Positions 1 through 64,000 of a stretch of DNA of 64,000 nt are shown here, one piece after another. Position 1 is the stretch's first letter. Each line of letters opens with the position of its first letter. A model generated the notes under the pieces. It saw nothing but the letters and a program-made list of their open reading frames with translations. It made no database searches and was not told the DNA's origin. A program made the position numbers and the translations under genes. This DNA is from Dysgonomonas sp. HDW5A (lineage in GTDB: Bacteria; Bacteroidota; Bacteroidia; Bacteroidales; Dysgonomonadaceae): the NCBI RefSeq assembly GCF_011299555.1, contig NZ_CP049857.1, forward strand, positions 124,001 to 188,000, given 5' to 3'.

Positions 1-988
1 ACAGAGTGGGATAATTACTCATGTTCTTTTCCATGCTTTGCAGTTCATCAAAGATTCGTTGAGCAGAAAATTCTGCGATGCTTCCAAAATTGAAATTGAA
101 AACCACATCCAATAAATCCTGAGACTGGTATTGTTTCAAAACTTCAATTTTATCGCTTCCTATTTCACCGACTATGAATCGATCATCGTATTCGCTTACC
201 GTAGATTTAATAATACGCATGGCATTTTTTACACCTTCCTGATTAATATCGTTTATGTGATCCTGTTCTCCGTCTTTTGTGGGATTATCGGCTGTTATGC
301 CATCGGTATTCAGAAAATTGATTACATCTAAGCGGAATCCGTCTACTCCTGCATCGAGCCAAAAGCGAAGTATCTTCTGAACCTCAGCTACAACTTTTGG
401 GTTTGCCCAATTGAGGTCTGCCATTCGTATATCAAACTTGTGATAATAATATTGATTGGTCAGGCTATCTTTCTGCCATGCCGTTCCTCCGAAAAATGAT
501 TCCCAATTGTTGGGTTCGTCTTTCCATATATAATAATCCCGATAGGGATTGTCTTTTGATTTTCTGGACTCTTGAAACCATTTGCAATCGGTAGAAGTAT
601 GATTGAGAACCATATCCATAATTACTTTGATACCTCTTTGATGTGCTTCTTTCAGAAAAAGATCAAAATCGGCCTTTGTACCATATGTAGGGTCTACTTC
701 ATAATAATCGGCAATATCATAGCCGTTATCTACTTTGGGCGAAGTAAGAAAAGGGGTAAGCCAGATACCTTTTACGCCTAACGATTGCAGATAATCCAAC
801 TTTTGAGTCATCCCCTTAAAATCGCCATAGCCGTCACCATTACTATCGGCATAGCTGGGCATATATATTTGATAAAAAACAGATTCTTTCCACCATTTTT
901 CGCCAACTGTTCTTTCTTGGGCAACACCTATATTGACGTTTATTATCAATAGAAACAGGATTGTACAATTCAATAAGATCGATTTCAT
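1..988 (-). CDS. GH13 alpha-glucosidase / alpha-amylase-family hydrolase (C-terminus cut by window edge)
   Basis: Secreted or periplasmic enzyme predicted to hydrolyse alpha-glucosidic bonds in maltodextrin- or isomalto-type oligosaccharides. Translating the - strand from ATG 988 gives 329 residues before the edge. A hydrophobic signal peptide occupies about residues 1-22. Conserved GH13 blocks follow: WWKESVFYQIYMPSYADSNG near residue 32, region I DMVLNHTS, region II GFRLDV with the nucleophile Asp221, and region III VGEIGSD with the acid/base Glu275. The VFYQIYMPSYADSNGDG opening resembles oligo-1,6-glucosidase/alpha-glucosidase subfamilies more than endo-amylases (inference). The C-terminal part of the barrel and the final domain lie outside the window. 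The gene is divergent from the HTCS at 1144 and shares its 155-bp promoter region. Substrate specificity cannot be fixed from this fragment. Confidence 0.9.
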   Translation of the reverse strand, partial: MKSILLNCTILFLLIINVNIGVAQERTVGEKWWKESVFYQIYMPSYADSNGDGYGDFKGMTQKLDYLQSLGVKGIWLTPFLTSPKVDNGYDIADYYEVDPTYGTKADFDLFLKEAHQRGIKVIMDMVLNHTSTDCKWFQESRKSKDNPYRDYYIWKDEPNNWESFFGGTAWQKDSLTNQYYYHKFDIRMADLNWANPKVVAEVQKILRFWLDAGVDGFRLDVINFLNTDGITADNPTKDGEQDHINDINQEGVKNAMRIIKSTVSEYDDRFIVGEIGSDKIEVLKQYQSQDLLDVVFNFNFGSIAEFSAQRIFDELQSMEKNMSNYPTL

Positions 989-1007
989 AAATAAAATTTG
1001 TTTTGAG

Positions 1008-1015
1008 CAAAACTA
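1008..1015 (-). promoter_or_regulatory. Putative -7 box for the GH13 gene
   Basis: Read on the - strand this is TAGTTTTG, an exact match to the Bacteroidetes TAnnTTTG -7 consensus, 20 bp before the GH13 start codon. No convincing -33 TTG is visible, which fits an activator-dependent promoter. The next bases upstream are the direct repeats at 1034-1063. Confidence 0.4.
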
Positions 1016-1033
1016 TAGCTAACACCTGCGGGC

Positions 1034-1063
1034 AGAGTATACTATATTATCAAAAGAGTATAC
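1034..1063. promoter_or_regulatory. Direct-repeat operator candidate (AGAGTATAC x2)
   Basis: AGAGTATAC occurs at 1034-1042 and again at 1055-1063, a 21-bp period (two helical turns). That is the usual geometry for an AraC-type DNA-binding domain such as the one at the C-terminus of the neighbouring HTCS. An outer inverted pair CACCTG/CAGGTG (about 1023-1028 and 1064-1069) frames it. The repeats sit just upstream of the GH13 -7 box and upstream of the HTCS -7 boxes. Confidence 0.4.
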
Positions 1064-1097
1064 AGGTGCTATACAACATGTTTTCAGTTATTTTTAG

Positions 1098-1120
1098 TAG
1101 TTTTGCATAGACTACTTTTG
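1098..1120 (+). promoter_or_regulatory. Putative -7 boxes for the HTCS gene
   Basis: Two exact TAnnTTTG matches lie in tandem: TAGTTTTG at 1098-1105 and TACTTTTG at 1113-1120, both shortly before ATG 1144. The first is identical to the box of the divergent GH13 gene. No strong -33 TTG is present at the usual spacing. Confidence 0.35.
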
Positions 1121-1143
1121 AGCAAATTATCAGAATCGTATCT

Positions 1144-4100
1144 ATGGAAAGTTTATCTAAAATATTTCCCTTAAAATATATCCTCGGAGTGTTACTGGTA
1201 ACACTCTCACTGCATACCTATGCAGCTAATGTTGTGAAATACCTTTCGAATATCAACGGACTATCTAACAATTCGGTAAACTGTATTTTCGAAGATTCGG
1301 AACACATTGTATGGATTGGTACATGGGATGGATTGAATGCTTATAACGGACGCGATATTAAAACGTTCAGATATAATAAAAACAATAAGTACTCGATAAG
1401 TAATAATATTATCAGGCAAATTGTAGAGCAAAATACGGATCATTTATGGATATCAACCGATTACGGGGTTAACAGATGGGATAGGAAGACACAGACTTTT
1501 ACCAATTACTTTTCGGGACCGGAATATAAAGTTCCGAAACAGGAAAAATCATTTATGCTAGGTTTAACTTCCTCCAAAAAGATAATCTGTTTTGTAAAGG
1601 AGCAGGGTTTATTTTATTTTGATAATGAAGCTCAGTTATTCAAGCTAATAGATATTCATGTAAATGGTGAAATAAAAGACTTTCTGATTGACAATAACGA
1701 TAACGGCTACTTCCTGCTTAATAATGGTAAGATCGAACAATATAAAATAGAGCAAAAGAGTAATAATAGTATTTCGTTTACCAATCGTAAAGAGATAAAA
1801 AATGATGTGTTTGTTGACAGGATCTTTTTTTCGGAAAATAAGCTGATTTTGACCTCCTCCAATGGATTATCGATATTGGATGAATCGTTATCAACAATAA
1901 AACACCTTGATTTTAATCTCTCGAAAGCTATTTCACAAGCCATATATCATAAGAATATATTGTACATTAGTTTTTATGAAGGCGGATGTTTAAAATATGA
2001 TCCGAAAGAAGACAAGCTATCCGAAGTAGAAGGGGTTTCGGATCGTGTGCCGATATTTACTATGTATTTCGGCAATCAGGATATTTTATGGATAGGCAGC
2101 GACGGGCAAGGGGTATTGCAGGTATACGAATATGCTTCTCCTTTTAAAACGATAAAAACGAATCACCCGGTGAGGAGCTTTTGCCAAAATCCGGATGGGG
2201 ATATATTGATCGGAACTAAAGGGGATGGCATAAAGCTGTTGAACAGACAAACAGGTAAGATATCTGATTATAAAAATATCACCAATGGTTTAATTTCCAA
2301 TTCGGTATATGCTATAAAAAGGAATAAGTCAAACGATATATTTATCGGGACAGAAGGCGAAGGTATTAACATTCTCCATACCAAAAGCAACCGTTTGCAA
2401 AAATTGAACATTCCTTCTAAATTTCCTGTTTTTAAGGCTGTTTACAGTATTTACTTTTCGAATAACGATTCACTGCTCTGGCTCGGCACTTCGGGCTATG
2501 GTTTAATCAGAATCAAACTCGACAAAGTAAATGACGAGTATATTGTGGAAGATGTAGAACAGTACATTTCTTCGGATCAACGAAAATCACTTAATAACGA
2601 TGTCATTTACACTATTATTCCTTCGAGTAATAAAAATGAGTTATGGTTCGGAACAAGAGGGGCAGGTCTTAACAAGGTAAATACAAAAAGCGGCACTTTT
2701 GAGAACTTCGAAGACATAAACAGTGATATTTCACTCACCAACAATGATATATTATGTTTATTGAATAGTAGTGACAATAATTTATGGATAGGTACGAGCT
2801 ACGGATTGAACAGGGTAGAAACAGAGCGTATTCCGAAAAATATATTTCAATATACCGAAAATGAAGGTTTAAACAACAATACCATTCATGGAATTTTGGA
2901 AGATAAGGCGAAAGATATATGGGTAAGTACCAATCTGGGAATTTCCAGAATATATTCTTCTTCCGGAAAAATTGATAATTATAAGCTTATTGACGGATTG
3001 CAGAATGACGAGTTTTCGGATGGGGCTTATTTTAAGGATAACGATAACAACCTTTATTTTGGGGGTGTAAGCGGTTTTAGTTATTTCAATCCCGAAAATA
3101 TCCAACTTCGTAACTTCGACCCGATTCTCAGCCTTAGCAGCCTGAAAATTTATAACACCGCACAAAATATCAATGAACGAATACAGAATGGTGTTTTGCA
3201 CTTATCGTATGATGAGCGTTATACCACATTTTCATTTATAGCCAGCGATTTTATAAATAACGAGAATTGCGAATATGCTTACCGTCTCTCGAATTACACC
3301 GAAGGGTGGATTAATAACGGTAACAATCCGAATATTGTATTTGCCAAACTTCCTCCCGGAAAGTATAAACTCGAGGTTAGAGCTACAAATGGTGATAAGG
3401 TATGGAGTAATAGTACGTATGAACTGGAAATTAATGTTTCTCATCCTTGGTGGTTGAGTACTCCTGCTATTTTATTTTATATTCTATTGGCGGTAGTTAT
3501 TCTTTATATCGTTCAATCGGTTATTAAAAACCGTATCAGGCTCAACCGTGAATTATTCCTGAAAAAAATAGAGAAGGAACACCAACAAAAGGTGTACGAG
3601 TCGAAGTTGAATCTTTTTACAAACGTGGCTCATGAGTTTTTCACTCCGCTGACTCTTATTTATGGCCCTGCTCAACATTTATTAGAAAGTGTAAAGCTCG
3701 ATAGTTATACTAAGAGATATATCCAGATTATAAAGAACAATGCTGAACGGATGCAAAAACTCATCAATGAGTTGATGGAGTTCAGAAAGACTAAAACGGG
3801 ACATACTCCTTTACATCCTGAAAGTATTGATATAAAATTACTGACTGACTACGTTTCGGATAACTATATTGAAATGGCTCAGGAAAATAAAATAGATTAT
3901 CTGGTGACTGTGAAGGATACTTCAACCATAAATACCGACAGGGATTCGTTAGAAAAAATATTTTTCAACCTGTTTTCCAATGCTTTCAAATATACACCTC
4001 GAAATGGTTATATCCATGTAGATGTATGGCAGGATGATGACGAACACGAAAAGGCTTTGAATATGACGATCCGCAATTCGGGAAAAGGTCTTACTGATAG

Positions 4101-5139
4101 TCAAATGGCTGAGATATTCAATAAGTACAAGATATTTGACGATACTCCTAAAGTCCAAAGTGCAGTAAGTACGGGTATCGGCTTGAATCTGACGAAAGGA
4201 CTGACCGAATTACTTGGAGGAAAAATCTCGGTATCTAGTAAATTGGGAGAATCGGTACAGTTTACGTTGACTATTCCTCCTTTACTGAAGGAAACTCCAA
4301 ACGTAGTGAACGAAGAAGCCTCTACCCCACTTCAAAGCAATTATTTGCTGAATATTCAGTCGAATAAAAAAGTGTCTATCCTAATAGTGGAAGATGAGAA
4401 AAACATTACCGAACTACTGAAAGATATTCTTACACCCTATTACACGACACAAGAGGCTGTAGACGGTGAAGATGCTTTAAACCAGATAGAACTTAACCGT
4501 CCCGATATCATAATCAGCGACATTATGATGCCCAATCTGGATGGAATTGCACTTATCGACAGATTGAAATCGAATCCTAAAACGGCACATATACCCATTA
4601 TCAGTATTTCGGCAAAAAACACGATTGAAGATCATATCAATGCATACAAGCATGGAGCCGATTTATATATCAGCAAACCATTTCATCCGCGTCATGTATT
4701 GTCAACGATCGAAAACCTTGTAAATAAACAAGCTACTTTAAAAGAATATTTCAATTCAACCATATCGTCCGAAGTGGTACGGGATGGAGTAACTATGCAT
4801 CAGGAAGGTGAAAAATTTCTGGAAGATATTATTTCGTTTATCGAAAACAGCATAGATGATGAGTCTCTTAATCCCAATTCAATAGCCGATTTTCTGGGTA
4901 TAAGTAAAGCAACTCTATACAGAAAACTGAAAGAGCTTACGGATAAAACTCCGAGTGAATTTGTTCGGACTATACGCCTTACTCATGCTTCAAAATTACT
5001 TAAATCGACACGATTGACTGTCTCGGAGATTATGTTTAAATCGGGATTTACCAACAAATCTTACTTTTATCGCGAGTTTGCAAAGCAATACGACATGTCT
5101 CCAAAAGAATACAGGGATGCCAATAATTCACCTGCATAA
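1144..5139 (+). CDS. Hybrid two-component system sensor-regulator (HTCS)
   Basis: One-protein signalling system that senses an oligosaccharide in the periplasm and activates carbohydrate genes. Order of domains in 1331 residues: signal/anchor segment (about 10-28); periplasmic beta-propeller made of repeated WIGT/LWFGT-type blades (about 40-690); Y_Y_Y domain (about 700-765); one membrane helix (about 773-795); HisKA with phospho-acceptor His830 in NVAHEFFTPLTL; HATPase_c with the N-box near 934 and STGIGLNL; receiver domain from about 1077 with phospho-acceptor Asp1126 in SDIMMPNLDG; and a C-terminal AraC-type HTH (about 1225-1325). The length is normal for the family. The H-box reads HEFFTPLT rather than the more common HELRTPLT. 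Neighbours are a GH13 and a GH51 enzyme. GH51 suggests an arabinose-containing ligand, but this is inference. Confidence 0.96.
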   Translation: MESLSKIFPLKYILGVLLVTLSLHTYAANVVKYLSNINGLSNNSVNCIFEDSEHIVWIGTWDGLNAYNGRDIKTFRYNKNNKYSISNNIIRQIVEQNTDHLWISTDYGVNRWDRKTQTFTNYFSGPEYKVPKQEKSFMLGLTSSKKIICFVKEQGLFYFDNEAQLFKLIDIHVNGEIKDFLIDNNDNGYFLLNNGKIEQYKIEQKSNNSISFTNRKEIKNDVFVDRIFFSENKLILTSSNGLSILDESLSTIKHLDFNLSKAISQAIYHKNILYISFYEGGCLKYDPKEDKLSEVEGVSDRVPIFTMYFGNQDILWIGSDGQGVLQVYEYASPFKTIKTNHPVRSFCQNPDGDILIGTKGDGIKLLNRQTGKISDYKNITNGLISNSVYAIKRNKSNDIFIGTEGEGINILHTKSNRLQKLNIPSKFPVFKAVYSIYFSNNDSLLWLGTSGYGLIRIKLDKVNDEYIVEDVEQYISSDQRKSLNNDVIYTIIPSSNKNELWFGTRGAGLNKVNTKSGTFENFEDINSDISLTNNDILCLLNSSDNNLWIGTSYGLNRVETERIPKNIFQYTENEGLNNNTIHGILEDKAKDIWVSTNLGISRIYSSSGKIDNYKLIDGLQNDEFSDGAYFKDNDNNLYFGGVSGFSYFNPENIQLRNFDPILSLSSLKIYNTAQNINERIQNGVLHLSYDERYTTFSFIASDFINNENCEYAYRLSNYTEGWINNGNNPNIVFAKLPPGKYKLEVRATNGDKVWSNSTYELEINVSHPWWLSTPAILFYILLAVVILYIVQSVIKNRIRLNRELFLKKIEKEHQQKVYESKLNLFTNVAHEFFTPLTLIYGPAQHLLESVKLDSYTKRYIQIIKNNAERMQKLINELMEFRKTKTGHTPLHPESIDIKLLTDYVSDNYIEMAQENKIDYLVTVKDTSTINTDRDSLEKIFFNLFSNAFKYTPRNGYIHVDVWQDDDEHEKALNMTIRNSGKGLTDSQMAEIFNKYKIFDDTPKVQSAVSTGIGLNLTKGLTELLGGKISVSSKLGESVQFTLTIPPLLKETPNVVNEEASTPLQSNYLLNIQSNKKVSILIVEDEKNITELLKDILTPYYTTQEAVDGEDALNQIELNRPDIIISDIMMPNLDGIALIDRLKSNPKTAHIPIISISAKNTIEDHINAYKHGADLYISKPFHPRHVLSTIENLVNKQATLKEYFNSTISSEVVRDGVTMHQEGEKFLEDIISFIENSIDDESLNPNSIADFLGISKATLYRKLKELTDKTPSEFVRTIRLTHASKLLKSTRLTVSEIMFKSGFTNKSYFYREFAKQYDMSPKEYRDANNSPA

Positions 5140-5204
5140 TAGCCGGCTTAACATCCTCATATTTTATCTATTACAAAAGAGAAGAGTCTCTTATAGAGTA
5201 AAAA

Positions 5205-5341
5205 ACAGGTAACAATAAAAAAAAGTAGCTAACAAGTGTAACTTTTGTCACTTTTGTCACCTTTTTAGACGTTACACACTCATAAACAAACATTTAATCA
5301 GTTAACAAAAGTGACACTTTATATTTTAGTTTTGTAACCTG
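5205..5341. promoter_or_regulatory. Inverted array of TGACAAAA/TTTTGTCA elements between two gene ends
   Basis: The space between the converging HTCS and GH51 genes contains nested imperfect inverted repeats. The outer arms are AACAGGTAACAA (near 5204-5215) and TTTGTAACCTGTT (near 5331-5343). The inner arms are 5234-5265 (three direct units of about 9 bp, TGTAAC/TGTCAC separated by TTTT) and 5300-5320 on the opposite strand. GTGTAAC/GTTACAC also pair (5236-5242, 5271-5277). The inner arms closely match 42531-42563 upstream of a GH105 gene. The role is unknown: candidate operators, or the folded end of a transcript. Confidence 0.4.
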
Positions 5342-5355
5342 TTGTATATAAAGAA

Positions 5356-5407
5356 CCTGTTTAAATTTTGAAACAAATCTTTAAACAGGCTATGTCTTTT
5401 GTTTTTT
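5356..5407 (+). terminator. Intrinsic-terminator-like hairpin after the HTCS
   Basis: A perfect 10-bp stem, CCTGTTTAAA (5356-5365) with TTTAAACAGG (5380-5389), and a 14-nt loop are followed on the + strand by a T-rich stretch to 5407. It lies 217 bp after the HTCS stop and 19 bp beyond the GH51 stop on the other strand. Confidence 0.55.
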
Positions 5408-5425
5408 TACAACTTATTATTCAGA

Positions 5426-6967
5426 TTACTTTATAGCAAGTACAACGATTGATTTAGCAGGTAATTTAATATTTAGTTTACCGTTGACAATCGTAGCGCC
5501 TTGGAAGGGCTGAGGTTTTACTGCATTCGGTTTTTCAAATGTATTATAGTCATTAATTGTATTTGCCGTCAGTATCTCACCACTTACGCTAGTAATATTC
5601 AGATTTGAAAAGTCAACACTTACATTTCTTTCTGCATCCAAATCGATATTAGCCAGAGTAATATGAGTTATACCGTTTTTCTGTGAAGCAGATGCATTCA
5701 CCAAAGGAATATTACGGCCTCTTATTTCTTTTGTATCCGAAAGAATATCCATTGGAAGATAAGTTGCATCCTGATGTACCTTGTACATATCAAATATATA
5801 ATACGTTGGAGTAAGCACCATCTTATCGCCTTTCGTAAGAATAACAGATTGAAGCACATTCACTATCTGAGCTATATTGGCCATCTGAATACGGTCCCCA
5901 TACTTATTAAATACATTCAAGGATAGAGCAGCAACGAATGCGTCACGCAAGGTGTTTTGTTGGTAAAGAAATCCGGGATTAGTTCCGGGTTCAACATCCC
6001 ACCAAGTTCCCCACTCGTCAACCATCAAACCGACTTTCTTTTCTTTGTCATACTTATCCATTATAGCCATATGCTTTTGGATTACCTCTTCTATTTCAAG
6101 GCATTTACCAACTGTCCAGTAATAATCGTCCGGCGAAAAATCGGTAGCTGAGCCTTTGCTCCCATTCCAGCCTTTTACAGTATAATAGTGGAGCGATAAT
6201 CCATTCATTTTGGTTCCTGCTTTTTTCATAAGCACCTCTGTCCAGTTATAATCATAATCACTGGCTCCACTGGCGATTTTAAAGAGTTTGTTTCCATCAT
6301 AATTACGGCAATAAACCCCATAACGCCTAAACAAGTCTGCATAATATTCGGGGAGCATATCTCCACCACATCCCCAACTTTCGTTTCCAACACCAAAGTA
6401 TTTTACTTTCCAAGCTTTGTCACGACCATTCTTACGGCGTAAATTAGCCATTGGGCTATCTCCTTCTGAAGTCATATATTCTACCCATTTAGCCATTTCT
6501 TCGACAGTACCACTACCTACATTACCACTTATGTAGGGTTCACAATCGAGCAGTTCGCATAAATTGAGAAATTCATGTGTTCCAAAACTGTTATCTTCAA
6601 CTGTACCTCCCCAATTGTTATTGACCATTTTAGGTCGATTCTCCTTAGGTCCGATTCCATCCATCCAATGATACTCATCGGCAAAGCAACCGCCGGGCCA
6701 ACGAAGATTAGGTATCTGAAGTTTTTTCAAAGCCTCCAAAACATCGGTACGATAGCCTTTTGTATTAGGAATAGATGAATTTTCGCCCACCCATAAACCT
6801 CCATATATACATGAACCCAAATGCTCGGCAAAGTGTCCGTAGATATGCTTACTTATAGGTTGAGTACCTTGCTCGGGGTGAACACGGATTATTACATCTT
6901 TTGTTTGAGATGAAACTGACAGAAAAATAAATAAAGTTGACGCTATAAGGAAAATCGTTTTTTTCAT
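5426..6967 (-). CDS. GH51 alpha-L-arabinofuranosidase
   Basis: Retaining exo-enzyme that removes alpha-L-arabinofuranose from arabinan or arabinoxylan fragments. From ATG 6982 the frame is 518 residues. I prefer the internal ATG at 6967 ([10 protein letters not shown]...), because it opens directly with a signal peptide and gives 513 residues. Using the 518 numbering, the acid/base is Glu201 in [11 protein letters not shown] and the nucleophile is Glu323 in MVDEWGTWW. The conserved [20 protein letters not shown] block precedes them, and the C-terminal beta-sandwich ends in KSIVVLAIK. The gene converges on the HTCS, so both may serve an arabinose-rich glycan. No neighbouring susCD is visible. 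Confidence 0.95.
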
Positions 6968-7326
6968 AACATTTAAATTCAATAGATTAATGTTACTAAG
7001 ATAATCATATTAGATAATACACAATACTCAATTCCAGTTCATTTTAGGGGTATAAATTGGTCATCTGCTGTATTATTGTACAAAAAGTGCTTATCGAAAC
7101 AGTCACTAGACAATTATTAACTTTGCTTATCCCAATTTTAGCAAGACAGGCGTATGAAAAAAGACCAGAGGAAATTCTCTTTAAGAAGTAAAGCTATCGA
7201 AAATACAATACTCTATCCATTTCTGAATTTAACTTAAATTAAATTAAGTGGTTTTATTTTTAGCTTTAACGAACAAAAGATAACAACAAAATGTTAATTA
7301 GTAACATCCATTAATAAGCAAACATT
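6968..7326. other. Divergent intergenic region (GH51 / TonB receptor)
   Basis: AT-rich spacer holding the promoters of two divergent genes. On the + strand TAACTTTG (7118-7125) matches the -7 consensus, but it lies about 200 bp before the receptor start and has no TTG at the -33 position. TGTTAATTAGTA at 7292-7303, just before the receptor start, recurs at 9616-9627 upstream of ureA. A 27-codon frame at 7154-7237 has no supporting evidence and is not called. Confidence 0.5.
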
Positions 7327-9555
7327 ATGAAATTTTCCATTTTTATCCTTTTGGGCTTTATAGCTACGTCCACTCTACCGATTCTGGGGCAAATTATAAA
7401 AGGTAAAATTATTAATATTAATGGAAAACCTATCGAAGGAGTTCAAATCTTCAATATCAGAACAGATCAACATACCCATACAAATGAGTTTGGTATATTT
7501 ACACTCGATAAAACTCAACAAAACGACATTCTTTCAATTGGAGGATTAGGATATAAAACCAAAGAAATTAAAGCTAATTTATCAGACCCTGAACCTATCG
7601 TACTTGATGAGGATGTTCTTCGGCTCGAAGAAGTAGTTATACACCCTAAACTTGCAGGCTTAAATTTCATTACAGCTATAGACCTCAAAGTAACACCCGT
7701 AAACTCTTCTCAAGAAATATTAAGAAAAGTTCCCGGTTTATTTATAGGGCAACATGCCGGAGGGGGTAAAGCCGAGCAGTTATTTTTAAGAGGATTCGAC
7801 CTCGACCATGGAACAGATATTGCTATCTCAGTTGATGGTATGCCAGTCAATATGGTTTCTCATGCTCACGGACAAGGTTACGCTGACCTTCACTTTTTAA
7901 TACCCGAAACAGTAGAACAAATAGATTTCGGAAAAGGTCCTTACTATGCCGACAAAGGAGACCTTGCTACTGCCGGATATGTTGCGTTTAAAACAAAAGA
8001 AAAACTCGATAAAAGTAGTGTAGGTGTAGAACTTGGACAATTCAATACAAGACGTATCATCGGGATGTTCAATATTCTTGACCACAATAATGCCAATCAG
8101 GACGCTTATATTGCCACTGAATATCTATTAACTGATGGACCTTTTGATGCTCCTCAAAACTTTAAACGAATAAACCTTTTCGGGAAATATACCTCCAGAT
8201 TCAATGATAACAGCAAATTCTCTTTAACCGTATCTCACTTCACCAGCAAATGGGATGCATCCGGACAAATTCCATTGAGGCTTGTTAATGACGGTACCAT
8301 TTCTTGGTTTGGAGCAGTAGATGATACCGAAGGAGGAAACACTTCGAGAACGAATATCAATGCCGCTTATTACAAGGCTATTGATGATAATACATACTTC
8401 AAAGCAAATACATTTTACAATAAGTATAAATTTGAATTATATTCCAACTTTACCTTCTTTCTCGAAGACCCAATCAATGGAGATCAAATCAGGCAAAAAG
8501 AAAATAGAGACATATTCGGACTTAATACGGAATGGGGAAAGACGCTTTACTTAGGAGATGTCAAAACATCTATACAAGGCGGAGTAGGCTTTCGAGCCGA
8601 TGCTACTAAAGGCTCCGAACTTTCGAGAACCAAAGAACGATATATTACTCTTAATCGTATAATGCTGGGGGATATAGATCAATCGAATCTGTTTGCTTAT
8701 ATAAATTCGCAATTTGAGGTAGGTAAACTTACTATAGCACCTGCTTTACGTATTGACCAATTTCAATTTAATTATCAGGATAAACTAGACAGTGTATATA
8801 AAAATCAAGGAGTAAAAAAGACACTGGTTTCACCTAAGTTAAATTTTATCTATTCAGAAAACGATAATCTTCAATTTTATCTAAAATCAGGTATGGGATT
8901 TCATTCGAATGATACGCGTGTAGTGGTTACCGATAAGAATAAAAAAACAGTTCCACGCGTATTTGGTTCTGATCTTGGCAGTATATGGAAACCTATTCCT
9001 CGACTCATTGTTAACAGTGCATTATGGTATTTATATTCTGAACAAGAATTCGTATATGTAGGAGACATTGGTATCATAGAACCAAGTGGCAAAAGTAGAA
9101 GAATGGGGGCAGACTTGGGAATACGTTATCAATTAAACAATTGGATATTTATAGATGCAGATGCTAATTATGCTTTTGCACGTAGTATTGACGAACCTAA
9201 AGGTGAAAATTATATACCTCTTGCTCCTGATTTTACAAGTACAGCCGGAATTGGATTAAATAACTGGAATGGTTTTTCTGGTAGTTTTAGATTTCGTTTT
9301 ATGAATAATCGCCCGGCTAATGAGGACAATTCAATTATAGCAGATGGATATGCTATATTTGATCTGAACTTGAATTATCAATACAAGGGATTATTAGCAG
9401 GAATAAGTATCGAGAATTTATTTGATACTAAATGGAAAGAAACACAGTTCGCAACAGTGTCTAGATTAAATAACGAACCAACCAGTGTAGAAGAGATACA
9501 TTTCACGCCGGGTACTCCTTTCTTTTTCAGAGCACGCATTGGGTATAACTTCTAA
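7327..9555 (+). CDS. TonB-dependent outer-membrane receptor, possibly for nickel
   Basis: Outer-membrane transporter energised by TonB. It has 742 residues: signal peptide (about 1-21), a carboxypeptidase-regulatory-like domain (about 22-105, starting IIKGKIININGKPIEGV), a plug domain (about 115-220) and a 22-strand-type barrel ending in aromatic GYNF, as expected for outer-membrane insertion. It is not a SusC: no SusD partner follows. The plug carries an unusual set of histidines (His143, His161, His179, His181, His189 in and around DLDHGTD and SHAHGQGYADLHF), which suggests a metal or metal-chelate cargo. The next genes encode a nickel enzyme and its nickel-loading proteins, so nickel or a nickel chelate is the best guess (inference). 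Another metal complex or small ligand is possible. Confidence 0.85.
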   Translation: MKFSIFILLGFIATSTLPILGQIIKGKIININGKPIEGVQIFNIRTDQHTHTNEFGIFTLDKTQQNDILSIGGLGYKTKEIKANLSDPEPIVLDEDVLRLEEVVIHPKLAGLNFITAIDLKVTPVNSSQEILRKVPGLFIGQHAGGGKAEQLFLRGFDLDHGTDIAISVDGMPVNMVSHAHGQGYADLHFLIPETVEQIDFGKGPYYADKGDLATAGYVAFKTKEKLDKSSVGVELGQFNTRRIIGMFNILDHNNANQDAYIATEYLLTDGPFDAPQNFKRINLFGKYTSRFNDNSKFSLTVSHFTSKWDASGQIPLRLVNDGTISWFGAVDDTEGGNTSRTNINAAYYKAIDDNTYFKANTFYNKYKFELYSNFTFFLEDPINGDQIRQKENRDIFGLNTEWGKTLYLGDVKTSIQGGVGFRADATKGSELSRTKERYITLNRIMLGDIDQSNLFAYINSQFEVGKLTIAPALRIDQFQFNYQDKLDSVYKNQGVKKTLVSPKLNFIYSENDNLQFYLKSGMGFHSNDTRVVVTDKNKKTVPRVFGSDLGSIWKPIPRLIVNSALWYLYSEQEFVYVGDIGIIEPSGKSRRMGADLGIRYQLNNWIFIDADANYAFARSIDEPKGENYIPLAPDFTSTAGIGLNNWNGFSGSFRFRFMNNRPANEDNSIIADGYAIFDLNLNYQYKGLLAGISIENLFDTKWKETQFATVSRLNNEPTSVEEIHFTPGTPFFFRARIGYNF

Positions 9556-10054
9556 GCAAGAAAGCAACATCAATTAAAAGAACAATAAGACAACGCATAC
9601 ATCTATTTGTTAAAGTGTTAATTAGTATATTAATCAATATTATAATAATATAGATTAAAATCGGCATACACTCTTTACTCACCTCAAATTAGCAAATTAA
9701 CAGATTCTGAAAAGTGTTACGATTTATCAAAAAGATAGCACTATTGGAAATAAAACGACATTATAAAAAATAGCCAATTCAGACACAACAAATCCTAAAA
9801 CAGAAAAAAAAGGAGCAAAACATCATAAACAACTAAAAATAAACAATATAAAAAACACGCAAAAGAATAAAGCTATCCACATCCACAACTCGCTCCCACA
9901 AACAATAAACTTCAAATTAATACATTTTAGCATTAAAATAAAAAAAATACTCATAAAACATTATAACACAGCAAATGTTATAATAAACAGTAAAGAGCGA
10001 ATTTGAAGTTATCAAAATTTCACTCTGATTATCCAATTAAAAAAATACCCTATT
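9556..10054 (+). other. 499-bp AT-rich leader upstream of the urease operon
   Basis: No coding frame is supported. The region should contain the ureA promoter, but I find no exact TAnnTTTG box with a -33 TTG. TGTTAATTAGTA (9616-9627) repeats the element before the TonB receptor, and it lies within the small inverted pair TTAAT/ATTAA. An A/T palindromic run follows to about 9655. These are candidate metal- or nitrogen-response sites only by position. Confidence 0.4.
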
Positions 10055-10357
10055 ATGCATTTAACACCAAGAGAAACTGAAAAACTACTACTACACCTGG
10101 CAGGAGAAGTAGCAGCTAAGCGTAAGCAACGCGGGTTGAAATTAAACCACCCCGAATCTATCGCTTACATCTCGAGTCATTTACTCGAAGCAGCACGTGA
10201 TGGAAAATCGGTTGCACAACTGATGCAATACGGAGCAACCCTGCTCACTAAGAATGATGTTATGGAAGGGGTCGCAGAAATGATACCCGACGTACAAATT
10301 GAAGCCACATTCCCTGATGGAGTAAAACTAGTTACAGTACATACTCCAATACGTTAA
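10055..10357 (+). CDS. ureA: Urease gamma subunit UreA
   Basis: Smallest structural subunit of urease, the cytoplasmic enzyme that hydrolyses urea to ammonia and carbamate. It has 100 residues, the usual size for a separate gamma chain. The N-terminus [20 protein letters not shown] and the central [25 protein letters not shown] are characteristic. It is first in the operon, with ureB 20 bp downstream. Keeping gamma and beta as separate genes is the usual bacterial arrangement, unlike the fused Helicobacter UreA. Confidence 0.98.
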
Positions 10358-10377
10358 ACAAATTAAATTCGAAAATT

Positions 10378-10746
10378 ATGATACCTGGAGAATATTTTAT
10401 CGCAAAAGGGGACATTGAATGTAATGTTGGCCGTAGAACCGCAAAAGTAAAAGTGACTAATACAGGCGATCGCCCTGTACAGATAGGCTCTCATTTCCAT
10501 TTTTTTGAAGTAAACCGAGCTATGAGTTTCGATCGTGCCAAAGCTTTTGGTATGCGTCTGAATATAGCTGCAGGAACAGCCGTTCGATTTGAACCGGGAG
10601 AAGAAAAAGAAGTAGAACTGGTTGTCTATGGAGGCCTGCGCCGTGCGTTTGGCAATAACAATTTAGTGGATGGAGACACTTCACTCGAATACAACAAACA
10701 ACGCGGTGTTGAATTATTAAAAAGTAAAAACTTTAAAAACAAATAA
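10378..10746 (+). CDS. ureB: Urease beta subunit UreB
   Basis: Structural beta chain of the (alpha-beta-gamma)3 urease, 122 residues. It starts [20 protein letters not shown] and contains the conserved [20 protein letters not shown] segment and [16 protein letters not shown]. It lies 20 bp after ureA and 3 bp before the ureC start, so the three are almost certainly translated from one message. Nothing looks truncated. Confidence 0.98.
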
Positions 10747-10749
10747 GCC

Positions 10750-12471
10750 ATGGGTCTGAAAATAGATAAAACCAAATATGTCGGAATGTATGGTCCGACC
10801 ACAGGAGACAAAGTGCGCTTGGGCGATACTGAAATAATTGTTGAAATAGAAAAAGACTACACCGTATATGGTGAGGAAAATAAATTCGGTGGTGGTAAAA
10901 CTATCCGTGACGGAATGGCTCAATCAAGTGTGGCAACACGCGACCAAGGGGTTTTAGATATGGTAATAACCAATGTTATCATCATAGACCACTCAGGCAT
11001 CGTGAAAGCTGACTTGGGTATCAAAGATGGTAAGATTGTAGGCATAGGTAAAGCAGGAAATCCAGACACTATGGATGGTGTTGCTCCAAATATGATTATT
11101 GGTGCTTCGACTGAAGTTCATGGAGGTCAAGGTCTAATTGCTACTGCAGGTGCTATTGATACACATATCCACTACATCTGTCCACAACAAGTAGAACATG
11201 CTTTGTATAGCGGTACAACTACAATGATAGGTGGTGGTACAGGTCCGGCTGACGGAACAAACGCAACAACTGTAACTCCGGGACCATGGCACATCGAGCG
11301 TATGCTTCAAGCATTGGAAGGTCTGCCTATGAATTTCGGTCTATTCGGAAAAGGTAATTCATCAACCGAAGCTCCACTAATAGAACAAATAGAAGCAGGA
11401 GCTTTAGGCTTGAAACTTCACGAAGACTGGGGAACATCTCCTGCAACTATCGATACAGCTTTGAAAGTAGCTGACAAATACGATGTTCAGATAGCTATCC
11501 ACACAGATACTCTGAATGAAGCAGGATTTTTGGAAGATACGATGAACGCCATCAACGGTCGTGTAATACATACATTCCACACCGAAGGTGCGGGTGGAGG
11601 TCACGCTCCTGATATTATCAAGATTGCTATGTATCCTAATGTATTACCTGCATCTACTAATCCTACACGTCCTTATACAGTAAATACAATAGACGAGCAT
11701 CTTGATATGTTAATGGTTTGTCACCACTTGAAACGTACTATTCCCGAAGATGTATCATTTGCCGATTCACGTATCAGACCCGAAACTATTGCTGCCGAAG
11801 ATATTCTTCACGACATGGGAGTATTCAGTATCATGAGTTCCGACTCACAAGCAATGGGACGTATCAGCGAAGTAACTATACGTACTTGGCAAACAGCTGA
11901 TAAGATGAAAAAACAAAGAGGCCCATTAGCTGAAGACGACGGTAAAGGAAATGATAATTTCAGAGCAAAAAGATATGTAGCAAAATACACTATCAATCCG
12001 GCTATAGCACAAGGTATTTCTCAATATGTAGGATCAATTGAACCCGGTAAATTTGCCGATATCGTATTATGGAAGCCAGCTTTCTTCGGTGCAAAACCTG
12101 AGATTATTATCAAGGGAGGTATGATGATTGCTGCACGTATGGGTGACCCTAGTGCATCTATTCCTACACCTCAACCGGTTATGTATCGTAATATGTTTGG
12201 TGCATACGGCAAAGCTCTTAATAAAACATGTATCACTTTCGTATCAAAAGTATCTTACGATAACGGAACTGTACAAGGATATGGTTTAGAAAAAACACTT
12301 CTACCTGTTTCAGGATGTAGAAATGTATCTAAGAAAGATCTTATTCATAATGACAAGACACCCGAGATTACAGTAAATCCCGAAAACTACGAAGTAAAAG
12401 TAGACGGTGTTAAAATCACTTGTGAACCTGTGGATACAGTTCCATTAGGACAACGTTACTTCCTTTTCTAA
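10750..12471 (+). CDS. ureC: Urease alpha (catalytic) subunit UreC
   Basis: Catalytic subunit carrying the two-nickel centre, 573 residues, full length. Residues expected from the Klebsiella enzyme are all present, offset by about five: nickel ligands His139 and His141 ([10 protein letters not shown]), the lysine that is carbamylated to bridge the metals (Lys222, [12 protein letters not shown]), [26 protein letters not shown], the mobile-flap Cys324 with catalytic His325 (MVCHHL), and the nickel ligand Asp365 (SSDSQAMGR). The enzyme should therefore be active once loaded by UreEFGD. A strong hairpin (12493-12526) separates it from ureE. Confidence 0.99.
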
Positions 12472-12492
12472 AATAAGGAAAACTCAATAAAG

Positions 12493-12526
12493 ATAACCGG
12501 AATGAAACTTAAAACATTCCGGTTAT
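12493..12526 (+). terminator. Perfect 12-bp hairpin between ureC and ureE
   Basis: Stem ATAACCGGAATG (12493-12504) pairs with CATTCCGGTTAT (12515-12526) around a 10-nt loop, then TAAAAAAACT. The downstream tract is A-rich rather than T-rich, so it may act as an attenuator or an mRNA-stabilising 3' structure for ureABC rather than a complete terminator. Confidence 0.6.
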
Positions 12527-12565
12527 TAAAAAACTAAGCAGACAACCTCAAAACAGAAAGATATC

Positions 12566-13075
12566 ATGGTAATAGAACAAATCATAGGCAATCTGAAAGA
12601 TATAGAAATAACAAACCGAAAAGTTGAACTAGTTCAAATTGAATGGTTTGAAGCCAATAAACGCATCCAACGCCGCAAAACAAAGGAAGGAACCGAAGTT
12701 GCCATACGATTTATAAAAGAAGGACAACGACTTCATCAGGATGATGTAATTTACATGGATGAAAACAAAATAATAGCAATTGATATATTACCATGCGATG
12801 CCATAGAGGTTACACCCCATACAATGCAAGAAATGGGTAGTGTATGCTATGAAATAGGCAATAAGCACTTACCAGTATTTATTCAAAATGACGCAGTACT
12901 TATTCCGTACGAAGAACCTATTTTTAAATGGTTAGTAGCAACAGGATACCATACACATAAAGTACACACGAAGCTGCTAAATATAGTTAATGCTAGTGTA
13001 CAACCACACAGCCATGGACATTCGCATGGAGAAGGAAGTTCTATTTTTTCGAAAATAATGGGATTAGGTAAATAA
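12566..13075 (+). CDS. ureE: Urease accessory protein UreE (nickel chaperone)
   Basis: Dimeric metallochaperone that delivers nickel to the UreG-containing activation complex in the cytoplasm. It has 169 residues: an N-terminal peptide-binding domain (RRKTKEGTEVAIRF) and a C-terminal metal-binding domain with the expected VATGYHTHKVHTKL segment. A histidine-bearing tail PHSHGHSHGEG (His148, 150, 152, 154) adds nickel-binding capacity. The tail is shorter than the polyhistidine tail of Klebsiella UreE. It lies 16 bp before ureF. Confidence 0.96.
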   Translation: MVIEQIIGNLKDIEITNRKVELVQIEWFEANKRIQRRKTKEGTEVAIRFIKEGQRLHQDDVIYMDENKIIAIDILPCDAIEVTPHTMQEMGSVCYEIGNKHLPVFIQNDAVLIPYEEPIFKWLVATGYHTHKVHTKLLNIVNASVQPHSHGHSHGEGSSIFSKIMGLGK

Positions 13076-13091
13076 ATAAAGCCATACAACT

Positions 13092-13778
13092 ATGAATGCT
13101 TATCTGGGGAAATTACTACACCTATGCGATCCGACCTTACCAATTGGAGGATATTCCCATTCGAACGGATTGGAAACATATGTACAAAACAAAATAGTAA
13201 AAGATGATGCCTCTACTGAGGTATTTGTACATAATATGATTACCAATAATATACTATATAATGATGCATCCTTTGTAAAGTTGGCGTATGAAATCGCTTT
13301 ACGTAATGACATTCGAGAACTTATAGCCCTCGATCAGGAATGTGCAGCATTAAAAGCCCCCATAGAGATAAAACAGGCCAGTCGCAAATTGGGTATAAGG
13401 CTTCTGAAAATATTTGACAGGCAAACCACATCACCTATTATAGCAAAATATCAGGCAGCCATTACAACACAAGATGCCGAAGGACATTACTCAATCATGT
13501 TTGGATTATATGCCGCATTGTTTGAAATACCTATCTATGAAGCAATATATGCATTCTTATATAATGCAGCAGTAGGAATGGTAACAAATGCAGTCAAACT
13601 GGTTCCTCTAAGTCAACTTTCGGGACAAGATATTTTATATAAAATGCAAGATGTTATCCAATCAACAGTATCACAGGTACTAATCCTCGATAGGAGTCTT
13701 GTCGGACTATGTAATATTGGATTTGATATCCGCTGTATGGAACATGAGCGGTTGTATTCGAGATTATATATGTCATAG
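13092..13778 (+). CDS. ureF: Urease accessory protein UreF
   Basis: Part of the UreD-UreF-UreG complex that inserts nickel into apo-urease; UreF gates the GTPase activity of UreG. It has 228 residues. The hallmark N-terminal block DPTLPIGGYSHSNGLETYV is present, and the rest is predicted all-helical, as in the family. A 72-bp A-rich gap follows before ureG. Confidence 0.95.
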   Translation: MNAYLGKLLHLCDPTLPIGGYSHSNGLETYVQNKIVKDDASTEVFVHNMITNNILYNDASFVKLAYEIALRNDIRELIALDQECAALKAPIEIKQASRKLGIRLLKIFDRQTTSPIIAKYQAAITTQDAEGHYSIMFGLYAALFEIPIYEAIYAFLYNAAVGMVTNAVKLVPLSQLSGQDILYKMQDVIQSTVSQVLILDRSLVGLCNIGFDIRCMEHERLYSRLYMS

Positions 13779-13850
13779 GTAAACAATAACAAGGAAAACA
13801 AATAAGTTAAGATATACCATTTATTAAAATTCAATAAAAAACAAAAGGAT

Positions 13851-14492
13851 ATGAACAAGAGAAAATATATAAAAGTAGGCGTAGCAGGTCCGGTTGGATC
13901 AGGTAAAACAGCTCTATTAGAACGCCTTTCACGTAAATTAATGCATGAATACAGTATAGGCGTTATTACAAACGATATATACACAAAAGAAGATGCAGAG
14001 TTCTTGACAAAAAACAGTCAGCTTCCACAAGACCGTATCATCGGAGTGGAGACCGGAGGATGCCCTCACACTGCCATACGAGAAGATGCCAGTATGAATC
14101 TTGAAGCTGTTGAAGAAATGGCAAACCGATTCGATGATATTCAGATCATCTTTATAGAAAGTGGAGGCGATAACCTATCGGCAACTTTTAGTCCTGATCT
14201 GGCAGATGTTACCATTTTTGTAATTGACGTAGCCGAAGGTGATAAAATACCAAGAAAAGGTGGTCCCGGAATTACCCGTTCAGACCTTCTTGTTATCAAT
14301 AAAATCGACTTAGCACCCTATGTACTTGCCGATTTGGGAGTAATGGAACGCGATTCTAAAAAAATGAGAAAAGGTGCTCCTTTTGTATTTACAAATCTTA
14401 TGACATTAGAAGGCTTAGATACAGTAATTGCATGGCTGAAAAAATATGCATTGCTTGAAAATATCGAAGAACCTGCAAAATTGATTCGATAA
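13851..14492 (+). CDS. ureG: Urease accessory GTPase UreG
   Basis: SIMIBI-class GTPase whose GTP-dependent dimer carries nickel to urease. It has 213 residues. The P-loop is GPVGSGKT with Lys19. The nickel-binding Cys-Pro-His motif is Cys71-His73 in [30 protein letters not shown] and the specificity motif NKIDLAPYV are also present. There is no histidine-rich N-terminal extension. A perfect hairpin follows at 14506-14539. Confidence 0.98.
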
Positions 14493-14505
14493 GTCCTAAA
14501 TAATC

Positions 14506-14539
14506 AAACGGGCAATTCTTTAAATAAAATTGCCCGTTT
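14506..14539 (+). terminator. Perfect 12-bp hairpin between ureG and ureD
   Basis: Stem AAACGGGCAATT (14506-14517) pairs with AATTGCCCGTTT (14528-14539) around a 10-nt loop. Stem and loop lengths match those of the ureC-ureE hairpin, although the sequences differ. No long T-tract follows, so partial termination or RNA processing is more likely than full termination. It also shows that the TTG at 14530 is not the ureD start. Confidence 0.6.
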
Positions 14540-14580
14540 ACTCAAAAGATATACCAGAACCTCTTTACAACGTTTATACC

Positions 14581-15429
14581 ATGATCAATAAGCTTGATTT
14601 AAAAATAGGATACAAAGAAGGGAAAACGTATCTTAAAGATACATACTTTACCCGCCCATTCAGGTTAGCAAACGTTGGAGAAAACAGACCCGATCCGGCT
14701 CTTTATCTGATGATTATGAGTTCATCACCGGGTATTCTCGATAACGACTGCTACGATATCGAAATAATTACCGAACCAGATGCCAGACTTCAGCTTCAAA
14801 CACAGTCCTATCAACGACTCTTTAAGATGAAAGACGGTGCCAGTCAGAAGATGGTTATTAAATTACATGAAAACAGCGAAATAAGTTATATCCAACACCC
14901 GATAGTTCCTCACGAAGCATCGATATTTAAAGCTCATAATAGTGTGTATATGGATAAACAAAGCATATTCACTTACGGGGAGATAATTACTTGTGGACGA
15001 AAACATTCGGGAGAGGCATTCTTATTTAAGCAATTTCAAAATCTGACTGAAATATACTACAACAACAAACTGATTATAAAAGATAACATACTGATAGAGC
15101 CGGCATTGATGAATATACATTCTATGGGACAGCTCGAAGGGTATACACACCAAGCAACTTTAATGCATGTAAACACTCGCAACGAAGACATTAGCAGTCA
15201 CGCCGAATATATACATGACTTGTTGTCTGAAGAAGATAACATCATTTATGGAATATCTCAACCGATTGGCAATTCTATAATAATTAGAGTTTTAGGAAAT
15301 GGAGGGGAACAACTTCTTGATTTATTTAAAAAAATCGAAAAGTACTTATGGGAATTAAATACTCCAGCTTCTCACCCTATAGAAAAACCTCTGATCGTAA
15401 TTGAGAAGATAGTTTCATCTCTAAATTGA
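14581..15429 (+). CDS. ureD: Urease accessory protein UreD (UreH)
   Basis: Scaffold that binds apo-urease and recruits UreF-UreG during nickel insertion. The open frame runs back to a TTG at 14530, but that codon lies in the hairpin stem. ATG 14581 is the first good start and gives 282 residues, normal for the family. Supporting motifs are ITEPDARLQLQTQSYQRLFK, SYIQHPIVPHEASIFKAHN and GEIITCGRKHSGEAFLFKQF. Bacteroidetes UreD proteins are divergent, so the identity also rests on position at the end of the ureEFG set. The following gene starts 7 bp later. Confidence 0.9.
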   Translation: MINKLDLKIGYKEGKTYLKDTYFTRPFRLANVGENRPDPALYLMIMSSSPGILDNDCYDIEIITEPDARLQLQTQSYQRLFKMKDGASQKMVIKLHENSEISYIQHPIVPHEASIFKAHNSVYMDKQSIFTYGEIITCGRKHSGEAFLFKQFQNLTEIYYNNKLIIKDNILIEPALMNIHSMGQLEGYTHQATLMHVNTRNEDISSHAEYIHDLLSEEDNIIYGISQPIGNSIIIRVLGNGGEQLLDLFKKIEKYLWELNTPASHPIEKPLIVIEKIVSSLN

Positions 15430-15436
15430 AAAGTAT

Positions 15437-16138
15437 ATGAATGCCGAATTATTGACTCTCCTCTTAACAACCATTGCCATTAGTTTTGTACATACAGCAT
15501 CGGGACCCGATCATTATCTGCCTTTCATTGTTTTTTCGCGTGCAAAAAAATGGTCAATCTTTACTACAGCTATGTGGACAATCGCCTGTGGAATAGGACA
15601 TGTATTAAGTTCCGTACTTATCGGACTTATTGGTTTAGTACTAGGCTGGCAGTTGTCAAAATTAGATTGGTTTCAGGGTGTCAGAGGGAATATAGCAGCC
15701 TGGGGATTTTTTATTTTAGGAGCAGTATATCTTTTATGGGGACTATACAAAGCATATGCAAACAAGCCTCACAAACACTTCGATGTATATAGTGGCGAAG
15801 ATATTTATGTGTATTCGCATAGACATGGCGAAACAACATATCCGCAAAACAGAGTTAAAGTTACTCCATGGATTCTGCTCGCTATTTTTGTAATGGGTCC
15901 AAGCGAACCTATTATCCCTCTTCTTTTCTACTCGGGAGTGACCCGTTCGGTTACCGAAATATTATTAATCATTGGCACTTTTACGCTTACAACTGTATTC
16001 ACTATGCTAAGTATCGTTTTATTGGGATACTACGGTTATTCGATGCTAAAAACAAATGTACTCGAACGTTATTCGTATGCAATTGGAGGTGGAGTCGTTA
16101 CAATTTGTGGTGCCGGAATGTTATTCTGGAACTGGTAA
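15437..16138 (+). CDS. Urease-linked membrane protein, probable nickel permease (UreH/NiCoT-like)
   Basis: Inner-membrane protein of 233 residues with about six hydrophobic helices. The first helix carries HTASGPDH (His19, Asp25, His26), an HX5DH signature resembling the HX4DH nickel-binding motif of NiCoT permeases and of the UreH permease in Bacillus urease clusters. The conserved second motif MGPSEPIIPLLFYS is also of this type. A soluble loop between helices 3 and 4 contains more histidines (KPHKHF, YSHRHGET). It is translationally close to ureD, so nickel import for urease is the likely job (inference). An alternative is a more general cation or small-molecule exporter of the SafE/TauE-like group. 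Confidence 0.8.
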   Translation: MNAELLTLLLTTIAISFVHTASGPDHYLPFIVFSRAKKWSIFTTAMWTIACGIGHVLSSVLIGLIGLVLGWQLSKLDWFQGVRGNIAAWGFFILGAVYLLWGLYKAYANKPHKHFDVYSGEDIYVYSHRHGETTYPQNRVKVTPWILLAIFVMGPSEPIIPLLFYSGVTRSVTEILLIIGTFTLTTVFTMLSIVLLGYYGYSMLKTNVLERYSYAIGGGVVTICGAGMLFWNW

Positions 16139-16167
16139 TTTAAACTCTTAGCATTTTACAAATAATA

Positions 16168-16175
16168 TACTTTTG
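16168..16175 (+). promoter_or_regulatory. Putative -7 box for the porin / urea-transporter pair
   Basis: TACTTTTG matches TAnnTTTG exactly and would put transcription start about 25 bp before the porin ATG at 16207. No good -33 TTG is seen. It suggests the two transport genes could be expressed apart from the ure genes. Confidence 0.3.
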
Positions 16176-16206
16176 GGACTGATTACAAACATTAATACAA
16201 GATTTT

Positions 16207-17391
16207 ATGAAAAAGATTATTTTAATACTTCTCAGTGTCCTATTGTGCAACTACACATTTGCTCAGGATACAAATTCGGAGTTTGATTCCGGTGACACCC
16301 CGAATCAACCTCTTATTTCTTTGAATAAGGGAAAATACTTTAAGAATGTAAATATGATCGCAAATATGCGGTTTGCATTGAATAGTAACTTCACCAATAG
16401 TAATTTTGAAAATTCTAAATTTCAGATGAACGAGTTTCGCTTGGAGATTTCAGGAAAAGTTACAGATAAAATTGGTTTTACATTTAGAGACAGATACTCT
16501 AATAATTCCAGTGATCCAAATACAACAGACGGATTGAAACACTCTATTGATTTGGCTAATGTTAGCTATGAAGTATCTCCCAACTTCTCGCTTACTGCAG
16601 GTAAGATGCTATCGGAATGGGGTAGTTATGAGTTATTCTTGAATCCTGTCTATATGTATACTTACAATGATATGGTACAATACGGAGACTTCTTCTTATC
16701 AGGTGTGAAAGCCAGCTGGGATGTTGTTCCCGACCAGAGCCTAACCGTTCAAATTGTAAATTCCAACAGCCGCTCGTTTGAATGGCGTTATGGAGATACT
16801 CCTGGAGTTGAGGCTGCCAGAGCTCCTTTAGGAGGAACTTTTAACTGGAAAGGTAACTTTGCCGACAGCAAGTTCAGTACAATGTGGAGTTATAGTATAT
16901 ATAACTTAGCAAAAAATCAACATTGGAATCTACTAGCATTAGGTAACCAACTTAAGTTACCAAACTTGACGATGCAATATGATTTCAAATACAGTACCGA
17001 AGATTTAGATAATACGGGAGTTGTAAGTAATATACTAGGATATAATTTTGCCCACAGAGCGCAAGATGTAAAATATATGGAACATTGGGTGAGAGCCGAA
17101 TATTTCTTCGCTCCAAGATGGAGTACTACGATTATGGGTATGACAAATTCCAATTATTGGGATGGAAACCCTGATAACAGTCCCGATAAGACCGATCGCA
17201 TCAGAACTCAATGGGGTTTTACTGCAGCTCTTGAATACCACGTATATAAGCCCTATAATGTAAAACTTTTTGCAGCCTATGTAGGGCGTTATAATAATTT
17301 CACTGATTATGCTCAGAATCATCTTAACCAATCGAATTATAATACCGGACAGATACTTATCGGAATTATAAGTCCGCTTGTTTTATTCTAG
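16207..17391 (+). CDS. Outer-membrane porin-like beta-barrel protein
   Basis: It has 394 residues: a signal peptide (about 1-19, ending TFAQ) followed by alternating amphipathic strands that resemble the OprO/P-type porin superfamily. FRLEISGKVTDKIGFTFRDR and LTAGKMLSEWGSYELFLNP are typical barrel segments, and the chain ends in the aromatic residue expected of barrel proteins (PLVLF). It lies between the nickel-permease-like gene and the urea transporter, 38 bp before the latter. A channel that lets urea through the outer membrane is a reasonable guess, but substrate preference cannot be read from sequence. Confidence 0.75.
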   Translation: MKKIILILLSVLLCNYTFAQDTNSEFDSGDTPNQPLISLNKGKYFKNVNMIANMRFALNSNFTNSNFENSKFQMNEFRLEISGKVTDKIGFTFRDRYSNNSSDPNTTDGLKHSIDLANVSYEVSPNFSLTAGKMLSEWGSYELFLNPVYMYTYNDMVQYGDFFLSGVKASWDVVPDQSLTVQIVNSNSRSFEWRYGDTPGVEAARAPLGGTFNWKGNFADSKFSTMWSYSIYNLAKNQHWNLLALGNQLKLPNLTMQYDFKYSTEDLDNTGVVSNILGYNFAHRAQDVKYMEHWVRAEYFFAPRWSTTIMGMTNSNYWDGNPDNSPDKTDRIRTQWGFTAALEYHVYKPYNVKLFAAYVGRYNNFTDYAQNHLNQSNYNTGQILIGIISPLVLF

Positions 17392-17429
17392 TAATAAATA
17401 TTCGAATCTCACCTTTAATAAAGACAACA

Positions 17430-18317
17430 ATGAAAACTGATAAAGTATATTTCTGGGATCCCTACCTTAAAGGTATAGGACAAATTATGCTACAAAATAA
17501 TGCGCTTACCGGTTTACTATTTCTTATCGGTATTCTTATAAACTCGCCTTTAATGGCGGTTGCGGCAGTAGTTGCTGTTTTAGTAGGAACATTAACTGCT
17601 AAAGTTCTAAAATTTAATGAAGATAATATCAACTCGGGGCTTTATGGCTTTAATGCTACACTTGTGGGCGTCGCACTCATTGCATTTTTTGAACCAACCA
17701 TAACTATTTGGATTTCAATTATTGTATTATCTGCTGTAAGTACGCTCATCATGAACTTCTGTCTGGAGAAGAAAATTCCGGTATTTACCTTTCCTTTTAT
17801 AGTTCTAACCTGGATATCATTATACGTATTCCATAGTGTAGCACCTATCCCTGATGCTGCTCCTGACTATCTAGAAGAGCTTATTCATTACCATCCATTC
17901 TCTCTTCTCGACTATGGTCTAGGGTTTGGTGAAGTTATTTTTCAAGGCAGTCTTATATCCGGAGTAATATTCTTTATTGCTGTATATATGAGTTCTCCTA
18001 CTGCTGCATTATATGGATTATTTGGTGCTTTATTTGGAGTTATAGTAGCCATTTTACTAAAAGATCGTATCGAAGACGTAAAACTGGGGATGTTTAGTTT
18101 CAATGCAGTATTATGTGCAATAGTATTCTCAGGACCAAAGAAAATTAACGGACTCTATGTCGTTATTGCCGTCCTGCTATCGGGTATAACCGAAGAAATT
18201 ATGCTACGTCTCGACTTGCCTGTACTTACTTTTCCATTTGTAATGGGTACTTGGCTAACTCTGGTTATTAAAGACGTATTAGTAAAAAGATTTTATCCTT
18301 CTACCAATATAGAATAA
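17430..18317 (+). CDS. Urea transporter (UT family)
   Basis: Inner-membrane urea channel of 295 residues with about ten hydrophobic segments in two homologous halves. Each half has a copy of the UT signature LPxxTxPF: KIPVFTFPFIVLTW near residue 114 and LPVLTFPFVMGTW near residue 269. Paired NSGLYGFNATLVG and LGMFSFNAVLCA motifs support the internal duplication typical of UT-A/B and bacterial Yut proteins. It should allow urea to flow down its gradient to the cytoplasmic urease. It is the last gene of the island, with a terminator 25 bp downstream. Confidence 0.93.
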   Translation: MKTDKVYFWDPYLKGIGQIMLQNNALTGLLFLIGILINSPLMAVAAVVAVLVGTLTAKVLKFNEDNINSGLYGFNATLVGVALIAFFEPTITIWISIIVLSAVSTLIMNFCLEKKIPVFTFPFIVLTWISLYVFHSVAPIPDAAPDYLEELIHYHPFSLLDYGLGFGEVIFQGSLISGVIFFIAVYMSSPTAALYGLFGALFGVIVAILLKDRIEDVKLGMFSFNAVLCAIVFSGPKKINGLYVVIAVLLSGITEEIMLRLDLPVLTFPFVMGTWLTLVIKDVLVKRFYPSTNIE

Positions 18318-18341
18318 GCATCTTCTCAACATTCGGAGAAA

Positions 18342-18378
18342 CAGACTACACCACTTCAAAATGTAGTCTGTTTTTTTT
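18342..18378 (+). terminator. Intrinsic terminator ending the urease/urea-transport island
   Basis: A 9-bp stem, CAGACTACA (18342-18350) with TGTAGTCTG (18362-18370), and an 11-nt loop are followed by eight T residues. It sits between the ends of two convergent genes. Confidence 0.88.
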
Positions 18379-19555
18379 ATTTAAGCCAAATCAGAGGATT
18401 TCTCACAGGAAGATTCCTCTCTACTTCTTCAACAGCAGGGCTGTGGTCTAAAGATTTCCACAAATCAAAATAAGTTTCGTCATTATAAGCTTTTGCCGCA
18501 AACAACAATGATGGCTGTGCTACCGGCCAATTATCCCAATACATCACATCCTGAGGATAAGTCCAGCTAGTTTTGTCTTTGATATATGGATACATAAAAT
18601 CAATGCCCTTTTTCATATTTACCCCTTCAGAGGTAGTGTATTCCCATAAATTGTCATCGGATGTAGATAATATTTGACATATAGTCGTCATTACATCCAA
18701 ATTGAACAAGGAATATCCGTAAGGCTTTGTTCGGGCTATTTCCTGTGGAAAACTGCCATCTTCCGCCATTTGTTGCGGTAGTAATATATTCTTATATCGT
18801 GTTCTGCAAAGTTCTAGTTTATCTTTATCTTCGGTCAATTTAGCAAAAGCAGCCAATTGCATTACCCAACAAGCCCCATGATTATTTTGTGCATTCATCT
18901 CATCAATACCATTCTCATGAGTAGTCATCCAATTTGTATATTCCGAAAACCAGTTTTTGATTGCTCTGAGATTTTCTTTATCTACACAAGCAGCATTCTC
19001 CATACAGATAATACCTTGTGCAACTTCCATCAAATGAATGGTATCAATAATTCCAATTCCTCTTCCGGTGGTAACTCCCTTAATGGCTTGTGCATACAAT
19101 AAATTAGGATTCATTCGAGTTAAAGAATCGGTAAACCATGCATTTATGTGCACAAAAGCTTGCTTTACATACTTTTCGTCTCCTGTTACTAAATATGCAG
19201 AGGCCAAAGCTCCTACTATCTTATTGAAACGAATCATTGCCAATCGGTGAGCCACAAAGTTATCGGGGTTAGTCTGCCCATCTTTCCGAATATAAGGACC
19301 ATCGGGATCTGCAGAGTTAGGCCACCAATAATCGCCTTCGGAATAAAAATCATGTATACCTCCTACACTCCTGTCACATCTAAAATCTGTGATTGTTTGA
19401 GGATTCTCAGACATTGCCCATTCTGCATTCTTTAAAATGTCATGATGAAGTATCACCTCCGTTTTATTCGCCCAGTCGATAGTATTTGAACAAGATAAAA
19501 AAGCTAAAGATGAGACACATACAAATAACAATTCTATATAGTATTTTACTTTCAT
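18377..19555 (-). CDS. Alginate-lyase-fold polysaccharide lyase lipoprotein (PL5/PL38-like)
   Basis: Predicted lyase for a uronic-acid polysaccharide. The frame can start at 19573. I prefer ATG 19555 (MKVKYYIELLFVC...), which opens with a lipoprotein signal ending LAFLSC, so the mature protein is lipid-anchored. The body matches the helical-toroid Alginate_lyase domain: DYWWPNSADPDGPYIRKDG, NNHGACWVMQLAAFAKLT and AEDGSFPQEIARTKPYGYS are typical blocks. His and Tyr in NNHGACW and KPYGYS are probable catalytic residues. The family includes alginate- and glucuronan-active members, so the substrate is open. It follows the GH2 gene by about 150 bp on the same strand and may share its transcript. 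Confidence 0.8.
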   Translation of the reverse strand: MKVKYYIELLFVCVSSLAFLSCSNTIDWANKTEVILHHDILKNAEWAMSENPQTITDFRCDRSVGGIHDFYSEGDYWWPNSADPDGPYIRKDGQTNPDNFVAHRLAMIRFNKIVGALASAYLVTGDEKYVKQAFVHINAWFTDSLTRMNPNLLYAQAIKGVTTGRGIGIIDTIHLMEVAQGIICMENAACVDKENLRAIKNWFSEYTNWMTTHENGIDEMNAQNNHGACWVMQLAAFAKLTEDKDKLELCRTRYKNILLPQQMAEDGSFPQEIARTKPYGYSLFNLDVMTTICQILSTSDDNLWEYTTSEGVNMKKGIDFMYPYIKDKTSWTYPQDVMYWDNWPVAQPSLLFAAKAYNDETYFDLWKSLDHSPAVEEVERNLPVRNPLIWLK

Positions 19556-19711
19556 TATTCTAATATTGAGCATTGTAAACTATGTATTTCTACTTACGAC
19601 CTCACTGCACAAAAACTATTTTGAATCAGTCTGATTTTACAGATATTACCGATTCAACTTTATTTTGACCAGCTTTATTTTAACACGATTATTATTGAGC
19701 CTGCACTTTAT

Positions 19712-23308
<3,597 letters not shown>

Positions 23309-23400
23309 TTAGAATTATTTCGGTTATAATCTTTTAAAGATAACAGTTATTATTATTTTTAGAATAAGAGTTACAGCCGAAAATAGGAATTATCCTAAAA

Positions 23401-23431
23401 TAAAAAAGGGAACCTCTTTACAAAGTTCCCC
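23401..23431 (-). terminator. Intrinsic terminator after the acyl-ACP desaturase gene
   Basis: On the - strand GGGAAC (23430-23425) pairs with GTTCCC (23413-23408) around an 11-nt loop and is followed by TTTTTTATTTTA. It lies 23 bp after the desaturase stop. Confidence 0.8.
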
Positions 23432-23453
23432 TATTATACTAATAATGAATATT

Positions 23454-24440
23454 TTATTTCACAGCAGGCTGTACCCATTTAAATATATACGAATCAACAG
23501 GAACGACCAGTCGCTCTGAGATTTTGGCCATACGGGCAGGTAATTTCATTAGAAAATCACGAGCACGTTCTGCCTCATCTGTCAATCCCGATATTTTATC
23601 AATTTGCCATTTGTCTATCAGCTTCTGCATAATGTCTACATAATCGCTGGCAGTATAAACCCCCATGCGTTGTGCTGCATTAGAAAACTGCTCAAATGCC
23701 GTACTTATTTTTTGACCTGATTCTCTCAAAAAGTGAGCAGGCATAACTATTTTTTGTTTCATCATATATTGAAAAGCAAGCATCATTTCACTTGGATCAA
23801 CTTCAAATATACTTTTTACAAACTCGCTGTATGCATAGTGATGCCTCATCTCATCGCTGGCAATACGCTTACACATTCGCGATAATTTGTCGTCTCCGAC
23901 TTTTTTAGCCAGCTCTGCTACTCGGTTATGCGATATAAAAGTCGCTAATTCCTGAAAGCTGGTATATACAAAGTTTTTATACGGATCACGTCCTGTACCT
24001 ATATCAAAGCCATCACTTATCAGGTGTTGAGTAGTTATCTCAACTTCTTTCATATTTACCCTGCCCGACAGGTATAAATATTTATTTAATAAGTCTCCAT
24101 GACGATTCTCTTCACTAGTCCATTGCCTGATCCATTTTGACCAGCCATTGCGCTCTACATTATCAATACCATCTACCTCCATTAACCACGATTCGTACGT
24201 GGGTAAAGCCTCTTCGGTAATGGTATCTCCAACCAATACTACCCAAAAGTCATAAGGTAAATCTTTCGCCAACTCACGTAGCTCCGTAACTTCATCAAAG
24301 AAAGTTTCCTTTTGTGAATTGGGTAGATAATCTGTCGGCTGCCAGATTTTTTCAATTGGTATTAAATATTGATCGATAAAAGTATCGACATTTTTTTCCA
24401 AGAAGCGCATAACTTCGAGGCGAATATTTTTTATAGACAT
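23454..24440 (-). CDS. Acyl-ACP desaturase (soluble di-iron, FA_desaturase_2)
   Basis: Soluble enzyme that introduces a cis double bond into acyl chains on acyl carrier protein using O2 and electrons from ferredoxin or flavodoxin. It has 328 residues, close to the usual bacterial and plant length. The di-iron ligand motifs are both present: E-E-N-R-H at 110-114 (WTSEENRHG) and D-E-M-R-H at 196-200 (ASDEMRHHYAY), with Glu76/77 and Glu164 as the remaining likely ligands. It stands alone with its own terminator. PlsC and flavodoxin genes are upstream on the same strand. An O2-dependent desaturase is unexpected in strict anaerobes and suggests tolerance of or access to oxygen. Confidence 0.93.
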   Translation of the reverse strand: MSIKNIRLEVMRFLEKNVDTFIDQYLIPIEKIWQPTDYLPNSQKETFFDEVTELRELAKDLPYDFWVVLVGDTITEEALPTYESWLMEVDGIDNVERNGWSKWIRQWTSEENRHGDLLNKYLYLSGRVNMKEVEITTQHLISDGFDIGTGRDPYKNFVYTSFQELATFISHNRVAELAKKVGDDKLSRMCKRIASDEMRHHYAYSEFVKSIFEVDPSEMMLAFQYMMKQKIVMPAHFLRESGQKISTAFEQFSNAAQRMGVYTASDYVDIMQKLIDKWQIDKISGLTDEAERARDFLMKLPARMAKISERLVVPVDSYIFKWVQPAVK

Positions 24441-24817
24441 TATAATATATATTAGAAATGAATCTTATTTATTAAAAACTTCCTATTTTCAGATCTAATA
24501 AATAAATTGTAAAAAAGGAAGATTTAGAGTAAAGTTAAGATTATTTCCAAATTACCATAATGAGTACTCATCCCGAGAAAAAAATTAGATAAGCTTACGA
24601 AAAAAATTAGAAATGACGAACAAAGATTCAATATAAAATAAAATGAAAGAATGGGTCTTAATACAGTTGGTTTCCAAGACTTAATTTAAGATTACGCTAT
24701 AAAAGGAATTGATTGATAATAAATATATGCGGTAGCAATACCTTTTTCACTTTATGAAACACCTATATCTAAGACTCATATATTTTATCTATATCACGGA
24801 AAGCAAAAGTATAAAAA
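24441..24817. other. 377-bp intergenic region
   Basis: AT-rich, no supported gene or RNA. A short direct repeat, GAAAAAAATTAGA/T, occurs twice near 24577-24612, and a weak GTCTTAA/TTAAGAT pair lies near 24654-24694. It should contain the desaturase promoter, but no clear -7 box was identified. Confidence 0.4.
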
Positions 24818-25552
24818 CTACAAAGTAATTGCTTCAACAACTTCTTTTTCAACCCTTTCGAAGGCTTCCGAAAATGGAATACCTTTCACTGCGAAAGGCT
24901 CATGAATTGTAAACGTCAGTCTATTCCCTAACCCCATTGGGAAAGAACCCCATTTCGTCATTTTCCATGAATTATTAATGGTTACAGGTACAATATATGC
25001 TGAGGGTGCGTATTTACAAAGTATTTTCAACCCATTTTCGGCAAAGGGACCCGGCTGACCATTTTTACTCCTTGTTCCTTCGGGGAAAATAACAGCCGTA
25101 CGCTTTGTAGCTTCGATATAATCCGCCATTTTTTTGATTGCCGATAATGATTGTTTTGCATCTTTTCGATCAATCAGTACCGAACCTCCATGATTCAGGT
25201 TATAAGATATACTGGGAATGCCTTTTCCTAATTCTATTTTACTTATAAACTTAGGATGCACTTTTCTCATAAACCACAAAATTCCTGAAATATCGTATAA
25301 ACTCTGATGATTAGCTGCTATAATAATAGGTACCCCCTGTGGTAGACGTTCCAAATTTTCGACTTTATATGTTGTTCCTAGGATATACGTATTGAGCGTT
25401 AAAAAGAAATTTAAAATATCCACACTCTTCTTATGAGCATCGTAACCAAACCAATTAAAACATATCCACTGAATAGGATGAAAGATTAATAATGTCAATA
25501 AAAAAAGCAGATAATAAATAACTGAAAGTGAGTATGATATTAGTTTTTGCAT
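24818..25552 (-). CDS. plsC: 1-acyl-sn-glycerol-3-phosphate acyltransferase (PlsC)
   Basis: Membrane-bound acyltransferase that makes phosphatidic acid from lysophosphatidic acid. It has 244 residues. An N-terminal hydrophobic segment (about 8-35) anchors it. The catalytic HX4D motif is NHQSLYD (His82, Asp87), and the phosphate-binding motif is FPEGTRS (157-163). VPVTINNSW near the C-terminal third is the usual block IV. It is separated by 276 bp from the flavodoxin gene, so it is probably a separate unit. Members of this family can use other acceptors. Confidence 0.92.
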   Translation of the reverse strand: MQKLISYSLSVIYYLLFLLTLLIFHPIQWICFNWFGYDAHKKSVDILNFFLTLNTYILGTTYKVENLERLPQGVPIIIAANHQSLYDISGILWFMRKVHPKFISKIELGKGIPSISYNLNHGGSVLIDRKDAKQSLSAIKKMADYIEATKRTAVIFPEGTRSKNGQPGPFAENGLKILCKYAPSAYIVPVTINNSWKMTKWGSFPMGLGNRLTFTIHEPFAVKGIPFSEAFERVEKEVVEAITL

Positions 25553-25755
25553 AATTTACAAGTTCAATGATATTCAAAATTAGCAAAAAAAATGTTAATT
25601 AAAAATATAAAAATATTTAAGATTCGGCTATAATAAATGATCAAAACCTCTCTAAAATATCATTTATATAAAATCCTGATAATATTTATCTGAAAACCAG
25701 AAGTAAGTGACGGTTTGCTGTTTCCCCTCTTGCTACTATTGACATCACAACACAA

Positions 25756-25800
25756 AAAACATTCAGAGCAACCAATGGTTACTCTGAATGTTTTAATTTA
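25756..25800 (-). terminator. Bidirectional intrinsic terminator after flavodoxin
   Basis: A 19-nt inverted repeat with one mismatch (25756-25774 against 25776-25794) begins AAAACATTCAGAG and ends CTCTGAATGTTTT. It is A-rich on one side and T-rich on the other, so it could stop transcription from either direction. It is 35 bp past the flavodoxin stop. Confidence 0.8.
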
Positions 25801-25828
25801 AATTCTATTGAAGTATAACTATCTTTAT

Positions 25829-26335
25829 TTAGCTGAACTCTTTCTTTAATTGAGCAACCCAGTCAGAAATCCGTTTATCCGTTTTATCTGCTTGAGTATC
25901 TATATCAATAGCCAATCCGAGGAACTTATCATCTCTCAGAGCTTTCGATTTTTCGAAAGTATAGCCTTCGGTAGAAGTAAGACCTACAATAGTAGCTCCT
26001 CCTGCTTCGAATGTTTCAGCCAAAAGGCCGATTCCATCCACAAAATTCTCAGGATAATCAACTTGATTTCCCAGACCGAAAATAGCTACTTTTTTACCTT
26101 TCAATTTTAAATCATCCAGATCCGGAAGAATTTCATCCCAATATGTTGGCAATTCACCATCAAACCAAGTAGATGTTCCCAGAATAATATTATCATAGCC
26201 TTCGAAGTCTTTTCTCCAAGCTTCTTCAATAGCTACAACTCCCATTGTAGTATCTGCGAATGCAGCTTGTATCTTCTTAGCTATCTCTGCTGTTTTTACA
26301 GTACTAGTACCATAAAATAAACCTATCTTTTTCAT
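25829..26335 (-). CDS. fldA: Flavodoxin
   Basis: FMN-binding electron carrier. The frame opens at 26344, but ATG 26335 (MKKIGLFYG) matches the family start and gives 168 residues, a long-chain flavodoxin. The FMN phosphate loop is GTSTVKTAEIAKKI. The isoalloxazine-binding loops are STWFDGELPTYWD and GLGNQVDYPENFVDGIG. It follows the E1 gene by under 50 bp on the same strand and a strong terminator comes next, so it is probably the last gene of the 2-oxoacid dehydrogenase transcript. It could supply electrons to the desaturase or to oxidoreductases elsewhere (inference). Confidence 0.93.
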   Translation of the reverse strand: MKKIGLFYGTSTVKTAEIAKKIQAAFADTTMGVVAIEEAWRKDFEGYDNIILGTSTWFDGELPTYWDEILPDLDDLKLKGKKVAIFGLGNQVDYPENFVDGIGLLAETFEAGGATIVGLTSTEGYTFEKSKALRDDKFLGLAIDIDTQADKTDKRISDWVAQLKKEFS

Positions 26336-26382
26336 TAGACGCACACGTTTATAGTTAGTATTCTATTTCAGTTTTTCTTTTA

Positions 26383-28419
26383 TCAAAACTCCAATAATTC
26401 TTTAGCTGCTGCATAAATACGATCGGTGTTGGGAAGTATTGCTTTCTCCAATATCGGATTGAATCCTACAGGAGTAAATGTTGATCCCACGCGTTGAACA
26501 GGAGCATCTAAATAACGATATAGTTCGGTTCCGATAGATGCTGCTATTTCTGCACCAAATCCTGAAAAGACTTTATCTTCGTGTACAACCAATACCTTAC
26601 CTGTTTTCTTTACAGATTCGGCAATTGTTTCTTTATCAAGAGGTATAAGTGAACGAAGATCTATCACTTCCACCGAATAATTATTATCTTTTACCAAACG
26701 TTCGGCAGCGTCCAAGCAAAGATGAGTCGTATTACCATAAGTAATGATGGTAATATCGCTACCCTCACGACGAATACGTGCTTTTCCGAAAGGTACTTCG
26801 AAATCGTCCGGAACTACTGTCGAAGACTCTACTGCATTATAAAGTGCCTTAGGTTCGAAAAACAAAGTAAAGCCTTCTGATCTTAGACTTGTACGCAACA
26901 ATCCTGCTGCATCATCTGCAAAAGATGGATATACAATACGTGCTCCGGGAAGAGTAGTCAATGCACCTTCCAAGTTTTGAGAGTGGTAAAGACCTCCTCC
27001 AATATAACCACCGGCAGCTAAACGTACCGTGATATTCGGAGAGAACTGTCCGTTGGTTCTCCAATACTCGTGAGTACATTCTACGTATTGGTCGATAGCC
27101 GGCCAGAAATAGTCGGCAAACTCAGCACCTTCTACCACAACTCGAATATCTTTTCTAAAACGGCTCATACCGTTTGCAGTACCCATTATATAATCTTCGG
27201 CAATAGGAGCATTGAAAACTCGTCCTTCACCAAATTCGGGTTGCATACCTTTAGATACGTTGAATACCCCACCCTTTTCTTTGTTTGCAATATCTTGTCC
27301 CCAAAGGAAAGTATTGGGATTCAATCTGAATTCAGCTTTCAACGTTTCGTTAATAGCAGTAACCAGATTCTTTACTTCTCCGGTTTCATTATGTGTTCCA
27401 TCCACATATTTTACAGGATGATATGGTTCCGGCAAAACAAAATCAAAAATGGTTGCAGGATCGGGATCGGGAGCAGCGATTGCCTTTTTATTAGCTTGGC
27501 TTAATTCCTTTTTAGCATCTGTCTCTATTTGTTTCAATTCATCTTCTGTAAAACGTTTGTAACGCAACAGCATACGACGAAATTTCAATAGTGGATCGGC
27601 TTCTTTTACATACGCCAACTCATGCTCATCTCTGTACAATGTTTGTTTGTCAGAGTTTGAGTGTGATCCCATACGCACACAATTAGCCTGTACAATAACA
27701 GGATTACTTGTAGTTATAGCATATTCACGGGCAGCAGTCATCGCATTCATCGAATCGAATACATCTTTTCCGTTACAGTGAATAATTTTCAAATTTTTAA
27801 AACCTACAAAGTTATCTGCTACTTTACGATTAGCAGTTTGTTCATGCTTAGGCACAGATATACCGTAACCATTATCCTGAATAACAAATATTACAGGTAA
27901 ACGCTCGGTACTAGCTCCATTAATAGCTTCGTATACATACCCTTCGGATGTAGATGCCTCTCCGTGTGAAGTATAGGCAACACCTTTGTGTTTATAGTAA
28001 ACCATAGCACGAGCAACTCCAACTGCATGAAGGTCATGCGAACCTGTTGCTGACGAAACGTTTTCTATATTCCACTCGGGTTTAGCAAAGTGATTCGACA
28101 TATGTCGACCGCCACTAGCCACATCTGTAGCTTTAGATATACCATTCAGAATTATTTCTTCGGCAGTCATTCCAGCTGCCAATACCGAAAGCATATCTCG
28201 GTAATATGGAAACATAAAATCTTCGCCTTTCACAAATACCTGCCCCATAGCCAGCTGAATACCATCGTGCCCTGCATAGGGTGCATGGTATGACCAGCCT
28301 AATGATTGAAGCAAATATGCGGGAGCTTTATTATCAATAGCACGTCCTAGTGTCATCAGATAAAACCATTTATGGAGGGTGTCTTTATCTGTGGTTTTTA
28401 TATCAAATAATTTTTTCAT
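26383..28419 (-). CDS. 2-oxoacid dehydrogenase E1, alpha and beta fused (branched-chain type)
   Basis: Thiamine-diphosphate-dependent decarboxylase of a 2-oxoacid dehydrogenase complex, 678 residues in one chain. The alpha-like half (about 1-320) has the ThDP/Mg site SHGEASTSEG (151-160) through QDNGYGIS (Asn183). The beta-like half (about 350-678) has NAPIAEDYIMGTANGMSRF and ends as in PdhB/BkdB, including VLVVHEDKVFSGFGAEIA. Fusion of alpha and beta is seen in a subset of bacteria. The preferred substrate is probably branched-chain 2-oxoacids, but pyruvate or acetoin cannot be excluded. It is preceded by E2 (41 bp) and followed by flavodoxin. Confidence 0.92.
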   Translation of the reverse strand: MKKLFDIKTTDKDTLHKWFYLMTLGRAIDNKAPAYLLQSLGWSYHAPYAGHDGIQLAMGQVFVKGEDFMFPYYRDMLSVLAAGMTAEEIILNGISKATDVASGGRHMSNHFAKPEWNIENVSSATGSHDLHAVGVARAMVYYKHKGVAYTSHGEASTSEGYVYEAINGASTERLPVIFVIQDNGYGISVPKHEQTANRKVADNFVGFKNLKIIHCNGKDVFDSMNAMTAAREYAITTSNPVIVQANCVRMGSHSNSDKQTLYRDEHELAYVKEADPLLKFRRMLLRYKRFTEDELKQIETDAKKELSQANKKAIAAPDPDPATIFDFVLPEPYHPVKYVDGTHNETGEVKNLVTAINETLKAEFRLNPNTFLWGQDIANKEKGGVFNVSKGMQPEFGEGRVFNAPIAEDYIMGTANGMSRFRKDIRVVVEGAEFADYFWPAIDQYVECTHEYWRTNGQFSPNITVRLAAGGYIGGGLYHSQNLEGALTTLPGARIVYPSFADDAAGLLRTSLRSEGFTLFFEPKALYNAVESSTVVPDDFEVPFGKARIRREGSDITIITYGNTTHLCLDAAERLVKDNNYSVEVIDLRSLIPLDKETIAESVKKTGKVLVVHEDKVFSGFGAEIAASIGTELYRYLDAPVQRVGSTFTPVGFNPILEKAILPNTDRIYAAAKELLEF

Positions 28420-28460
28420 TATATATTTTTTTTCGGTTGCAGAATTGTTTATTCAACAAA

Positions 28461-29786
28461 TCATGCTTCCCAATTTTCTAAATAATCGGCAATACGTTTT
28501 ACGAAATTTCCTCCTAACGTACCATTAATCACACGATGATCGTATGAAAGCGATAGGTACATTTTATGACGGATAGCAATTACATCTCCATCAGGAGTTT
28601 CAATAACTGAAGGTTTCTTCTCGATAATACCAACTCCTAAAATAGCAACCTCCGGTTGATTAATAATAGGTGTTCCGATGATATTTTTGAACGAACCAAA
28701 ATTGGTAATTGTAAATGTTCCACCTTGGATGTCGTCACCCGAAAGTTTGTTATTACGAGCCTTAACTGCCAAAGCATCTATGCTTGTAGCCAATCCTGTA
28801 AGATTCATCTTATCAGCATCTTTAATCACAGGAACAATCAGGTTACCATCGGGCAACGATACTGCAATACCAATATTTATACGTTTTTTCTCAATTATAT
28901 TATAGCCGTCTACAGATGAATTGATTCTTGGGAAATCAATCAATGCTTTAGCTGTAGCTTCTGTTATGGCAGGAAGATAAGTTAAGCTTATACCCTCACG
29001 TTTTTGGAAAGCATCCTTGTTTTTAGCACGCCATTTCACCAGTTTAGTAACATCTACTTCTATAATAGTAGTTACGTGTGGAGATGTTTTCACTGATTCT
29101 ACCATACGGTCAGCAACTATTTTACCAACAAAATCCATTGGTATTACTTTGTCGCCTTCGGCTACCGGAATAGCTGGTTTGGCAGCAGGTGCAGCAGCTG
29201 CGGCAGGTGCACTTTGCTGTGGTGCAGCAGTTGCAGTGGGTTTAGATGCTCCCGGAGTTGGAACAACTCCATTTTTGGTTTGGTCAATATATTTTGTAAT
29301 ATCTTTTTTGCTCAAACGACCTTCATAGCCTGTTCCGGCAATTTTATCAAGTTCGTCTTGAGATATTTTAGCCTCTTTCGCCAGTTGAGTTACAACAGGT
29401 GAATACCATCGGCCTTCTTCCTTACTTTGTTTTTTAGCTGGTGCTGCTACTTCGGGAGCCGGAGCTGCAGCCTCTTTTTTCTCTGGTTGAGCTTGAGCCT
29501 CTTGTGCTTTCGGTGCTTCTGCTGCTGAATCTCCTGCATCTTCACCCTCTAGTTCAACTTTTGCAACTACTGTTCCTACCGGCACAGTGTCACCTTCTTT
29601 AAAAAGAATTTCTAAAATCTTACCGGCTACAGGTGAAGGAATCTCTGCACTTACTTTAGCCGTATTTACCTCAAAAAGGACATCATCTTCTTCTATGGTG
29701 TCTCCTACTTTTACGGACCAAGAGATTATAATTCCCTCAGTAATACTTTCACCCAATTTGGGCATTTTTATTTCAAATGTTGGCAT
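28461..29786 (-). CDS. 2-oxoacid dehydrogenase E2 (dihydrolipoyl acyltransferase)
   Basis: Core of the complex; it moves the acyl group from E1 to CoA. It has 441 residues. An N-terminal lipoyl domain carries the acceptor Lys44 (EVNTAKVSAEIP). A linker rich in Ala, Pro and Glu follows (about 85-125), then a peripheral-subunit-binding domain (about 128-168), a second Ala/Pro linker, and the catalytic domain with SYDHRVINGTLGG near the end. One lipoyl domain and this catalytic sequence suit a branched-chain-type E2. It lies directly upstream of the E1 gene. Confidence 0.95.
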   Translation of the reverse strand: MPTFEIKMPKLGESITEGIIISWSVKVGDTIEEDDVLFEVNTAKVSAEIPSPVAGKILEILFKEGDTVPVGTVVAKVELEGEDAGDSAAEAPKAQEAQAQPEKKEAAAPAPEVAAPAKKQSKEEGRWYSPVVTQLAKEAKISQDELDKIAGTGYEGRLSKKDITKYIDQTKNGVVPTPGASKPTATAAPQQSAPAAAAAPAAKPAIPVAEGDKVIPMDFVGKIVADRMVESVKTSPHVTTIIEVDVTKLVKWRAKNKDAFQKREGISLTYLPAITEATAKALIDFPRINSSVDGYNIIEKKRINIGIAVSLPDGNLIVPVIKDADKMNLTGLATSIDALAVKARNNKLSGDDIQGGTFTITNFGSFKNIIGTPIINQPEVAILGVGIIEKKPSVIETPDGDVIAIRHKMYLSLSYDHRVINGTLGGNFVKRIADYLENWEA

Positions 29787-29970
29787 AACTATTAATTTAA
29801 GAACTCATACTTACTAAGGATCACTTATGTATGGTGTAATATTTAACAATATAACGCATTTCTAGCATAGAATGTTGACATCCGGACATAGCAAAATGAA
29901 CACAACAATGGCACTCCACGGTAACACTCTATCTATATGCAACTTACAAAAGACAAATCAGCATTAGAAC

Positions 29971-30717
29971 TTATCTATCAGAAGGCTCATTGAAATTCCA
30001 TATGGGAGTGGCATATTTCTCATCCTTTAATACTGATATGGCAGCTATATCTAATTCGCTGAACTTGTACTGCTTATTTCCCGGATTACTATCTATAAAA
30101 TCATTCAGTATTAATGCTTTTAAATCCTCTATCGCTAAAGGATTAGATATATGCTGACTGATATTAGTAACCGGACTTTTTACTGATCTTACATAAATCT
30201 TTGATTGTAGATTTTGACTATTTTCAGAATAATCATGCCCACTTTCCAATGAAGTTGTAAGATATTCCAGATTAGAAGAATAGAGTAATGTAGCATGATA
30301 CATTACCCTATTCTTATGTATAGATTGAGCACTTCCCGAAATTTTGAGTCCGTCGATGTTTAATCCGCGGCGCTTATCTGCTTGTGCATTAACTCCCATT
30401 CTGGACAGAATATCTAATGTCAGATTGGTATATTTATCAAAGTCAAGAGTATTGTTGCGTTCAATAAAGGTCACATTGATATTACCCAGATCGTGGTATA
30501 CGGCACCACCACCCGAATATCGGCGGACAACTTTAATATGTTTATCACGCACAAAATCAATATTTACTTCCGCCCATACATCTTGATGTTTTCCAAGAAT
30601 AATAGACGGCTCATTTTGATATACCATAAAGACATCTTCTGTAAAATTCTTCAGTAGATATTCTTCTGCTGCAATATTAAAATAAGCATCAGTACATGTG
30701 TTGTTAATACAAAGCAT
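29971..30717 (-). CDS. lplA: Lipoate-protein ligase, short form (LplA family)
   Basis: Attaches lipoate to E2 or GcvH through lipoyl-AMP. It has 248 residues, consisting of the catalytic biotin/lipoate ligase domain only; the C-terminal accessory domain of E. coli LplA is missing. The lipoate-binding loop is RRYSGGGAVYHD, and the catalytic lysine segment is DGLKISGSAQSIHKNRVMYH. It sits 18 bp after the E3 gene and 184 bp before E2, so it most likely serves this dehydrogenase complex. It could instead be a lipoyl transferase (LipM/LipL-like), which sequence alone does not settle. Confidence 0.88.
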   Translation of the reverse strand: MLCINNTCTDAYFNIAAEEYLLKNFTEDVFMVYQNEPSIILGKHQDVWAEVNIDFVRDKHIKVVRRYSGGGAVYHDLGNINVTFIERNNTLDFDKYTNLTLDILSRMGVNAQADKRRGLNIDGLKISGSAQSIHKNRVMYHATLLYSSNLEYLTTSLESGHDYSENSQNLQSKIYVRSVKSPVTNISQHISNPLAIEDLKALILNDFIDSNPGNKQYKFSELDIAAISVLKDEKYATPIWNFNEPSDR

Positions 30718-30735
30718 AAGATCGTTTTCTCAGGT

Positions 30736-32091
30736 TCAGGATTTGGCAAATAAAGTTTCACGGATAATTTCGCTCACTGTTGGGTGAGGGAATACTATCT
30801 TTTGGAATTCTTCAACGGTATAACCTTTTTCGATAGCTACCGTTGCCAGAACAATAAGTTCTGATGCGGGGTTACCCAATATGTGACATCCTATTATCTG
30901 ATCGTCTCCGTTTACAATAAGTTTACATAATCCGCTACCTCCTTCATTTTCGGCTAGAAAACGCCCTGAGTAAGCCATCGGCAATTTTAGAACACTATAA
31001 GGTGTTCCTGCTGCTTTAAGCTCTTCTTCGGTTTTTCCTGCTCCAGCCAATTCGGGATTAGTATATACTACTCCGGGAACAGCTTTGTAACTCATTACAT
31101 CGTCAATACCCAGGATATGATTAATTGCAACTTCACCTTCACGGATAGCCGTATGAGCTAACATCGAATAGCCTGTTATATCACCGGAAGCATATACACG
31201 TGGGTGAGAAGTCTGCATATATTCGTTTACTTTTACTCCATTTCTCAGAAGTTCGACTTTAAGACTTTCTAAACCTACGTTTGTTATATTGGCTTTTCGT
31301 CCTACACTTACTAATATTTTATCAGTCTTTACTTTTTGTGTTTTACCATCTTTTTCGATGGTAACTTCGGTAGCTGAAACTTCAATAACTTTGGTATTCA
31401 GATAAAATTCAATTCCTCTTTTTGCATAGTCTTTTCTAAGCATAGCAGAAGTCTCTTTATCCATAGCACCAAGTATTTCGGGCATCATTTCGATAACACT
31501 CACTTTTACACCCATGCTATTGAAGAAGGATGCAAACTCGATACCGATAACACCTCCACCGATAATGGCTAGAGAGGCAGGAAGTTCTTTTATCTCAAGA
31601 GCCTCTTTTGATGTCCAATAGCTAATTTCAGATAATCCTTTGATTGGAGGAATTACTGTTTCGGAACCTGTACAAACCAAAAGGTACTTCACCGAGTAGG
31701 TTTGTCCTGCGGATGTAATCTGAATGTGTCCATTCGCTTCGCCTTGTATCAGTGCTTCACCTTCTACGATAGCGACTCCCGCTCCGGTTAATTTCATTTT
31801 AACACCTGCGGTCAGTTGTTTTACAACTTTGTCTTTACGACCAATAACTTTACCCAGATCGAAACCTGAGTTACCTTCAACGGAAATTCCGTATTTAGAT
31901 GCACCTTTAATATTATCTAAGATTTTTGCCGAATACAGTAATGTTTTCGTAGGGATACATCCCTCATTAAGACAAACTCCTCCTAGAGCTTTCTTTTCAA
32001 ACAAGACGGTTTTTAATCCTCCTGCAACGGCTTTCTCAGCAGCATTATATCCTGCCGGTCCTCCTCCAATAATAGCAATATCGTATTCCAT
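30736..32091 (-). CDS. lpdA: Dihydrolipoyl dehydrogenase (E3)
   Basis: Flavoprotein that reoxidises dihydrolipoyl groups with NAD+. It has 451 residues. FAD-binding GGGPAGY is at the N-terminus, with redox-active Cys40 and Cys45 in GGVCLNEGCIPTK. The NAD-binding GGGVIGIEFASF block lies near residue 180, and the interface base His436-Glu441 in HPTVSE near the end. It heads the E3-lplA-E2-E1-fld gene set. It could also serve the glycine cleavage operon just upstream, which has no L-protein gene of its own. Confidence 0.97.
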   Translation of the reverse strand: MEYDIAIIGGGPAGYNAAEKAVAGGLKTVLFEKKALGGVCLNEGCIPTKTLLYSAKILDNIKGASKYGISVEGNSGFDLGKVIGRKDKVVKQLTAGVKMKLTGAGVAIVEGEALIQGEANGHIQITSAGQTYSVKYLLVCTGSETVIPPIKGLSEISYWTSKEALEIKELPASLAIIGGGVIGIEFASFFNSMGVKVSVIEMMPEILGAMDKETSAMLRKDYAKRGIEFYLNTKVIEVSATEVTIEKDGKTQKVKTDKILVSVGRKANITNVGLESLKVELLRNGVKVNEYMQTSHPRVYASGDITGYSMLAHTAIREGEVAINHILGIDDVMSYKAVPGVVYTNPELAGAGKTEEELKAAGTPYSVLKLPMAYSGRFLAENEGGSGLCKLIVNGDDQIIGCHILGNPASELIVLATVAIEKGYTVEEFQKIVFPHPTVSEIIRETLFAKS

Positions 32092-32296
32092 AATAAATTT
32101 GAGATATAGTTAACAATAAAAGAACATATATCTATTATTGTTATAAAATGTTATATAAACTAGTTTATGCTGAGCAAGATAGAAATAAATATCACACAGC
32201 ACCTAGTAATAAACAATAATAGAAATATTTAGTTCTTAATTAAGGTAAGTATTTGAGTTGTGTTACTCTCTTTGAGATGATTATAAGCTAGTAAAA

Positions 32297-32352
32297 ATGG
32301 TTAATGACTTATAGAAATTATCAATATAAATAACAATATAGTCATTAACCAT
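32297..32352 (-). terminator. Long-loop inverted repeat at the end of the gcv operon
   Basis: ATGGTTAATGAC (32297-32308) and GTCATTAACCAT (32341-32352) form a perfect 12-bp stem with a 32-nt AT-rich loop. On the - strand it is followed by TTTTTACTAG. This is plausible as a terminator for gcv, but the loop is unusually long. Confidence 0.4.
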
Positions 32353-32364
32353 CAATAAGAGTTA

Positions 32365-32377
32365 AGGTCTGAAACCT
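32365..32377. repeat. AGGTC-type mini-palindrome, copy 1 (degenerate)
   Basis: AGGTCTGAAACCT, preceded by TTA, 31 bp after the gcvPB stop. It is a variant of the AGGTC-N3-GACCT element found at 35219, 43573 and 46419, with one base of the second arm changed. Confidence 0.45.
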
Positions 32378-32407
32378 TTTTATTGTTTCGGTAAAGTAAG
32401 TATAACC

Positions 32408-33862
32408 TTAAAGCAAATCCTTATAAATAAGCATTGGCTTTTTAGCTGCTGTAGTCTCATCTAATCTCCTGACTGGAGTTGTATAAGGAGCATTCTTCAC
32501 CATTTCGGGATCTTCTTTTGCTTCGACAGCTACCTTCTTCATTACTTCAATAAATGAATCGAGTGTATCCAATGATTCTGTTTCCGTTGGCTCGATCATT
32601 ATTGATTGAGAAAACAATAACGGAAAATAGACTGTTGGTGCATGGAAACCATAATCGAGCAATCGCTTGGCAATATCCAAAGTAGTTACTCCTGTCGATT
32701 TATCAAGCAAACCATCAAAGACAAATTCGTGTTTGCAAATTCCCTCAATCGGTAAATAATAATGTTGCTTCAAAGACTCTTTGATGTAATTTGCATTTAA
32801 GGTTGCCAATGGCCCTACATTTTTCAAATTGTCTTTTCCTAATGAAAGGATATAAGTATAAGCTCTTATATACACCGAAAAGTTACCTAGAAAACCGGAT
32901 ATACTGCCCAGTGAATCATCACCATTATCTATATAATACCGATCTCCGTCTTTCTTCACACGTGGATTGGGCAAATAATCAACCAATGCTTTAGTCACCC
33001 CAACAGGACCGCTTCCGGGCCCTCCTCCACCGTGAGGGGTAGAGAATGTTTTGTGCAGATTGATATGCATTATATCGAATCCCATATCTCCGGGACGGCA
33101 TTTACCTAACAATGGATTAAGGTTTGCTCCATCATAATAGAGTAATCCTCCAGCTTCGTGAACCAGATTAGCTATTTCAAGAATCTCAGTTTCGAAAATA
33201 CCTAAGGTATTAGGATTTGTCATCATAATTCCGGCAATGGTATCATCTAACAAAGGTTTCAAATCCTCAGCACTGATAGTTCCCTTTTCGTTTGAATGCA
33301 CTTCTACAATATCAAAGCCACATACTGCTGCACTTGCGGGATTAGTACCATGAGCACTATCGGGTACAATTACTTTGGTACGCTTCAGATCACCCCTTTT
33401 CTGATGATACTGACGCATTATCATTAAGCCGATCAATTCGCCATGCGATCCGGCATAAGGGTTTAATGTATATTCTGCCAATCCCGATATTTCGGATAAT
33501 GATTGTGCCAATTTATAATAAACCTCTAAAGCTCCTTGCACCGTTTCATCGGATTGAAGCGGATGTAGAGACGAGAAAGCAGGCAATCCGGCTATTTCAT
33601 CATTCATCTTCGGATTGTATTTCATTGTACACGAGCCTAGAGGATAGAATCCTGTTTCGACACCAAAATTCTTGTTCGACACATTTGTATAATGACGTAC
33701 TACATCCAATTCGCTCACCTCAGGCAATTGTGCTTTTTCTTCTCTTAATAAAGATGATGGAAGATCATCAACCGAATATTTACTCAATTGGTTCTCAGGC
33801 AGTGTATAACCGTGACGTCCTTCTTTCGAGATTTCAAATATCAATTTATCGTAATATTTCAT
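32408..33862 (-). CDS. gcvPB: Glycine dehydrogenase (decarboxylating) subunit 2
   Basis: C-terminal half of P-protein; with GcvPA it decarboxylates glycine and passes the aminomethyl group to lipoyl-GcvH. It has 484 residues. PLP attaches to Lys271 in NLHKTFSTPHGGGG. PDSAHGTNPASAA and YYDGANLNP are other conserved blocks. This is the two-gene form of P-protein rather than the single chain of about 950 residues. It lies 3 bp after gcvPA and ends the operon. Confidence 0.96.
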   Translation of the reverse strand: MKYYDKLIFEISKEGRHGYTLPENQLSKYSVDDLPSSLLREEKAQLPEVSELDVVRHYTNVSNKNFGVETGFYPLGSCTMKYNPKMNDEIAGLPAFSSLHPLQSDETVQGALEVYYKLAQSLSEISGLAEYTLNPYAGSHGELIGLMIMRQYHQKRGDLKRTKVIVPDSAHGTNPASAAVCGFDIVEVHSNEKGTISAEDLKPLLDDTIAGIMMTNPNTLGIFETEILEIANLVHEAGGLLYYDGANLNPLLGKCRPGDMGFDIMHINLHKTFSTPHGGGGPGSGPVGVTKALVDYLPNPRVKKDGDRYYIDNGDDSLGSISGFLGNFSVYIRAYTYILSLGKDNLKNVGPLATLNANYIKESLKQHYYLPIEGICKHEFVFDGLLDKSTGVTTLDIAKRLLDYGFHAPTVYFPLLFSQSIMIEPTETESLDTLDSFIEVMKKVAVEAKEDPEMVKNAPYTTPVRRLDETTAAKKPMLIYKDLL

Positions 33863-33865
33863 AAC

Positions 33866-35203
33866 TCACACCTCCTTTATTAGTGTAACCAAGTGATCTA
33901 TTTCTTCTTTGCTCCGTTTCTCCGTTACGCAGAAAAGCAGACAATCATCCATTCCCGATTTATATTTACCAAGTTGAATACCTCCCATTATATTATTATC
34001 AAGTAATTTCTTACTCAATTTTTCAATATTTAAAGAGGTTCTTACAGCAAATTCTTTTAGAAATGGTTTATCAAATACTGAAGTAAATTTACCCGTCGCC
34101 AACAATTGATCGTACAGATAATGTGCACCGCTATATGATAATTTGTTTACATCACGAAGACCTTCTTTACCCATCAACGACATATAGATAGTTACATATA
34201 ATGCCATTAACGATTGATTGGAGCATATATTACTGTTCGCTTTTTCTCGGCGAATGTGTTGTTCACGAGCTTGTAATGTCAATACAAAAGCACGTTTTCC
34301 ATCCACATCGGTAGTTGCACCTGCTATACGTCCGGGTAATTTACGTACCAAATCTTTCTTAGTAGAAAGGAAACCGATATAAGATCCGCCAAAGTTAAGA
34401 GGCATACCTAATGATTGCCCATCGCCACAGGCAATGTCAGCCCCCCATTCTCCGGGAGACTTTAACACAGCCAAAGATGATGGATCGACATTCATTATAA
34501 GGAGGGCCTTGGCTGCATGTACAGTCTCGCTATATCCTGTATAATCTTCGATAATACCATAGTAGTTAGGACTGCTTACAATTACACCTGCCACATCTCC
34601 CGAAGCTAATTTGCTTTCGAGATCTGCTTTATCAGTAATTCCATTATTTTCCGCAATTTCTTCAACATTAATCCCCTTGTATTTTGCGTATGTTTTTACA
34701 ACTTTCAAAACATTGGGATTAACCGTCTGCGAAATAAGTACCGTATTTTTCTTTTTAGCATTGGCTACTGCCATAAACATAGCTTCGGCTGTGGCGGTTG
34801 TTCCGTCGTACATCGAAGCATTGGTGCATTCCATACCTGTAAGTTCGCATATCATACTTTGAAATTCAAAGATGTATTGCAACGTACCCTGAGCTATCTC
34901 AGGTTGGTAAGGAGTGTAAGCCGTCAAAAATTCTGAACGAGATATTAGTGGAGTAATTACAGAAGGTGCGTAATGATCGTATGCTCCAGCCCCCGCAAAA
35001 ACGGTAAGCTTTTTATTCTTCTGGCCGAGTTTGTCGAAGTACTTTCTTATTTCGATTTCGGATAAGGAAGATGGAAGATCATATTCTTTTTTTAAAACAA
35101 CACTTTGGGGAATCTCGGCAAACAGATCGTCTATCGAATTTACCGAGACCCTTTTAAGCATTTGTTCTATATCAGCTTCTGTATGGGGAAAATATTTATA
35201 CAT
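33866..35203 (-). CDS. gcvPA: Glycine dehydrogenase (decarboxylating) subunit 1
   Basis: N-terminal half of the split P-protein, 445 residues, catalytically incomplete without GcvPB. Typical sequences are FAGAGAYDHYAPSVI, TPYQPEIAQGTLQYIFEFQ and GEWGADIACGDGQSLGMPL. It is separated from gcvPB by only 3 bp, consistent with coupled translation of the two subunits, and it begins 57 bp after gcvH. Confidence 0.96.
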   Translation of the reverse strand: MYKYFPHTEADIEQMLKRVSVNSIDDLFAEIPQSVVLKKEYDLPSSLSEIEIRKYFDKLGQKNKKLTVFAGAGAYDHYAPSVITPLISRSEFLTAYTPYQPEIAQGTLQYIFEFQSMICELTGMECTNASMYDGTTATAEAMFMAVANAKKKNTVLISQTVNPNVLKVVKTYAKYKGINVEEIAENNGITDKADLESKLASGDVAGVIVSSPNYYGIIEDYTGYSETVHAAKALLIMNVDPSSLAVLKSPGEWGADIACGDGQSLGMPLNFGGSYIGFLSTKKDLVRKLPGRIAGATTDVDGKRAFVLTLQAREQHIRREKANSNICSNQSLMALYVTIYMSLMGKEGLRDVNKLSYSGAHYLYDQLLATGKFTSVFDKPFLKEFAVRTSLNIEKLSKKLLDNNIMGGIQLGKYKSGMDDCLLFCVTEKRSKEEIDHLVTLIKEV

Positions 35204-35218
35204 AGCTTGAAGATTTTA

Positions 35219-35231
35219 AGGTCTAAGACCT
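35219..35231. repeat. AGGTC-type mini-palindrome, copy 2
   Basis: AGGTCTAAGACCT between gcvH and gcvPA, 15 bp upstream of the gcvPA start. It has the same layout and leading TTTTAA as the rha copies. Confidence 0.5.
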
Positions 35232-35260
35232 TTTTATTATTTTAATTAAGAAGAACAGCC

Positions 35261-35638
35261 TTAATCACAGATTTCAGCATACGCTTTGCTATCCATCAGA
35301 CTCTTTAATTCAGCCGCATCTGATAGTTTTACTTTCAGCATCCAACTGTCAAAAGCATTTTTATTGATCAACTCAGGTTCATCTGTAAGTTTCTCGTTTA
35401 CTTCAACAATTTCGCCGCTTACCGGAGATAATAAATCGCTGGCAGCTTTTACACTCTCAACTGCACCAAACTCTTCTCCTTGTTTTATTTCATCACCTAC
35501 TTCGGGAATGTCTACATATACAATATTACCAAGTTGATGTTGTGCAAAATCGGTAATACCAATATATGCATATTCTCCTTCGACTTTCACCCACTCATGT
35601 GAATCTGTATACAACAGACCTTCGATAACTTTACTCAT
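35261..35638 (-). CDS. gcvH: Glycine cleavage system H protein
   Basis: Small lipoyl carrier that shuttles the aminomethyl intermediate between P, T and L proteins. It has 125 residues. The lipoyl attachment site is Lys64 in GAVESVKAASDLLSP, and HEWVKVEGEYAYIGITDFAQ is the typical N-terminal block. It lies 35 bp after gcvT. It is a likely client of the lipoate ligase encoded at the head of this operon. Confidence 0.98.
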   Translation of the reverse strand: MSKVIEGLLYTDSHEWVKVEGEYAYIGITDFAQHQLGNIVYVDIPEVGDEIKQGEEFGAVESVKAASDLLSPVSGEIVEVNEKLTDEPELINKNAFDSWMLKVKLSDAAELKSLMDSKAYAEICD

Positions 35639-35673
35639 AACTTTATGTTTTTATATTAATATTATATGATGAC

Positions 35674-36765
35674 TTATTTTTTATAATGTTTTTCGTAAAA
35701 ACGCTTTTTCACGACGTGTCCTTTAAATTCCTTTTTGCGGATACGAACATCTACTTCTGTATCAAGAGTCGCATATTCACTATCGATCAAGGCAAGGCAT
35801 ACACTCTTTCCTGTAGAAATAGAATTATAGCCTGTAGTTACATAGCCAATTGTTTGACCATTAACCTCCACATCATAGCCATTACGCGGTATTGCTTTGT
35901 CAACTAATTCAAGACCTACTATTTTACGTTTCACACCTTCGGCTTTTTGCTTGGCAATGGCGTCTTTACCTATAAATTCTTCTTTATCGAGTTTTACAAA
36001 AACTCCCAGACCCGCCTCGAGAGGGGTAATATCATGATCTAGTTCATGCCCATACAAAGGAAGTCCCACCTCGAAACGAAGTGTATCACGACATCCCAAT
36101 CCACAGGGCAGTACTTCTTTCGATTGAACGAGCAGATCCCATGCTTTGTTTATAAATTTATGACTTCCATATAACTCAAAGCCATCTTCTCCAGTATATC
36201 CTGTTCGTGAAACGATGATCGTCTCACCCTCATATTGAAGTTCTTTGAATGTATAAAATTCAAGATCGTTTACCTCTATACCTATATATTTTTCTATTGC
36301 CTCAAATGCCTTAGGACCTTGTACTGCTACCTCACCATAATAATCGGACTGATTGATAATCTCAACATTATAACCTTTGCTATTTTCGACCATCCAATCG
36401 TAATCCTTGGCGATATTGGCAGCATTAACAACAAGAAAAAACTCTTTATCGTCTTTTTTATACACCAACAAATCATCTACAACACCTCCTGTCGGATAAA
36501 GCATCATTCCGTAGAATATTTTGCCAATAGCCCCGCCTGAAATATTATTGGTAAAAATATGATTAATGTATTTCTCGCTGTCTTCACCCTTAATAAGTAT
36601 TTCTCCCATGTGAGAGACATCAAATATTCCGGCAGTATTGCGAACAGCATTGTGTTCTTCAACAATTGAAGTATATTCTATGGGCATATCAAATCCGCCG
36701 AAAGGCATCATTTTAGCACCTAAAGCAAGATGTTTGTCGTGTAAGCAGGTTTTAAGTGTTTCCAT
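35674..36765 (-). CDS. gcvT: Aminomethyltransferase, glycine cleavage T protein
   Basis: Transfers the methylene group to tetrahydrofolate and releases ammonia. The frame extends to 36816, but that would overlap the upstream ligase gene. ATG 36765 (METLKTCLHDKHLALGAKM) gives 363 residues, the normal size, and starts 20 bp after the ligase stop. Conserved FDVSHMGEI, SRTGYTGEDGFELY and CRDTLRFEVGLPLYGHEL are present. It is second in the five-gene operon. Confidence 0.96.
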   Translation of the reverse strand: METLKTCLHDKHLALGAKMMPFGGFDMPIEYTSIVEEHNAVRNTAGIFDVSHMGEILIKGEDSEKYINHIFTNNISGGAIGKIFYGMMLYPTGGVVDDLLVYKKDDKEFFLVVNAANIAKDYDWMVENSKGYNVEIINQSDYYGEVAVQGPKAFEAIEKYIGIEVNDLEFYTFKELQYEGETIIVSRTGYTGEDGFELYGSHKFINKAWDLLVQSKEVLPCGLGCRDTLRFEVGLPLYGHELDHDITPLEAGLGVFVKLDKEEFIGKDAIAKQKAEGVKRKIVGLELVDKAIPRNGYDVEVNGQTIGYVTTGYNSISTGKSVCLALIDSEYATLDTEVDVRIRKKEFKGHVVKKRFYEKHYKK

Positions 36766-36784
36766 ATTTATATTGGATTTATGT

Positions 36785-37765
36785 TTATTCTGTGTCTTCT
36801 TTAAACAATATGTCAATAAAATGGTTCTTATCGAGATTGAAAATATAGTCTTCGAGTTTTATATCTTCCAATAATTGTGTTATAAATTGTTTTTCATAAG
36901 GTTTATTTATCAGCAGCTTAAATATACTACCAATATCGCCAACCAAAAAATAATCTCCAACAATATTGATATCTTTAATTATATTATTCTTTATTTCTAA
37001 ACGAACCTCTATATCGCCGGCTGCACTATAGTCTTTTTTAATTAAGGTATAACGTGGGTTATTTCCAAAAATAAATTCTTCGCTTAAGTACTCTTTTTCT
37101 ATTTCCTCAATTTTAGTAATTTCATCTTGTGAGAGTGTATATTCTTTATCACAAAGATGAGTTCTCACGAAAATTTTAAAAGTTTCGATATCAATATCAA
37201 AATGCTCGGATAGATTAGTTACTCGTTTTCGTACCGATTCGATACCTTTCGATATTAGTTTCTGATTATTGGGAGTTATCGACAAAACCAACTTCTCCAA
37301 ATCAGTATTAAATAACATTGTACCATGCACTATACTTTTTCCGGCTGCCCGATAGAATGCATTCCCTGAAACTTTCTTTTCATCTACTGTAATATCATTT
37401 CGCCCCGATGCAATAGCATTGATTCCCAATTGCTGCAAGGTATGAGCTACCCTTTGCAAATATTTATGAAATGTAAAGCTGACATTAAAATCAGTCGTGA
37501 TATATGAAAACATTATATTACTGAAATCGGCGTACACACATCCACCACCCGATTTGCGGCGATAGGTTTCAATACCATTTGCTTTGACATATTCGAGATT
37601 TACTTCATTCTCCATCAATTGGTTTCTCCCGAAGATAACAGTGGGATTTACCTGCCACATAAAAAAGCACTCTTCTTCATTAAGAAATCGTGCTACGTAT
37701 TCTTCCATCGATAAATAAAAAGAAAGCCTTCTTATTTTGTCTTCCGGTAAAGCTATATATATCAT
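36785..37765 (-). CDS. lplA: Lipoate-protein ligase A, long form
   Basis: Second lipoate ligase in the window, 326 residues, with the catalytic domain (about 1-240) and the C-terminal accessory domain that the 248-residue paralogue lacks. The lipoate loop is RRKSGGGCVYAD, and the lysine segment is DEKKVSGNAFYRAAGKSIVHG. It is first in the operon with gcvT, gcvH, gcvPA and gcvPB, so GcvH is its likely substrate. The two ligases may split duties between GcvH and E2 (inference). Confidence 0.93.
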   Translation of the reverse strand: MIYIALPEDKIRRLSFYLSMEEYVARFLNEEECFFMWQVNPTVIFGRNQLMENEVNLEYVKANGIETYRRKSGGGCVYADFSNIMFSYITTDFNVSFTFHKYLQRVAHTLQQLGINAIASGRNDITVDEKKVSGNAFYRAAGKSIVHGTMLFNTDLEKLVLSITPNNQKLISKGIESVRKRVTNLSEHFDIDIETFKIFVRTHLCDKEYTLSQDEITKIEEIEKEYLSEEFIFGNNPRYTLIKKDYSAAGDIEVRLEIKNNIIKDINIVGDYFLVGDIGSIFKLLINKPYEKQFITQLLEDIKLEDYIFNLDKNHFIDILFKEDTE

Positions 37766-38315
37766 ATTATAAGATCTGAAACTTGTAAATTATTCCTAAA
37801 TTCTAAATTTACATAAAGTTTTTATATATCCTCTTTTTAAAAGAATGCTATAGGGCATTTTATGAAATTAATCGTTACTCCATCCTTTTTATTGATTTTT
37901 AATGACAACTTATAAATACAAATAAACAAGCTTAAATTAGAACAAAAAGACAGATTTAGATTTCGAAATGGTTATATTCTTCAGAGAATCTTTCTCCTAA
38001 ATCATTTAATATAAGAAAAATATCAATGTGTATATAAATCTAAACATTCTTAATTTGTCAAAGCAACACATCGGTTGTATATATTTGAATTTCTTTAATT
38101 ATCTTTGTTTATCAATCAAATCTATATTTCATTTGTTATAATAATTGGCATCGCTGGTCTACTTATTTTTTATAAAGATTCAGAGATGGGACATAACAGA
38201 TATAGTTTATAATTGAATTGTTGTATTATAAGAAGTTGCATCAATTAGTTGTTTGATATATATCTTTTTGAGAAGTTTTTCGAAAAGATTTAATTAGATT
38301 CTGAATTCATCCATT
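37766..38315. other. 550-bp divergent intergenic region
   Basis: AT-rich region between the gcv operon and the gene at 38316. TATCTTTG at 38100-38107 is an exact -7 match on the + strand, with a TTG 22 bp upstream (slightly long spacing), but the first start codon is about 200 bp further. No glycine riboswitch or tRNA is recognised. Nothing else is supported. Confidence 0.4.
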
Positions 38316-38681
38316 ATGGAAAAAAGATATTGGTATGTCATTTTAGGGCTTATTGTTTTTGAACTATTTGCCCTAAAGATAGAGGCTCAGCAGGTAGTTA
38401 TCGGATCTACTAATACGAGTCAGACAGGTGCACTACTTGCCTTAAAAAGTGAATCGAACGGTACTGCCAAACAAGGGATATTATATCCACGCGTTGCCTT
38501 ACAATCGTTAACCGAATTAGAACCATGTGTTGCAAATGCAACTGATATTGATAAAAATAACCATATAGGACTATTGGTATATAATGTAGCAGAAGTAGGA
38601 TTGGATATTCAAAAAGGTACATATCTATGGATCGGTAAACGCTGGGTTCCTTTGTCTATCATTGCAGAGGAAGGTAATTGA
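38316..38681 (+). CDS. Small secreted protein of unknown function (paralogue of the next gene's N-terminus)
   Basis: It has 121 residues: a signal peptide (about 1-24, ending IEAQ), then a short module QVVIGSTNTSQTGALLALKS, GILYPRVALQSLTELEPCV and GLLVYNVAE, ending WIGKRWVPL. The same module, in the same order, forms the start of the downstream 467-residue protein. Such modules occur at the N-termini of Bacteroidetes surface proteins. No catalytic motif is visible. It may be a reduced or standalone copy, and the two genes are 20 bp apart. Confidence 0.7.
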   Translation: MEKRYWYVILGLIVFELFALKIEAQQVVIGSTNTSQTGALLALKSESNGTAKQGILYPRVALQSLTELEPCVANATDIDKNNHIGLLVYNVAEVGLDIQKGTYLWIGKRWVPLSIIAEEGN

Positions 38682-38701
38682 TACAACATGAAGATATTTT
38701 T

Positions 38702-40105
38702 ATGAATACAAAATACTGTTTCTTTTTACTTCTCTTTTTGGGAGTAATTCTAAATATAGAAGCACAAGTTGTTATTGGTTCGGGGAGTACTGCATTATCT
38801 ATACAACCTCAACCCGGAGCATTACTAGAGATCAAAATGCAGGATGCCGATATCCAGAATATAACCTCAACAAAAGGACTTATGCTACCGCGTGTTGCCC
38901 TGACAGCTGCAGACAATCTGGCTCCATGTGTTGTCGGCGCAACTGATGCACAGAAACTCTTACACAAAGGACTTACAGTATACAATACAACCTACGGAGG
39001 AACTTTATTACCTGCAATTTATTCATGGGACGGACAGAAATGGATGTTACTCGACCAATCGGTAAATCCATTATATAACCCTAATTCATATATAGTAAAA
39101 CCTGGGCAATTTGTTGAAATACCTGTCAGCAAAGCATATGCTTTCTGGGAATCATATTCAACACCTGATTTTGTAAACGAGAAACTCACAGGGGCCGTTA
39201 CCGCAGAATTATTATGGCAAGATACTCAAGATTTAATATCTGCCGGTAACATTACTCTATTAAAAGGTGATCAGGGCTACAACACAATTATCAAACTTAG
39301 TACCGATGCTGCCAAAGGATCAGGAAATGCTGTTATCGTAGTAAAGATAGGAGGCATAATCCGTTGGTCGTGGCATATATGGATAACCGGATATAATCCC
39401 TTAGTTAATGCCAAAACATATAAAGGGCTCACTTTTATGGATCGTAATCTCGGTGCATCAAATACCACTATCGGCGATCTCGGCTCACTGGGGTTATTGT
39501 ATCAATGGGGGCGGAATATGCCTTTTCCCGGAGCAAACCAAACTATTGGAAATGGAGTCACATTAGAGCCTGTAATCTATGGAAATGTAACAACAATAGA
39601 CAAAACCGTTGTTGCCGTTAAAAATAACTTGGCAAATGCGGTACTAAACCCCTCGACTTTCTATTTATCTACAGGGAATTTTGGTGATTGGTATAGCAAT
39701 GTTCTCGGTTTTAGAAACGACAGTTTATGGTTAAGTACCAATATAACAAAAGGAATTTTTGATCCCTGTCCCGCAGGTTGGAAAGTACCATGGACAGCAC
39801 TGGAACCTGCAAGTTCGCCCTGGTATGATCTTGGAAATCCCGGTTTTGCTGCAGGTACAGGTATTACGTGGGCTGAACTTGGATATTATCCAAGTCCGGG
39901 ATATAGAAACCAACTCAACGGAGTTTTAACGAATGTTGGATATATGGGTACATACTGGAACTCAATAGGTAAGGGTGGCTCTGATAATTTGTCTTTCACA
40001 ACCGTCTTCTATAACAAAGTTTATGGCTCAACTGATATTATAAGTTATAATTTCGGCTACTCACGTGCTATGGGTAATTCGGTACGATGTGTGCGTATCG
40101 AATAA
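38702..40105 (+). CDS. Secreted protein with major-paralogous-type (FISUMP-like) C-terminal domain
   Basis: Surface protein of unknown role. The frame can open at TTG 38678, but ATG 38702 (MNTKYCFFLL...) gives a proper signal peptide and 467 residues. The N-terminal module (about 20-125) is GALLEIK, GLMLPRVALT, GLTVYN and WDGQKWMLL, matching the previous gene. The C-terminal region (about 235-467) has KGLTFMDRNLGA, GLLYQWGRNMPFPGA, FDPCPAGWKVP and a final SVRCVRIE, which are hallmarks of the Fibrobacter major-paralogous/DUF1566-like fold. It ends immediately next to the stop codon of the AraC gene on the other strand. Confidence 0.75.
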   Translation: MNTKYCFFLLLFLGVILNIEAQVVIGSGSTALSIQPQPGALLEIKMQDADIQNITSTKGLMLPRVALTAADNLAPCVVGATDAQKLLHKGLTVYNTTYGGTLLPAIYSWDGQKWMLLDQSVNPLYNPNSYIVKPGQFVEIPVSKAYAFWESYSTPDFVNEKLTGAVTAELLWQDTQDLISAGNITLLKGDQGYNTIIKLSTDAAKGSGNAVIVVKIGGIIRWSWHIWITGYNPLVNAKTYKGLTFMDRNLGASNTTIGDLGSLGLLYQWGRNMPFPGANQTIGNGVTLEPVIYGNVTTIDKTVVAVKNNLANAVLNPSTFYLSTGNFGDWYSNVLGFRNDSLWLSTNITKGIFDPCPAGWKVPWTALEPASSPWYDLGNPGFAAGTGITWAELGYYPSPGYRNQLNGVLTNVGYMGTYWNSIGKGGSDNLSFTTVFYNKVYGSTDIISYNFGYSRAMGNSVRCVRIE

Positions 40106-41005
40106 TCAACCTATTCCACGCTGATAGTTCCGATAAGCAATGGGTGTAAATCCTGTCTTTTTCTTAAAGATGGAGAAAAAATGCTCTGTCGAATTATAAT
40201 TCAGCTCAAAAGCAATCTCTTTGACCGATTGTGAAGTTTCGGCCAGAAGATGTTTTGCCTGATTGATCTTCAATTCCTGAAAATATTGTGTAGGAGCATA
40301 TCCTGTATAATTCTTAAAGACTTTACGAAACCACGAATAGCTGACATTCAGTTTTTCGGCAATTTGCTGGGGGGCAACATCCTTATAGATATTCTCGGAC
40401 ATAATAATTTTAGCCCGTTCTATTTTTTGATAAATTTCCGCATTTTCGGTTACTATGTTTTTCGAAACAGATAACACCTTGCCCATAATATGCAACACAA
40501 CGCCTGCCAGATATTGCTGAGTAGCAATTTTATCTTCTTTAGCTGTTTCGATAGCACGGGAGAAAAGATTCACCAAGTTATCCTGAAAACCAACTTCTAA
40601 AACAGGATTCTCTTTCGTGAAAAACGATGCATGAACAAGATTATCGATTATAGGGCCTTCGAAGCCAATATAATATTCATTCCATCCACTATCGGAAAGC
40701 GGACTATAGGTATGCCATTGATTGGGAAAAAGCATAATGAGGCAACCTTTTTCCACTTTTCTTTTCTTGGTAGAATCAGACTCGAAGAAACCTTCCCCTT
40801 TTGTTATATAAAGTAGTTGGTATTCACGGAGAACCCGACCTTTAGACGTATTAAAAAAGTAGTCGGAAGGATGGTTTGTCAAAGGATATTTTCCTCCTTT
40901 TTGAATAGGCTGAAATCCGACCGTATTTACCCATAAGCCAAATTGTTTATCCCGCTCACTAACCAGTAAGTATTTAAAGTTAACCCCAAAGTCATTAAGG
41001 CGCAT
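40106..41005 (-). CDS. rhaR: AraC-family transcriptional regulator, probable rhamnose regulator
   Basis: Cytoplasmic one-component regulator with an N-terminal cupin-like sugar-binding domain (about 30-150, including RVLREYQLLYITKGEGFFES and FPNQWHTYSPL) and a C-terminal double HTH (about 205-299, IAEKLNVSYSWFRKVFKNYTG and IAFELNYNSTEHFFSIFKKKTG). The frame opens at 41047, but the first residues look non-coding; ATG 41005 gives 299 residues. It is last in the gene order rhaB-rhaA-rhaT-rhaD-GH105-rhaR, so L-rhamnose is the probable effector, by analogy with RhaR of Bacteroides thetaiotaomicron. TGACAAAA-type repeats upstream of rhaB and GH105 are candidate sites. Confidence 0.85.
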   Translation of the reverse strand: MRLNDFGVNFKYLLVSERDKQFGLWVNTVGFQPIQKGGKYPLTNHPSDYFFNTSKGRVLREYQLLYITKGEGFFESDSTKKRKVEKGCLIMLFPNQWHTYSPLSDSGWNEYYIGFEGPIIDNLVHASFFTKENPVLEVGFQDNLVNLFSRAIETAKEDKIATQQYLAGVVLHIMGKVLSVSKNIVTENAEIYQKIERAKIIMSENIYKDVAPQQIAEKLNVSYSWFRKVFKNYTGYAPTQYFQELKINQAKHLLAETSQSVKEIAFELNYNSTEHFFSIFKKKTGFTPIAYRNYQRGIG

Positions 41006-41060
41006 CATAAGTAGATAGATTAAGGGCTCGATCCAACAATGAATCAAGCTCTTAAAGGTA

Positions 41061-42362
41061 TTATTTTTTTATCACAATTTTATCATACTGATCATCTGCT
41101 GATATTTCAGAATATTTAATCGCATCCGACATTTCGACTAAAGCACGCAATACAGGCCCTTCTCCCATAGGGGCATTCTCTTGTGTTTTCCGGTTATAAT
41201 AAAATGATAATGAAGGCATAATACCCGTCCCCACACAAATAGCAGTAACATCACCTTCATCAGTCATTTTTGTCATCATACCCTTCAAACCCTGCTCTGC
41301 AACATAAATAAAATCTTTATCTATCCAGCCTTCTCTTACTCCACGGGCAATACCGAATACAAACATAGCAGTACCTGTTATCTCTTCATACGAATCTGTT
41401 TTATCCAAGATTTGGTACCACAAACCATTTTTCCCCTGATAACGGGCTACCCCACTCACTTGTTGTTTGAAGTTTTCGATTAAAGCCTGCCTCTTAGGAT
41501 GATTTTTAGGTAACATGGTTAACAGGTCGGCTTGTGCCATTAAAATCCACCCATTGGCTCTTGACCAATGTGCAACACCATGTTCCTTAGTATCTGTATG
41601 GTAGCAATGATAATAGATTTGCTTTTCGGGATGCCATAGATAGTTTGTATAATTCAAGACCTGATTGGCTGCATCGTCAAAATATTTTGTATCTCCTGTC
41701 ATTTTACCCATACGGCAAAGAAAGGCGACTCCCATAAATAAGTCATCTGCCCAGATTGTATTTTCGTGAGGCCAAAGTCGTGCTATCGTTCCATCCTCGA
41801 GACGAGGTTCTGCATACATCAAATGATCGTTAGTCTCATTTATATAATTAAGAAATGCCTTGTTCGGTTTACGCATTTGAAGCTCAATCAGACTTGCACC
41901 CATCGGACCGTTGTCATCAAGCCTCTTGGCTCTGAATATCATGTGCCATGTCAGTTTGCGAATAGCCCGCCAGCCTCCTTCGCTAAATGCCTGATCGTAT
42001 TGTTTCTTAAAGAAGTTCAGATTATTCTCATCAAAAACAAAATTCATATTCTTGAAAACATAATCTTCGTATTTCTTTGATTTGGTTTTATCTGCAAGTT
42101 CCAACAGAGCAATATTCAAAACTCCATTTGTATAATGCCAGTCGTTATATTCGTTCTGAACCTTAATATCCATAGAAAATGGAACATTCTTAAGGTTGGT
42201 ATAAGTTTGCTCTGTCTTTGTATTAACAAAGGTGTAAGGCGTCTCCGACATAATTCTGTCGGCAATAGCTATTGCTATTTGATCTGCCGATTGAGTTGCC
42301 TGAGAATAAGCAGCCAGTGTCGTAAAAAGAGCAAAAGCAACTATTAGTGATTTTCGGTACAT
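41061..42362 (-). CDS. GH105 unsaturated rhamnogalacturonyl/glucuronyl hydrolase
   Basis: Removes the unsaturated uronic acid left on oligosaccharide ends by pectin lyases. It has 433 residues with a signal peptide (about 1-20, ending AYSQ). The six-helical-hairpin fold is recognised from DWHYTNGVLNIALLEL, TIWADDLFMGVAFLCRMG with Asp206/207 as the likely catalytic pair, HWSRANGW, and GLWYQILDKTDSYEEITGTAMF. Upstream lies a 384-bp region with repeat arrays, and rhaR follows 55 bp later. The second GH105 at 52509 is only distantly similar, so they probably prefer different oligosaccharides. Confidence 0.92.
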   Translation of the reverse strand: MYRKSLIVAFALFTTLAAYSQATQSADQIAIAIADRIMSETPYTFVNTKTEQTYTNLKNVPFSMDIKVQNEYNDWHYTNGVLNIALLELADKTKSKKYEDYVFKNMNFVFDENNLNFFKKQYDQAFSEGGWRAIRKLTWHMIFRAKRLDDNGPMGASLIELQMRKPNKAFLNYINETNDHLMYAEPRLEDGTIARLWPHENTIWADDLFMGVAFLCRMGKMTGDTKYFDDAANQVLNYTNYLWHPEKQIYYHCYHTDTKEHGVAHWSRANGWILMAQADLLTMLPKNHPKRQALIENFKQQVSGVARYQGKNGLWYQILDKTDSYEEITGTAMFVFGIARGVREGWIDKDFIYVAEQGLKGMMTKMTDEGDVTAICVGTGIMPSLSFYYNRKTQENAPMGEGPVLRALVEMSDAIKYSEISADDQYDKIVIKK

Positions 42363-42746
42363 AAGGTTAACTATTAAAAATTTGAAAATGATTACTAATC
42401 TGCGATCGAAATAATTCTACAATCAGGTATCATTCGTTACAAAAAGTAATCAATAAGGTGACAAATACTTCTACAAAAGTGTCATTTTCCGATTTTCACT
42501 AAAACACTATAAATCAACAAACAACAAATCAGAAGGTGACAAAAGTAACAAAAGTGACACTTTTTATATGAGTCTATTTTTCTATTTTATGGTGTTACCT
42601 TTTTCGGTGCAAAGACAGATAAATATCTTATGTTATATGCAGCCAAACAAATAAGATTATCCCAATCGGCAACGAATTTATAGATAGATAAATAATGCTT
42701 TAATGTAGAGATGAGACTCCCCATCCCTACTCGAAAGCATAATACA
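42363..42746 (-). promoter_or_regulatory. 384-bp control region upstream of GH105 with TGACAAAA repeats
   Basis: No gene. GGTGACAAAT at about 42457 faces AAAAGTGTCA at about 42475-42484. A second array at 42531-42563 has three units of about 9 bp (GTGACAAAA, GTAACAAAA, GTGACAC). This array matches 5234-5265 (29 of 32 positions, opposite strand), and AACAAAAGTGACACTTT is identical to 5304-5320. Clustered direct repeats before a GH105 gene whose operon encodes an AraC regulator suggest operators. No exact -7 box is visible. Confidence 0.5.
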
Positions 42747-43556
42747 TTATTTGGGCAAATTGAAAGCCTCTTTCAAAGCTTGCATATCTGCCATAGAAGT
42801 ACCTTCGGGCTCGAAGCCCATCGATTTAGCTGTCAGATATATTTGTGCCGATTTCGAAAGGGTATCCACCATATCGAATGCTTCCATGATGTTTTCACTA
42901 ATGGAACATACACCGTGCTTCTCCCACATTACTACATCGTAATTTTCCAGTGCTTTTACCGTAGCCTCAGCCAACTCTATAGAGCTAGGCATTAGATAAG
43001 GTATAATACCTAATCCTTTAGGACAGAAAGCTCTGGTTTCGGGAATCATACTCCAGAGAAGATAAGTAAGCTTATCTTTTTCTAAAAATGCTCGGTTATG
43101 AGTCATAGCTATCAAATCAATAGGATGCGTATGTAACGCCGCCTTATAATTAGATCCGCTACCAATCATATAATCGTGCATGGATAGATGTGACGGTAAT
43201 TCGGATGTCGGGCGAACGGGATTATCCGCTATAATTTCGTAGCTGTTACAATCGTCGCCGATACGAATTACAGCACCATTCTCCATAGGCCAGCGAGCCA
43301 AATCACGCATACGCATATTGGTTCCCTTACAGAAAAAATAGCATCCTTTCAAATTGGGAAGAACTTTTCCAATTACATATTTCTCACTGATCGGTTTCAT
43401 GTTTCTGATTTCATCATCCACCAGATCCGTGATGTTTATTGTGATATTTCCACCATTGCGTTCAGCCCATCCTTTTTGCCAAAGGTAGCCCGCTACTTCT
43501 GCCACTTCCCATACTTTTTTGGCAAGTTCCGGACGGTTATCTAATATTGATTTCAT
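42747..43556 (-). CDS. rhaD: Rhamnulose-1-phosphate aldolase
   Basis: Zinc-dependent class II aldolase that splits L-rhamnulose 1-phosphate into dihydroxyacetone phosphate and L-lactaldehyde. It has 269 residues. Zinc ligands by analogy with E. coli RhaD are His142 and His144 (LHTHPIDL) and His214 (WEKHGVC), with Glu119 as the catalytic base (PTSELPSH). AERNGGNITINI is the phosphate-binding block. It belongs to the rha operon, but a 455-bp repeat-like element separates it from rhaT upstream. Confidence 0.96.
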   Translation of the reverse strand: MKSILDNRPELAKKVWEVAEVAGYLWQKGWAERNGGNITINITDLVDDEIRNMKPISEKYVIGKVLPNLKGCYFFCKGTNMRMRDLARWPMENGAVIRIGDDCNSYEIIADNPVRPTSELPSHLSMHDYMIGSGSNYKAALHTHPIDLIAMTHNRAFLEKDKLTYLLWSMIPETRAFCPKGLGIIPYLMPSSIELAEATVKALENYDVVMWEKHGVCSISENIMEAFDMVDTLSKSAQIYLTAKSMGFEPEGTSMADMQALKEAFNLPK

Positions 43557-43572
43557 TTCGTTTTCAGTTTTA

Positions 43573-43585
43573 AGGTCACAGACCT
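43573..43585. repeat. AGGTC-type mini-palindrome, copy 3
   Basis: AGGTCACAGACCT, 16 bp upstream of the rhaD start. On the coding strand it reads AGGTCTGTGACCTTAAAA, identical over these 18 bases to the copy before rhaA. Confidence 0.55.
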
Positions 43586-43651
43586 ATTTAAGTAATACTT
43601 TAATGTTATATTTTTAAGTTATAACTAATGCCAGTTGGTAGTTGATATTAT

Positions 43652-44106
43652 ATGTTCTATTTTTACTAACGCACCCTATGGGTTTGTTTTTCATTTTGCC
43701 TTGATGCAAAACGAAACAAAAGATCAAGACTATGCCTCTTTGCCCGACCCGCTACGGTCTCGAAAGCTAAAACAAAAGAAAACGTTTAACGTTGATACCC
43801 TTTCGTTTCTTAACGCTTTCTTCATCCTGCGGGTACCCCGTGCAACTGGCAAGGTCGGTAACCTAACGGATGACAAGCTTTTGCGTGCGTCAGCCCAAGT
43901 GCATCAGTGGAGTAGCCGTTGGCTGACAAGCAAAGCAGGCGTAAAACTAAACGTGCCGATAGGCAATAAGTTTAGTTTAGACCGCAAGCTTAAGGCAGGC
44001 AGGAGAGCCACGCAGCACAAAGCCTTTTTGATTCCTTTTGTGGCTTTGGGCAAAAGGAATACAAGCAATCTTCGATTGCGCGTAGTAAAATAATAAAATA
44101 GAACAT
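43652..44106. mobile_element. MITE-like non-coding element with terminal inverted repeats inside the rha operon
   Basis: The ends are inverted copies. The left end starts ATGTTCTATTTT (43652-43663) then TACTA. The right end, read in reverse, starts ATGTTCTATTTT (44106-44095), then a short insert and TACTA. The 455-bp interior is visibly richer in G and C than the flanks and contains small hairpins: TTTTGC/GCAAAA near 43694-43711, CTTGAT/ATCAAG near 43701-43729, CAAAGCC/GGCTTTG near 44020-44047, and GCAATC/GATTGC at 44064-44078. A 152-codon + strand frame (43635-44093) has no recognisable protein features and lies antisense to the operon, so I treat it as spurious. No transposase is present. 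It resembles dispersed non-autonomous repeats. Confidence 0.6.
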
Positions 44107-44120
44107 TAAACATACACATC

Positions 44121-45149
44121 TCACAAAAGGTTAGGCAGCACTAATGAAAATATAAGTATAGCCATACCCAATATGAGTACCATAATTGTTTTCTGACCTG
44201 TACCTTTCCATTCTTTCAGAACAATTCCCCAGATATTGCTGCATATCACATTGAGCGACATAAGTATACTCCACGAGAAGGCAATCATAATACTACCCGG
44301 TTCGAAGAAGCTTTTACCCATTCCCAATGCAAAAAACTGAGAATACCACAATATACCGGCTAAGACACAGAATAAAGTATTTCGCACCAATAATCCCGAA
44401 GGAGTAGTAAAAATTTGTCCCGAAGTACCATTCTTTTTATTTTGCCATACGCAATATATAAGGTTGGTAAGAAAACCGCCGATTGTAACCAAAAGAGTTA
44501 CGGGATTCTGGGTAAAGAATGAATTTGCTCCAAGCTCCATTACTCTTTGCTGAATAGGTTCACCCGCATTCAATCCCAAGCTGAAACAGGCACTCATTAC
44601 ACCTGCAAGCAGAGCTACAAGCAATCCTTTTTTCAAAGCAAAGTCTTTGACTGCTTTCTTCTTTTCTTCTTCGGTCATATCCTTCGATCTCAAAGAACCT
44701 GCATAACCGATCGTTGCAATACCTGCCAAAGTGATACAAACACTTATCAGGAGAATTACTCCATCACCGGACAGTAAATCGTTACCACTAAGCACAGCAG
44801 GAATAAGTGTTCCGAAAGCCGAGCAAGTACCCAAGGCGATAGATTGCCCCAATGCAACCCCCAAATAACGCATACTCAAACCGAAAGTCAAACCTCCAAT
44901 GCCCCACAAAACACCATAAAAAATGGTTTTCAGAGTAGCGGCAGATTCTATCGAATATACGTCAATTAACGACTGGAAGTTTGTAGCCAATAAAGCTCCC
45001 AAGAAAGGGAATACTAACCATGCAAACACCCCTTGAACCAACCAGAAGTTTTCCCAAGACCAATCTTTGACCTTATTAATGGGAACATACGAGCTGGATT
45101 GACCCAAACTTCCTATCGCTATTATAATCAGACCTATTAATGTATTCAT
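44121..45149 (-). CDS. rhaT: L-rhamnose-proton symporter
   Basis: Inner-membrane transporter of 342 residues with about ten hydrophobic helices, matching RhaT of enteric bacteria in length. Characteristic segments are SSSYVPINKVKDWSWENFWL at the start, GVLWGIGGLTFGLSMRYLGV, and NSFFTQNPVTLL. Its ATG overlaps the rhaA stop codon by four bases (ATGA), indicating coupled translation. It imports free L-rhamnose released by the GH106 enzyme in the periplasm or outside the cell. Confidence 0.95.
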   Translation of the reverse strand: MNTLIGLIIIAIGSLGQSSSYVPINKVKDWSWENFWLVQGVFAWLVFPFLGALLATNFQSLIDVYSIESAATLKTIFYGVLWGIGGLTFGLSMRYLGVALGQSIALGTCSAFGTLIPAVLSGNDLLSGDGVILLISVCITLAGIATIGYAGSLRSKDMTEEEKKKAVKDFALKKGLLVALLAGVMSACFSLGLNAGEPIQQRVMELGANSFFTQNPVTLLVTIGGFLTNLIYCVWQNKKNGTSGQIFTTPSGLLVRNTLFCVLAGILWYSQFFALGMGKSFFEPGSIMIAFSWSILMSLNVICSNIWGIVLKEWKGTGQKTIMVLILGMAILIFSLVLPNLL

Positions 45150-46402
45150 CGTTTAGATGTTACGTCTTTTTCATATTGTTGTACCAAAGGAATAAAATCT
45201 TCGCCCACAGCAATGTTATTTTTCAAGCAGAAATAATCCCACACTGCATTCCAAGGAAGACCTTTAGACTCTTCTAGAAGTGCAAGTCTTTCGAAATACT
45301 GTCCTTTCGACTCATATTCACGAAGGATATTTAGCGGCTCAAGCAATGCCTGAAGGAATGCTTTTTGAGTAGCTCTGATACCGATCACATACGCACCGAT
45401 ACGATTGATAGATGCATCGAAGAAGTCAAGACCTATATGTACTCTTTTCAAAGCATCTGCTCTTACTATTTCTTTTGCAAGATCGATAGTCTCATCATTC
45501 AAGATAGCCACGTGATCCGAATCCCAACGAACAGGACGGCTTACGTGAAGCATGATCTCCGGAGTATAAAGCAATAGAGAAGAAATCTTATCGGCAACAC
45601 TTTCCGACAAATGGAAGTGACCTGTATCTAGTGTAACCATTTTTTGATTCTTCACACCATATCCCATGTAGAAATCATGAGAACCAACGGTATAACTCTC
45701 CAATGCAATACCAAACAATTTAGATTCGATACAATCTTTCATGTTTTTATATTCGGTAGAGAATATATTATCTAACGATTGCTCTAATATCTGACGGTAT
45801 TTATAACGATTTACGGTAATATCTTTACTTCCATCGTGTATCCATAAATTCATAATACAAGGGTCGTTTTGAAATTTACCCATTGCCTCCGATATGGCAC
45901 GTGAACGTTTTGTATGCTCGATCCAAAATTCACGGATCGAATTATCAGGATTAGCAAGCGTTAAATCTCCACTCTTAGGATGTCCGAACGAACTTGAATT
46001 GAAATCCAGTTTAAGATTCTTTTCTTTCGCCCAATCCATCCAGCTTGTAAAATGCTCAGGAAGAATTTGATCTCTGTCAACCGCTTTTCCTCCGAAATCA
46101 CCATATATAGCATGTAGATTGAAACGATGGTTACCTCCTACATATTTCAAAACTTGCTCTATATCGGCACGCACTTCATCTATATTACGAGCTCTACCCG
46201 GATAGTTTCCGGTAGCCTGAATACCGCCTCCGCCAATATTTCCCAGATTCTCGAAACCAACCACATCGTCTGTCTGCCAGCAATGAAGCGATATGGATAC
46301 TTCCTGAATTTTCGCCAAAACTTTATCAACATCCACACCAACTGCTGCATAACGCTCTTTTGCGATTTCGTATGCCTTTTCTACTAATACTTCTTTTTTC
46401 AT
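45146..46402 (-). CDS. rhaA: L-rhamnose isomerase
   Basis: Metal-dependent TIM-barrel isomerase converting L-rhamnose to L-rhamnulose. It has 418 residues, the family size. SLHCWQTDDVVGFENLG, GGGGIQATGNYPGRARN, LDFNSSSFGHPKSGDLTLAN and LDTGHFHLSESVADK are classical blocks, the last carrying metal-binding residues. It overlaps rhaT by four bases and lies 42 bp after rhaB. Confidence 0.98.
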   Translation of the reverse strand: MKKEVLVEKAYEIAKERYAAVGVDVDKVLAKIQEVSISLHCWQTDDVVGFENLGNIGGGGIQATGNYPGRARNIDEVRADIEQVLKYVGGNHRFNLHAIYGDFGGKAVDRDQILPEHFTSWMDWAKEKNLKLDFNSSSFGHPKSGDLTLANPDNSIREFWIEHTKRSRAISEAMGKFQNDPCIMNLWIHDGSKDITVNRYKYRQILEQSLDNIFSTEYKNMKDCIESKLFGIALESYTVGSHDFYMGYGVKNQKMVTLDTGHFHLSESVADKISSLLLYTPEIMLHVSRPVRWDSDHVAILNDETIDLAKEIVRADALKRVHIGLDFFDASINRIGAYVIGIRATQKAFLQALLEPLNILREYESKGQYFERLALLEESKGLPWNAVWDYFCLKNNIAVGEDFIPLVQQYEKDVTSKR

Positions 46403-46418
46403 GGTTATTTATTTTTTA

Positions 46419-46431
46419 AGGTCACAGACCT
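46419..46431. repeat. AGGTC-type mini-palindrome, copy 4
   Basis: AGGTCACAGACCT in the 42-bp gap between rhaB and rhaA, 16 bp before the rhaA start. It is the same element, at the same distance, as the one before rhaD. Confidence 0.55.
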
Positions 46432-46444
46432 GTTTGTTATTCTT

Positions 46445-47908
46445 TCATTTACTTATCTGTAAATACTTTGCATATGCTTTATTCCAAATCTCAACATCCT
46501 GAGGTAAGAAGGTTTCGGGTTGTACCGAATTGCTTATTACCTTTCTCATATCCGATAAACTATTCACCAGATTCAAAGCTTTTGCCTGTAACATAATATT
46601 ACCAATGGCTGTTGCTTCAGATGGTCCTGTTACAATAGGAACATTCAACGCATTGGCAGTAAACTGATTTAACAGATTGTTCTTTGAACCTCCTCCGATT
46701 ACATGTAGTTTCTTGATCTCGAAAGGAGCTAATTCCTGCAAATGATCGAATATCTCTTTGTACCTTAATGCTAAACTCTCGAATATGCAACGAACATATT
46801 CACCGATAGTCTGAGGCGTTGGCTGACCTGTATTAATACAATAATTACTTATTGCTTTGGTCATTATTGTAGGATTGGCAAAGACGTCTGCATCGGGATC
46901 TACCAAACATTTGAAAGGTTCGCTTTTCGACGCCTGCTCAATCAAATCGGGATAAGAGAGATTAGCATCCCATTCTTTACGGCATTGCTCTAAAAGCCAC
47001 ATTCCACATATATTCTTGAGGAAACGGATTGTACCGTCTACCCCACCCTCATTAGTGAAGTTGAGATTATATGTCTTCTCATTTATAATAGGCTCTTTTA
47101 CCTCGATCCCCATTAATGACCACGTTCCCGAACTCAGATAAGCAAAGCACTCATCCTCAGCAGGTACAGATGCCACAGCCGAAGCCGTATCGTGCCCTGC
47201 AACAGCCACAACAGGAATATTTTCGAGTCCTGTTTGTTTACAAACCGACTCTGACAAATTTCCAATCACAGTTCCCGGTAACACAAAACGTCCGAATTTG
47301 CTTTTATCCAGACCTACTTTTTCGAGTAATTCGCAATTCAGCTCTTTTTTATAAGGATTCATAGCCTGAGATGTCGAAGCTATCGTATATTCCATTACCA
47401 CCTCACCTGTAAGCAAATAGGATAAAGCATCGGGCATGAATATAATCTTATCAGCCTCTTTCAACAAAGTGGCTTCATTCTCATTAAGAGTGAAAAATTG
47501 AAACAATGAATTGAAATTCATTATCTGGATTCCTGTTGCTTCATACACATCCTTACGTGAAACAAGCTTAAAAAAATTATCAGGTGCATCTACCGTATGA
47601 GGATCACGATATGCATAGGGCATACCTATGATTTCTTTATTCTTATCGATAGCTATAAAATCGACTCCCCATGTATCTATACCTATTGACGATATAGTGA
47701 TTCCTTCCTGAGCGACTTTCTTCAAACTGAGAAGAATCGACTCATAAAGCGATAATATGTTCCAGTAAAAATGACCGTTTACTTCAATCAAAGGATTAGC
47801 AAAACGGGTTAACTCTTCGATTTTGAGCACTCCGTTATCGAGAGTACCAAGTATAGTGCGTCCGCTTGATGCGCCTATATCAATTGCCAGAAAGTTTTGT
47901 GTATTCAT
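46445..47908 (-). CDS. rhaB: Rhamnulokinase
   Basis: FGGY-family kinase that phosphorylates L-rhamnulose at O-1. It has 487 residues. The N-terminal ATP-site motif FLAIDIGASSGRTILG, AGHDTASAVASVP and the C-terminal HVIGGGSKNNLLNQFTANAL identify it. It is the first gene of the rha catabolic set, with a candidate promoter at 47964 and a GACAAA/TTTGTC inverted repeat further upstream. The GH28 gene ends 118 bp before it on the same strand, so read-through from the pectin genes is also possible. Confidence 0.96.
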   Translation of the reverse strand: MNTQNFLAIDIGASSGRTILGTLDNGVLKIEELTRFANPLIEVNGHFYWNILSLYESILLSLKKVAQEGITISSIGIDTWGVDFIAIDKNKEIIGMPYAYRDPHTVDAPDNFFKLVSRKDVYEATGIQIMNFNSLFQFFTLNENEATLLKEADKIIFMPDALSYLLTGEVVMEYTIASTSQAMNPYKKELNCELLEKVGLDKSKFGRFVLPGTVIGNLSESVCKQTGLENIPVVAVAGHDTASAVASVPAEDECFAYLSSGTWSLMGIEVKEPIINEKTYNLNFTNEGGVDGTIRFLKNICGMWLLEQCRKEWDANLSYPDLIEQASKSEPFKCLVDPDADVFANPTIMTKAISNYCINTGQPTPQTIGEYVRCIFESLALRYKEIFDHLQELAPFEIKKLHVIGGGSKNNLLNQFTANALNVPIVTGPSEATAIGNIMLQAKALNLVNSLSDMRKVISNSVQPETFLPQDVEIWNKAYAKYLQISK

Positions 47909-47963
47909 TTATTTAGATTTAAGGTCTATCATTTTTAAGTGAATAGATTTTGATTGTGTAAAG

Positions 47964-47971
47964 CAAATGTA
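47964..47971 (-). promoter_or_regulatory. Putative -7 box for rhaB
   Basis: TACATTTG on the - strand, an exact TAnnTTTG match, about 56 bp before the rhaB start codon. A -33 TTG is absent at the usual distance. GACAAA-N10-TTTGTC at 48007-48028, about 40 bp upstream, is a candidate activator site. Confidence 0.45.
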
Positions 47972-48026
47972 GTGCCTCTTCTCATTTATACCGATAGTGT
48001 ATTTGAGACAAAGACTACAGGTTTTG

Positions 48027-49703
48027 TCACTTTTTATATATCAATTTCACTACTTCCGATTTAATGTCTGAGCCTATTTTCAGCTGATTGGCTTTATAAG
48101 TAGATGAAATGACTATATTTTTTGATCTTAACCCCGACACTTCAAATACACCGGGTAATTTTGCATCCGTAGTAAAACCATCCACCTTCACATCACTTAC
48201 GTTTCTTAAGATCAAAGCTGCTCCTTCTTTGGGATAAATATTTACATTTTTCAATGTAATATTTTTTGATTCCATGATTTCGGCTCCTAATTGTGAATGA
48301 ATAACCACATTCTCTACATTAATATTATCTATATTATGTTCGGGCAATCCATAGAAATACATAGCTTTACGAGCCTTACTGCACGTCACGTCTTTTATAA
48401 AGATATTGCGGAAAGTCGGTGTGGTAATATCCACAGGAGGTATCACTTCGGTTAGAGGTTCAGCATCATTATCTTCGAGAGTTTCTACTACCGATTTTCC
48501 TCCATAATAAAGATTCAAGTGAATGGGTTCGGTAGAAATATCAATCATACTTACATTGGTAATGTAAATATTCTCTACAACTCCACCACGCCCTCGGCTG
48601 CTTTTGAATCTTAGACCAACATCCGTACCTAGAAATTGGCAATTAGAAACTGATATATTCCGCACTCCACCCGACATTTCACTGCCAACAACAAAACCAC
48701 CATGTCCTTTAAATACGGTACAATTATCGACAATTACATTCTCACATGGGATATTTCGTTTCAACCCATCCTCATCTTTACCCGATTTTATACAAATACC
48801 ATCATCACCTACGTCAAAAGTACTGTTGACAATGATCGCATTTTTGCACGATTCCAAATCCACTCCGTCACCATTTTGAGCATAAGACGGATTTCTCACC
48901 TGAACCCCATCGAGAATAACGTTTTCACACATAAAAGGGTGTATATTCCATGCAGGCGAATTTTGAAAAATAACTCCTTGCAGATATACATTTTTACATT
49001 GCTGAAAACTAATCATCACAGGGCGAAGAAAGTCCCGTACCGAAGCCCATTCGGCTTCGGTCTTTAAATTTCGGGGCACATTCATGTTGCTGATAGTATC
49101 GCCATGCAAGTATTGAGCCGAAGGCATCCAATAGTCAGCACGCTTGAATACTCCACCTTTAGAAGTTGCACTTTTCCAGAAGCTATCCGATACTTTTTGC
49201 TTTTTTAGAGGTCTCCAATAATGACCATTTCCGTCAATCGCTCCACTTCCCGTTATAGCTACATTTATGAGATTTTTTCCCGAGATAGGTGATTGGCATC
49301 TGCGTGTATCAAGTCCCTCAAAAACCGTTTCAACCAAAGGGTACAAATCTTTATCGGGCGAAAAAAGAATGATTGATTTATCTTCTAAATGCAGATTAAT
49401 ATTACTTTTAAAAACGATAGGTCCTGTCAGCCATACACCGGGAGGCACAGTTAATTGTCCACCACCTTTAGCTGCCAGAGCATCTATTGCCTTTGCAAAA
49501 GCTTGGGTATTTAATGCTATACCATCGCCTATCCCTCCAAAATCTTTAATGGATACTTTGTTGGTAGGAAAAGTCGGACGAGCCAATTTAGGCATCTGAA
49601 AAGGTAGATTTTCATATAGATATTCATATCCTCCCTCTTCTTTTGCAAAGAGATTGCAAGCAGATACAACGAATAAGGTTATAATAATTACGAGTTTTTT
49701 CAT
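48027..49703 (-). CDS. GH28 polygalacturonase/rhamnogalacturonase-family hydrolase
   Basis: Inverting hydrolase acting on galacturonic-acid linkages of pectin, 558 residues. Signal peptide about 1-20 (ending LFAK), then a pectate-lyase-like N-terminal strand with KDFGGIGDGIALNTQAFAKA and a right-handed beta-helix. The catalytic Asp residues are in NGDGVDLESC and VGDDGICIKSG, followed by the family HGG (GHGGFVVGSEMSGG) and the RFKSSRGRGG substrate-binding motif. It lies 2 bp after the GH106 gene, within a run of co-oriented pectin genes. Confidence 0.95.
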   Translation of the reverse strand: MKKLVIIITLFVVSACNLFAKEEGGYEYLYENLPFQMPKLARPTFPTNKVSIKDFGGIGDGIALNTQAFAKAIDALAAKGGGQLTVPPGVWLTGPIVFKSNINLHLEDKSIILFSPDKDLYPLVETVFEGLDTRRCQSPISGKNLINVAITGSGAIDGNGHYWRPLKKQKVSDSFWKSATSKGGVFKRADYWMPSAQYLHGDTISNMNVPRNLKTEAEWASVRDFLRPVMISFQQCKNVYLQGVIFQNSPAWNIHPFMCENVILDGVQVRNPSYAQNGDGVDLESCKNAIIVNSTFDVGDDGICIKSGKDEDGLKRNIPCENVIVDNCTVFKGHGGFVVGSEMSGGVRNISVSNCQFLGTDVGLRFKSSRGRGGVVENIYITNVSMIDISTEPIHLNLYYGGKSVVETLEDNDAEPLTEVIPPVDITTPTFRNIFIKDVTCSKARKAMYFYGLPEHNIDNINVENVVIHSQLGAEIMESKNITLKNVNIYPKEGAALILRNVSDVKVDGFTTDAKLPGVFEVSGLRSKNIVISSTYKANQLKIGSDIKSEVVKLIYKK

Positions 49704-49705
49704 AG

Positions 49706-52483
49706 TTAGTTTAGGCTTTCAATAGTTAAAGGAGTTAAGGTTACAGGACCCAACAAACCAGAAGGTATTATTTCCCATCCCGAATAGTCCCCTTTCTGAT
49801 AATCGATTTTCACAAAATTTATTTCCTTGAATATTCGCCAATCGAATTTCTGTCTGTCATATTCAGCAATTCGATTTGCAGGCAGATTGGTTACCTCAAT
49901 TTCAATACGGTTATTACCTTCTTTCAGGTATTTACCAACCTTTATTTTAAAAGGAACAGCCCAAAGGGTTGCTACATCTTGACCATTTATTCTTACCCGA
50001 GCACTCTCGCGGACATCGCCAAGATCTAACTCCCATTCATCACTCTGTATCAATGGTAAGTTAAATTCAGTAGTATATAAGGCTGTTCCCATATTTGTTT
50101 TCAGGTCAGGATTATCCAGTCCAGTCCATGATCCTAGCTTATTTAGTTTAAACTCATTAGCAATAGCAGGGCTACTTTCCACAAATTTCATCGCCCACCC
50201 ACTATTAAGCATAATAGATAGATTTTGAGGAGTGTAATATTTCCAATCGGCAACATTCGTTATCTTCTTATCAAATGTTTTCAGTATAATCGATTGCCCT
50301 GATTCAAGTTGAAGATATACTTGTGTTTTATTTCCTTCTTTACGAACCTTAGCCAATCCTGATTTTCCATCCATCGGATTAAAGAACATCGCACTTTCGG
50401 CATCCACAGCAAGAGTTATCCAACCTTCTGTATCTTCGGCTTTAAGTGCTGATATGAAATAATGATAACCATCCTTGTTGCTTCTTCTGATATATTGCAA
50501 ACCGTTTAAGGTTTTCATTTCCTCTTTTTGGATATTACAAGCATCCAACGTTTTAGTATAATCCGAGCCTGTTATTATCTGCCCTTTGCCCAATGTTTGA
50601 GTATTTACTTCAGCAAATGATTTCGTTTTAGATATCTGATTTATAAGCTTTACTAATTCTGCTCTTCGTTTGTCGAAATCTTTAAATCCGGGAACATCAT
50701 TGGGATATTTCTCTACGAAAACGATCTTTGCCCCGTCTTTAGCTAATTTCAATAAATGTGACAATGTTTCAATCGGCATCTTATCAACAGAAGGTACAAT
50801 TATAGCTTTATATGATGTACTGCCTGATGTCACAAGTTTACCATTAATAACCTGTGTAGACAATAAATAGTTATCTGATATATAATCGACATCATATCCC
50901 GAATTGACAATATTATTTACAGCTGAAATAAACTCAGGAGCACGTTCTTGCATCTTATGAATATCAAACATCAAAAGGTGTCCGTCTTGTTCATGCCACA
51001 TATCGTACACAGGGAAATAAAGCAGAAAATCGTTATCCGGTTTACCCTCTTGCAGAAAAGACTGGCATCTGGTGATATACTCAAAGAAAGCATCTGCATC
51101 TCTCCAAATACTATTGGTGGGCGACATATCTATTGAAGCATAAAATTTCCATCCGGGCCATTTAGCCTCTTTGGGCGAATAGGTTGTTCCATGAAAAAAG
51201 ACGTGATTTACACCCGAAAGAAACAGCAAATCCAAATCGGGTTTACACTGAGAAAGTGAAGTTCTGAAATGCTCGGTCAACCATGTAAATGTTTCGGAGC
51301 TGGTATACGGTTTTCCTGTAATATGTGCTCCCGAAGAGGCATATTTAAGCATAGATAAGTCAGAATCATTTATCTTTTTGATCGAATCTTTCCGAAGTCC
51401 TTTTATATGAAAATCGGATATACCAAAAGACTCAGCTTCGGGAATATCTACTGTCGCATATAAATCGATCAGATTTCCGGGTGATCCGTGTGCCTGATTT
51501 CGGGTGGTACTTCCATGCTGATGCGCCCAATTTGTCCACTGATGAGTAAAGTTTTCAAGAAGCAGATCAGCCAGAGTTTCTCTATAATCGGCAATTATAC
51601 GTGCTGTTACATCCGTTCTTTCTTGGGAGATAAATTCAGGTAAATAATTTTCCAATTTATATCCCCGTCTTTTCTCGAATTGTTCGAATAGGTCGGGAGT
51701 CCAATCACCACCATATACTTCATACGAATCGTTAAAGAAAGAATTAGGATAGCTAGCGTTATTATCCTGAAAGGCTTTAGATAGTCGGGTAAGATAATTA
51801 GAAACTGCTGTTTTCGAAAAATGATTCATTACCAACCCTTCACCTCCGGGAGCAGCACGCTTTACCTGCTGCAATGTTTTACCATTGAAAACAGCTATCA
51901 ATCGCCAATTTCCTTTTGGAGCAGTCCATGAAAGTGTTTTGTTTTTGACCTTAGAAGTAAGATCTAATTTATCTCCTTTATCAGAGAAAGCCATCAAACG
52001 ATAAAAGATTGCGATGTTTTTTTGCTTCTCGTCTTTTACTTCTATCTTTTCATTTAATTGTTGTCCGCCTTGCAAGCTATATTCCTCGAATATAACTTTT
52101 GTTGCAGCATCTTCCATGCTTACCTGAGGTCCTCCGAAAGGCCAGCCTGTGCCACCATTCATATCTATCTTTAAGCCGAGTTGATTGCCTTGTGCTTCTG
52201 TATATTTAAGCATTTCCATCCAACGTGGCGACAGGTATTGAATTTCATTCGCCTCATTATTCCGAACACCATAAATAGGAGTGATTTCGAGTCCGCCCAT
52301 ACCTTTACGGGCATATTCTCCCATATTATAGGCAAGATTCTCTTTATCGACGGCACTCCCCATCCACCACCAACGTGCGGCGGGTTTCATCTCGGATTTT
52401 ATTTGTGGCCAGCCTGTCTGTTGTGCCGATAAACACAACGAAAATATGCTGAATAAACAAAGTATCGTGTTTTTCTTTTTCAT
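49706..52483 (-). CDS. GH106 alpha-L-rhamnosidase
   Basis: Inverting, calcium-dependent family that removes alpha-linked L-rhamnose from pectin fragments. It has 925 residues with a signal peptide (about 1-20). The N-terminal block RWWWMGSAVDKENLAYNM and GGLEITPIYGV, then GLKIDMNGGTGWPFGGP, are strongly typical of GH106. The C-terminus is a beta-sandwich (ARVRINGQDVATLWAVPFKI) ending PSGLLGPVTLTPL. It sits 2 bp upstream of GH28 and 25 bp after GH105. The rhamnose it releases is the substrate for RhaT. Confidence 0.95.
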   Translation of the reverse strand: MKKKNTILCLFSIFSLCLSAQQTGWPQIKSEMKPAARWWWMGSAVDKENLAYNMGEYARKGMGGLEITPIYGVRNNEANEIQYLSPRWMEMLKYTEAQGNQLGLKIDMNGGTGWPFGGPQVSMEDAATKVIFEEYSLQGGQQLNEKIEVKDEKQKNIAIFYRLMAFSDKGDKLDLTSKVKNKTLSWTAPKGNWRLIAVFNGKTLQQVKRAAPGGEGLVMNHFSKTAVSNYLTRLSKAFQDNNASYPNSFFNDSYEVYGGDWTPDLFEQFEKRRGYKLENYLPEFISQERTDVTARIIADYRETLADLLLENFTHQWTNWAHQHGSTTRNQAHGSPGNLIDLYATVDIPEAESFGISDFHIKGLRKDSIKKINDSDLSMLKYASSGAHITGKPYTSSETFTWLTEHFRTSLSQCKPDLDLLFLSGVNHVFFHGTTYSPKEAKWPGWKFYASIDMSPTNSIWRDADAFFEYITRCQSFLQEGKPDNDFLLYFPVYDMWHEQDGHLLMFDIHKMQERAPEFISAVNNIVNSGYDVDYISDNYLLSTQVINGKLVTSGSTSYKAIIVPSVDKMPIETLSHLLKLAKDGAKIVFVEKYPNDVPGFKDFDKRRAELVKLINQISKTKSFAEVNTQTLGKGQIITGSDYTKTLDACNIQKEEMKTLNGLQYIRRSNKDGYHYFISALKAEDTEGWITLAVDAESAMFFNPMDGKSGLAKVRKEGNKTQVYLQLESGQSIILKTFDKKITNVADWKYYTPQNLSIMLNSGWAMKFVESSPAIANEFKLNKLGSWTGLDNPDLKTNMGTALYTTEFNLPLIQSDEWELDLGDVRESARVRINGQDVATLWAVPFKIKVGKYLKEGNNRIEIEVTNLPANRIAEYDRQKFDWRIFKEINFVKIDYQKGDYSGWEIIPSGLLGPVTLTPLTIESLN

Positions 52484-52508
52484 ACGACTGATTTAAGACT
52501 TAATATCT

Positions 52509-53663
52509 TTATTTGCCGAGTTGCAAACATCCCATTATAAATGGTCCTGTTGCTTTTGCATCGTTATCTCGAATACGTTCGTTTACATAATATTCGAAGC
52601 TACCGTCACGATATGGATTTCCTCCCAGACCCGATACAGCACAACATTTTGTCAATGTAAGAGTTCCGTCTGCATTTTTCACAATCAGGTTTTTCATCAA
52701 TCCATCATAAGCTTTTTCGGCAACAGCTTTGTACTTTTTATCGATATATCCTTTGTTTAAAGCCTTAGCGTAAGAATACATAAACATAGATGACACGGAT
52801 GCTTCAAGGTAATTGCCTTGTTTGTCTCCTTTGTCCAAAACCTGATACCAAAGCCCTGTTTTATCTTGATACTTGGGTAAAGTTTCAGCCAGTCCGTTTA
52901 TTATTCTGATAAGCTCACCTCTCTGAGGATTATCTTGTGGTATAAAATCCAAAACATCCACCAAAGCCATAAACCACCATCCGATGCTACGTCCCCAGAA
53001 GTTAGGAGACTGACCTGTAACTTTGTTTGCCCAAAGCTGATTTTTACTCTCGTCCCAGGCATGGTAATATAGTCCTGTCGCAGGATCGTAGGTATGTTTG
53101 GCACAAATCAGGAATTGATTGATAACATCTTCTGTCCATTCGGGCTTATTAAATGTGATGCCATACTGAGCCAGAAACGGAGATCCCATATACAACCCAT
53201 CCAACCATATTTGATGCTGATAAATCAGTTTATGCCAAAATCCACCTTCGAGCGTTCGGGGATGAACACTCATTTGTTTTACCAGCCTGTCCATAGCCAG
53301 TTTGTATTTTTCATCTCCTGTTTGCTTATAAACATCAAACAGAACTTTTCCAGAATTGATATAATCGATATTATAAGTTTCGACTTTATATAGATGTATC
53401 TCTCCTAAATCGTTGATAATAGTATCAGCCCATTGTACAACATAGTCAAGGTATTTTTTATCTCCCGTCTGTTTCCAGACATCGAGTATCGCCTGACATC
53501 CCAATCCTTGTGAGTAGCCAAAGTAAAGGCGTTGTCCATGATCTAATTGATATGCCTGAGGAAAACGTTTCATTTCAGAATCGGCAAAAAGGATTCCTGT
53601 TTTTTGCGAATAAGCTAATTGTATTGTAAATAAAGTAATCACTACTAGGAATAAGTTTCTCAT
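52509..53663 (-). CDS. GH105 unsaturated rhamnogalacturonyl hydrolase (YteR-like)
   Basis: It has 384 residues with a signal peptide (about 1-19). It hydrates the 4,5-unsaturated galacturonyl end of rhamnogalacturonan oligosaccharides. HQIWLDGLYMGSPF carries the catalytic Asp155 (equivalent to Asp143 of YteR), and NFWGRSIGWWFMALVDVLDF and GLWYQVLDKGDKQGNYLEAS are further family blocks. It is closer to the classical YteR type than the GH105 at 41061. It is followed by GH106 after 25 bp and preceded by a hairpin at 53699. Confidence 0.95.
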   Translation of the reverse strand: MRNLFLVVITLFTIQLAYSQKTGILFADSEMKRFPQAYQLDHGQRLYFGYSQGLGCQAILDVWKQTGDKKYLDYVVQWADTIINDLGEIHLYKVETYNIDYINSGKVLFDVYKQTGDEKYKLAMDRLVKQMSVHPRTLEGGFWHKLIYQHQIWLDGLYMGSPFLAQYGITFNKPEWTEDVINQFLICAKHTYDPATGLYYHAWDESKNQLWANKVTGQSPNFWGRSIGWWFMALVDVLDFIPQDNPQRGELIRIINGLAETLPKYQDKTGLWYQVLDKGDKQGNYLEASVSSMFMYSYAKALNKGYIDKKYKAVAEKAYDGLMKNLIVKNADGTLTLTKCCAVSGLGGNPYRDGSFEYYVNERIRDNDAKATGPFIMGCLQLGK

Positions 53664-53698
53664 AAATATTATATATAGGTTACAGTTTATAAAACTAC

Positions 53699-53729
53699 AA
53701 AATGCTTATCCTTTCAAAATAAGCATTTT
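53699..53729 (-). terminator. 11-bp hairpin upstream of the GH105 gene
   Basis: AAAATGCTTAT (53699-53709) pairs with ATAAGCATTTT (53719-53729), loop 9 nt, in the 89-bp gap after the DUF4450-like gene. On the - strand the T-tract is short (ATTTTGTAGTTTT), so it may be a partial terminator or a processing site within the locus. Confidence 0.55.
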
Positions 53730-53752
53730 GATCTTTATTGTATGACTTTTGA

Positions 53753-56700
53753 CTATTTACGTAAAAGGGTTACAGCCATTAATCCGATTACTACTTCATT
53801 GGCTACCGCCTTCACTTCTATATTCTTTAATTCCTTTTGGGGATTTAAAGGTAGATCAAGAATTATTCCTGCACCACCGTCAATAGTGCGACCATAGACC
53901 TCAGTAGGACTTATTTTCAAATCGGTTTCCATATCACGAGTCACCAATGCTGTTTTAAAAGCAACACGATACGGACGAGGCTGTTTCGATCTGAATGCTT
54001 GTCCATCTATAAAGAAATCCTGTTCGATAGGTGCCCATGTTTCAGGGTTTATCAATTCCAAAACCTCTTTTGTTCCATCCTGATAATTTATAGTTACAGT
54101 TCCGTTTACTACATGACATTGCATATGGTTAGTGCTTCCTGCCATCATCAGATAGGCATGGGATGCTTTACCCGTCAAAGGTGCTGATAGCTGACTAGGA
54201 TAATTATCCCATAAAGTAGTGAAAGCAATGTTATTGGTTTTCGGCTCACTATGCGTACGGAATGGAACACCGAATGGTGTCATAAATAGATTGTCGTTGG
54301 TTGCTTTACGCAAGCCGACGTCGTCTATATTAGCTGTCATTGTCGGGTGACACCATTCGCCTATTCCTTGTTTAGGTACTTGCAATGTTGTATAAGGTGA
54401 ACGGGGTGTCAGATATTCATTCTTGAAAATCTGAGTAACCGAAGCATTCAGAATATTATCAATATTTACAGTTTCATATTGAGGTGATGGATTCTTTAGA
54501 TTCCAATTGATTAGGTTCGTTTCATAAATTACCTTTCCATTTTCGGCTAATAGTAATCTGTTTGTTCCCAATTTTATATACTCTTCCGGAATAGTAATTA
54601 AATCAGAGGCTTCACCTTTTTTTATAGTTAATGGCTGAGCTGAATTATTTATAAGTAATTGAACATTTAAGTCTTTATTCAAATTATTTTTTACTGTAAA
54701 TTGTAAACTTGTTGCTTCTGCATCATAATTAATAAAAACGGGTTCTTTTATTTCAATATCAATAGGTTGCCACCAGATCATTTGTCCTTGCTTAAGTTGA
54801 ACAAATAATGTCCGATGTCCTAATTCTCCATTTAATTGTCCATTTATACTATTGGCTTTTAATTTTGCATCCGCCAATACATTTTGAGGATCATATATTT
54901 TCTGAATCTTAGCTTTAGATGATAGATTCCAATTCTCACCATTTACACCGTTTGAGATATACGAGGGCTGATCTAATTTACTTCCGCCCCACTCTATTTC
55001 TACTGTATAACTAGTTGATGGTTCGCTTTCAATCTTAATGAGAGGCTGTCCAACACTCTCTTCTAAAGACCACTTATGAGGTTTACCGTTTACTTTTACA
55101 GATAGTATATTTTCTCCTTGAGCCTTTAACCGCAAATCGAGATTCAATGACTTTTTAAACTTGCTATCGATAGTATATATATCAAGATTACCTTTTCGTT
55201 TGAAATCAATATCAATATCAGGGGTTGAAATTGATGCATATTCCCAAGCTGATGGAAATCCGGGACGAATTTCCAAACGATTACTCATTGCATCAGGTAA
55301 TATTCCAAAAAGTCCTTGAATAAGTGTTCTTGAATATACCCCTATGGGATCGCCAAAATCCCGATAACATTCTCCCCGTGCAGCATCATAAAAACTCACC
55401 TGACCGATATTTCCGGGACTACCTCCGAGATACATACCATCCAAAACTGAACTTTTGAATAGTTTAAAAGCCTCATCATTCCTACCAGATTGCCAGTATG
55501 CCAAACTAGTATGAGCCACCTCCGCAAAAGCCACATTATTAATAGACCACGAATAAGGTAACCAATTAGTTGTCGAAATTGTCTGATACCCCTCATCATC
55601 CAATCCCCTAGCCAAAACAGGAATATGGGGAATTTCAGTATCTATGTATCGTGTTGCCTGATAAGCCTGAAAAGGCGTGTGAATATCCGAATCTATGGCA
55701 TGATACACCGTCCAGATGGCAGCATTGGGATGAATCATTTTATTGCCCATAAAGTCTTTGTATTCTGCCCACCACCCTTTATTATCGAGCCACAATTGAG
55801 AATTAACTGCTTTGAGTATCTTGTCAGCCTCATCGGCATAAGGCTTGGGGTTTTCTCCTAGTTGAGCAGCAATTTGAGCAGCCATTTTATTGGCTCTGTA
55901 GTTATATGCCGATGAATGCGTCACACTGCCACTATTATATTGCAGTGCATCACTCGCCCAAATGCTGGCATAAGCATCATAAAGACCATCGTCATTGGGA
56001 TCGAAGTTTCGTTTCTCCCAAGCCAAATGACTTTTCAATACAGGCCACATTTTACGTACATAATCCATATCACCTGTCCAGTTGAAATGCCAGAGCAATT
56101 CATCAATATAACAGAGATTCATGTCATAATGATGCATCTGATTCGTGCTGTACTGATTACGGGTAATGTAACCGTTACTATACATTTGTGTACCCCAGAT
56201 TTTTTCGGCTCGTGCCAAATTGAGTTTTTGATCTTGTGCAGGATGCGGAATAGTTGGTTCAACGTTTGTAATCTGTGAGGCTGCATATCCATCGAAATGC
56301 TTTCTGGCTCTATCGTGCCAACCAATAGCATCGCCCACATAAGCCGCACGCCAACCATTAAGAGGCATACGCCATCCTACTGCTCCGTGTTGCCAACAAT
56401 CGGGATCCCAAATACCGTCGGCGGCTATACTCAAAACACCTCCTAAGGTATTGAAATACTGATCAGGGGTATTTATGTTTACTGTCTCTGCTATTGATTT
56501 ACGTTTAGTTTCGGCATCATCGAAACATTTCTTTAATTCTGTATAAAGAAGCTTTCTCTCTTTATTATTTTGGATAGCGAAATAATAAGTATTAGATGAA
56601 TTTAGAGCTGTCTTAGATAGTACAATCGGTTTATTTTCTACAACAACCGATTTCCAAACATTCAAAGGTGTTGTCATAGTAAAAGGTGAAGCCAATTTCA

Positions 56701-57367
56701 CTTCCGAATTTTCGGGATATATACCTGCTATTTTTTGTGCTCCACCTTTTGTACCTTGTCCATATTCTAATATAAACGAATTACCGTTTATAGCAAACTC
56801 ATTGTTTATACAGGCATCGGGTTGCAAGCCAAAAGCATTGGGATCATCCACTCCTAAATCTCCGTTTCTGAAAAAGCGTTTATTGCTTGCTCCACCAAAC
56901 GTGGTAATCAGTTCTATATTGGCAGGAAGATTTTCCGATTCTATTTTCATTATCAGACCTTCGGCATAGGCCATTGCTAATACTGAAATCGTTATCTTTC
57001 CCGATTGAATAAAGGAATCTTTTATCTCATAAATCCGACTACCTGCCCGATAAATAGACTTGATATATTCGGCATCATTCAGCCAGAGACTTTTACCGTC
57101 TTTCACTAAACCCAACTGCATATTTCCGCCCATATTCGGCATGAAGAAACCAAATTCGGGTACATCGCCTGTTTCTATGCGGAAAGCGGTATTTGTTCCA
57201 TACAAAGCCCTGTTGAATTTTTTATCTCCATTTACAATAACGAAGTCTTCTCCTTCGGGAATATAGCGTAACTTTCTTTCTTTTCCATGCCAATATCCTT
57301 GAGGTTGCCCCAACATATTTACACAAGAAAAAAGAAGTAAAGAAAGTATCAGTATAAGGTGTCTCAT
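53753..57367 (-). CDS. Large DUF4450-type protein with six-hairpin glycosidase-like core
   Basis: Function not established. The frame reaches 57409, but the first 14 codons lie in the REP-like palindrome; ATG 57367 (MRHLILILSLLLFSCVNMLGQ) gives 1204 residues and a clear signal peptide. The N-terminal region (YWHGKERKLRYIPEGEDFVIVNG) is a beta-sandwich of the DUF4450 type. The middle (about 330-700) is an alpha/alpha barrel with WDPDCWQHGAVGWRMPLNGW and NFDPNDDGLYDAYASIWASD, where acidic residues could be catalytic. The C-terminus has further beta domains. It is in a rhamnogalacturonan locus, so a rhamnosidase- or galacturonidase-like activity is possible, but I cannot name a family with confidence. 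Confidence 0.7.
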   Translation of the reverse strand: MRHLILILSLLLFSCVNMLGQPQGYWHGKERKLRYIPEGEDFVIVNGDKKFNRALYGTNTAFRIETGDVPEFGFFMPNMGGNMQLGLVKDGKSLWLNDAEYIKSIYRAGSRIYEIKDSFIQSGKITISVLAMAYAEGLIMKIESENLPANIELITTFGGASNKRFFRNGDLGVDDPNAFGLQPDACINNEFAINGNSFILEYGQGTKGGAQKIAGIYPENSEVKLASPFTMTTPLNVWKSVVVENKPIVLSKTALNSSNTYYFAIQNNKERKLLYTELKKCFDDAETKRKSIAETVNINTPDQYFNTLGGVLSIAADGIWDPDCWQHGAVGWRMPLNGWRAAYVGDAIGWHDRARKHFDGYAASQITNVEPTIPHPAQDQKLNLARAEKIWGTQMYSNGYITRNQYSTNQMHHYDMNLCYIDELLWHFNWTGDMDYVRKMWPVLKSHLAWEKRNFDPNDDGLYDAYASIWASDALQYNSGSVTHSSAYNYRANKMAAQIAAQLGENPKPYADEADKILKAVNSQLWLDNKGWWAEYKDFMGNKMIHPNAAIWTVYHAIDSDIHTPFQAYQATRYIDTEIPHIPVLARGLDDEGYQTISTTNWLPYSWSINNVAFAEVAHTSLAYWQSGRNDEAFKLFKSSVLDGMYLGGSPGNIGQVSFYDAARGECYRDFGDPIGVYSRTLIQGLFGILPDAMSNRLEIRPGFPSAWEYASISTPDIDIDFKRKGNLDIYTIDSKFKKSLNLDLRLKAQGENILSVKVNGKPHKWSLEESVGQPLIKIESEPSTSYTVEIEWGGSKLDQPSYISNGVNGENWNLSSKAKIQKIYDPQNVLADAKLKANSINGQLNGELGHRTLFVQLKQGQMIWWQPIDIEIKEPVFINYDAEATSLQFTVKNNLNKDLNVQLLINNSAQPLTIKKGEASDLITIPEEYIKLGTNRLLLAENGKVIYETNLINWNLKNPSPQYETVNIDNILNASVTQIFKNEYLTPRSPYTTLQVPKQGIGEWCHPTMTANIDDVGLRKATNDNLFMTPFGVPFRTHSEPKTNNIAFTTLWDNYPSQLSAPLTGKASHAYLMMAGSTNHMQCHVVNGTVTINYQDGTKEVLELINPETWAPIEQDFFIDGQAFRSKQPRPYRVAFKTALVTRDMETDLKISPTEVYGRTIDGGAGIILDLPLNPQKELKNIEVKAVANEVVIGLMAVTLLRK

Positions 57368-57395
57368 ATTATATTTTATATGTTTTAAGGTTTCA

Positions 57396-57425
57396 GTAGG
57401 GGCAGACACATAGGTCTGCCCCTAC
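57396..57425. repeat. REP-like GC-rich palindrome
   Basis: GTAGGGGCAGAC (57396-57407) and GTCTGCCCCTAC (57414-57425) form a perfect 12-bp stem with a 6-nt loop, far richer in G and C than its surroundings. It fills the gap between two co-oriented genes, 4 bp from one stop codon and 28 bp from the next start, and has no flanking T-tract. It looks like a dispersed repetitive palindrome. Confidence 0.6.
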
Positions 57426-57429
57426 ATTT

Positions 57430-59556
57430 TTACGGCATTGGTTTTAAGTCTTCCCAAATCACATTCCAAGTTCCATCTTTGGGAAATCCGGGAGTTTCTA
57501 CTTTGTTTCCATCCCATCCGGCACACATCATAGCTACCGCTGTTAATAATCCACCATTACCGGGAAGATATACTCTAAGGCGTGAATCCTGATAATTATG
57601 ACCGTTCCCTAAATAGGTATTTGTACGTTTATCCATCAATAATGCCTCAACCGCTTTCTCTGGTTCGCCTAAACGGGCAGCACACATGGCTGTCATCGGA
57701 TAATCCCATCCCCAGGTTTTACCCCAGTTCCAATTTTCCAGAATCCAATCCAATGTATTTTTCATGTAATCGGGGCGTATCAGTTTGTTTTGAGGCAAGA
57801 CACCCATAGCTCCCAACACAGCAGGATGATCGGATGTAAAACGAATATCTTTGTATGTATCTACTGCATCCTCAGCAGCAAGATACAAGCCATCTAAAGC
57901 TGCAAGAGGAGATAATTTGTCGATCAATTCATCCCATTGAGGTTTTCTTTTCTCGCCGGCTCTTTCTCTCCATTGTTGAGCTACCAACATGGCATAATGC
58001 CAATAAGATAATTCGAACGGGGGATTAATCGTTTCCGATGCTCTTAACGATTCCTGAGCAGGAATCAAACCTTTCAAGACATAACGACCTTCCAGTTCTT
58101 CATAAGTGGCAAATGATGCCATAAATTCGGCAGTTTCTTGTACCAAGGAGTTATATTTTCTCAAGACTTCGGGTGACGGATTATTTCTATAAATCAATTC
58201 AGCCATATAAATAAAGTGAGGCTGTTGCCATACCAAAAAAGAGCCGACTTTCGAAGGGGCTTCTATTCCCGAAGGGTCTGTCATTTTCATCCAACGTACT
58301 CCTTTGAATCCTTGCCTTTCTGCAATAGACTTAGCTACAGGATAAGCCGTAGAATACCAATCCATACTACGTTCCAACAAATCGGTTCTGTTCCACAATG
58401 CAAAATGGACAGCATGCCACCAATGCATTTCCAAATGGAATTTTCCAAACCAACTATTATAGGTCAAACCTGTTTCTTGTGGCGGGTACATTCCTGCTGA
58501 TTGAATAGCCATCAGGTATTGAGAGAGAACAACCCGTCTCTCCAATTCTTTGGCTCTGGTATCGGTGCATTTCGAGAAATCAATAGCACCGCCTTTTTCC
58601 CAAAACGATTGCCAGTATTTTGCCGATGCTTCGAAAGCTTCCTTTGCTGTATTTTTTGCTTCAGCAGGGTTCTTGTCTGTAAATTCACAGGTAAAAGAAA
58701 AATCTTTGCTTTCGGGACTCAACACAAAATAATGTGCTTCTTTTTGGCTTACCGATGCTTTACCCTCCCATTTAACGTTCACGTAATAGGTGGTACTATC
58801 TAGCATACGTTTAAATACTAAAGATTGATCATCCTGAGTCAATATTTCAGTATTATGTTTCTCAGGAACCGACCAATCCGAAGCATCATCCGTATGTTTT
58901 CCTGTCGGATAGGCAAACTTGAAATTGACTTTCATAGTGCCTTTCGTCATCAAATCTGAGTTTAAAGCTACTGCAATCTGGTCTTTATCTGGATTACACA
59001 CCGTTTGAACCAAGGCAGAATCAGCATCCAATTCAAAACGACTGATAATCTCACCCTTCCAAAGATCGAGTGTTTGATTTATACCCTTTATTTCATTCGC
59101 CTTTACGGTACTTCCATCTGCATGAGTAAGCTCTAATCCTACATTTCCTAAATGCAAGCGATGAGAGTTTACACGATACCAATCGGCAGCGTCTTTCGGT
59201 CTGCCCGGTTCATTGAACTGAACGGCATAAGGTTCTTCCCATCCTCGGAAATTATAATTTTTGAGGGTTTCTTCGTGCTTAAATTTCTCAGGATTAGCAA
59301 AACTATGCCATCCCCATTGAGATTGAGTGCCTAAAGGAACTCCGGCTGAATACAGTTCAGGGTAAGTTTGTAGTCCTGTAGCATCTACCGTAAAAGCAAA
59401 ATTGCCATTACCAACCGATAAAGAGGACAATTCCTCAAACTCGGTTACTTTCGGATTGTTTCTCTCTACAAGTGCATATCTGTCTATCTTTTCCTGTTTC
59501 CCTGAACCGCAAGCGACTAAGAAACCTGCCAAGACTATAAAATTCCATTTCTTCAT
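57430..59556 (-). CDS. Lipoprotein with six-hairpin glycosidase-like fold, function unknown
   Basis: The open frame extends to 59658, overlapping the previous gene. ATG 59556 (MKKWNFIVLAGFLVACGSG) starts 10 bp after that gene's stop and gives 708 residues with a lipobox ending at Cys, so the protein is probably lipid-anchored on the cell surface or in the periplasm. The first 300 residues look like a beta-sandwich (SSLSVGNGNFAFTVDATGLQ). The remainder is helical with FHLEMHWWHAVHFALWNRTD, VRWMKMTDPSGIEAPSKVGS and NWNWGKTWGWDYPM, resembling GH95/GH65-like alpha/alpha barrels. Glu and Asp residues in the HLEMHWW and WGWDYP segments are catalytic candidates (inference). Confidence 0.65.
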   Translation of the reverse strand: MKKWNFIVLAGFLVACGSGKQEKIDRYALVERNNPKVTEFEELSSLSVGNGNFAFTVDATGLQTYPELYSAGVPLGTQSQWGWHSFANPEKFKHEETLKNYNFRGWEEPYAVQFNEPGRPKDAADWYRVNSHRLHLGNVGLELTHADGSTVKANEIKGINQTLDLWKGEIISRFELDADSALVQTVCNPDKDQIAVALNSDLMTKGTMKVNFKFAYPTGKHTDDASDWSVPEKHNTEILTQDDQSLVFKRMLDSTTYYVNVKWEGKASVSQKEAHYFVLSPESKDFSFTCEFTDKNPAEAKNTAKEAFEASAKYWQSFWEKGGAIDFSKCTDTRAKELERRVVLSQYLMAIQSAGMYPPQETGLTYNSWFGKFHLEMHWWHAVHFALWNRTDLLERSMDWYSTAYPVAKSIAERQGFKGVRWMKMTDPSGIEAPSKVGSFLVWQQPHFIYMAELIYRNNPSPEVLRKYNSLVQETAEFMASFATYEELEGRYVLKGLIPAQESLRASETINPPFELSYWHYAMLVAQQWRERAGEKRKPQWDELIDKLSPLAALDGLYLAAEDAVDTYKDIRFTSDHPAVLGAMGVLPQNKLIRPDYMKNTLDWILENWNWGKTWGWDYPMTAMCAARLGEPEKAVEALLMDKRTNTYLGNGHNYQDSRLRVYLPGNGGLLTAVAMMCAGWDGNKVETPGFPKDGTWNVIWEDLKPMP

Positions 59557-59566
59557 AGTAAAACGA

Positions 59567-61921
59567 TTATTCATTTGTACTGATTTTAAAGACAAAACCG
59601 GAGGAAGTTCCATATTGACCTCCTTGCATAGCATTAAAAAGATATGCAGTTTTTCCATCTTTCATTAATAACTGAGGACGCTCAAACCGTCCGTATCTTT
59701 TTAAGTGTGAAGGAGCGGGAGGCTCTTCCAAATAGGCATCGGCTCCAAACCAAGCTATCTGAGGTTTCGACCAATTGATTCCATCCGCAGATTCGAAGAT
59801 CAAACCGACTTCATGGTCAAAATATCCCATATCCCGCATCAACATTTTAAACTTACCATCTTCAATATATACATAAGCATCTTCGACCTGCTTATTATCT
59901 CCGTATTTCGAAAAATCGACAACAGGATTATTTTCGAATCTCTTGTACTCTCCTTCTATATTATCGGCAATTGCCAAACCATATTTGCGATTGGCTCTTA
60001 TGGCTCCTTTCTCATTCTGATAAGCCTCCTTGTTCCACGATTTATAGTATAACCAAGCCTGCCCGTTCGGGCGAGATACAAATGCAGGGTTGGTTGTATT
60101 GCAATCATCCCAAGCCCCTGTTTCGCCGGCTTCCAGAATCGGTTTATCCGATCTGATCCAAGGTCCGTTTATCGATTTCGATTTCGCTAAACCGATTCGT
60201 TTCGTATAAATCGTACCATCACTATTGCCCATATAGAATAAATAATACATACCGTTCAAATACTGAATATGCGGATTGTGGCAAGTAGTTGCATCGAAAT
60301 AACCTTCACGAGGAGCCAATACTGTCTCCACATAAGTATAAGGTCCTTCGGGTTTACCTGCTATAGCATGAGCTATTTCAGATTTATGTATCCAACCTCC
60401 CATTTTGTATTTTTCAGGCCACCGAGAATAGAATACATGCACCTTACCATCTTCACCATAAATTGGAGCACAACACCAAACATAGTATCCTTCCGATTCG
60501 AGAATCCGCCCCACAGGTTGAAGATTTTTACTGAAGTCTGAAATTTTATCCTGTGGATATTTTTGTATGACATTTTTATCCTGTTCTTTTTTCAGTACAG
60601 AAAAATAATGTGTATCTAAATCTACTAAAGAATTCAGATAGACTTCAATATTTGTATAATCTTTACTGAGATTGTACATATTTCCATCTTCACTATCATT
60701 TGGGTTCAATTTATGCTTTATCTCCCATTCATCGGGTATACCATCTCCATCACTGTCTTTAGGATATCTCCCCTGTTTTAATTGAGGCCATCCTCCAACT
60801 GCATTTTGAGAATCAATAATACCTTTGTTGCCTCCACCATAACTTTCGCCACTATTGGCTGTACTTGTACGAACTTCTTCGATTACACCGGCATCGTAAC
60901 TATCTCTACGAAAACTGCAACCTGCCTCGGCCAATACCCTTTGATAAGCGACTTCAGCTGAATTTTGATTAATAGCGACAAATGGAAACGGTTCGTTTGC
61001 ACGAACTCTGTTGGTTGCTCCCACTCCTTTCCAATTATCAGAAGTGACAAGATCGCTTCCTTCCATCACATTATCGGACAGATAGTAAGAGCCCGTACCA
61101 TCTTCTGCCGGGTCGAGAAACCAAGCACGTTTATTTTCAGATGTGGCAGGACCGGGTTTATAGTAATTAGCTACAAAATTTACTTTCCCCGAACGCCCTC
61201 CTCCATAGGCTGACTTGAATCCCCAATTGTAAACCACATTATTTCGAAAATCAACAGGCGAACATCCATCTGATGCAAAACGAGGATTACGGCTACTGTG
61301 ATGAGCTATCAAATTGTGATGAAAAGTAGCTCCGCAACCTCCCCAAATACCACCGAAGCCGTGTGCGCCTTTGGAGTGTGCCGATTTCGATAAGCTATGG
61401 GTAATCATACACCATTGTACGGTTACATTTTCTGAATTGTAAATAGAAAGGCACTCATCAACCGACCAAGAAGCGGAGCAATGGTCGACTATTAAATCTT
61501 TTACTTTTATAGCTCCTATAGCATCGTCTTCCACTTCGTGAAGGTCTCCCATCCGTGAACGGATATATCGTACAATCACGTTATTGGCTCGTATGTAAAA
61601 GGGATATCCCTTCAAACAGATGCCATCGCCGGGCGCACTTTGCCCGGCAATGGTTATACTGTCATTCGTTATGATAAGTTTCGACTTTAAATCTATCGTT
61701 CCGTCTACTGCAAACACAATTATACGTGTTCCTTTTTGCTCAATAGCATCACGAAGACTCCCCTCTCCCGAATCATTCAGATTTGTAACTATCAATACTC
61801 GTCCTCCACGTCCTCCGCTTGTGTACTTGCCATATCCTTCGGCTGTAGGAAAAGCCAAAGATTGAGCAGATAAACCAAAGGAGCAGAATATACCTAAGAG
61901 TATAGTTATATATCTAAACAT
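59567..61921 (-). CDS. PL1-type pectate lyase fused to a GH43/GH117-like five-bladed propeller
   Basis: Two-domain pectin enzyme, 784 residues. Signal peptide about 1-19. Residues about 22-400 form a right-handed beta-helix with FPTAEGYGKYTSGGRGGRV, LNDSGEGSLRDAI, VDHCSASWSVDECLS and HSSRNPRF, all typical of Bacteroidetes PL1-family lyases, with the Arg of NPR a likely catalytic base. A Ca-binding-like DSDGDGIPDEWE segment links to residues about 470-784, a propeller-like hydrolase module with ATTCHNPHIQYLNGMYYLFY, DCNTTNPAFV and VEDAYVYIEDGKFKML. The second module probably acts on side chains or unsaturated ends, but its specificity is unknown. It starts 4 bp after the susD stop. Confidence 0.85.
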   Translation of the reverse strand: MFRYITILLGIFCSFGLSAQSLAFPTAEGYGKYTSGGRGGRVLIVTNLNDSGEGSLRDAIEQKGTRIIVFAVDGTIDLKSKLIITNDSITIAGQSAPGDGICLKGYPFYIRANNVIVRYIRSRMGDLHEVEDDAIGAIKVKDLIVDHCSASWSVDECLSIYNSENVTVQWCMITHSLSKSAHSKGAHGFGGIWGGCGATFHHNLIAHHSSRNPRFASDGCSPVDFRNNVVYNWGFKSAYGGGRSGKVNFVANYYKPGPATSENKRAWFLDPAEDGTGSYYLSDNVMEGSDLVTSDNWKGVGATNRVRANEPFPFVAINQNSAEVAYQRVLAEAGCSFRRDSYDAGVIEEVRTSTANSGESYGGGNKGIIDSQNAVGGWPQLKQGRYPKDSDGDGIPDEWEIKHKLNPNDSEDGNMYNLSKDYTNIEVYLNSLVDLDTHYFSVLKKEQDKNVIQKYPQDKISDFSKNLQPVGRILESEGYYVWCCAPIYGEDGKVHVFYSRWPEKYKMGGWIHKSEIAHAIAGKPEGPYTYVETVLAPREGYFDATTCHNPHIQYLNGMYYLFYMGNSDGTIYTKRIGLAKSKSINGPWIRSDKPILEAGETGAWDDCNTTNPAFVSRPNGQAWLYYKSWNKEAYQNEKGAIRANRKYGLAIADNIEGEYKRFENNPVVDFSKYGDNKQVEDAYVYIEDGKFKMLMRDMGYFDHEVGLIFESADGINWSKPQIAWFGADAYLEEPPAPSHLKRYGRFERPQLLMKDGKTAYLFNAMQGGQYGTSSGFVFKISTNE

Positions 61922-61925
61922 CTTT

Positions 61926-63740
61926 TTAATACAAGGGATGTTGCTGACCTTTCAGACCAATATTTGTATCAATAGTCTCAGAGTTAAGAGGAAGAAGTTC
62001 AACTTTATTTTTTTCCAAGCCTCTGAAAATTCCTTGCACCCATGTTGCATTAGCTTCCAACTTTTGTGTGTAATGCAGGGATACATTACTATACATATCA
62101 AGAAGTGTATATCCGTCAGACTTTAATTTAGCTTTCTCATCAGCAGTTGGTTCTGATTTATAGCCAATGTAGGATACGACAACAACAGGATCTTCGAAAG
62201 ATGTAGCTTTTTCTTTTTTATAGGCTCTAAAACGATCAATATTGGCATATTTACCTGTGTGGTTGGCCATATCTATCACATTTTGTTTGGCTTGGGTTAA
62301 TGCTTCGAAATGAATTCCCCAACGAACAAGGTCTGTTCTGCGCATTCCTTCAAAGCCAAGTTCCAATTTCCGCTCATGGATAATAGCATTTCTGAATGCC
62401 TGATAACTTGTCGGAGTAGTACCTATTTTAGATGCATCATTTTTGAATCCACGCAATCTCACTTTTTCATATGCCCATTTTGCAGTAGCTGTGACCCCAT
62501 TGTTAAACTCATTCTCAGCTTCGGCATACATCAACAATACATCCGAATAACGAAGAAAAGTCCAATTGATATCACGTTTATTGATAGCTGTACCCTCTTC
62601 TTTTTTCCATGTAACACGAAATTTACCGATACTCATACTCGAATAAGCACTCATCTGACGTGTATTATCGGCAGCTATACCATAGTTACAAAGCGTAACG
62701 TCGCGACGAACATCTCCTTCTTCAAAATCATACCAATAAGTAGGTAAAGCAGTCATAGCAGGACCGGCCTTTTGGAACATTGAACTTGTATGACAGAACA
62801 TTCCATTAGTATATCCTATTGCCGAACCATTTACATCGGTTCCGTACTGACCAAATTCTAGCATAGACTCCTTATTGTATCGCCCATTCACTAAATCACG
62901 GAAAACAGTTTCATAGTCAATCAAATCATTTTCGCCTCTGTCAACAACTGCTTTACAGGCATCTCGTGCTATTCCATATAATTCTTTAATACGTGTAGCA
63001 TCTTCACGTTGAGCCATTTTAACTGATCCGGGATCATAGGTATTTAAATCCCACCGTAAAGAATAACCTGCGGCATATAAAGCTATACGAGCCAGAATTC
63101 CATAAGCCGAGTTTTTGGTGAAACGTTCAACCGAAGTAACCATCCCTTCACCTTGCCAAGGCAGGAGTTCTACTGCTTTTTGAAGATCTTCAACAGAGCC
63201 ATCCATTATAATATCGCGGCTTACACGTGACGAAAAGAAGGTGCCTGCATCTTCAACCGGTATTGTTGAATAAGGAACATCCCCAAAGAAGCGAACGATA
63301 TTCAGATAGTTCATACCTCTGATTGCATAGCATTCACCTAACAGCATGTTGATCTTTTTCTTTTCTGCCTCTGATGAACCTTCCATAGCCGATAGTTTCT
63401 TGATACAAATATTGGCATACTCTATGCCTGCATACATAGCAGTATAGGTTGAAGTCGGTATATTGGATGTATTGAATACGTAGTTGGCAACCTGATTTTT
63501 CGAATTAGTATCTCCTTCGGTAGAAATGCACTCATCTGTCCCCATACCTAACTGATAATACAATTCTCTATTAAAAATACTTGTATAACAACCGATAACA
63601 GCCATTTCGGCACGGTCTACATTCTCAAAAACAGTCTCATTATCAAATTTACTTTCCGATTCCATATCCAGCCAGTCCTGACATGAACTGAAGCTCATAG
63701 CTGTGGCTAATATTAATACTATATTAATTATCTTTTTCAT
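61926..63740 (-). CDS. SusD/RagB-family glycan-binding lipoprotein
   Basis: Outer-membrane lipoprotein that forms the lid of a SusC channel and binds oligosaccharides. It has 604 residues. The lipoprotein signal ends SFSSC at about residue 20, followed by QDWLDMES. TPR-like helices with CYAIRGMNYLNIVRFFGDVPY and the C-terminal IHERKLELGFEGMRRTDLVRWG are diagnostic of SusD. It follows a SusC gene by 13 bp and precedes the PL1 fusion by 4 bp, so it defines this as a pectin-directed polysaccharide utilisation locus. Confidence 0.97.
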   Translation of the reverse strand: MKKIINIVLILATAMSFSSCQDWLDMESESKFDNETVFENVDRAEMAVIGCYTSIFNRELYYQLGMGTDECISTEGDTNSKNQVANYVFNTSNIPTSTYTAMYAGIEYANICIKKLSAMEGSSEAEKKKINMLLGECYAIRGMNYLNIVRFFGDVPYSTIPVEDAGTFFSSRVSRDIIMDGSVEDLQKAVELLPWQGEGMVTSVERFTKNSAYGILARIALYAAGYSLRWDLNTYDPGSVKMAQREDATRIKELYGIARDACKAVVDRGENDLIDYETVFRDLVNGRYNKESMLEFGQYGTDVNGSAIGYTNGMFCHTSSMFQKAGPAMTALPTYWYDFEEGDVRRDVTLCNYGIAADNTRQMSAYSSMSIGKFRVTWKKEEGTAINKRDINWTFLRYSDVLLMYAEAENEFNNGVTATAKWAYEKVRLRGFKNDASKIGTTPTSYQAFRNAIIHERKLELGFEGMRRTDLVRWGIHFEALTQAKQNVIDMANHTGKYANIDRFRAYKKEKATSFEDPVVVVSYIGYKSEPTADEKAKLKSDGYTLLDMYSNVSLHYTQKLEANATWVQGIFRGLEKNKVELLPLNSETIDTNIGLKGQQHPLY

Positions 63741-63753
63741 TCTTGTTTATTCT

Positions 63754-64000
63754 TTAAAAGGTTAGATTTAAGCCAATAACATAACTTTTAGATCTGGGGT
63801 AGGCCGAATTATCAACCCCTTTAGTCAATAAGCTTCCTGTTGATGATACCTCGGGGTCATAACCTGAATAGTTGGTAAAAGTATGGATATTGTTTAATGT
63901 GAAATATATACGGGCATTGTTGATCCAAGCTTTCTTTAACAAAGGTTTAGGTAGAGAATAACCTAGCGTTATTGTATTTAAACGAAGGAAAGAGGCATCT
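63754..64000 (-). CDS. SusC-type TonB-dependent receptor, C-terminal fragment (cut by window edge)
   Basis: The last 82 residues of a SusC/RagA-type outer-membrane transporter. The frame continues past the right edge, and the only internal start-like codon (TTG at 63942) is not a real start. The fragment reads SFLRLNTITLGYSLPKPLL, then NARIYFTLNNIHTFTNYSGYDPEVS, and ends SYVIGLNLTF with the terminal Phe of barrel proteins. These are standard SusC C-terminal motifs. It pairs with susD 13 bp downstream. Confidence 0.95.
   Translation of the reverse strand, partial: DASFLRLNTITLGYSLPKPLLKKAWINNARIYFTLNNIHTFTNYSGYDPEVSSTGSLLTKGVDNSAYPRSKSYVIGLNLTF

Follow-up and report, generated by a model that had tools for sequence, protein, structure and literature searches.

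The interval between rhaT and rhaD in Dysgonomonas sp. HDW5A raises the question of whether the repeat-like DNA found there is a mobile element, a functional RNA, or one kind of element carried inside another. Within the 64,000-nucleotide stretch analyzed here (hereafter the window), a first-pass annotation had placed a 455-bp MITE-like element with terminal inverted repeats at positions 43652-44106, and had proposed either a non-autonomous mobile repeat or a structured RNA domain. The element does lie between the two genes which that annotation had named rhaT (44121-45149, minus strand) and rhaD (42747-43556, minus strand), names that are kept here unchecked against family libraries. Its repetitive nature, its folding, and its location all held up on closer analysis, while its borders did not, the true mobile unit being longer.

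The sequence is not a single-copy one, as a search of the 4.30-Mb host genome with the 455-bp query returned 47 matching places, including 32 near full length, at 79-100% identity. The copy search gave 67 candidates, of which 40 were scored; 40 loci (L001-L030 and L049-L058) were taken into the copy analysis and 32 copies were aligned. This alignment displayed a conserved core running from CTAACGC to GCGTAG and flanked by variable A+T-rich arms, outside which lies a degenerate repeat, ATGNNAATCAGTAGTTG (the outer repeat). Because the outer repeat sits beyond the arms, the 12-bp sequences previously taken for the ends of the element are better described as inner arms, located between shell and core. 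They are present as reported, with ATGTTCTATTTT at 43652-43663 (plus strand) and its inverse, AAAATAGAACAT when read on the plus strand, at 44095-44106, and the transposon ends lie further out. The TACTA said to follow both arms directly adjoins the left one only, as seven bases (ATTATTT) intervene on the right.

Aligning the copies thus defined the ends of the mobile unit as the 17-bp repeat ATGNNAATCAGTAGTTG, and its target duplication as 5 bp. Both outer repeats could be recognized with ≤3 mismatches at 17 of the 40 loci, and an exact 5-bp target duplication was found at 12 of these 17 two-ended copies (mean 1.2 and maximum 5 with shuffled partners, n = 2000) and was absent from the other five. 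Eleven of the 12 clean copies measured 507-520 bp, and the remaining one 543 bp. All 20 exact occurrences of AATCAGTAGTTG in the host genome adjoin listed copies. In the window, the mobile unit starts at 43628 with the left outer terminal inverted repeat ATGCCAGTTGGTAGTTG (43628-43644, plus strand; 3 mismatches to ATGNNAATCAGTAGTTG). The right terminal repeat is lost or degenerate near 44107-44116, where a shell remnant (TAAACATA..) can be seen and the right border is approximate, so that the target duplication is unreadable at this copy.

As first reported, the element holds no credible protein. Only two frames, of 152 and 71 codons, lie inside it, and the longer one was rejected as an unlikely gene because gaps of one or two bases between copies shift its frame. 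On crude gene calls, copies are mostly intergenic, and an open frame of ≥100 codons spans the element at three of the 40 loci (L001, L006, L053), the one at L001 being presumably the same 152-codon frame. Separately, one copy in the host genome (L025) has a B half (213 bp) 93% identical to a Dysgonomonas alginatilytica copy, to which five other host copies are 72-84% identical; L025 may be a chimera or a transferred copy.

Comparison with rha operons lacking the insert revealed an empty site. In a close relative of the same genus (G005), whose RhaD and RhaT are 98% identical to those of the host, the rhaT-rhaD gap is 60 bp, compared to 564 bp in the host. Twelve joined flanks were searched against this genome and that of D. 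alginatilytica DSM 100214 (G001). Both genomes are contiguous across the insertion site of L002, a 507-bp copy, with an exact match and a single AAAAT in D. alginatilytica, and the L016 site is contiguous in G005, loosely aligned at the junction; the other joined sites gave one-sided or repetitive matches, or none. An L016-site insertion shared with D. alginatilytica was considered and rejected, since the G001-type copy sits at a slightly different place, and is probably an independent insertion judging from its position. Taken together, the element is multi-copy, dispersed, short, and without a transposase, with terminal inverted repeats, a duplication of fixed length, and empty sites.

The insertion lengthens the rhaT-rhaD interval by about 500 bp, and the reduced or altered rhaD expression suggested earlier is a plausible, still putative, consequence. 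A further step would be that the element was recruited as a regulator of the rha operon, acting as an attenuator or processing site, for which its position between two co-directional genes, strong hairpins on the transcribed strand, and one terminator-like site (44065-44079) could be cited. However, a single such site is no more than chance predicts (shuffles: mean 0.7, sd 0.9), copies are present at about 40 further genomic sites, and, at E-values up to 0.01, the element matches none of the 11 other rhaD loci that were fetched. We therefore consider recruitment into rha regulation very unlikely.

If the element is non-autonomous, the transposase that moved it should be sought behind the same ends. 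The outer repeat was also detected near contig ends in D. alginatilytica and in genome G018, and in relatives it is followed by a reading frame starting with MIPKKKELKLIKIY. The first 117 codons of one of these insertion sequence (IS) copies match 7 of 61 genomes (E-values up to 1e-20), which do not include that of the host, and a full-length transposase likewise had no match in the host genome at E-values up to 1e-3, with a query that had no positive control. Three full IS copies encode proteins of 299-303 aa and have ATGCGAATCAGTAGTTG-type ends. NF033520, the NCBIfam model of the IS982 family, was by far the best family for all three (109.5, 109.2, and 114.7 bits). All three miss its cut-off of 130 bits, and the IS is therefore called IS982-like, a family name given by resemblance. 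A Pfam scan of one of the three proteins (L241) yielded DDE_Tnp_1_3 at 28.1 (cut-off 27) and DDE_Tnp_1 at 27.6 (cut-off 23). Eight IS loci were examined, six of which have both ends; 5-bp duplications flank three of these six (L241, L244, and L246) and are absent from the other three.

MITE and IS thus match in terminal ends and duplication length. By eye, the terminal repeat is all they have in common, so that the MITE cannot be explained by a simple deletion within the IS. In none of the 61 genomes did a search for exact 12-bp ends spaced 600-660 bp apart detect a larger unit. Two short elements with AATCAGTAGTTG ends were also observed in another genome (G008), at about 280-553 of L226 and about 210-452 of L227, measuring 274 and 243 bp from one outer 12-mer edge to the other and having hairpin-rich interiors unrelated to the host MITE. 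From their ends, these are probably further MITEs of the same system. Given the IS copies of relatives and these G008 elements, the IS982-like system appears to have made more than one kind of MITE.

Overall, the reading of the element as a non-autonomous mobile repeat has strong support: the element is multi-copy, has terminal repeats and 5-bp duplications, is missing from corresponding sites in relatives, and shares its ends with an IS found in relatives. A single-copy sequence devoid of relatives, the outcome that would have refuted the first-pass annotation, was not what the searches showed. As far as sequence comparison can establish it, the MITE reading is confirmed and its partner IS is identified. 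We conclude that the rhaT-rhaD gap of this Dysgonomonas-lineage genome very probably contains an inserted, non-autonomous IS982-type MITE of about 0.5 kb. In the mechanism we propose, an IS982-like transposase would have mobilized the element by binding to its ATGNNAATCAGTAGTTG ends in trans; the transposase would later have been lost while copies decayed, with the rha copy losing its right end. The MITE family of the host genome is probably now stranded. The 420-bp core would be cargo, i.e., a hairpin-rich repeat bounded by two inverted pseudoknot modules.

The question then becomes what this cargo is. In the window, the core (CTAACGC...GCGTAG) spans 43666-44085, and its G+C content (47.1%) exceeds that of the left gap (22.5%) and of the window (37.4%), in line with the GC-richer interior noted at first. 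All internal pairs listed in the first-pass annotation are present, and the region folds better than 100 of 100 shuffles on both strands (z = -4.2 on the plus and -6.4 on the minus strand). Both core ends share one inward-facing plan, in which a terminal hairpin is followed by an H-type pseudoknot whose stem 1 is TTCNTTTTG/CAAAANGAA and whose third loop is A-rich. In the B end (plus strand), the terminal hairpin ACCC-TAT-GGGT (43673-43683) precedes the pseudoknot module (43690-43728), within which stem 1 pairs TTCATTTTGC with GCAAAACGAA around an A.C mismatch at 43693/43712, and stem 2 pairs CTTGAT (43700-43705) with ATCAAG (43723-43728), again with an A-rich third loop. The A-end module (44018-44060, minus strand), formed by ATTCCTTTTG/CAAAAGGAAT together with CAAAGCC/GGCTTTG, is inverted relative to the B module and lies next to the terminal hairpin GCAATC-GAA-GATTGC (44065-44079, minus strand). 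Across these folded ends, stem 1 often includes an A.C mismatch or a bulge. In the cores of relatives, the ends are kept and the middle varies, two copies in genome G017 having little beyond both ends. In a number of host copies, substitutions disrupt or shorten stem 2 of the A end, and the B-end stem 2 of genome G023 is unrecognizable by eye; both observations speak against the pseudoknot being strictly required. In addition, by eye, the A-end pseudoknot loop of one D. alginatilytica locus (L223) is interrupted by a G/C-rich palindromic repeat.

This structure is conserved, as double compensatory changes were found at 35 of 108 core pairs, compared to 4 and 7 in controls with slid partners (13 cores from five genomes; 19 loci were tried, and six failed the end patterns). 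Such conservation, along with the strong minus-strand folding and the compensatory changes that the pseudoknot displays across the phylum (see below), could mean that one strand of the core gives rise to a functional structured RNA, which the MITE shell would carry or to which it would have been added secondarily. The A-rich third loop of the forward pseudoknot would suit this reading, although that loop is largely fixed by the search patterns. A selected RNA should also favor G-U over A-C changes on its own strand, and folds in which G-U pairs were allowed do lean this way, with G-U:A-C ratios of 122:27 on the minus and 51:27 on the plus strand between species, and 315:62 and 113:50, respectively, within the genome. 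These folds were given less weight because their G-U pairs are picked by the folding itself. By contrast, the two kinds of change are about equal in helices called without G-U pairs, at 28:24 between species (25:25 in the fold of the other strand) and 43:45 within the genome (29 cores), which argues against a functional RNA from one strand.

Other lines of evidence go in the same direction. The two pseudoknots are oppositely oriented, and no single transcript would therefore have both in the same form. Copies are not biased in orientation relative to genes on crude gene calls, with 13 and 12 in the two tandem settings (n = 25), 12 in divergent, and three in convergent settings. Rfam covariance models gave one hit in the window, located elsewhere than the element, and only rRNA and tRNA hits at 16 further loci, none over a module; a permissive Rfam search added two chance-level matches. 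The structure is conserved and shows compensatory changes, while the strand bias, gene-orientation bias, and Rfam match expected of an RNA were not found, and the suggested RNA domain is thus weakly supported. The missing strand bias removes a single structural RNA from the position of leading reading, and we consider a functional RNA of this kind unlikely. As for the Rfam hit elsewhere in the window, it is a match to 5_ureB_sRNA (10906-11200, minus strand; 71.9 bits), antisense inside a frame (10750-12471, plus strand) that we take to be a urease alpha subunit. If, as we presume, this Rfam family is antisense to ureB, then homology of the gene explains the score, and the match is not evidence of an sRNA at 10906-11200.

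A structure without strand preference most likely reflects either a role as folded DNA or a mutation process in which template switching corrects palindromes, rather than one RNA. Between these two, the frequent A.C mismatch at the B end would argue for some form of recognition, because correction alone would erase it.

To evaluate how widely the module is distributed, a B-module pattern with free positions was searched in a collection of 84,980 species, in which it matched at least 119 stretches. Among the matches listed, all 80 loci were assigned by their titles to Bacteroidota or Balneolaceae. Three pair types occurred at the free stem-1 pair, which was Watson-Crick in 85 of 88 distinct modules (shuffle mean 35.2, maximum 50), as was the free stem-2 pair (85 of 88, three types; shuffle mean 38.2, maximum 54; 5000 shuffles). 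These 88 modules come from 79 loci among the matches listed, and modules of related species are not independent; with one module per locus, 76 of 79 were Watson-Crick for each free pair. At the mid-stem position, A.C was found in 144 and C.G in 55 of 224 distinct modules. In 0.61 Mb made up of loci preselected for the module, a scan for such pseudoknots identified 91, whereas the reversed sequence contained none. With a looser pattern, 67 occurrences were detected in the host genome and none in the control, and 17 matches in 11 of 147 other genomes of the phylum, compared to two in controls. By eye, some of these 17 are not this module, which is therefore patchy in the phylum. Overall, on the basis of shared sequence and pairing, the B-type module is part of a Bacteroidota-wide family.

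The setting of the module differs between these genomes. While host copies are dispersed, local series of direct module copies were observed in Chryseobacterium gregarium (L135; four copies, 355-557 bp apart) and Mesonia hippocampi (L145; five copies, 427-2326 bp apart). Several Dysgonomonadaceae cores and four loci (L112, L128, L156, and L175) display, by eye, a second common piece downstream of the module, made up of a long stem whose loop includes AACTC...CTCAAACAG. A phage origin was considered and found no phage match, and a plasmid origin was also set aside, as five Persicobacter plasmid records match the B module only.

Another possibility is that the IS982-type shell encloses, in its core, a second element that can move or invert independently, recognized for example as folded single-stranded DNA. 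Shell types could be scored on both sides in 13 of 40 copies (12 mixed, one type II on both sides), at least one side being unscored in 27, and relative to the same shell types the core was found both ways round (5 vs 7 among 12 scorable host copies). By eye, core relatives in genome G017 have other flanks, and the sole exact AATCAGTAGTTG in that genome belongs to the IS itself. Similarly, within the 70 bases preceding the module in other Bacteroidota, the outer repeat could be made out by eye in Dysgonomonas records only. Both core ends also follow the same hairpin-plus-pseudoknot plan, and the A.C mismatch of the B end is conserved. However, searches with exact patterns, among them 10-bp ends separated by 30-60 bp in six genomes of the genus, detected no empty shell, and no transposase-like protein recurs beside the modules: among 80 loci, four clusters of three to four loci represent recurrent proteins, none transposase-like by eye. 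Flips may also arise via the short inner arms or by recombination between copies. We regard such a nested element as quite conceivable, though on balance improbable. More broadly, we tentatively propose, as a rather doubtful extension, that the core may represent an undescribed, Bacteroidota-wide class of folded DNA repeat, whose ends would be recognized by a putative recombinase or host factor, and which would invest different shells and flip inside them, here riding in an IS982-type MITE. No title or abstract start describing the module was found among those listed from the openly accessible literature.

Several known systems resemble parts of this element. One is found in Cardinium, presumably also a Bacteroidota genome. 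Its MITECca01 is an IS982-derived MITE of about 240 bp (PMC9769881) and, like the element described here, is a short non-autonomous repeat with IS982-family-like ends, no transposase, and many copies. In the available part of the same source, MITECca01 has an intact parent IS in the same genome, short parent sequence beside its ends, and no pseudoknot core, whereas the host element is about 510 bp long and has a structured core, with no parent found in the genome. BrickBuilt (MITE464/MITE239) of Porphyromonas gingivalis is a MITE that trapped another repeat (PMC4596501), and likewise a MITE-like element of Bacteroidales with a trapped repeat, predicted stem-loops, and ends common to an IS, in that case resident in P. 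gingivalis. According to the part of that paper available, however, the matching IS is of the IS5 family, with GAGAC... or ACGTC... ends that do not resemble ATGNNAATCAGTAGTTG, the duplications are of differing length, and the internal repeats are tandem and of 23 or 41 bp.

Inverted hairpin modules are also a feature of REP/BIME elements, which RAYT tyrosine transposases mobilize. Here, as in REP/BIME, a GTAG stands beside the foot of the hairpin, by chance or by descent; relative to the hairpin, the REP tag is on the opposite side from the one seen here. Unlike REP/BIME, the host unit has terminal repeats and 5-bp duplications, and it differs in size, REPs being 20-40 bp (PMC3733652). The word pseudoknot is absent from a 2025 REP survey (PMC12306157). 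IS982-derived MITEs (PMC9769881) and MITEs with trapped repeats (PMC4596501) are thus already known, as far as the accessible text of these sources goes, and the part worth following is the core family, whose pseudoknot module, with its clean compensatory changes, is found repeatedly in Bacteroidota repeats. If this module is recognized as a folded structure, it would be a phylum-wide recognition element without a known reader, and that reader can be sought.
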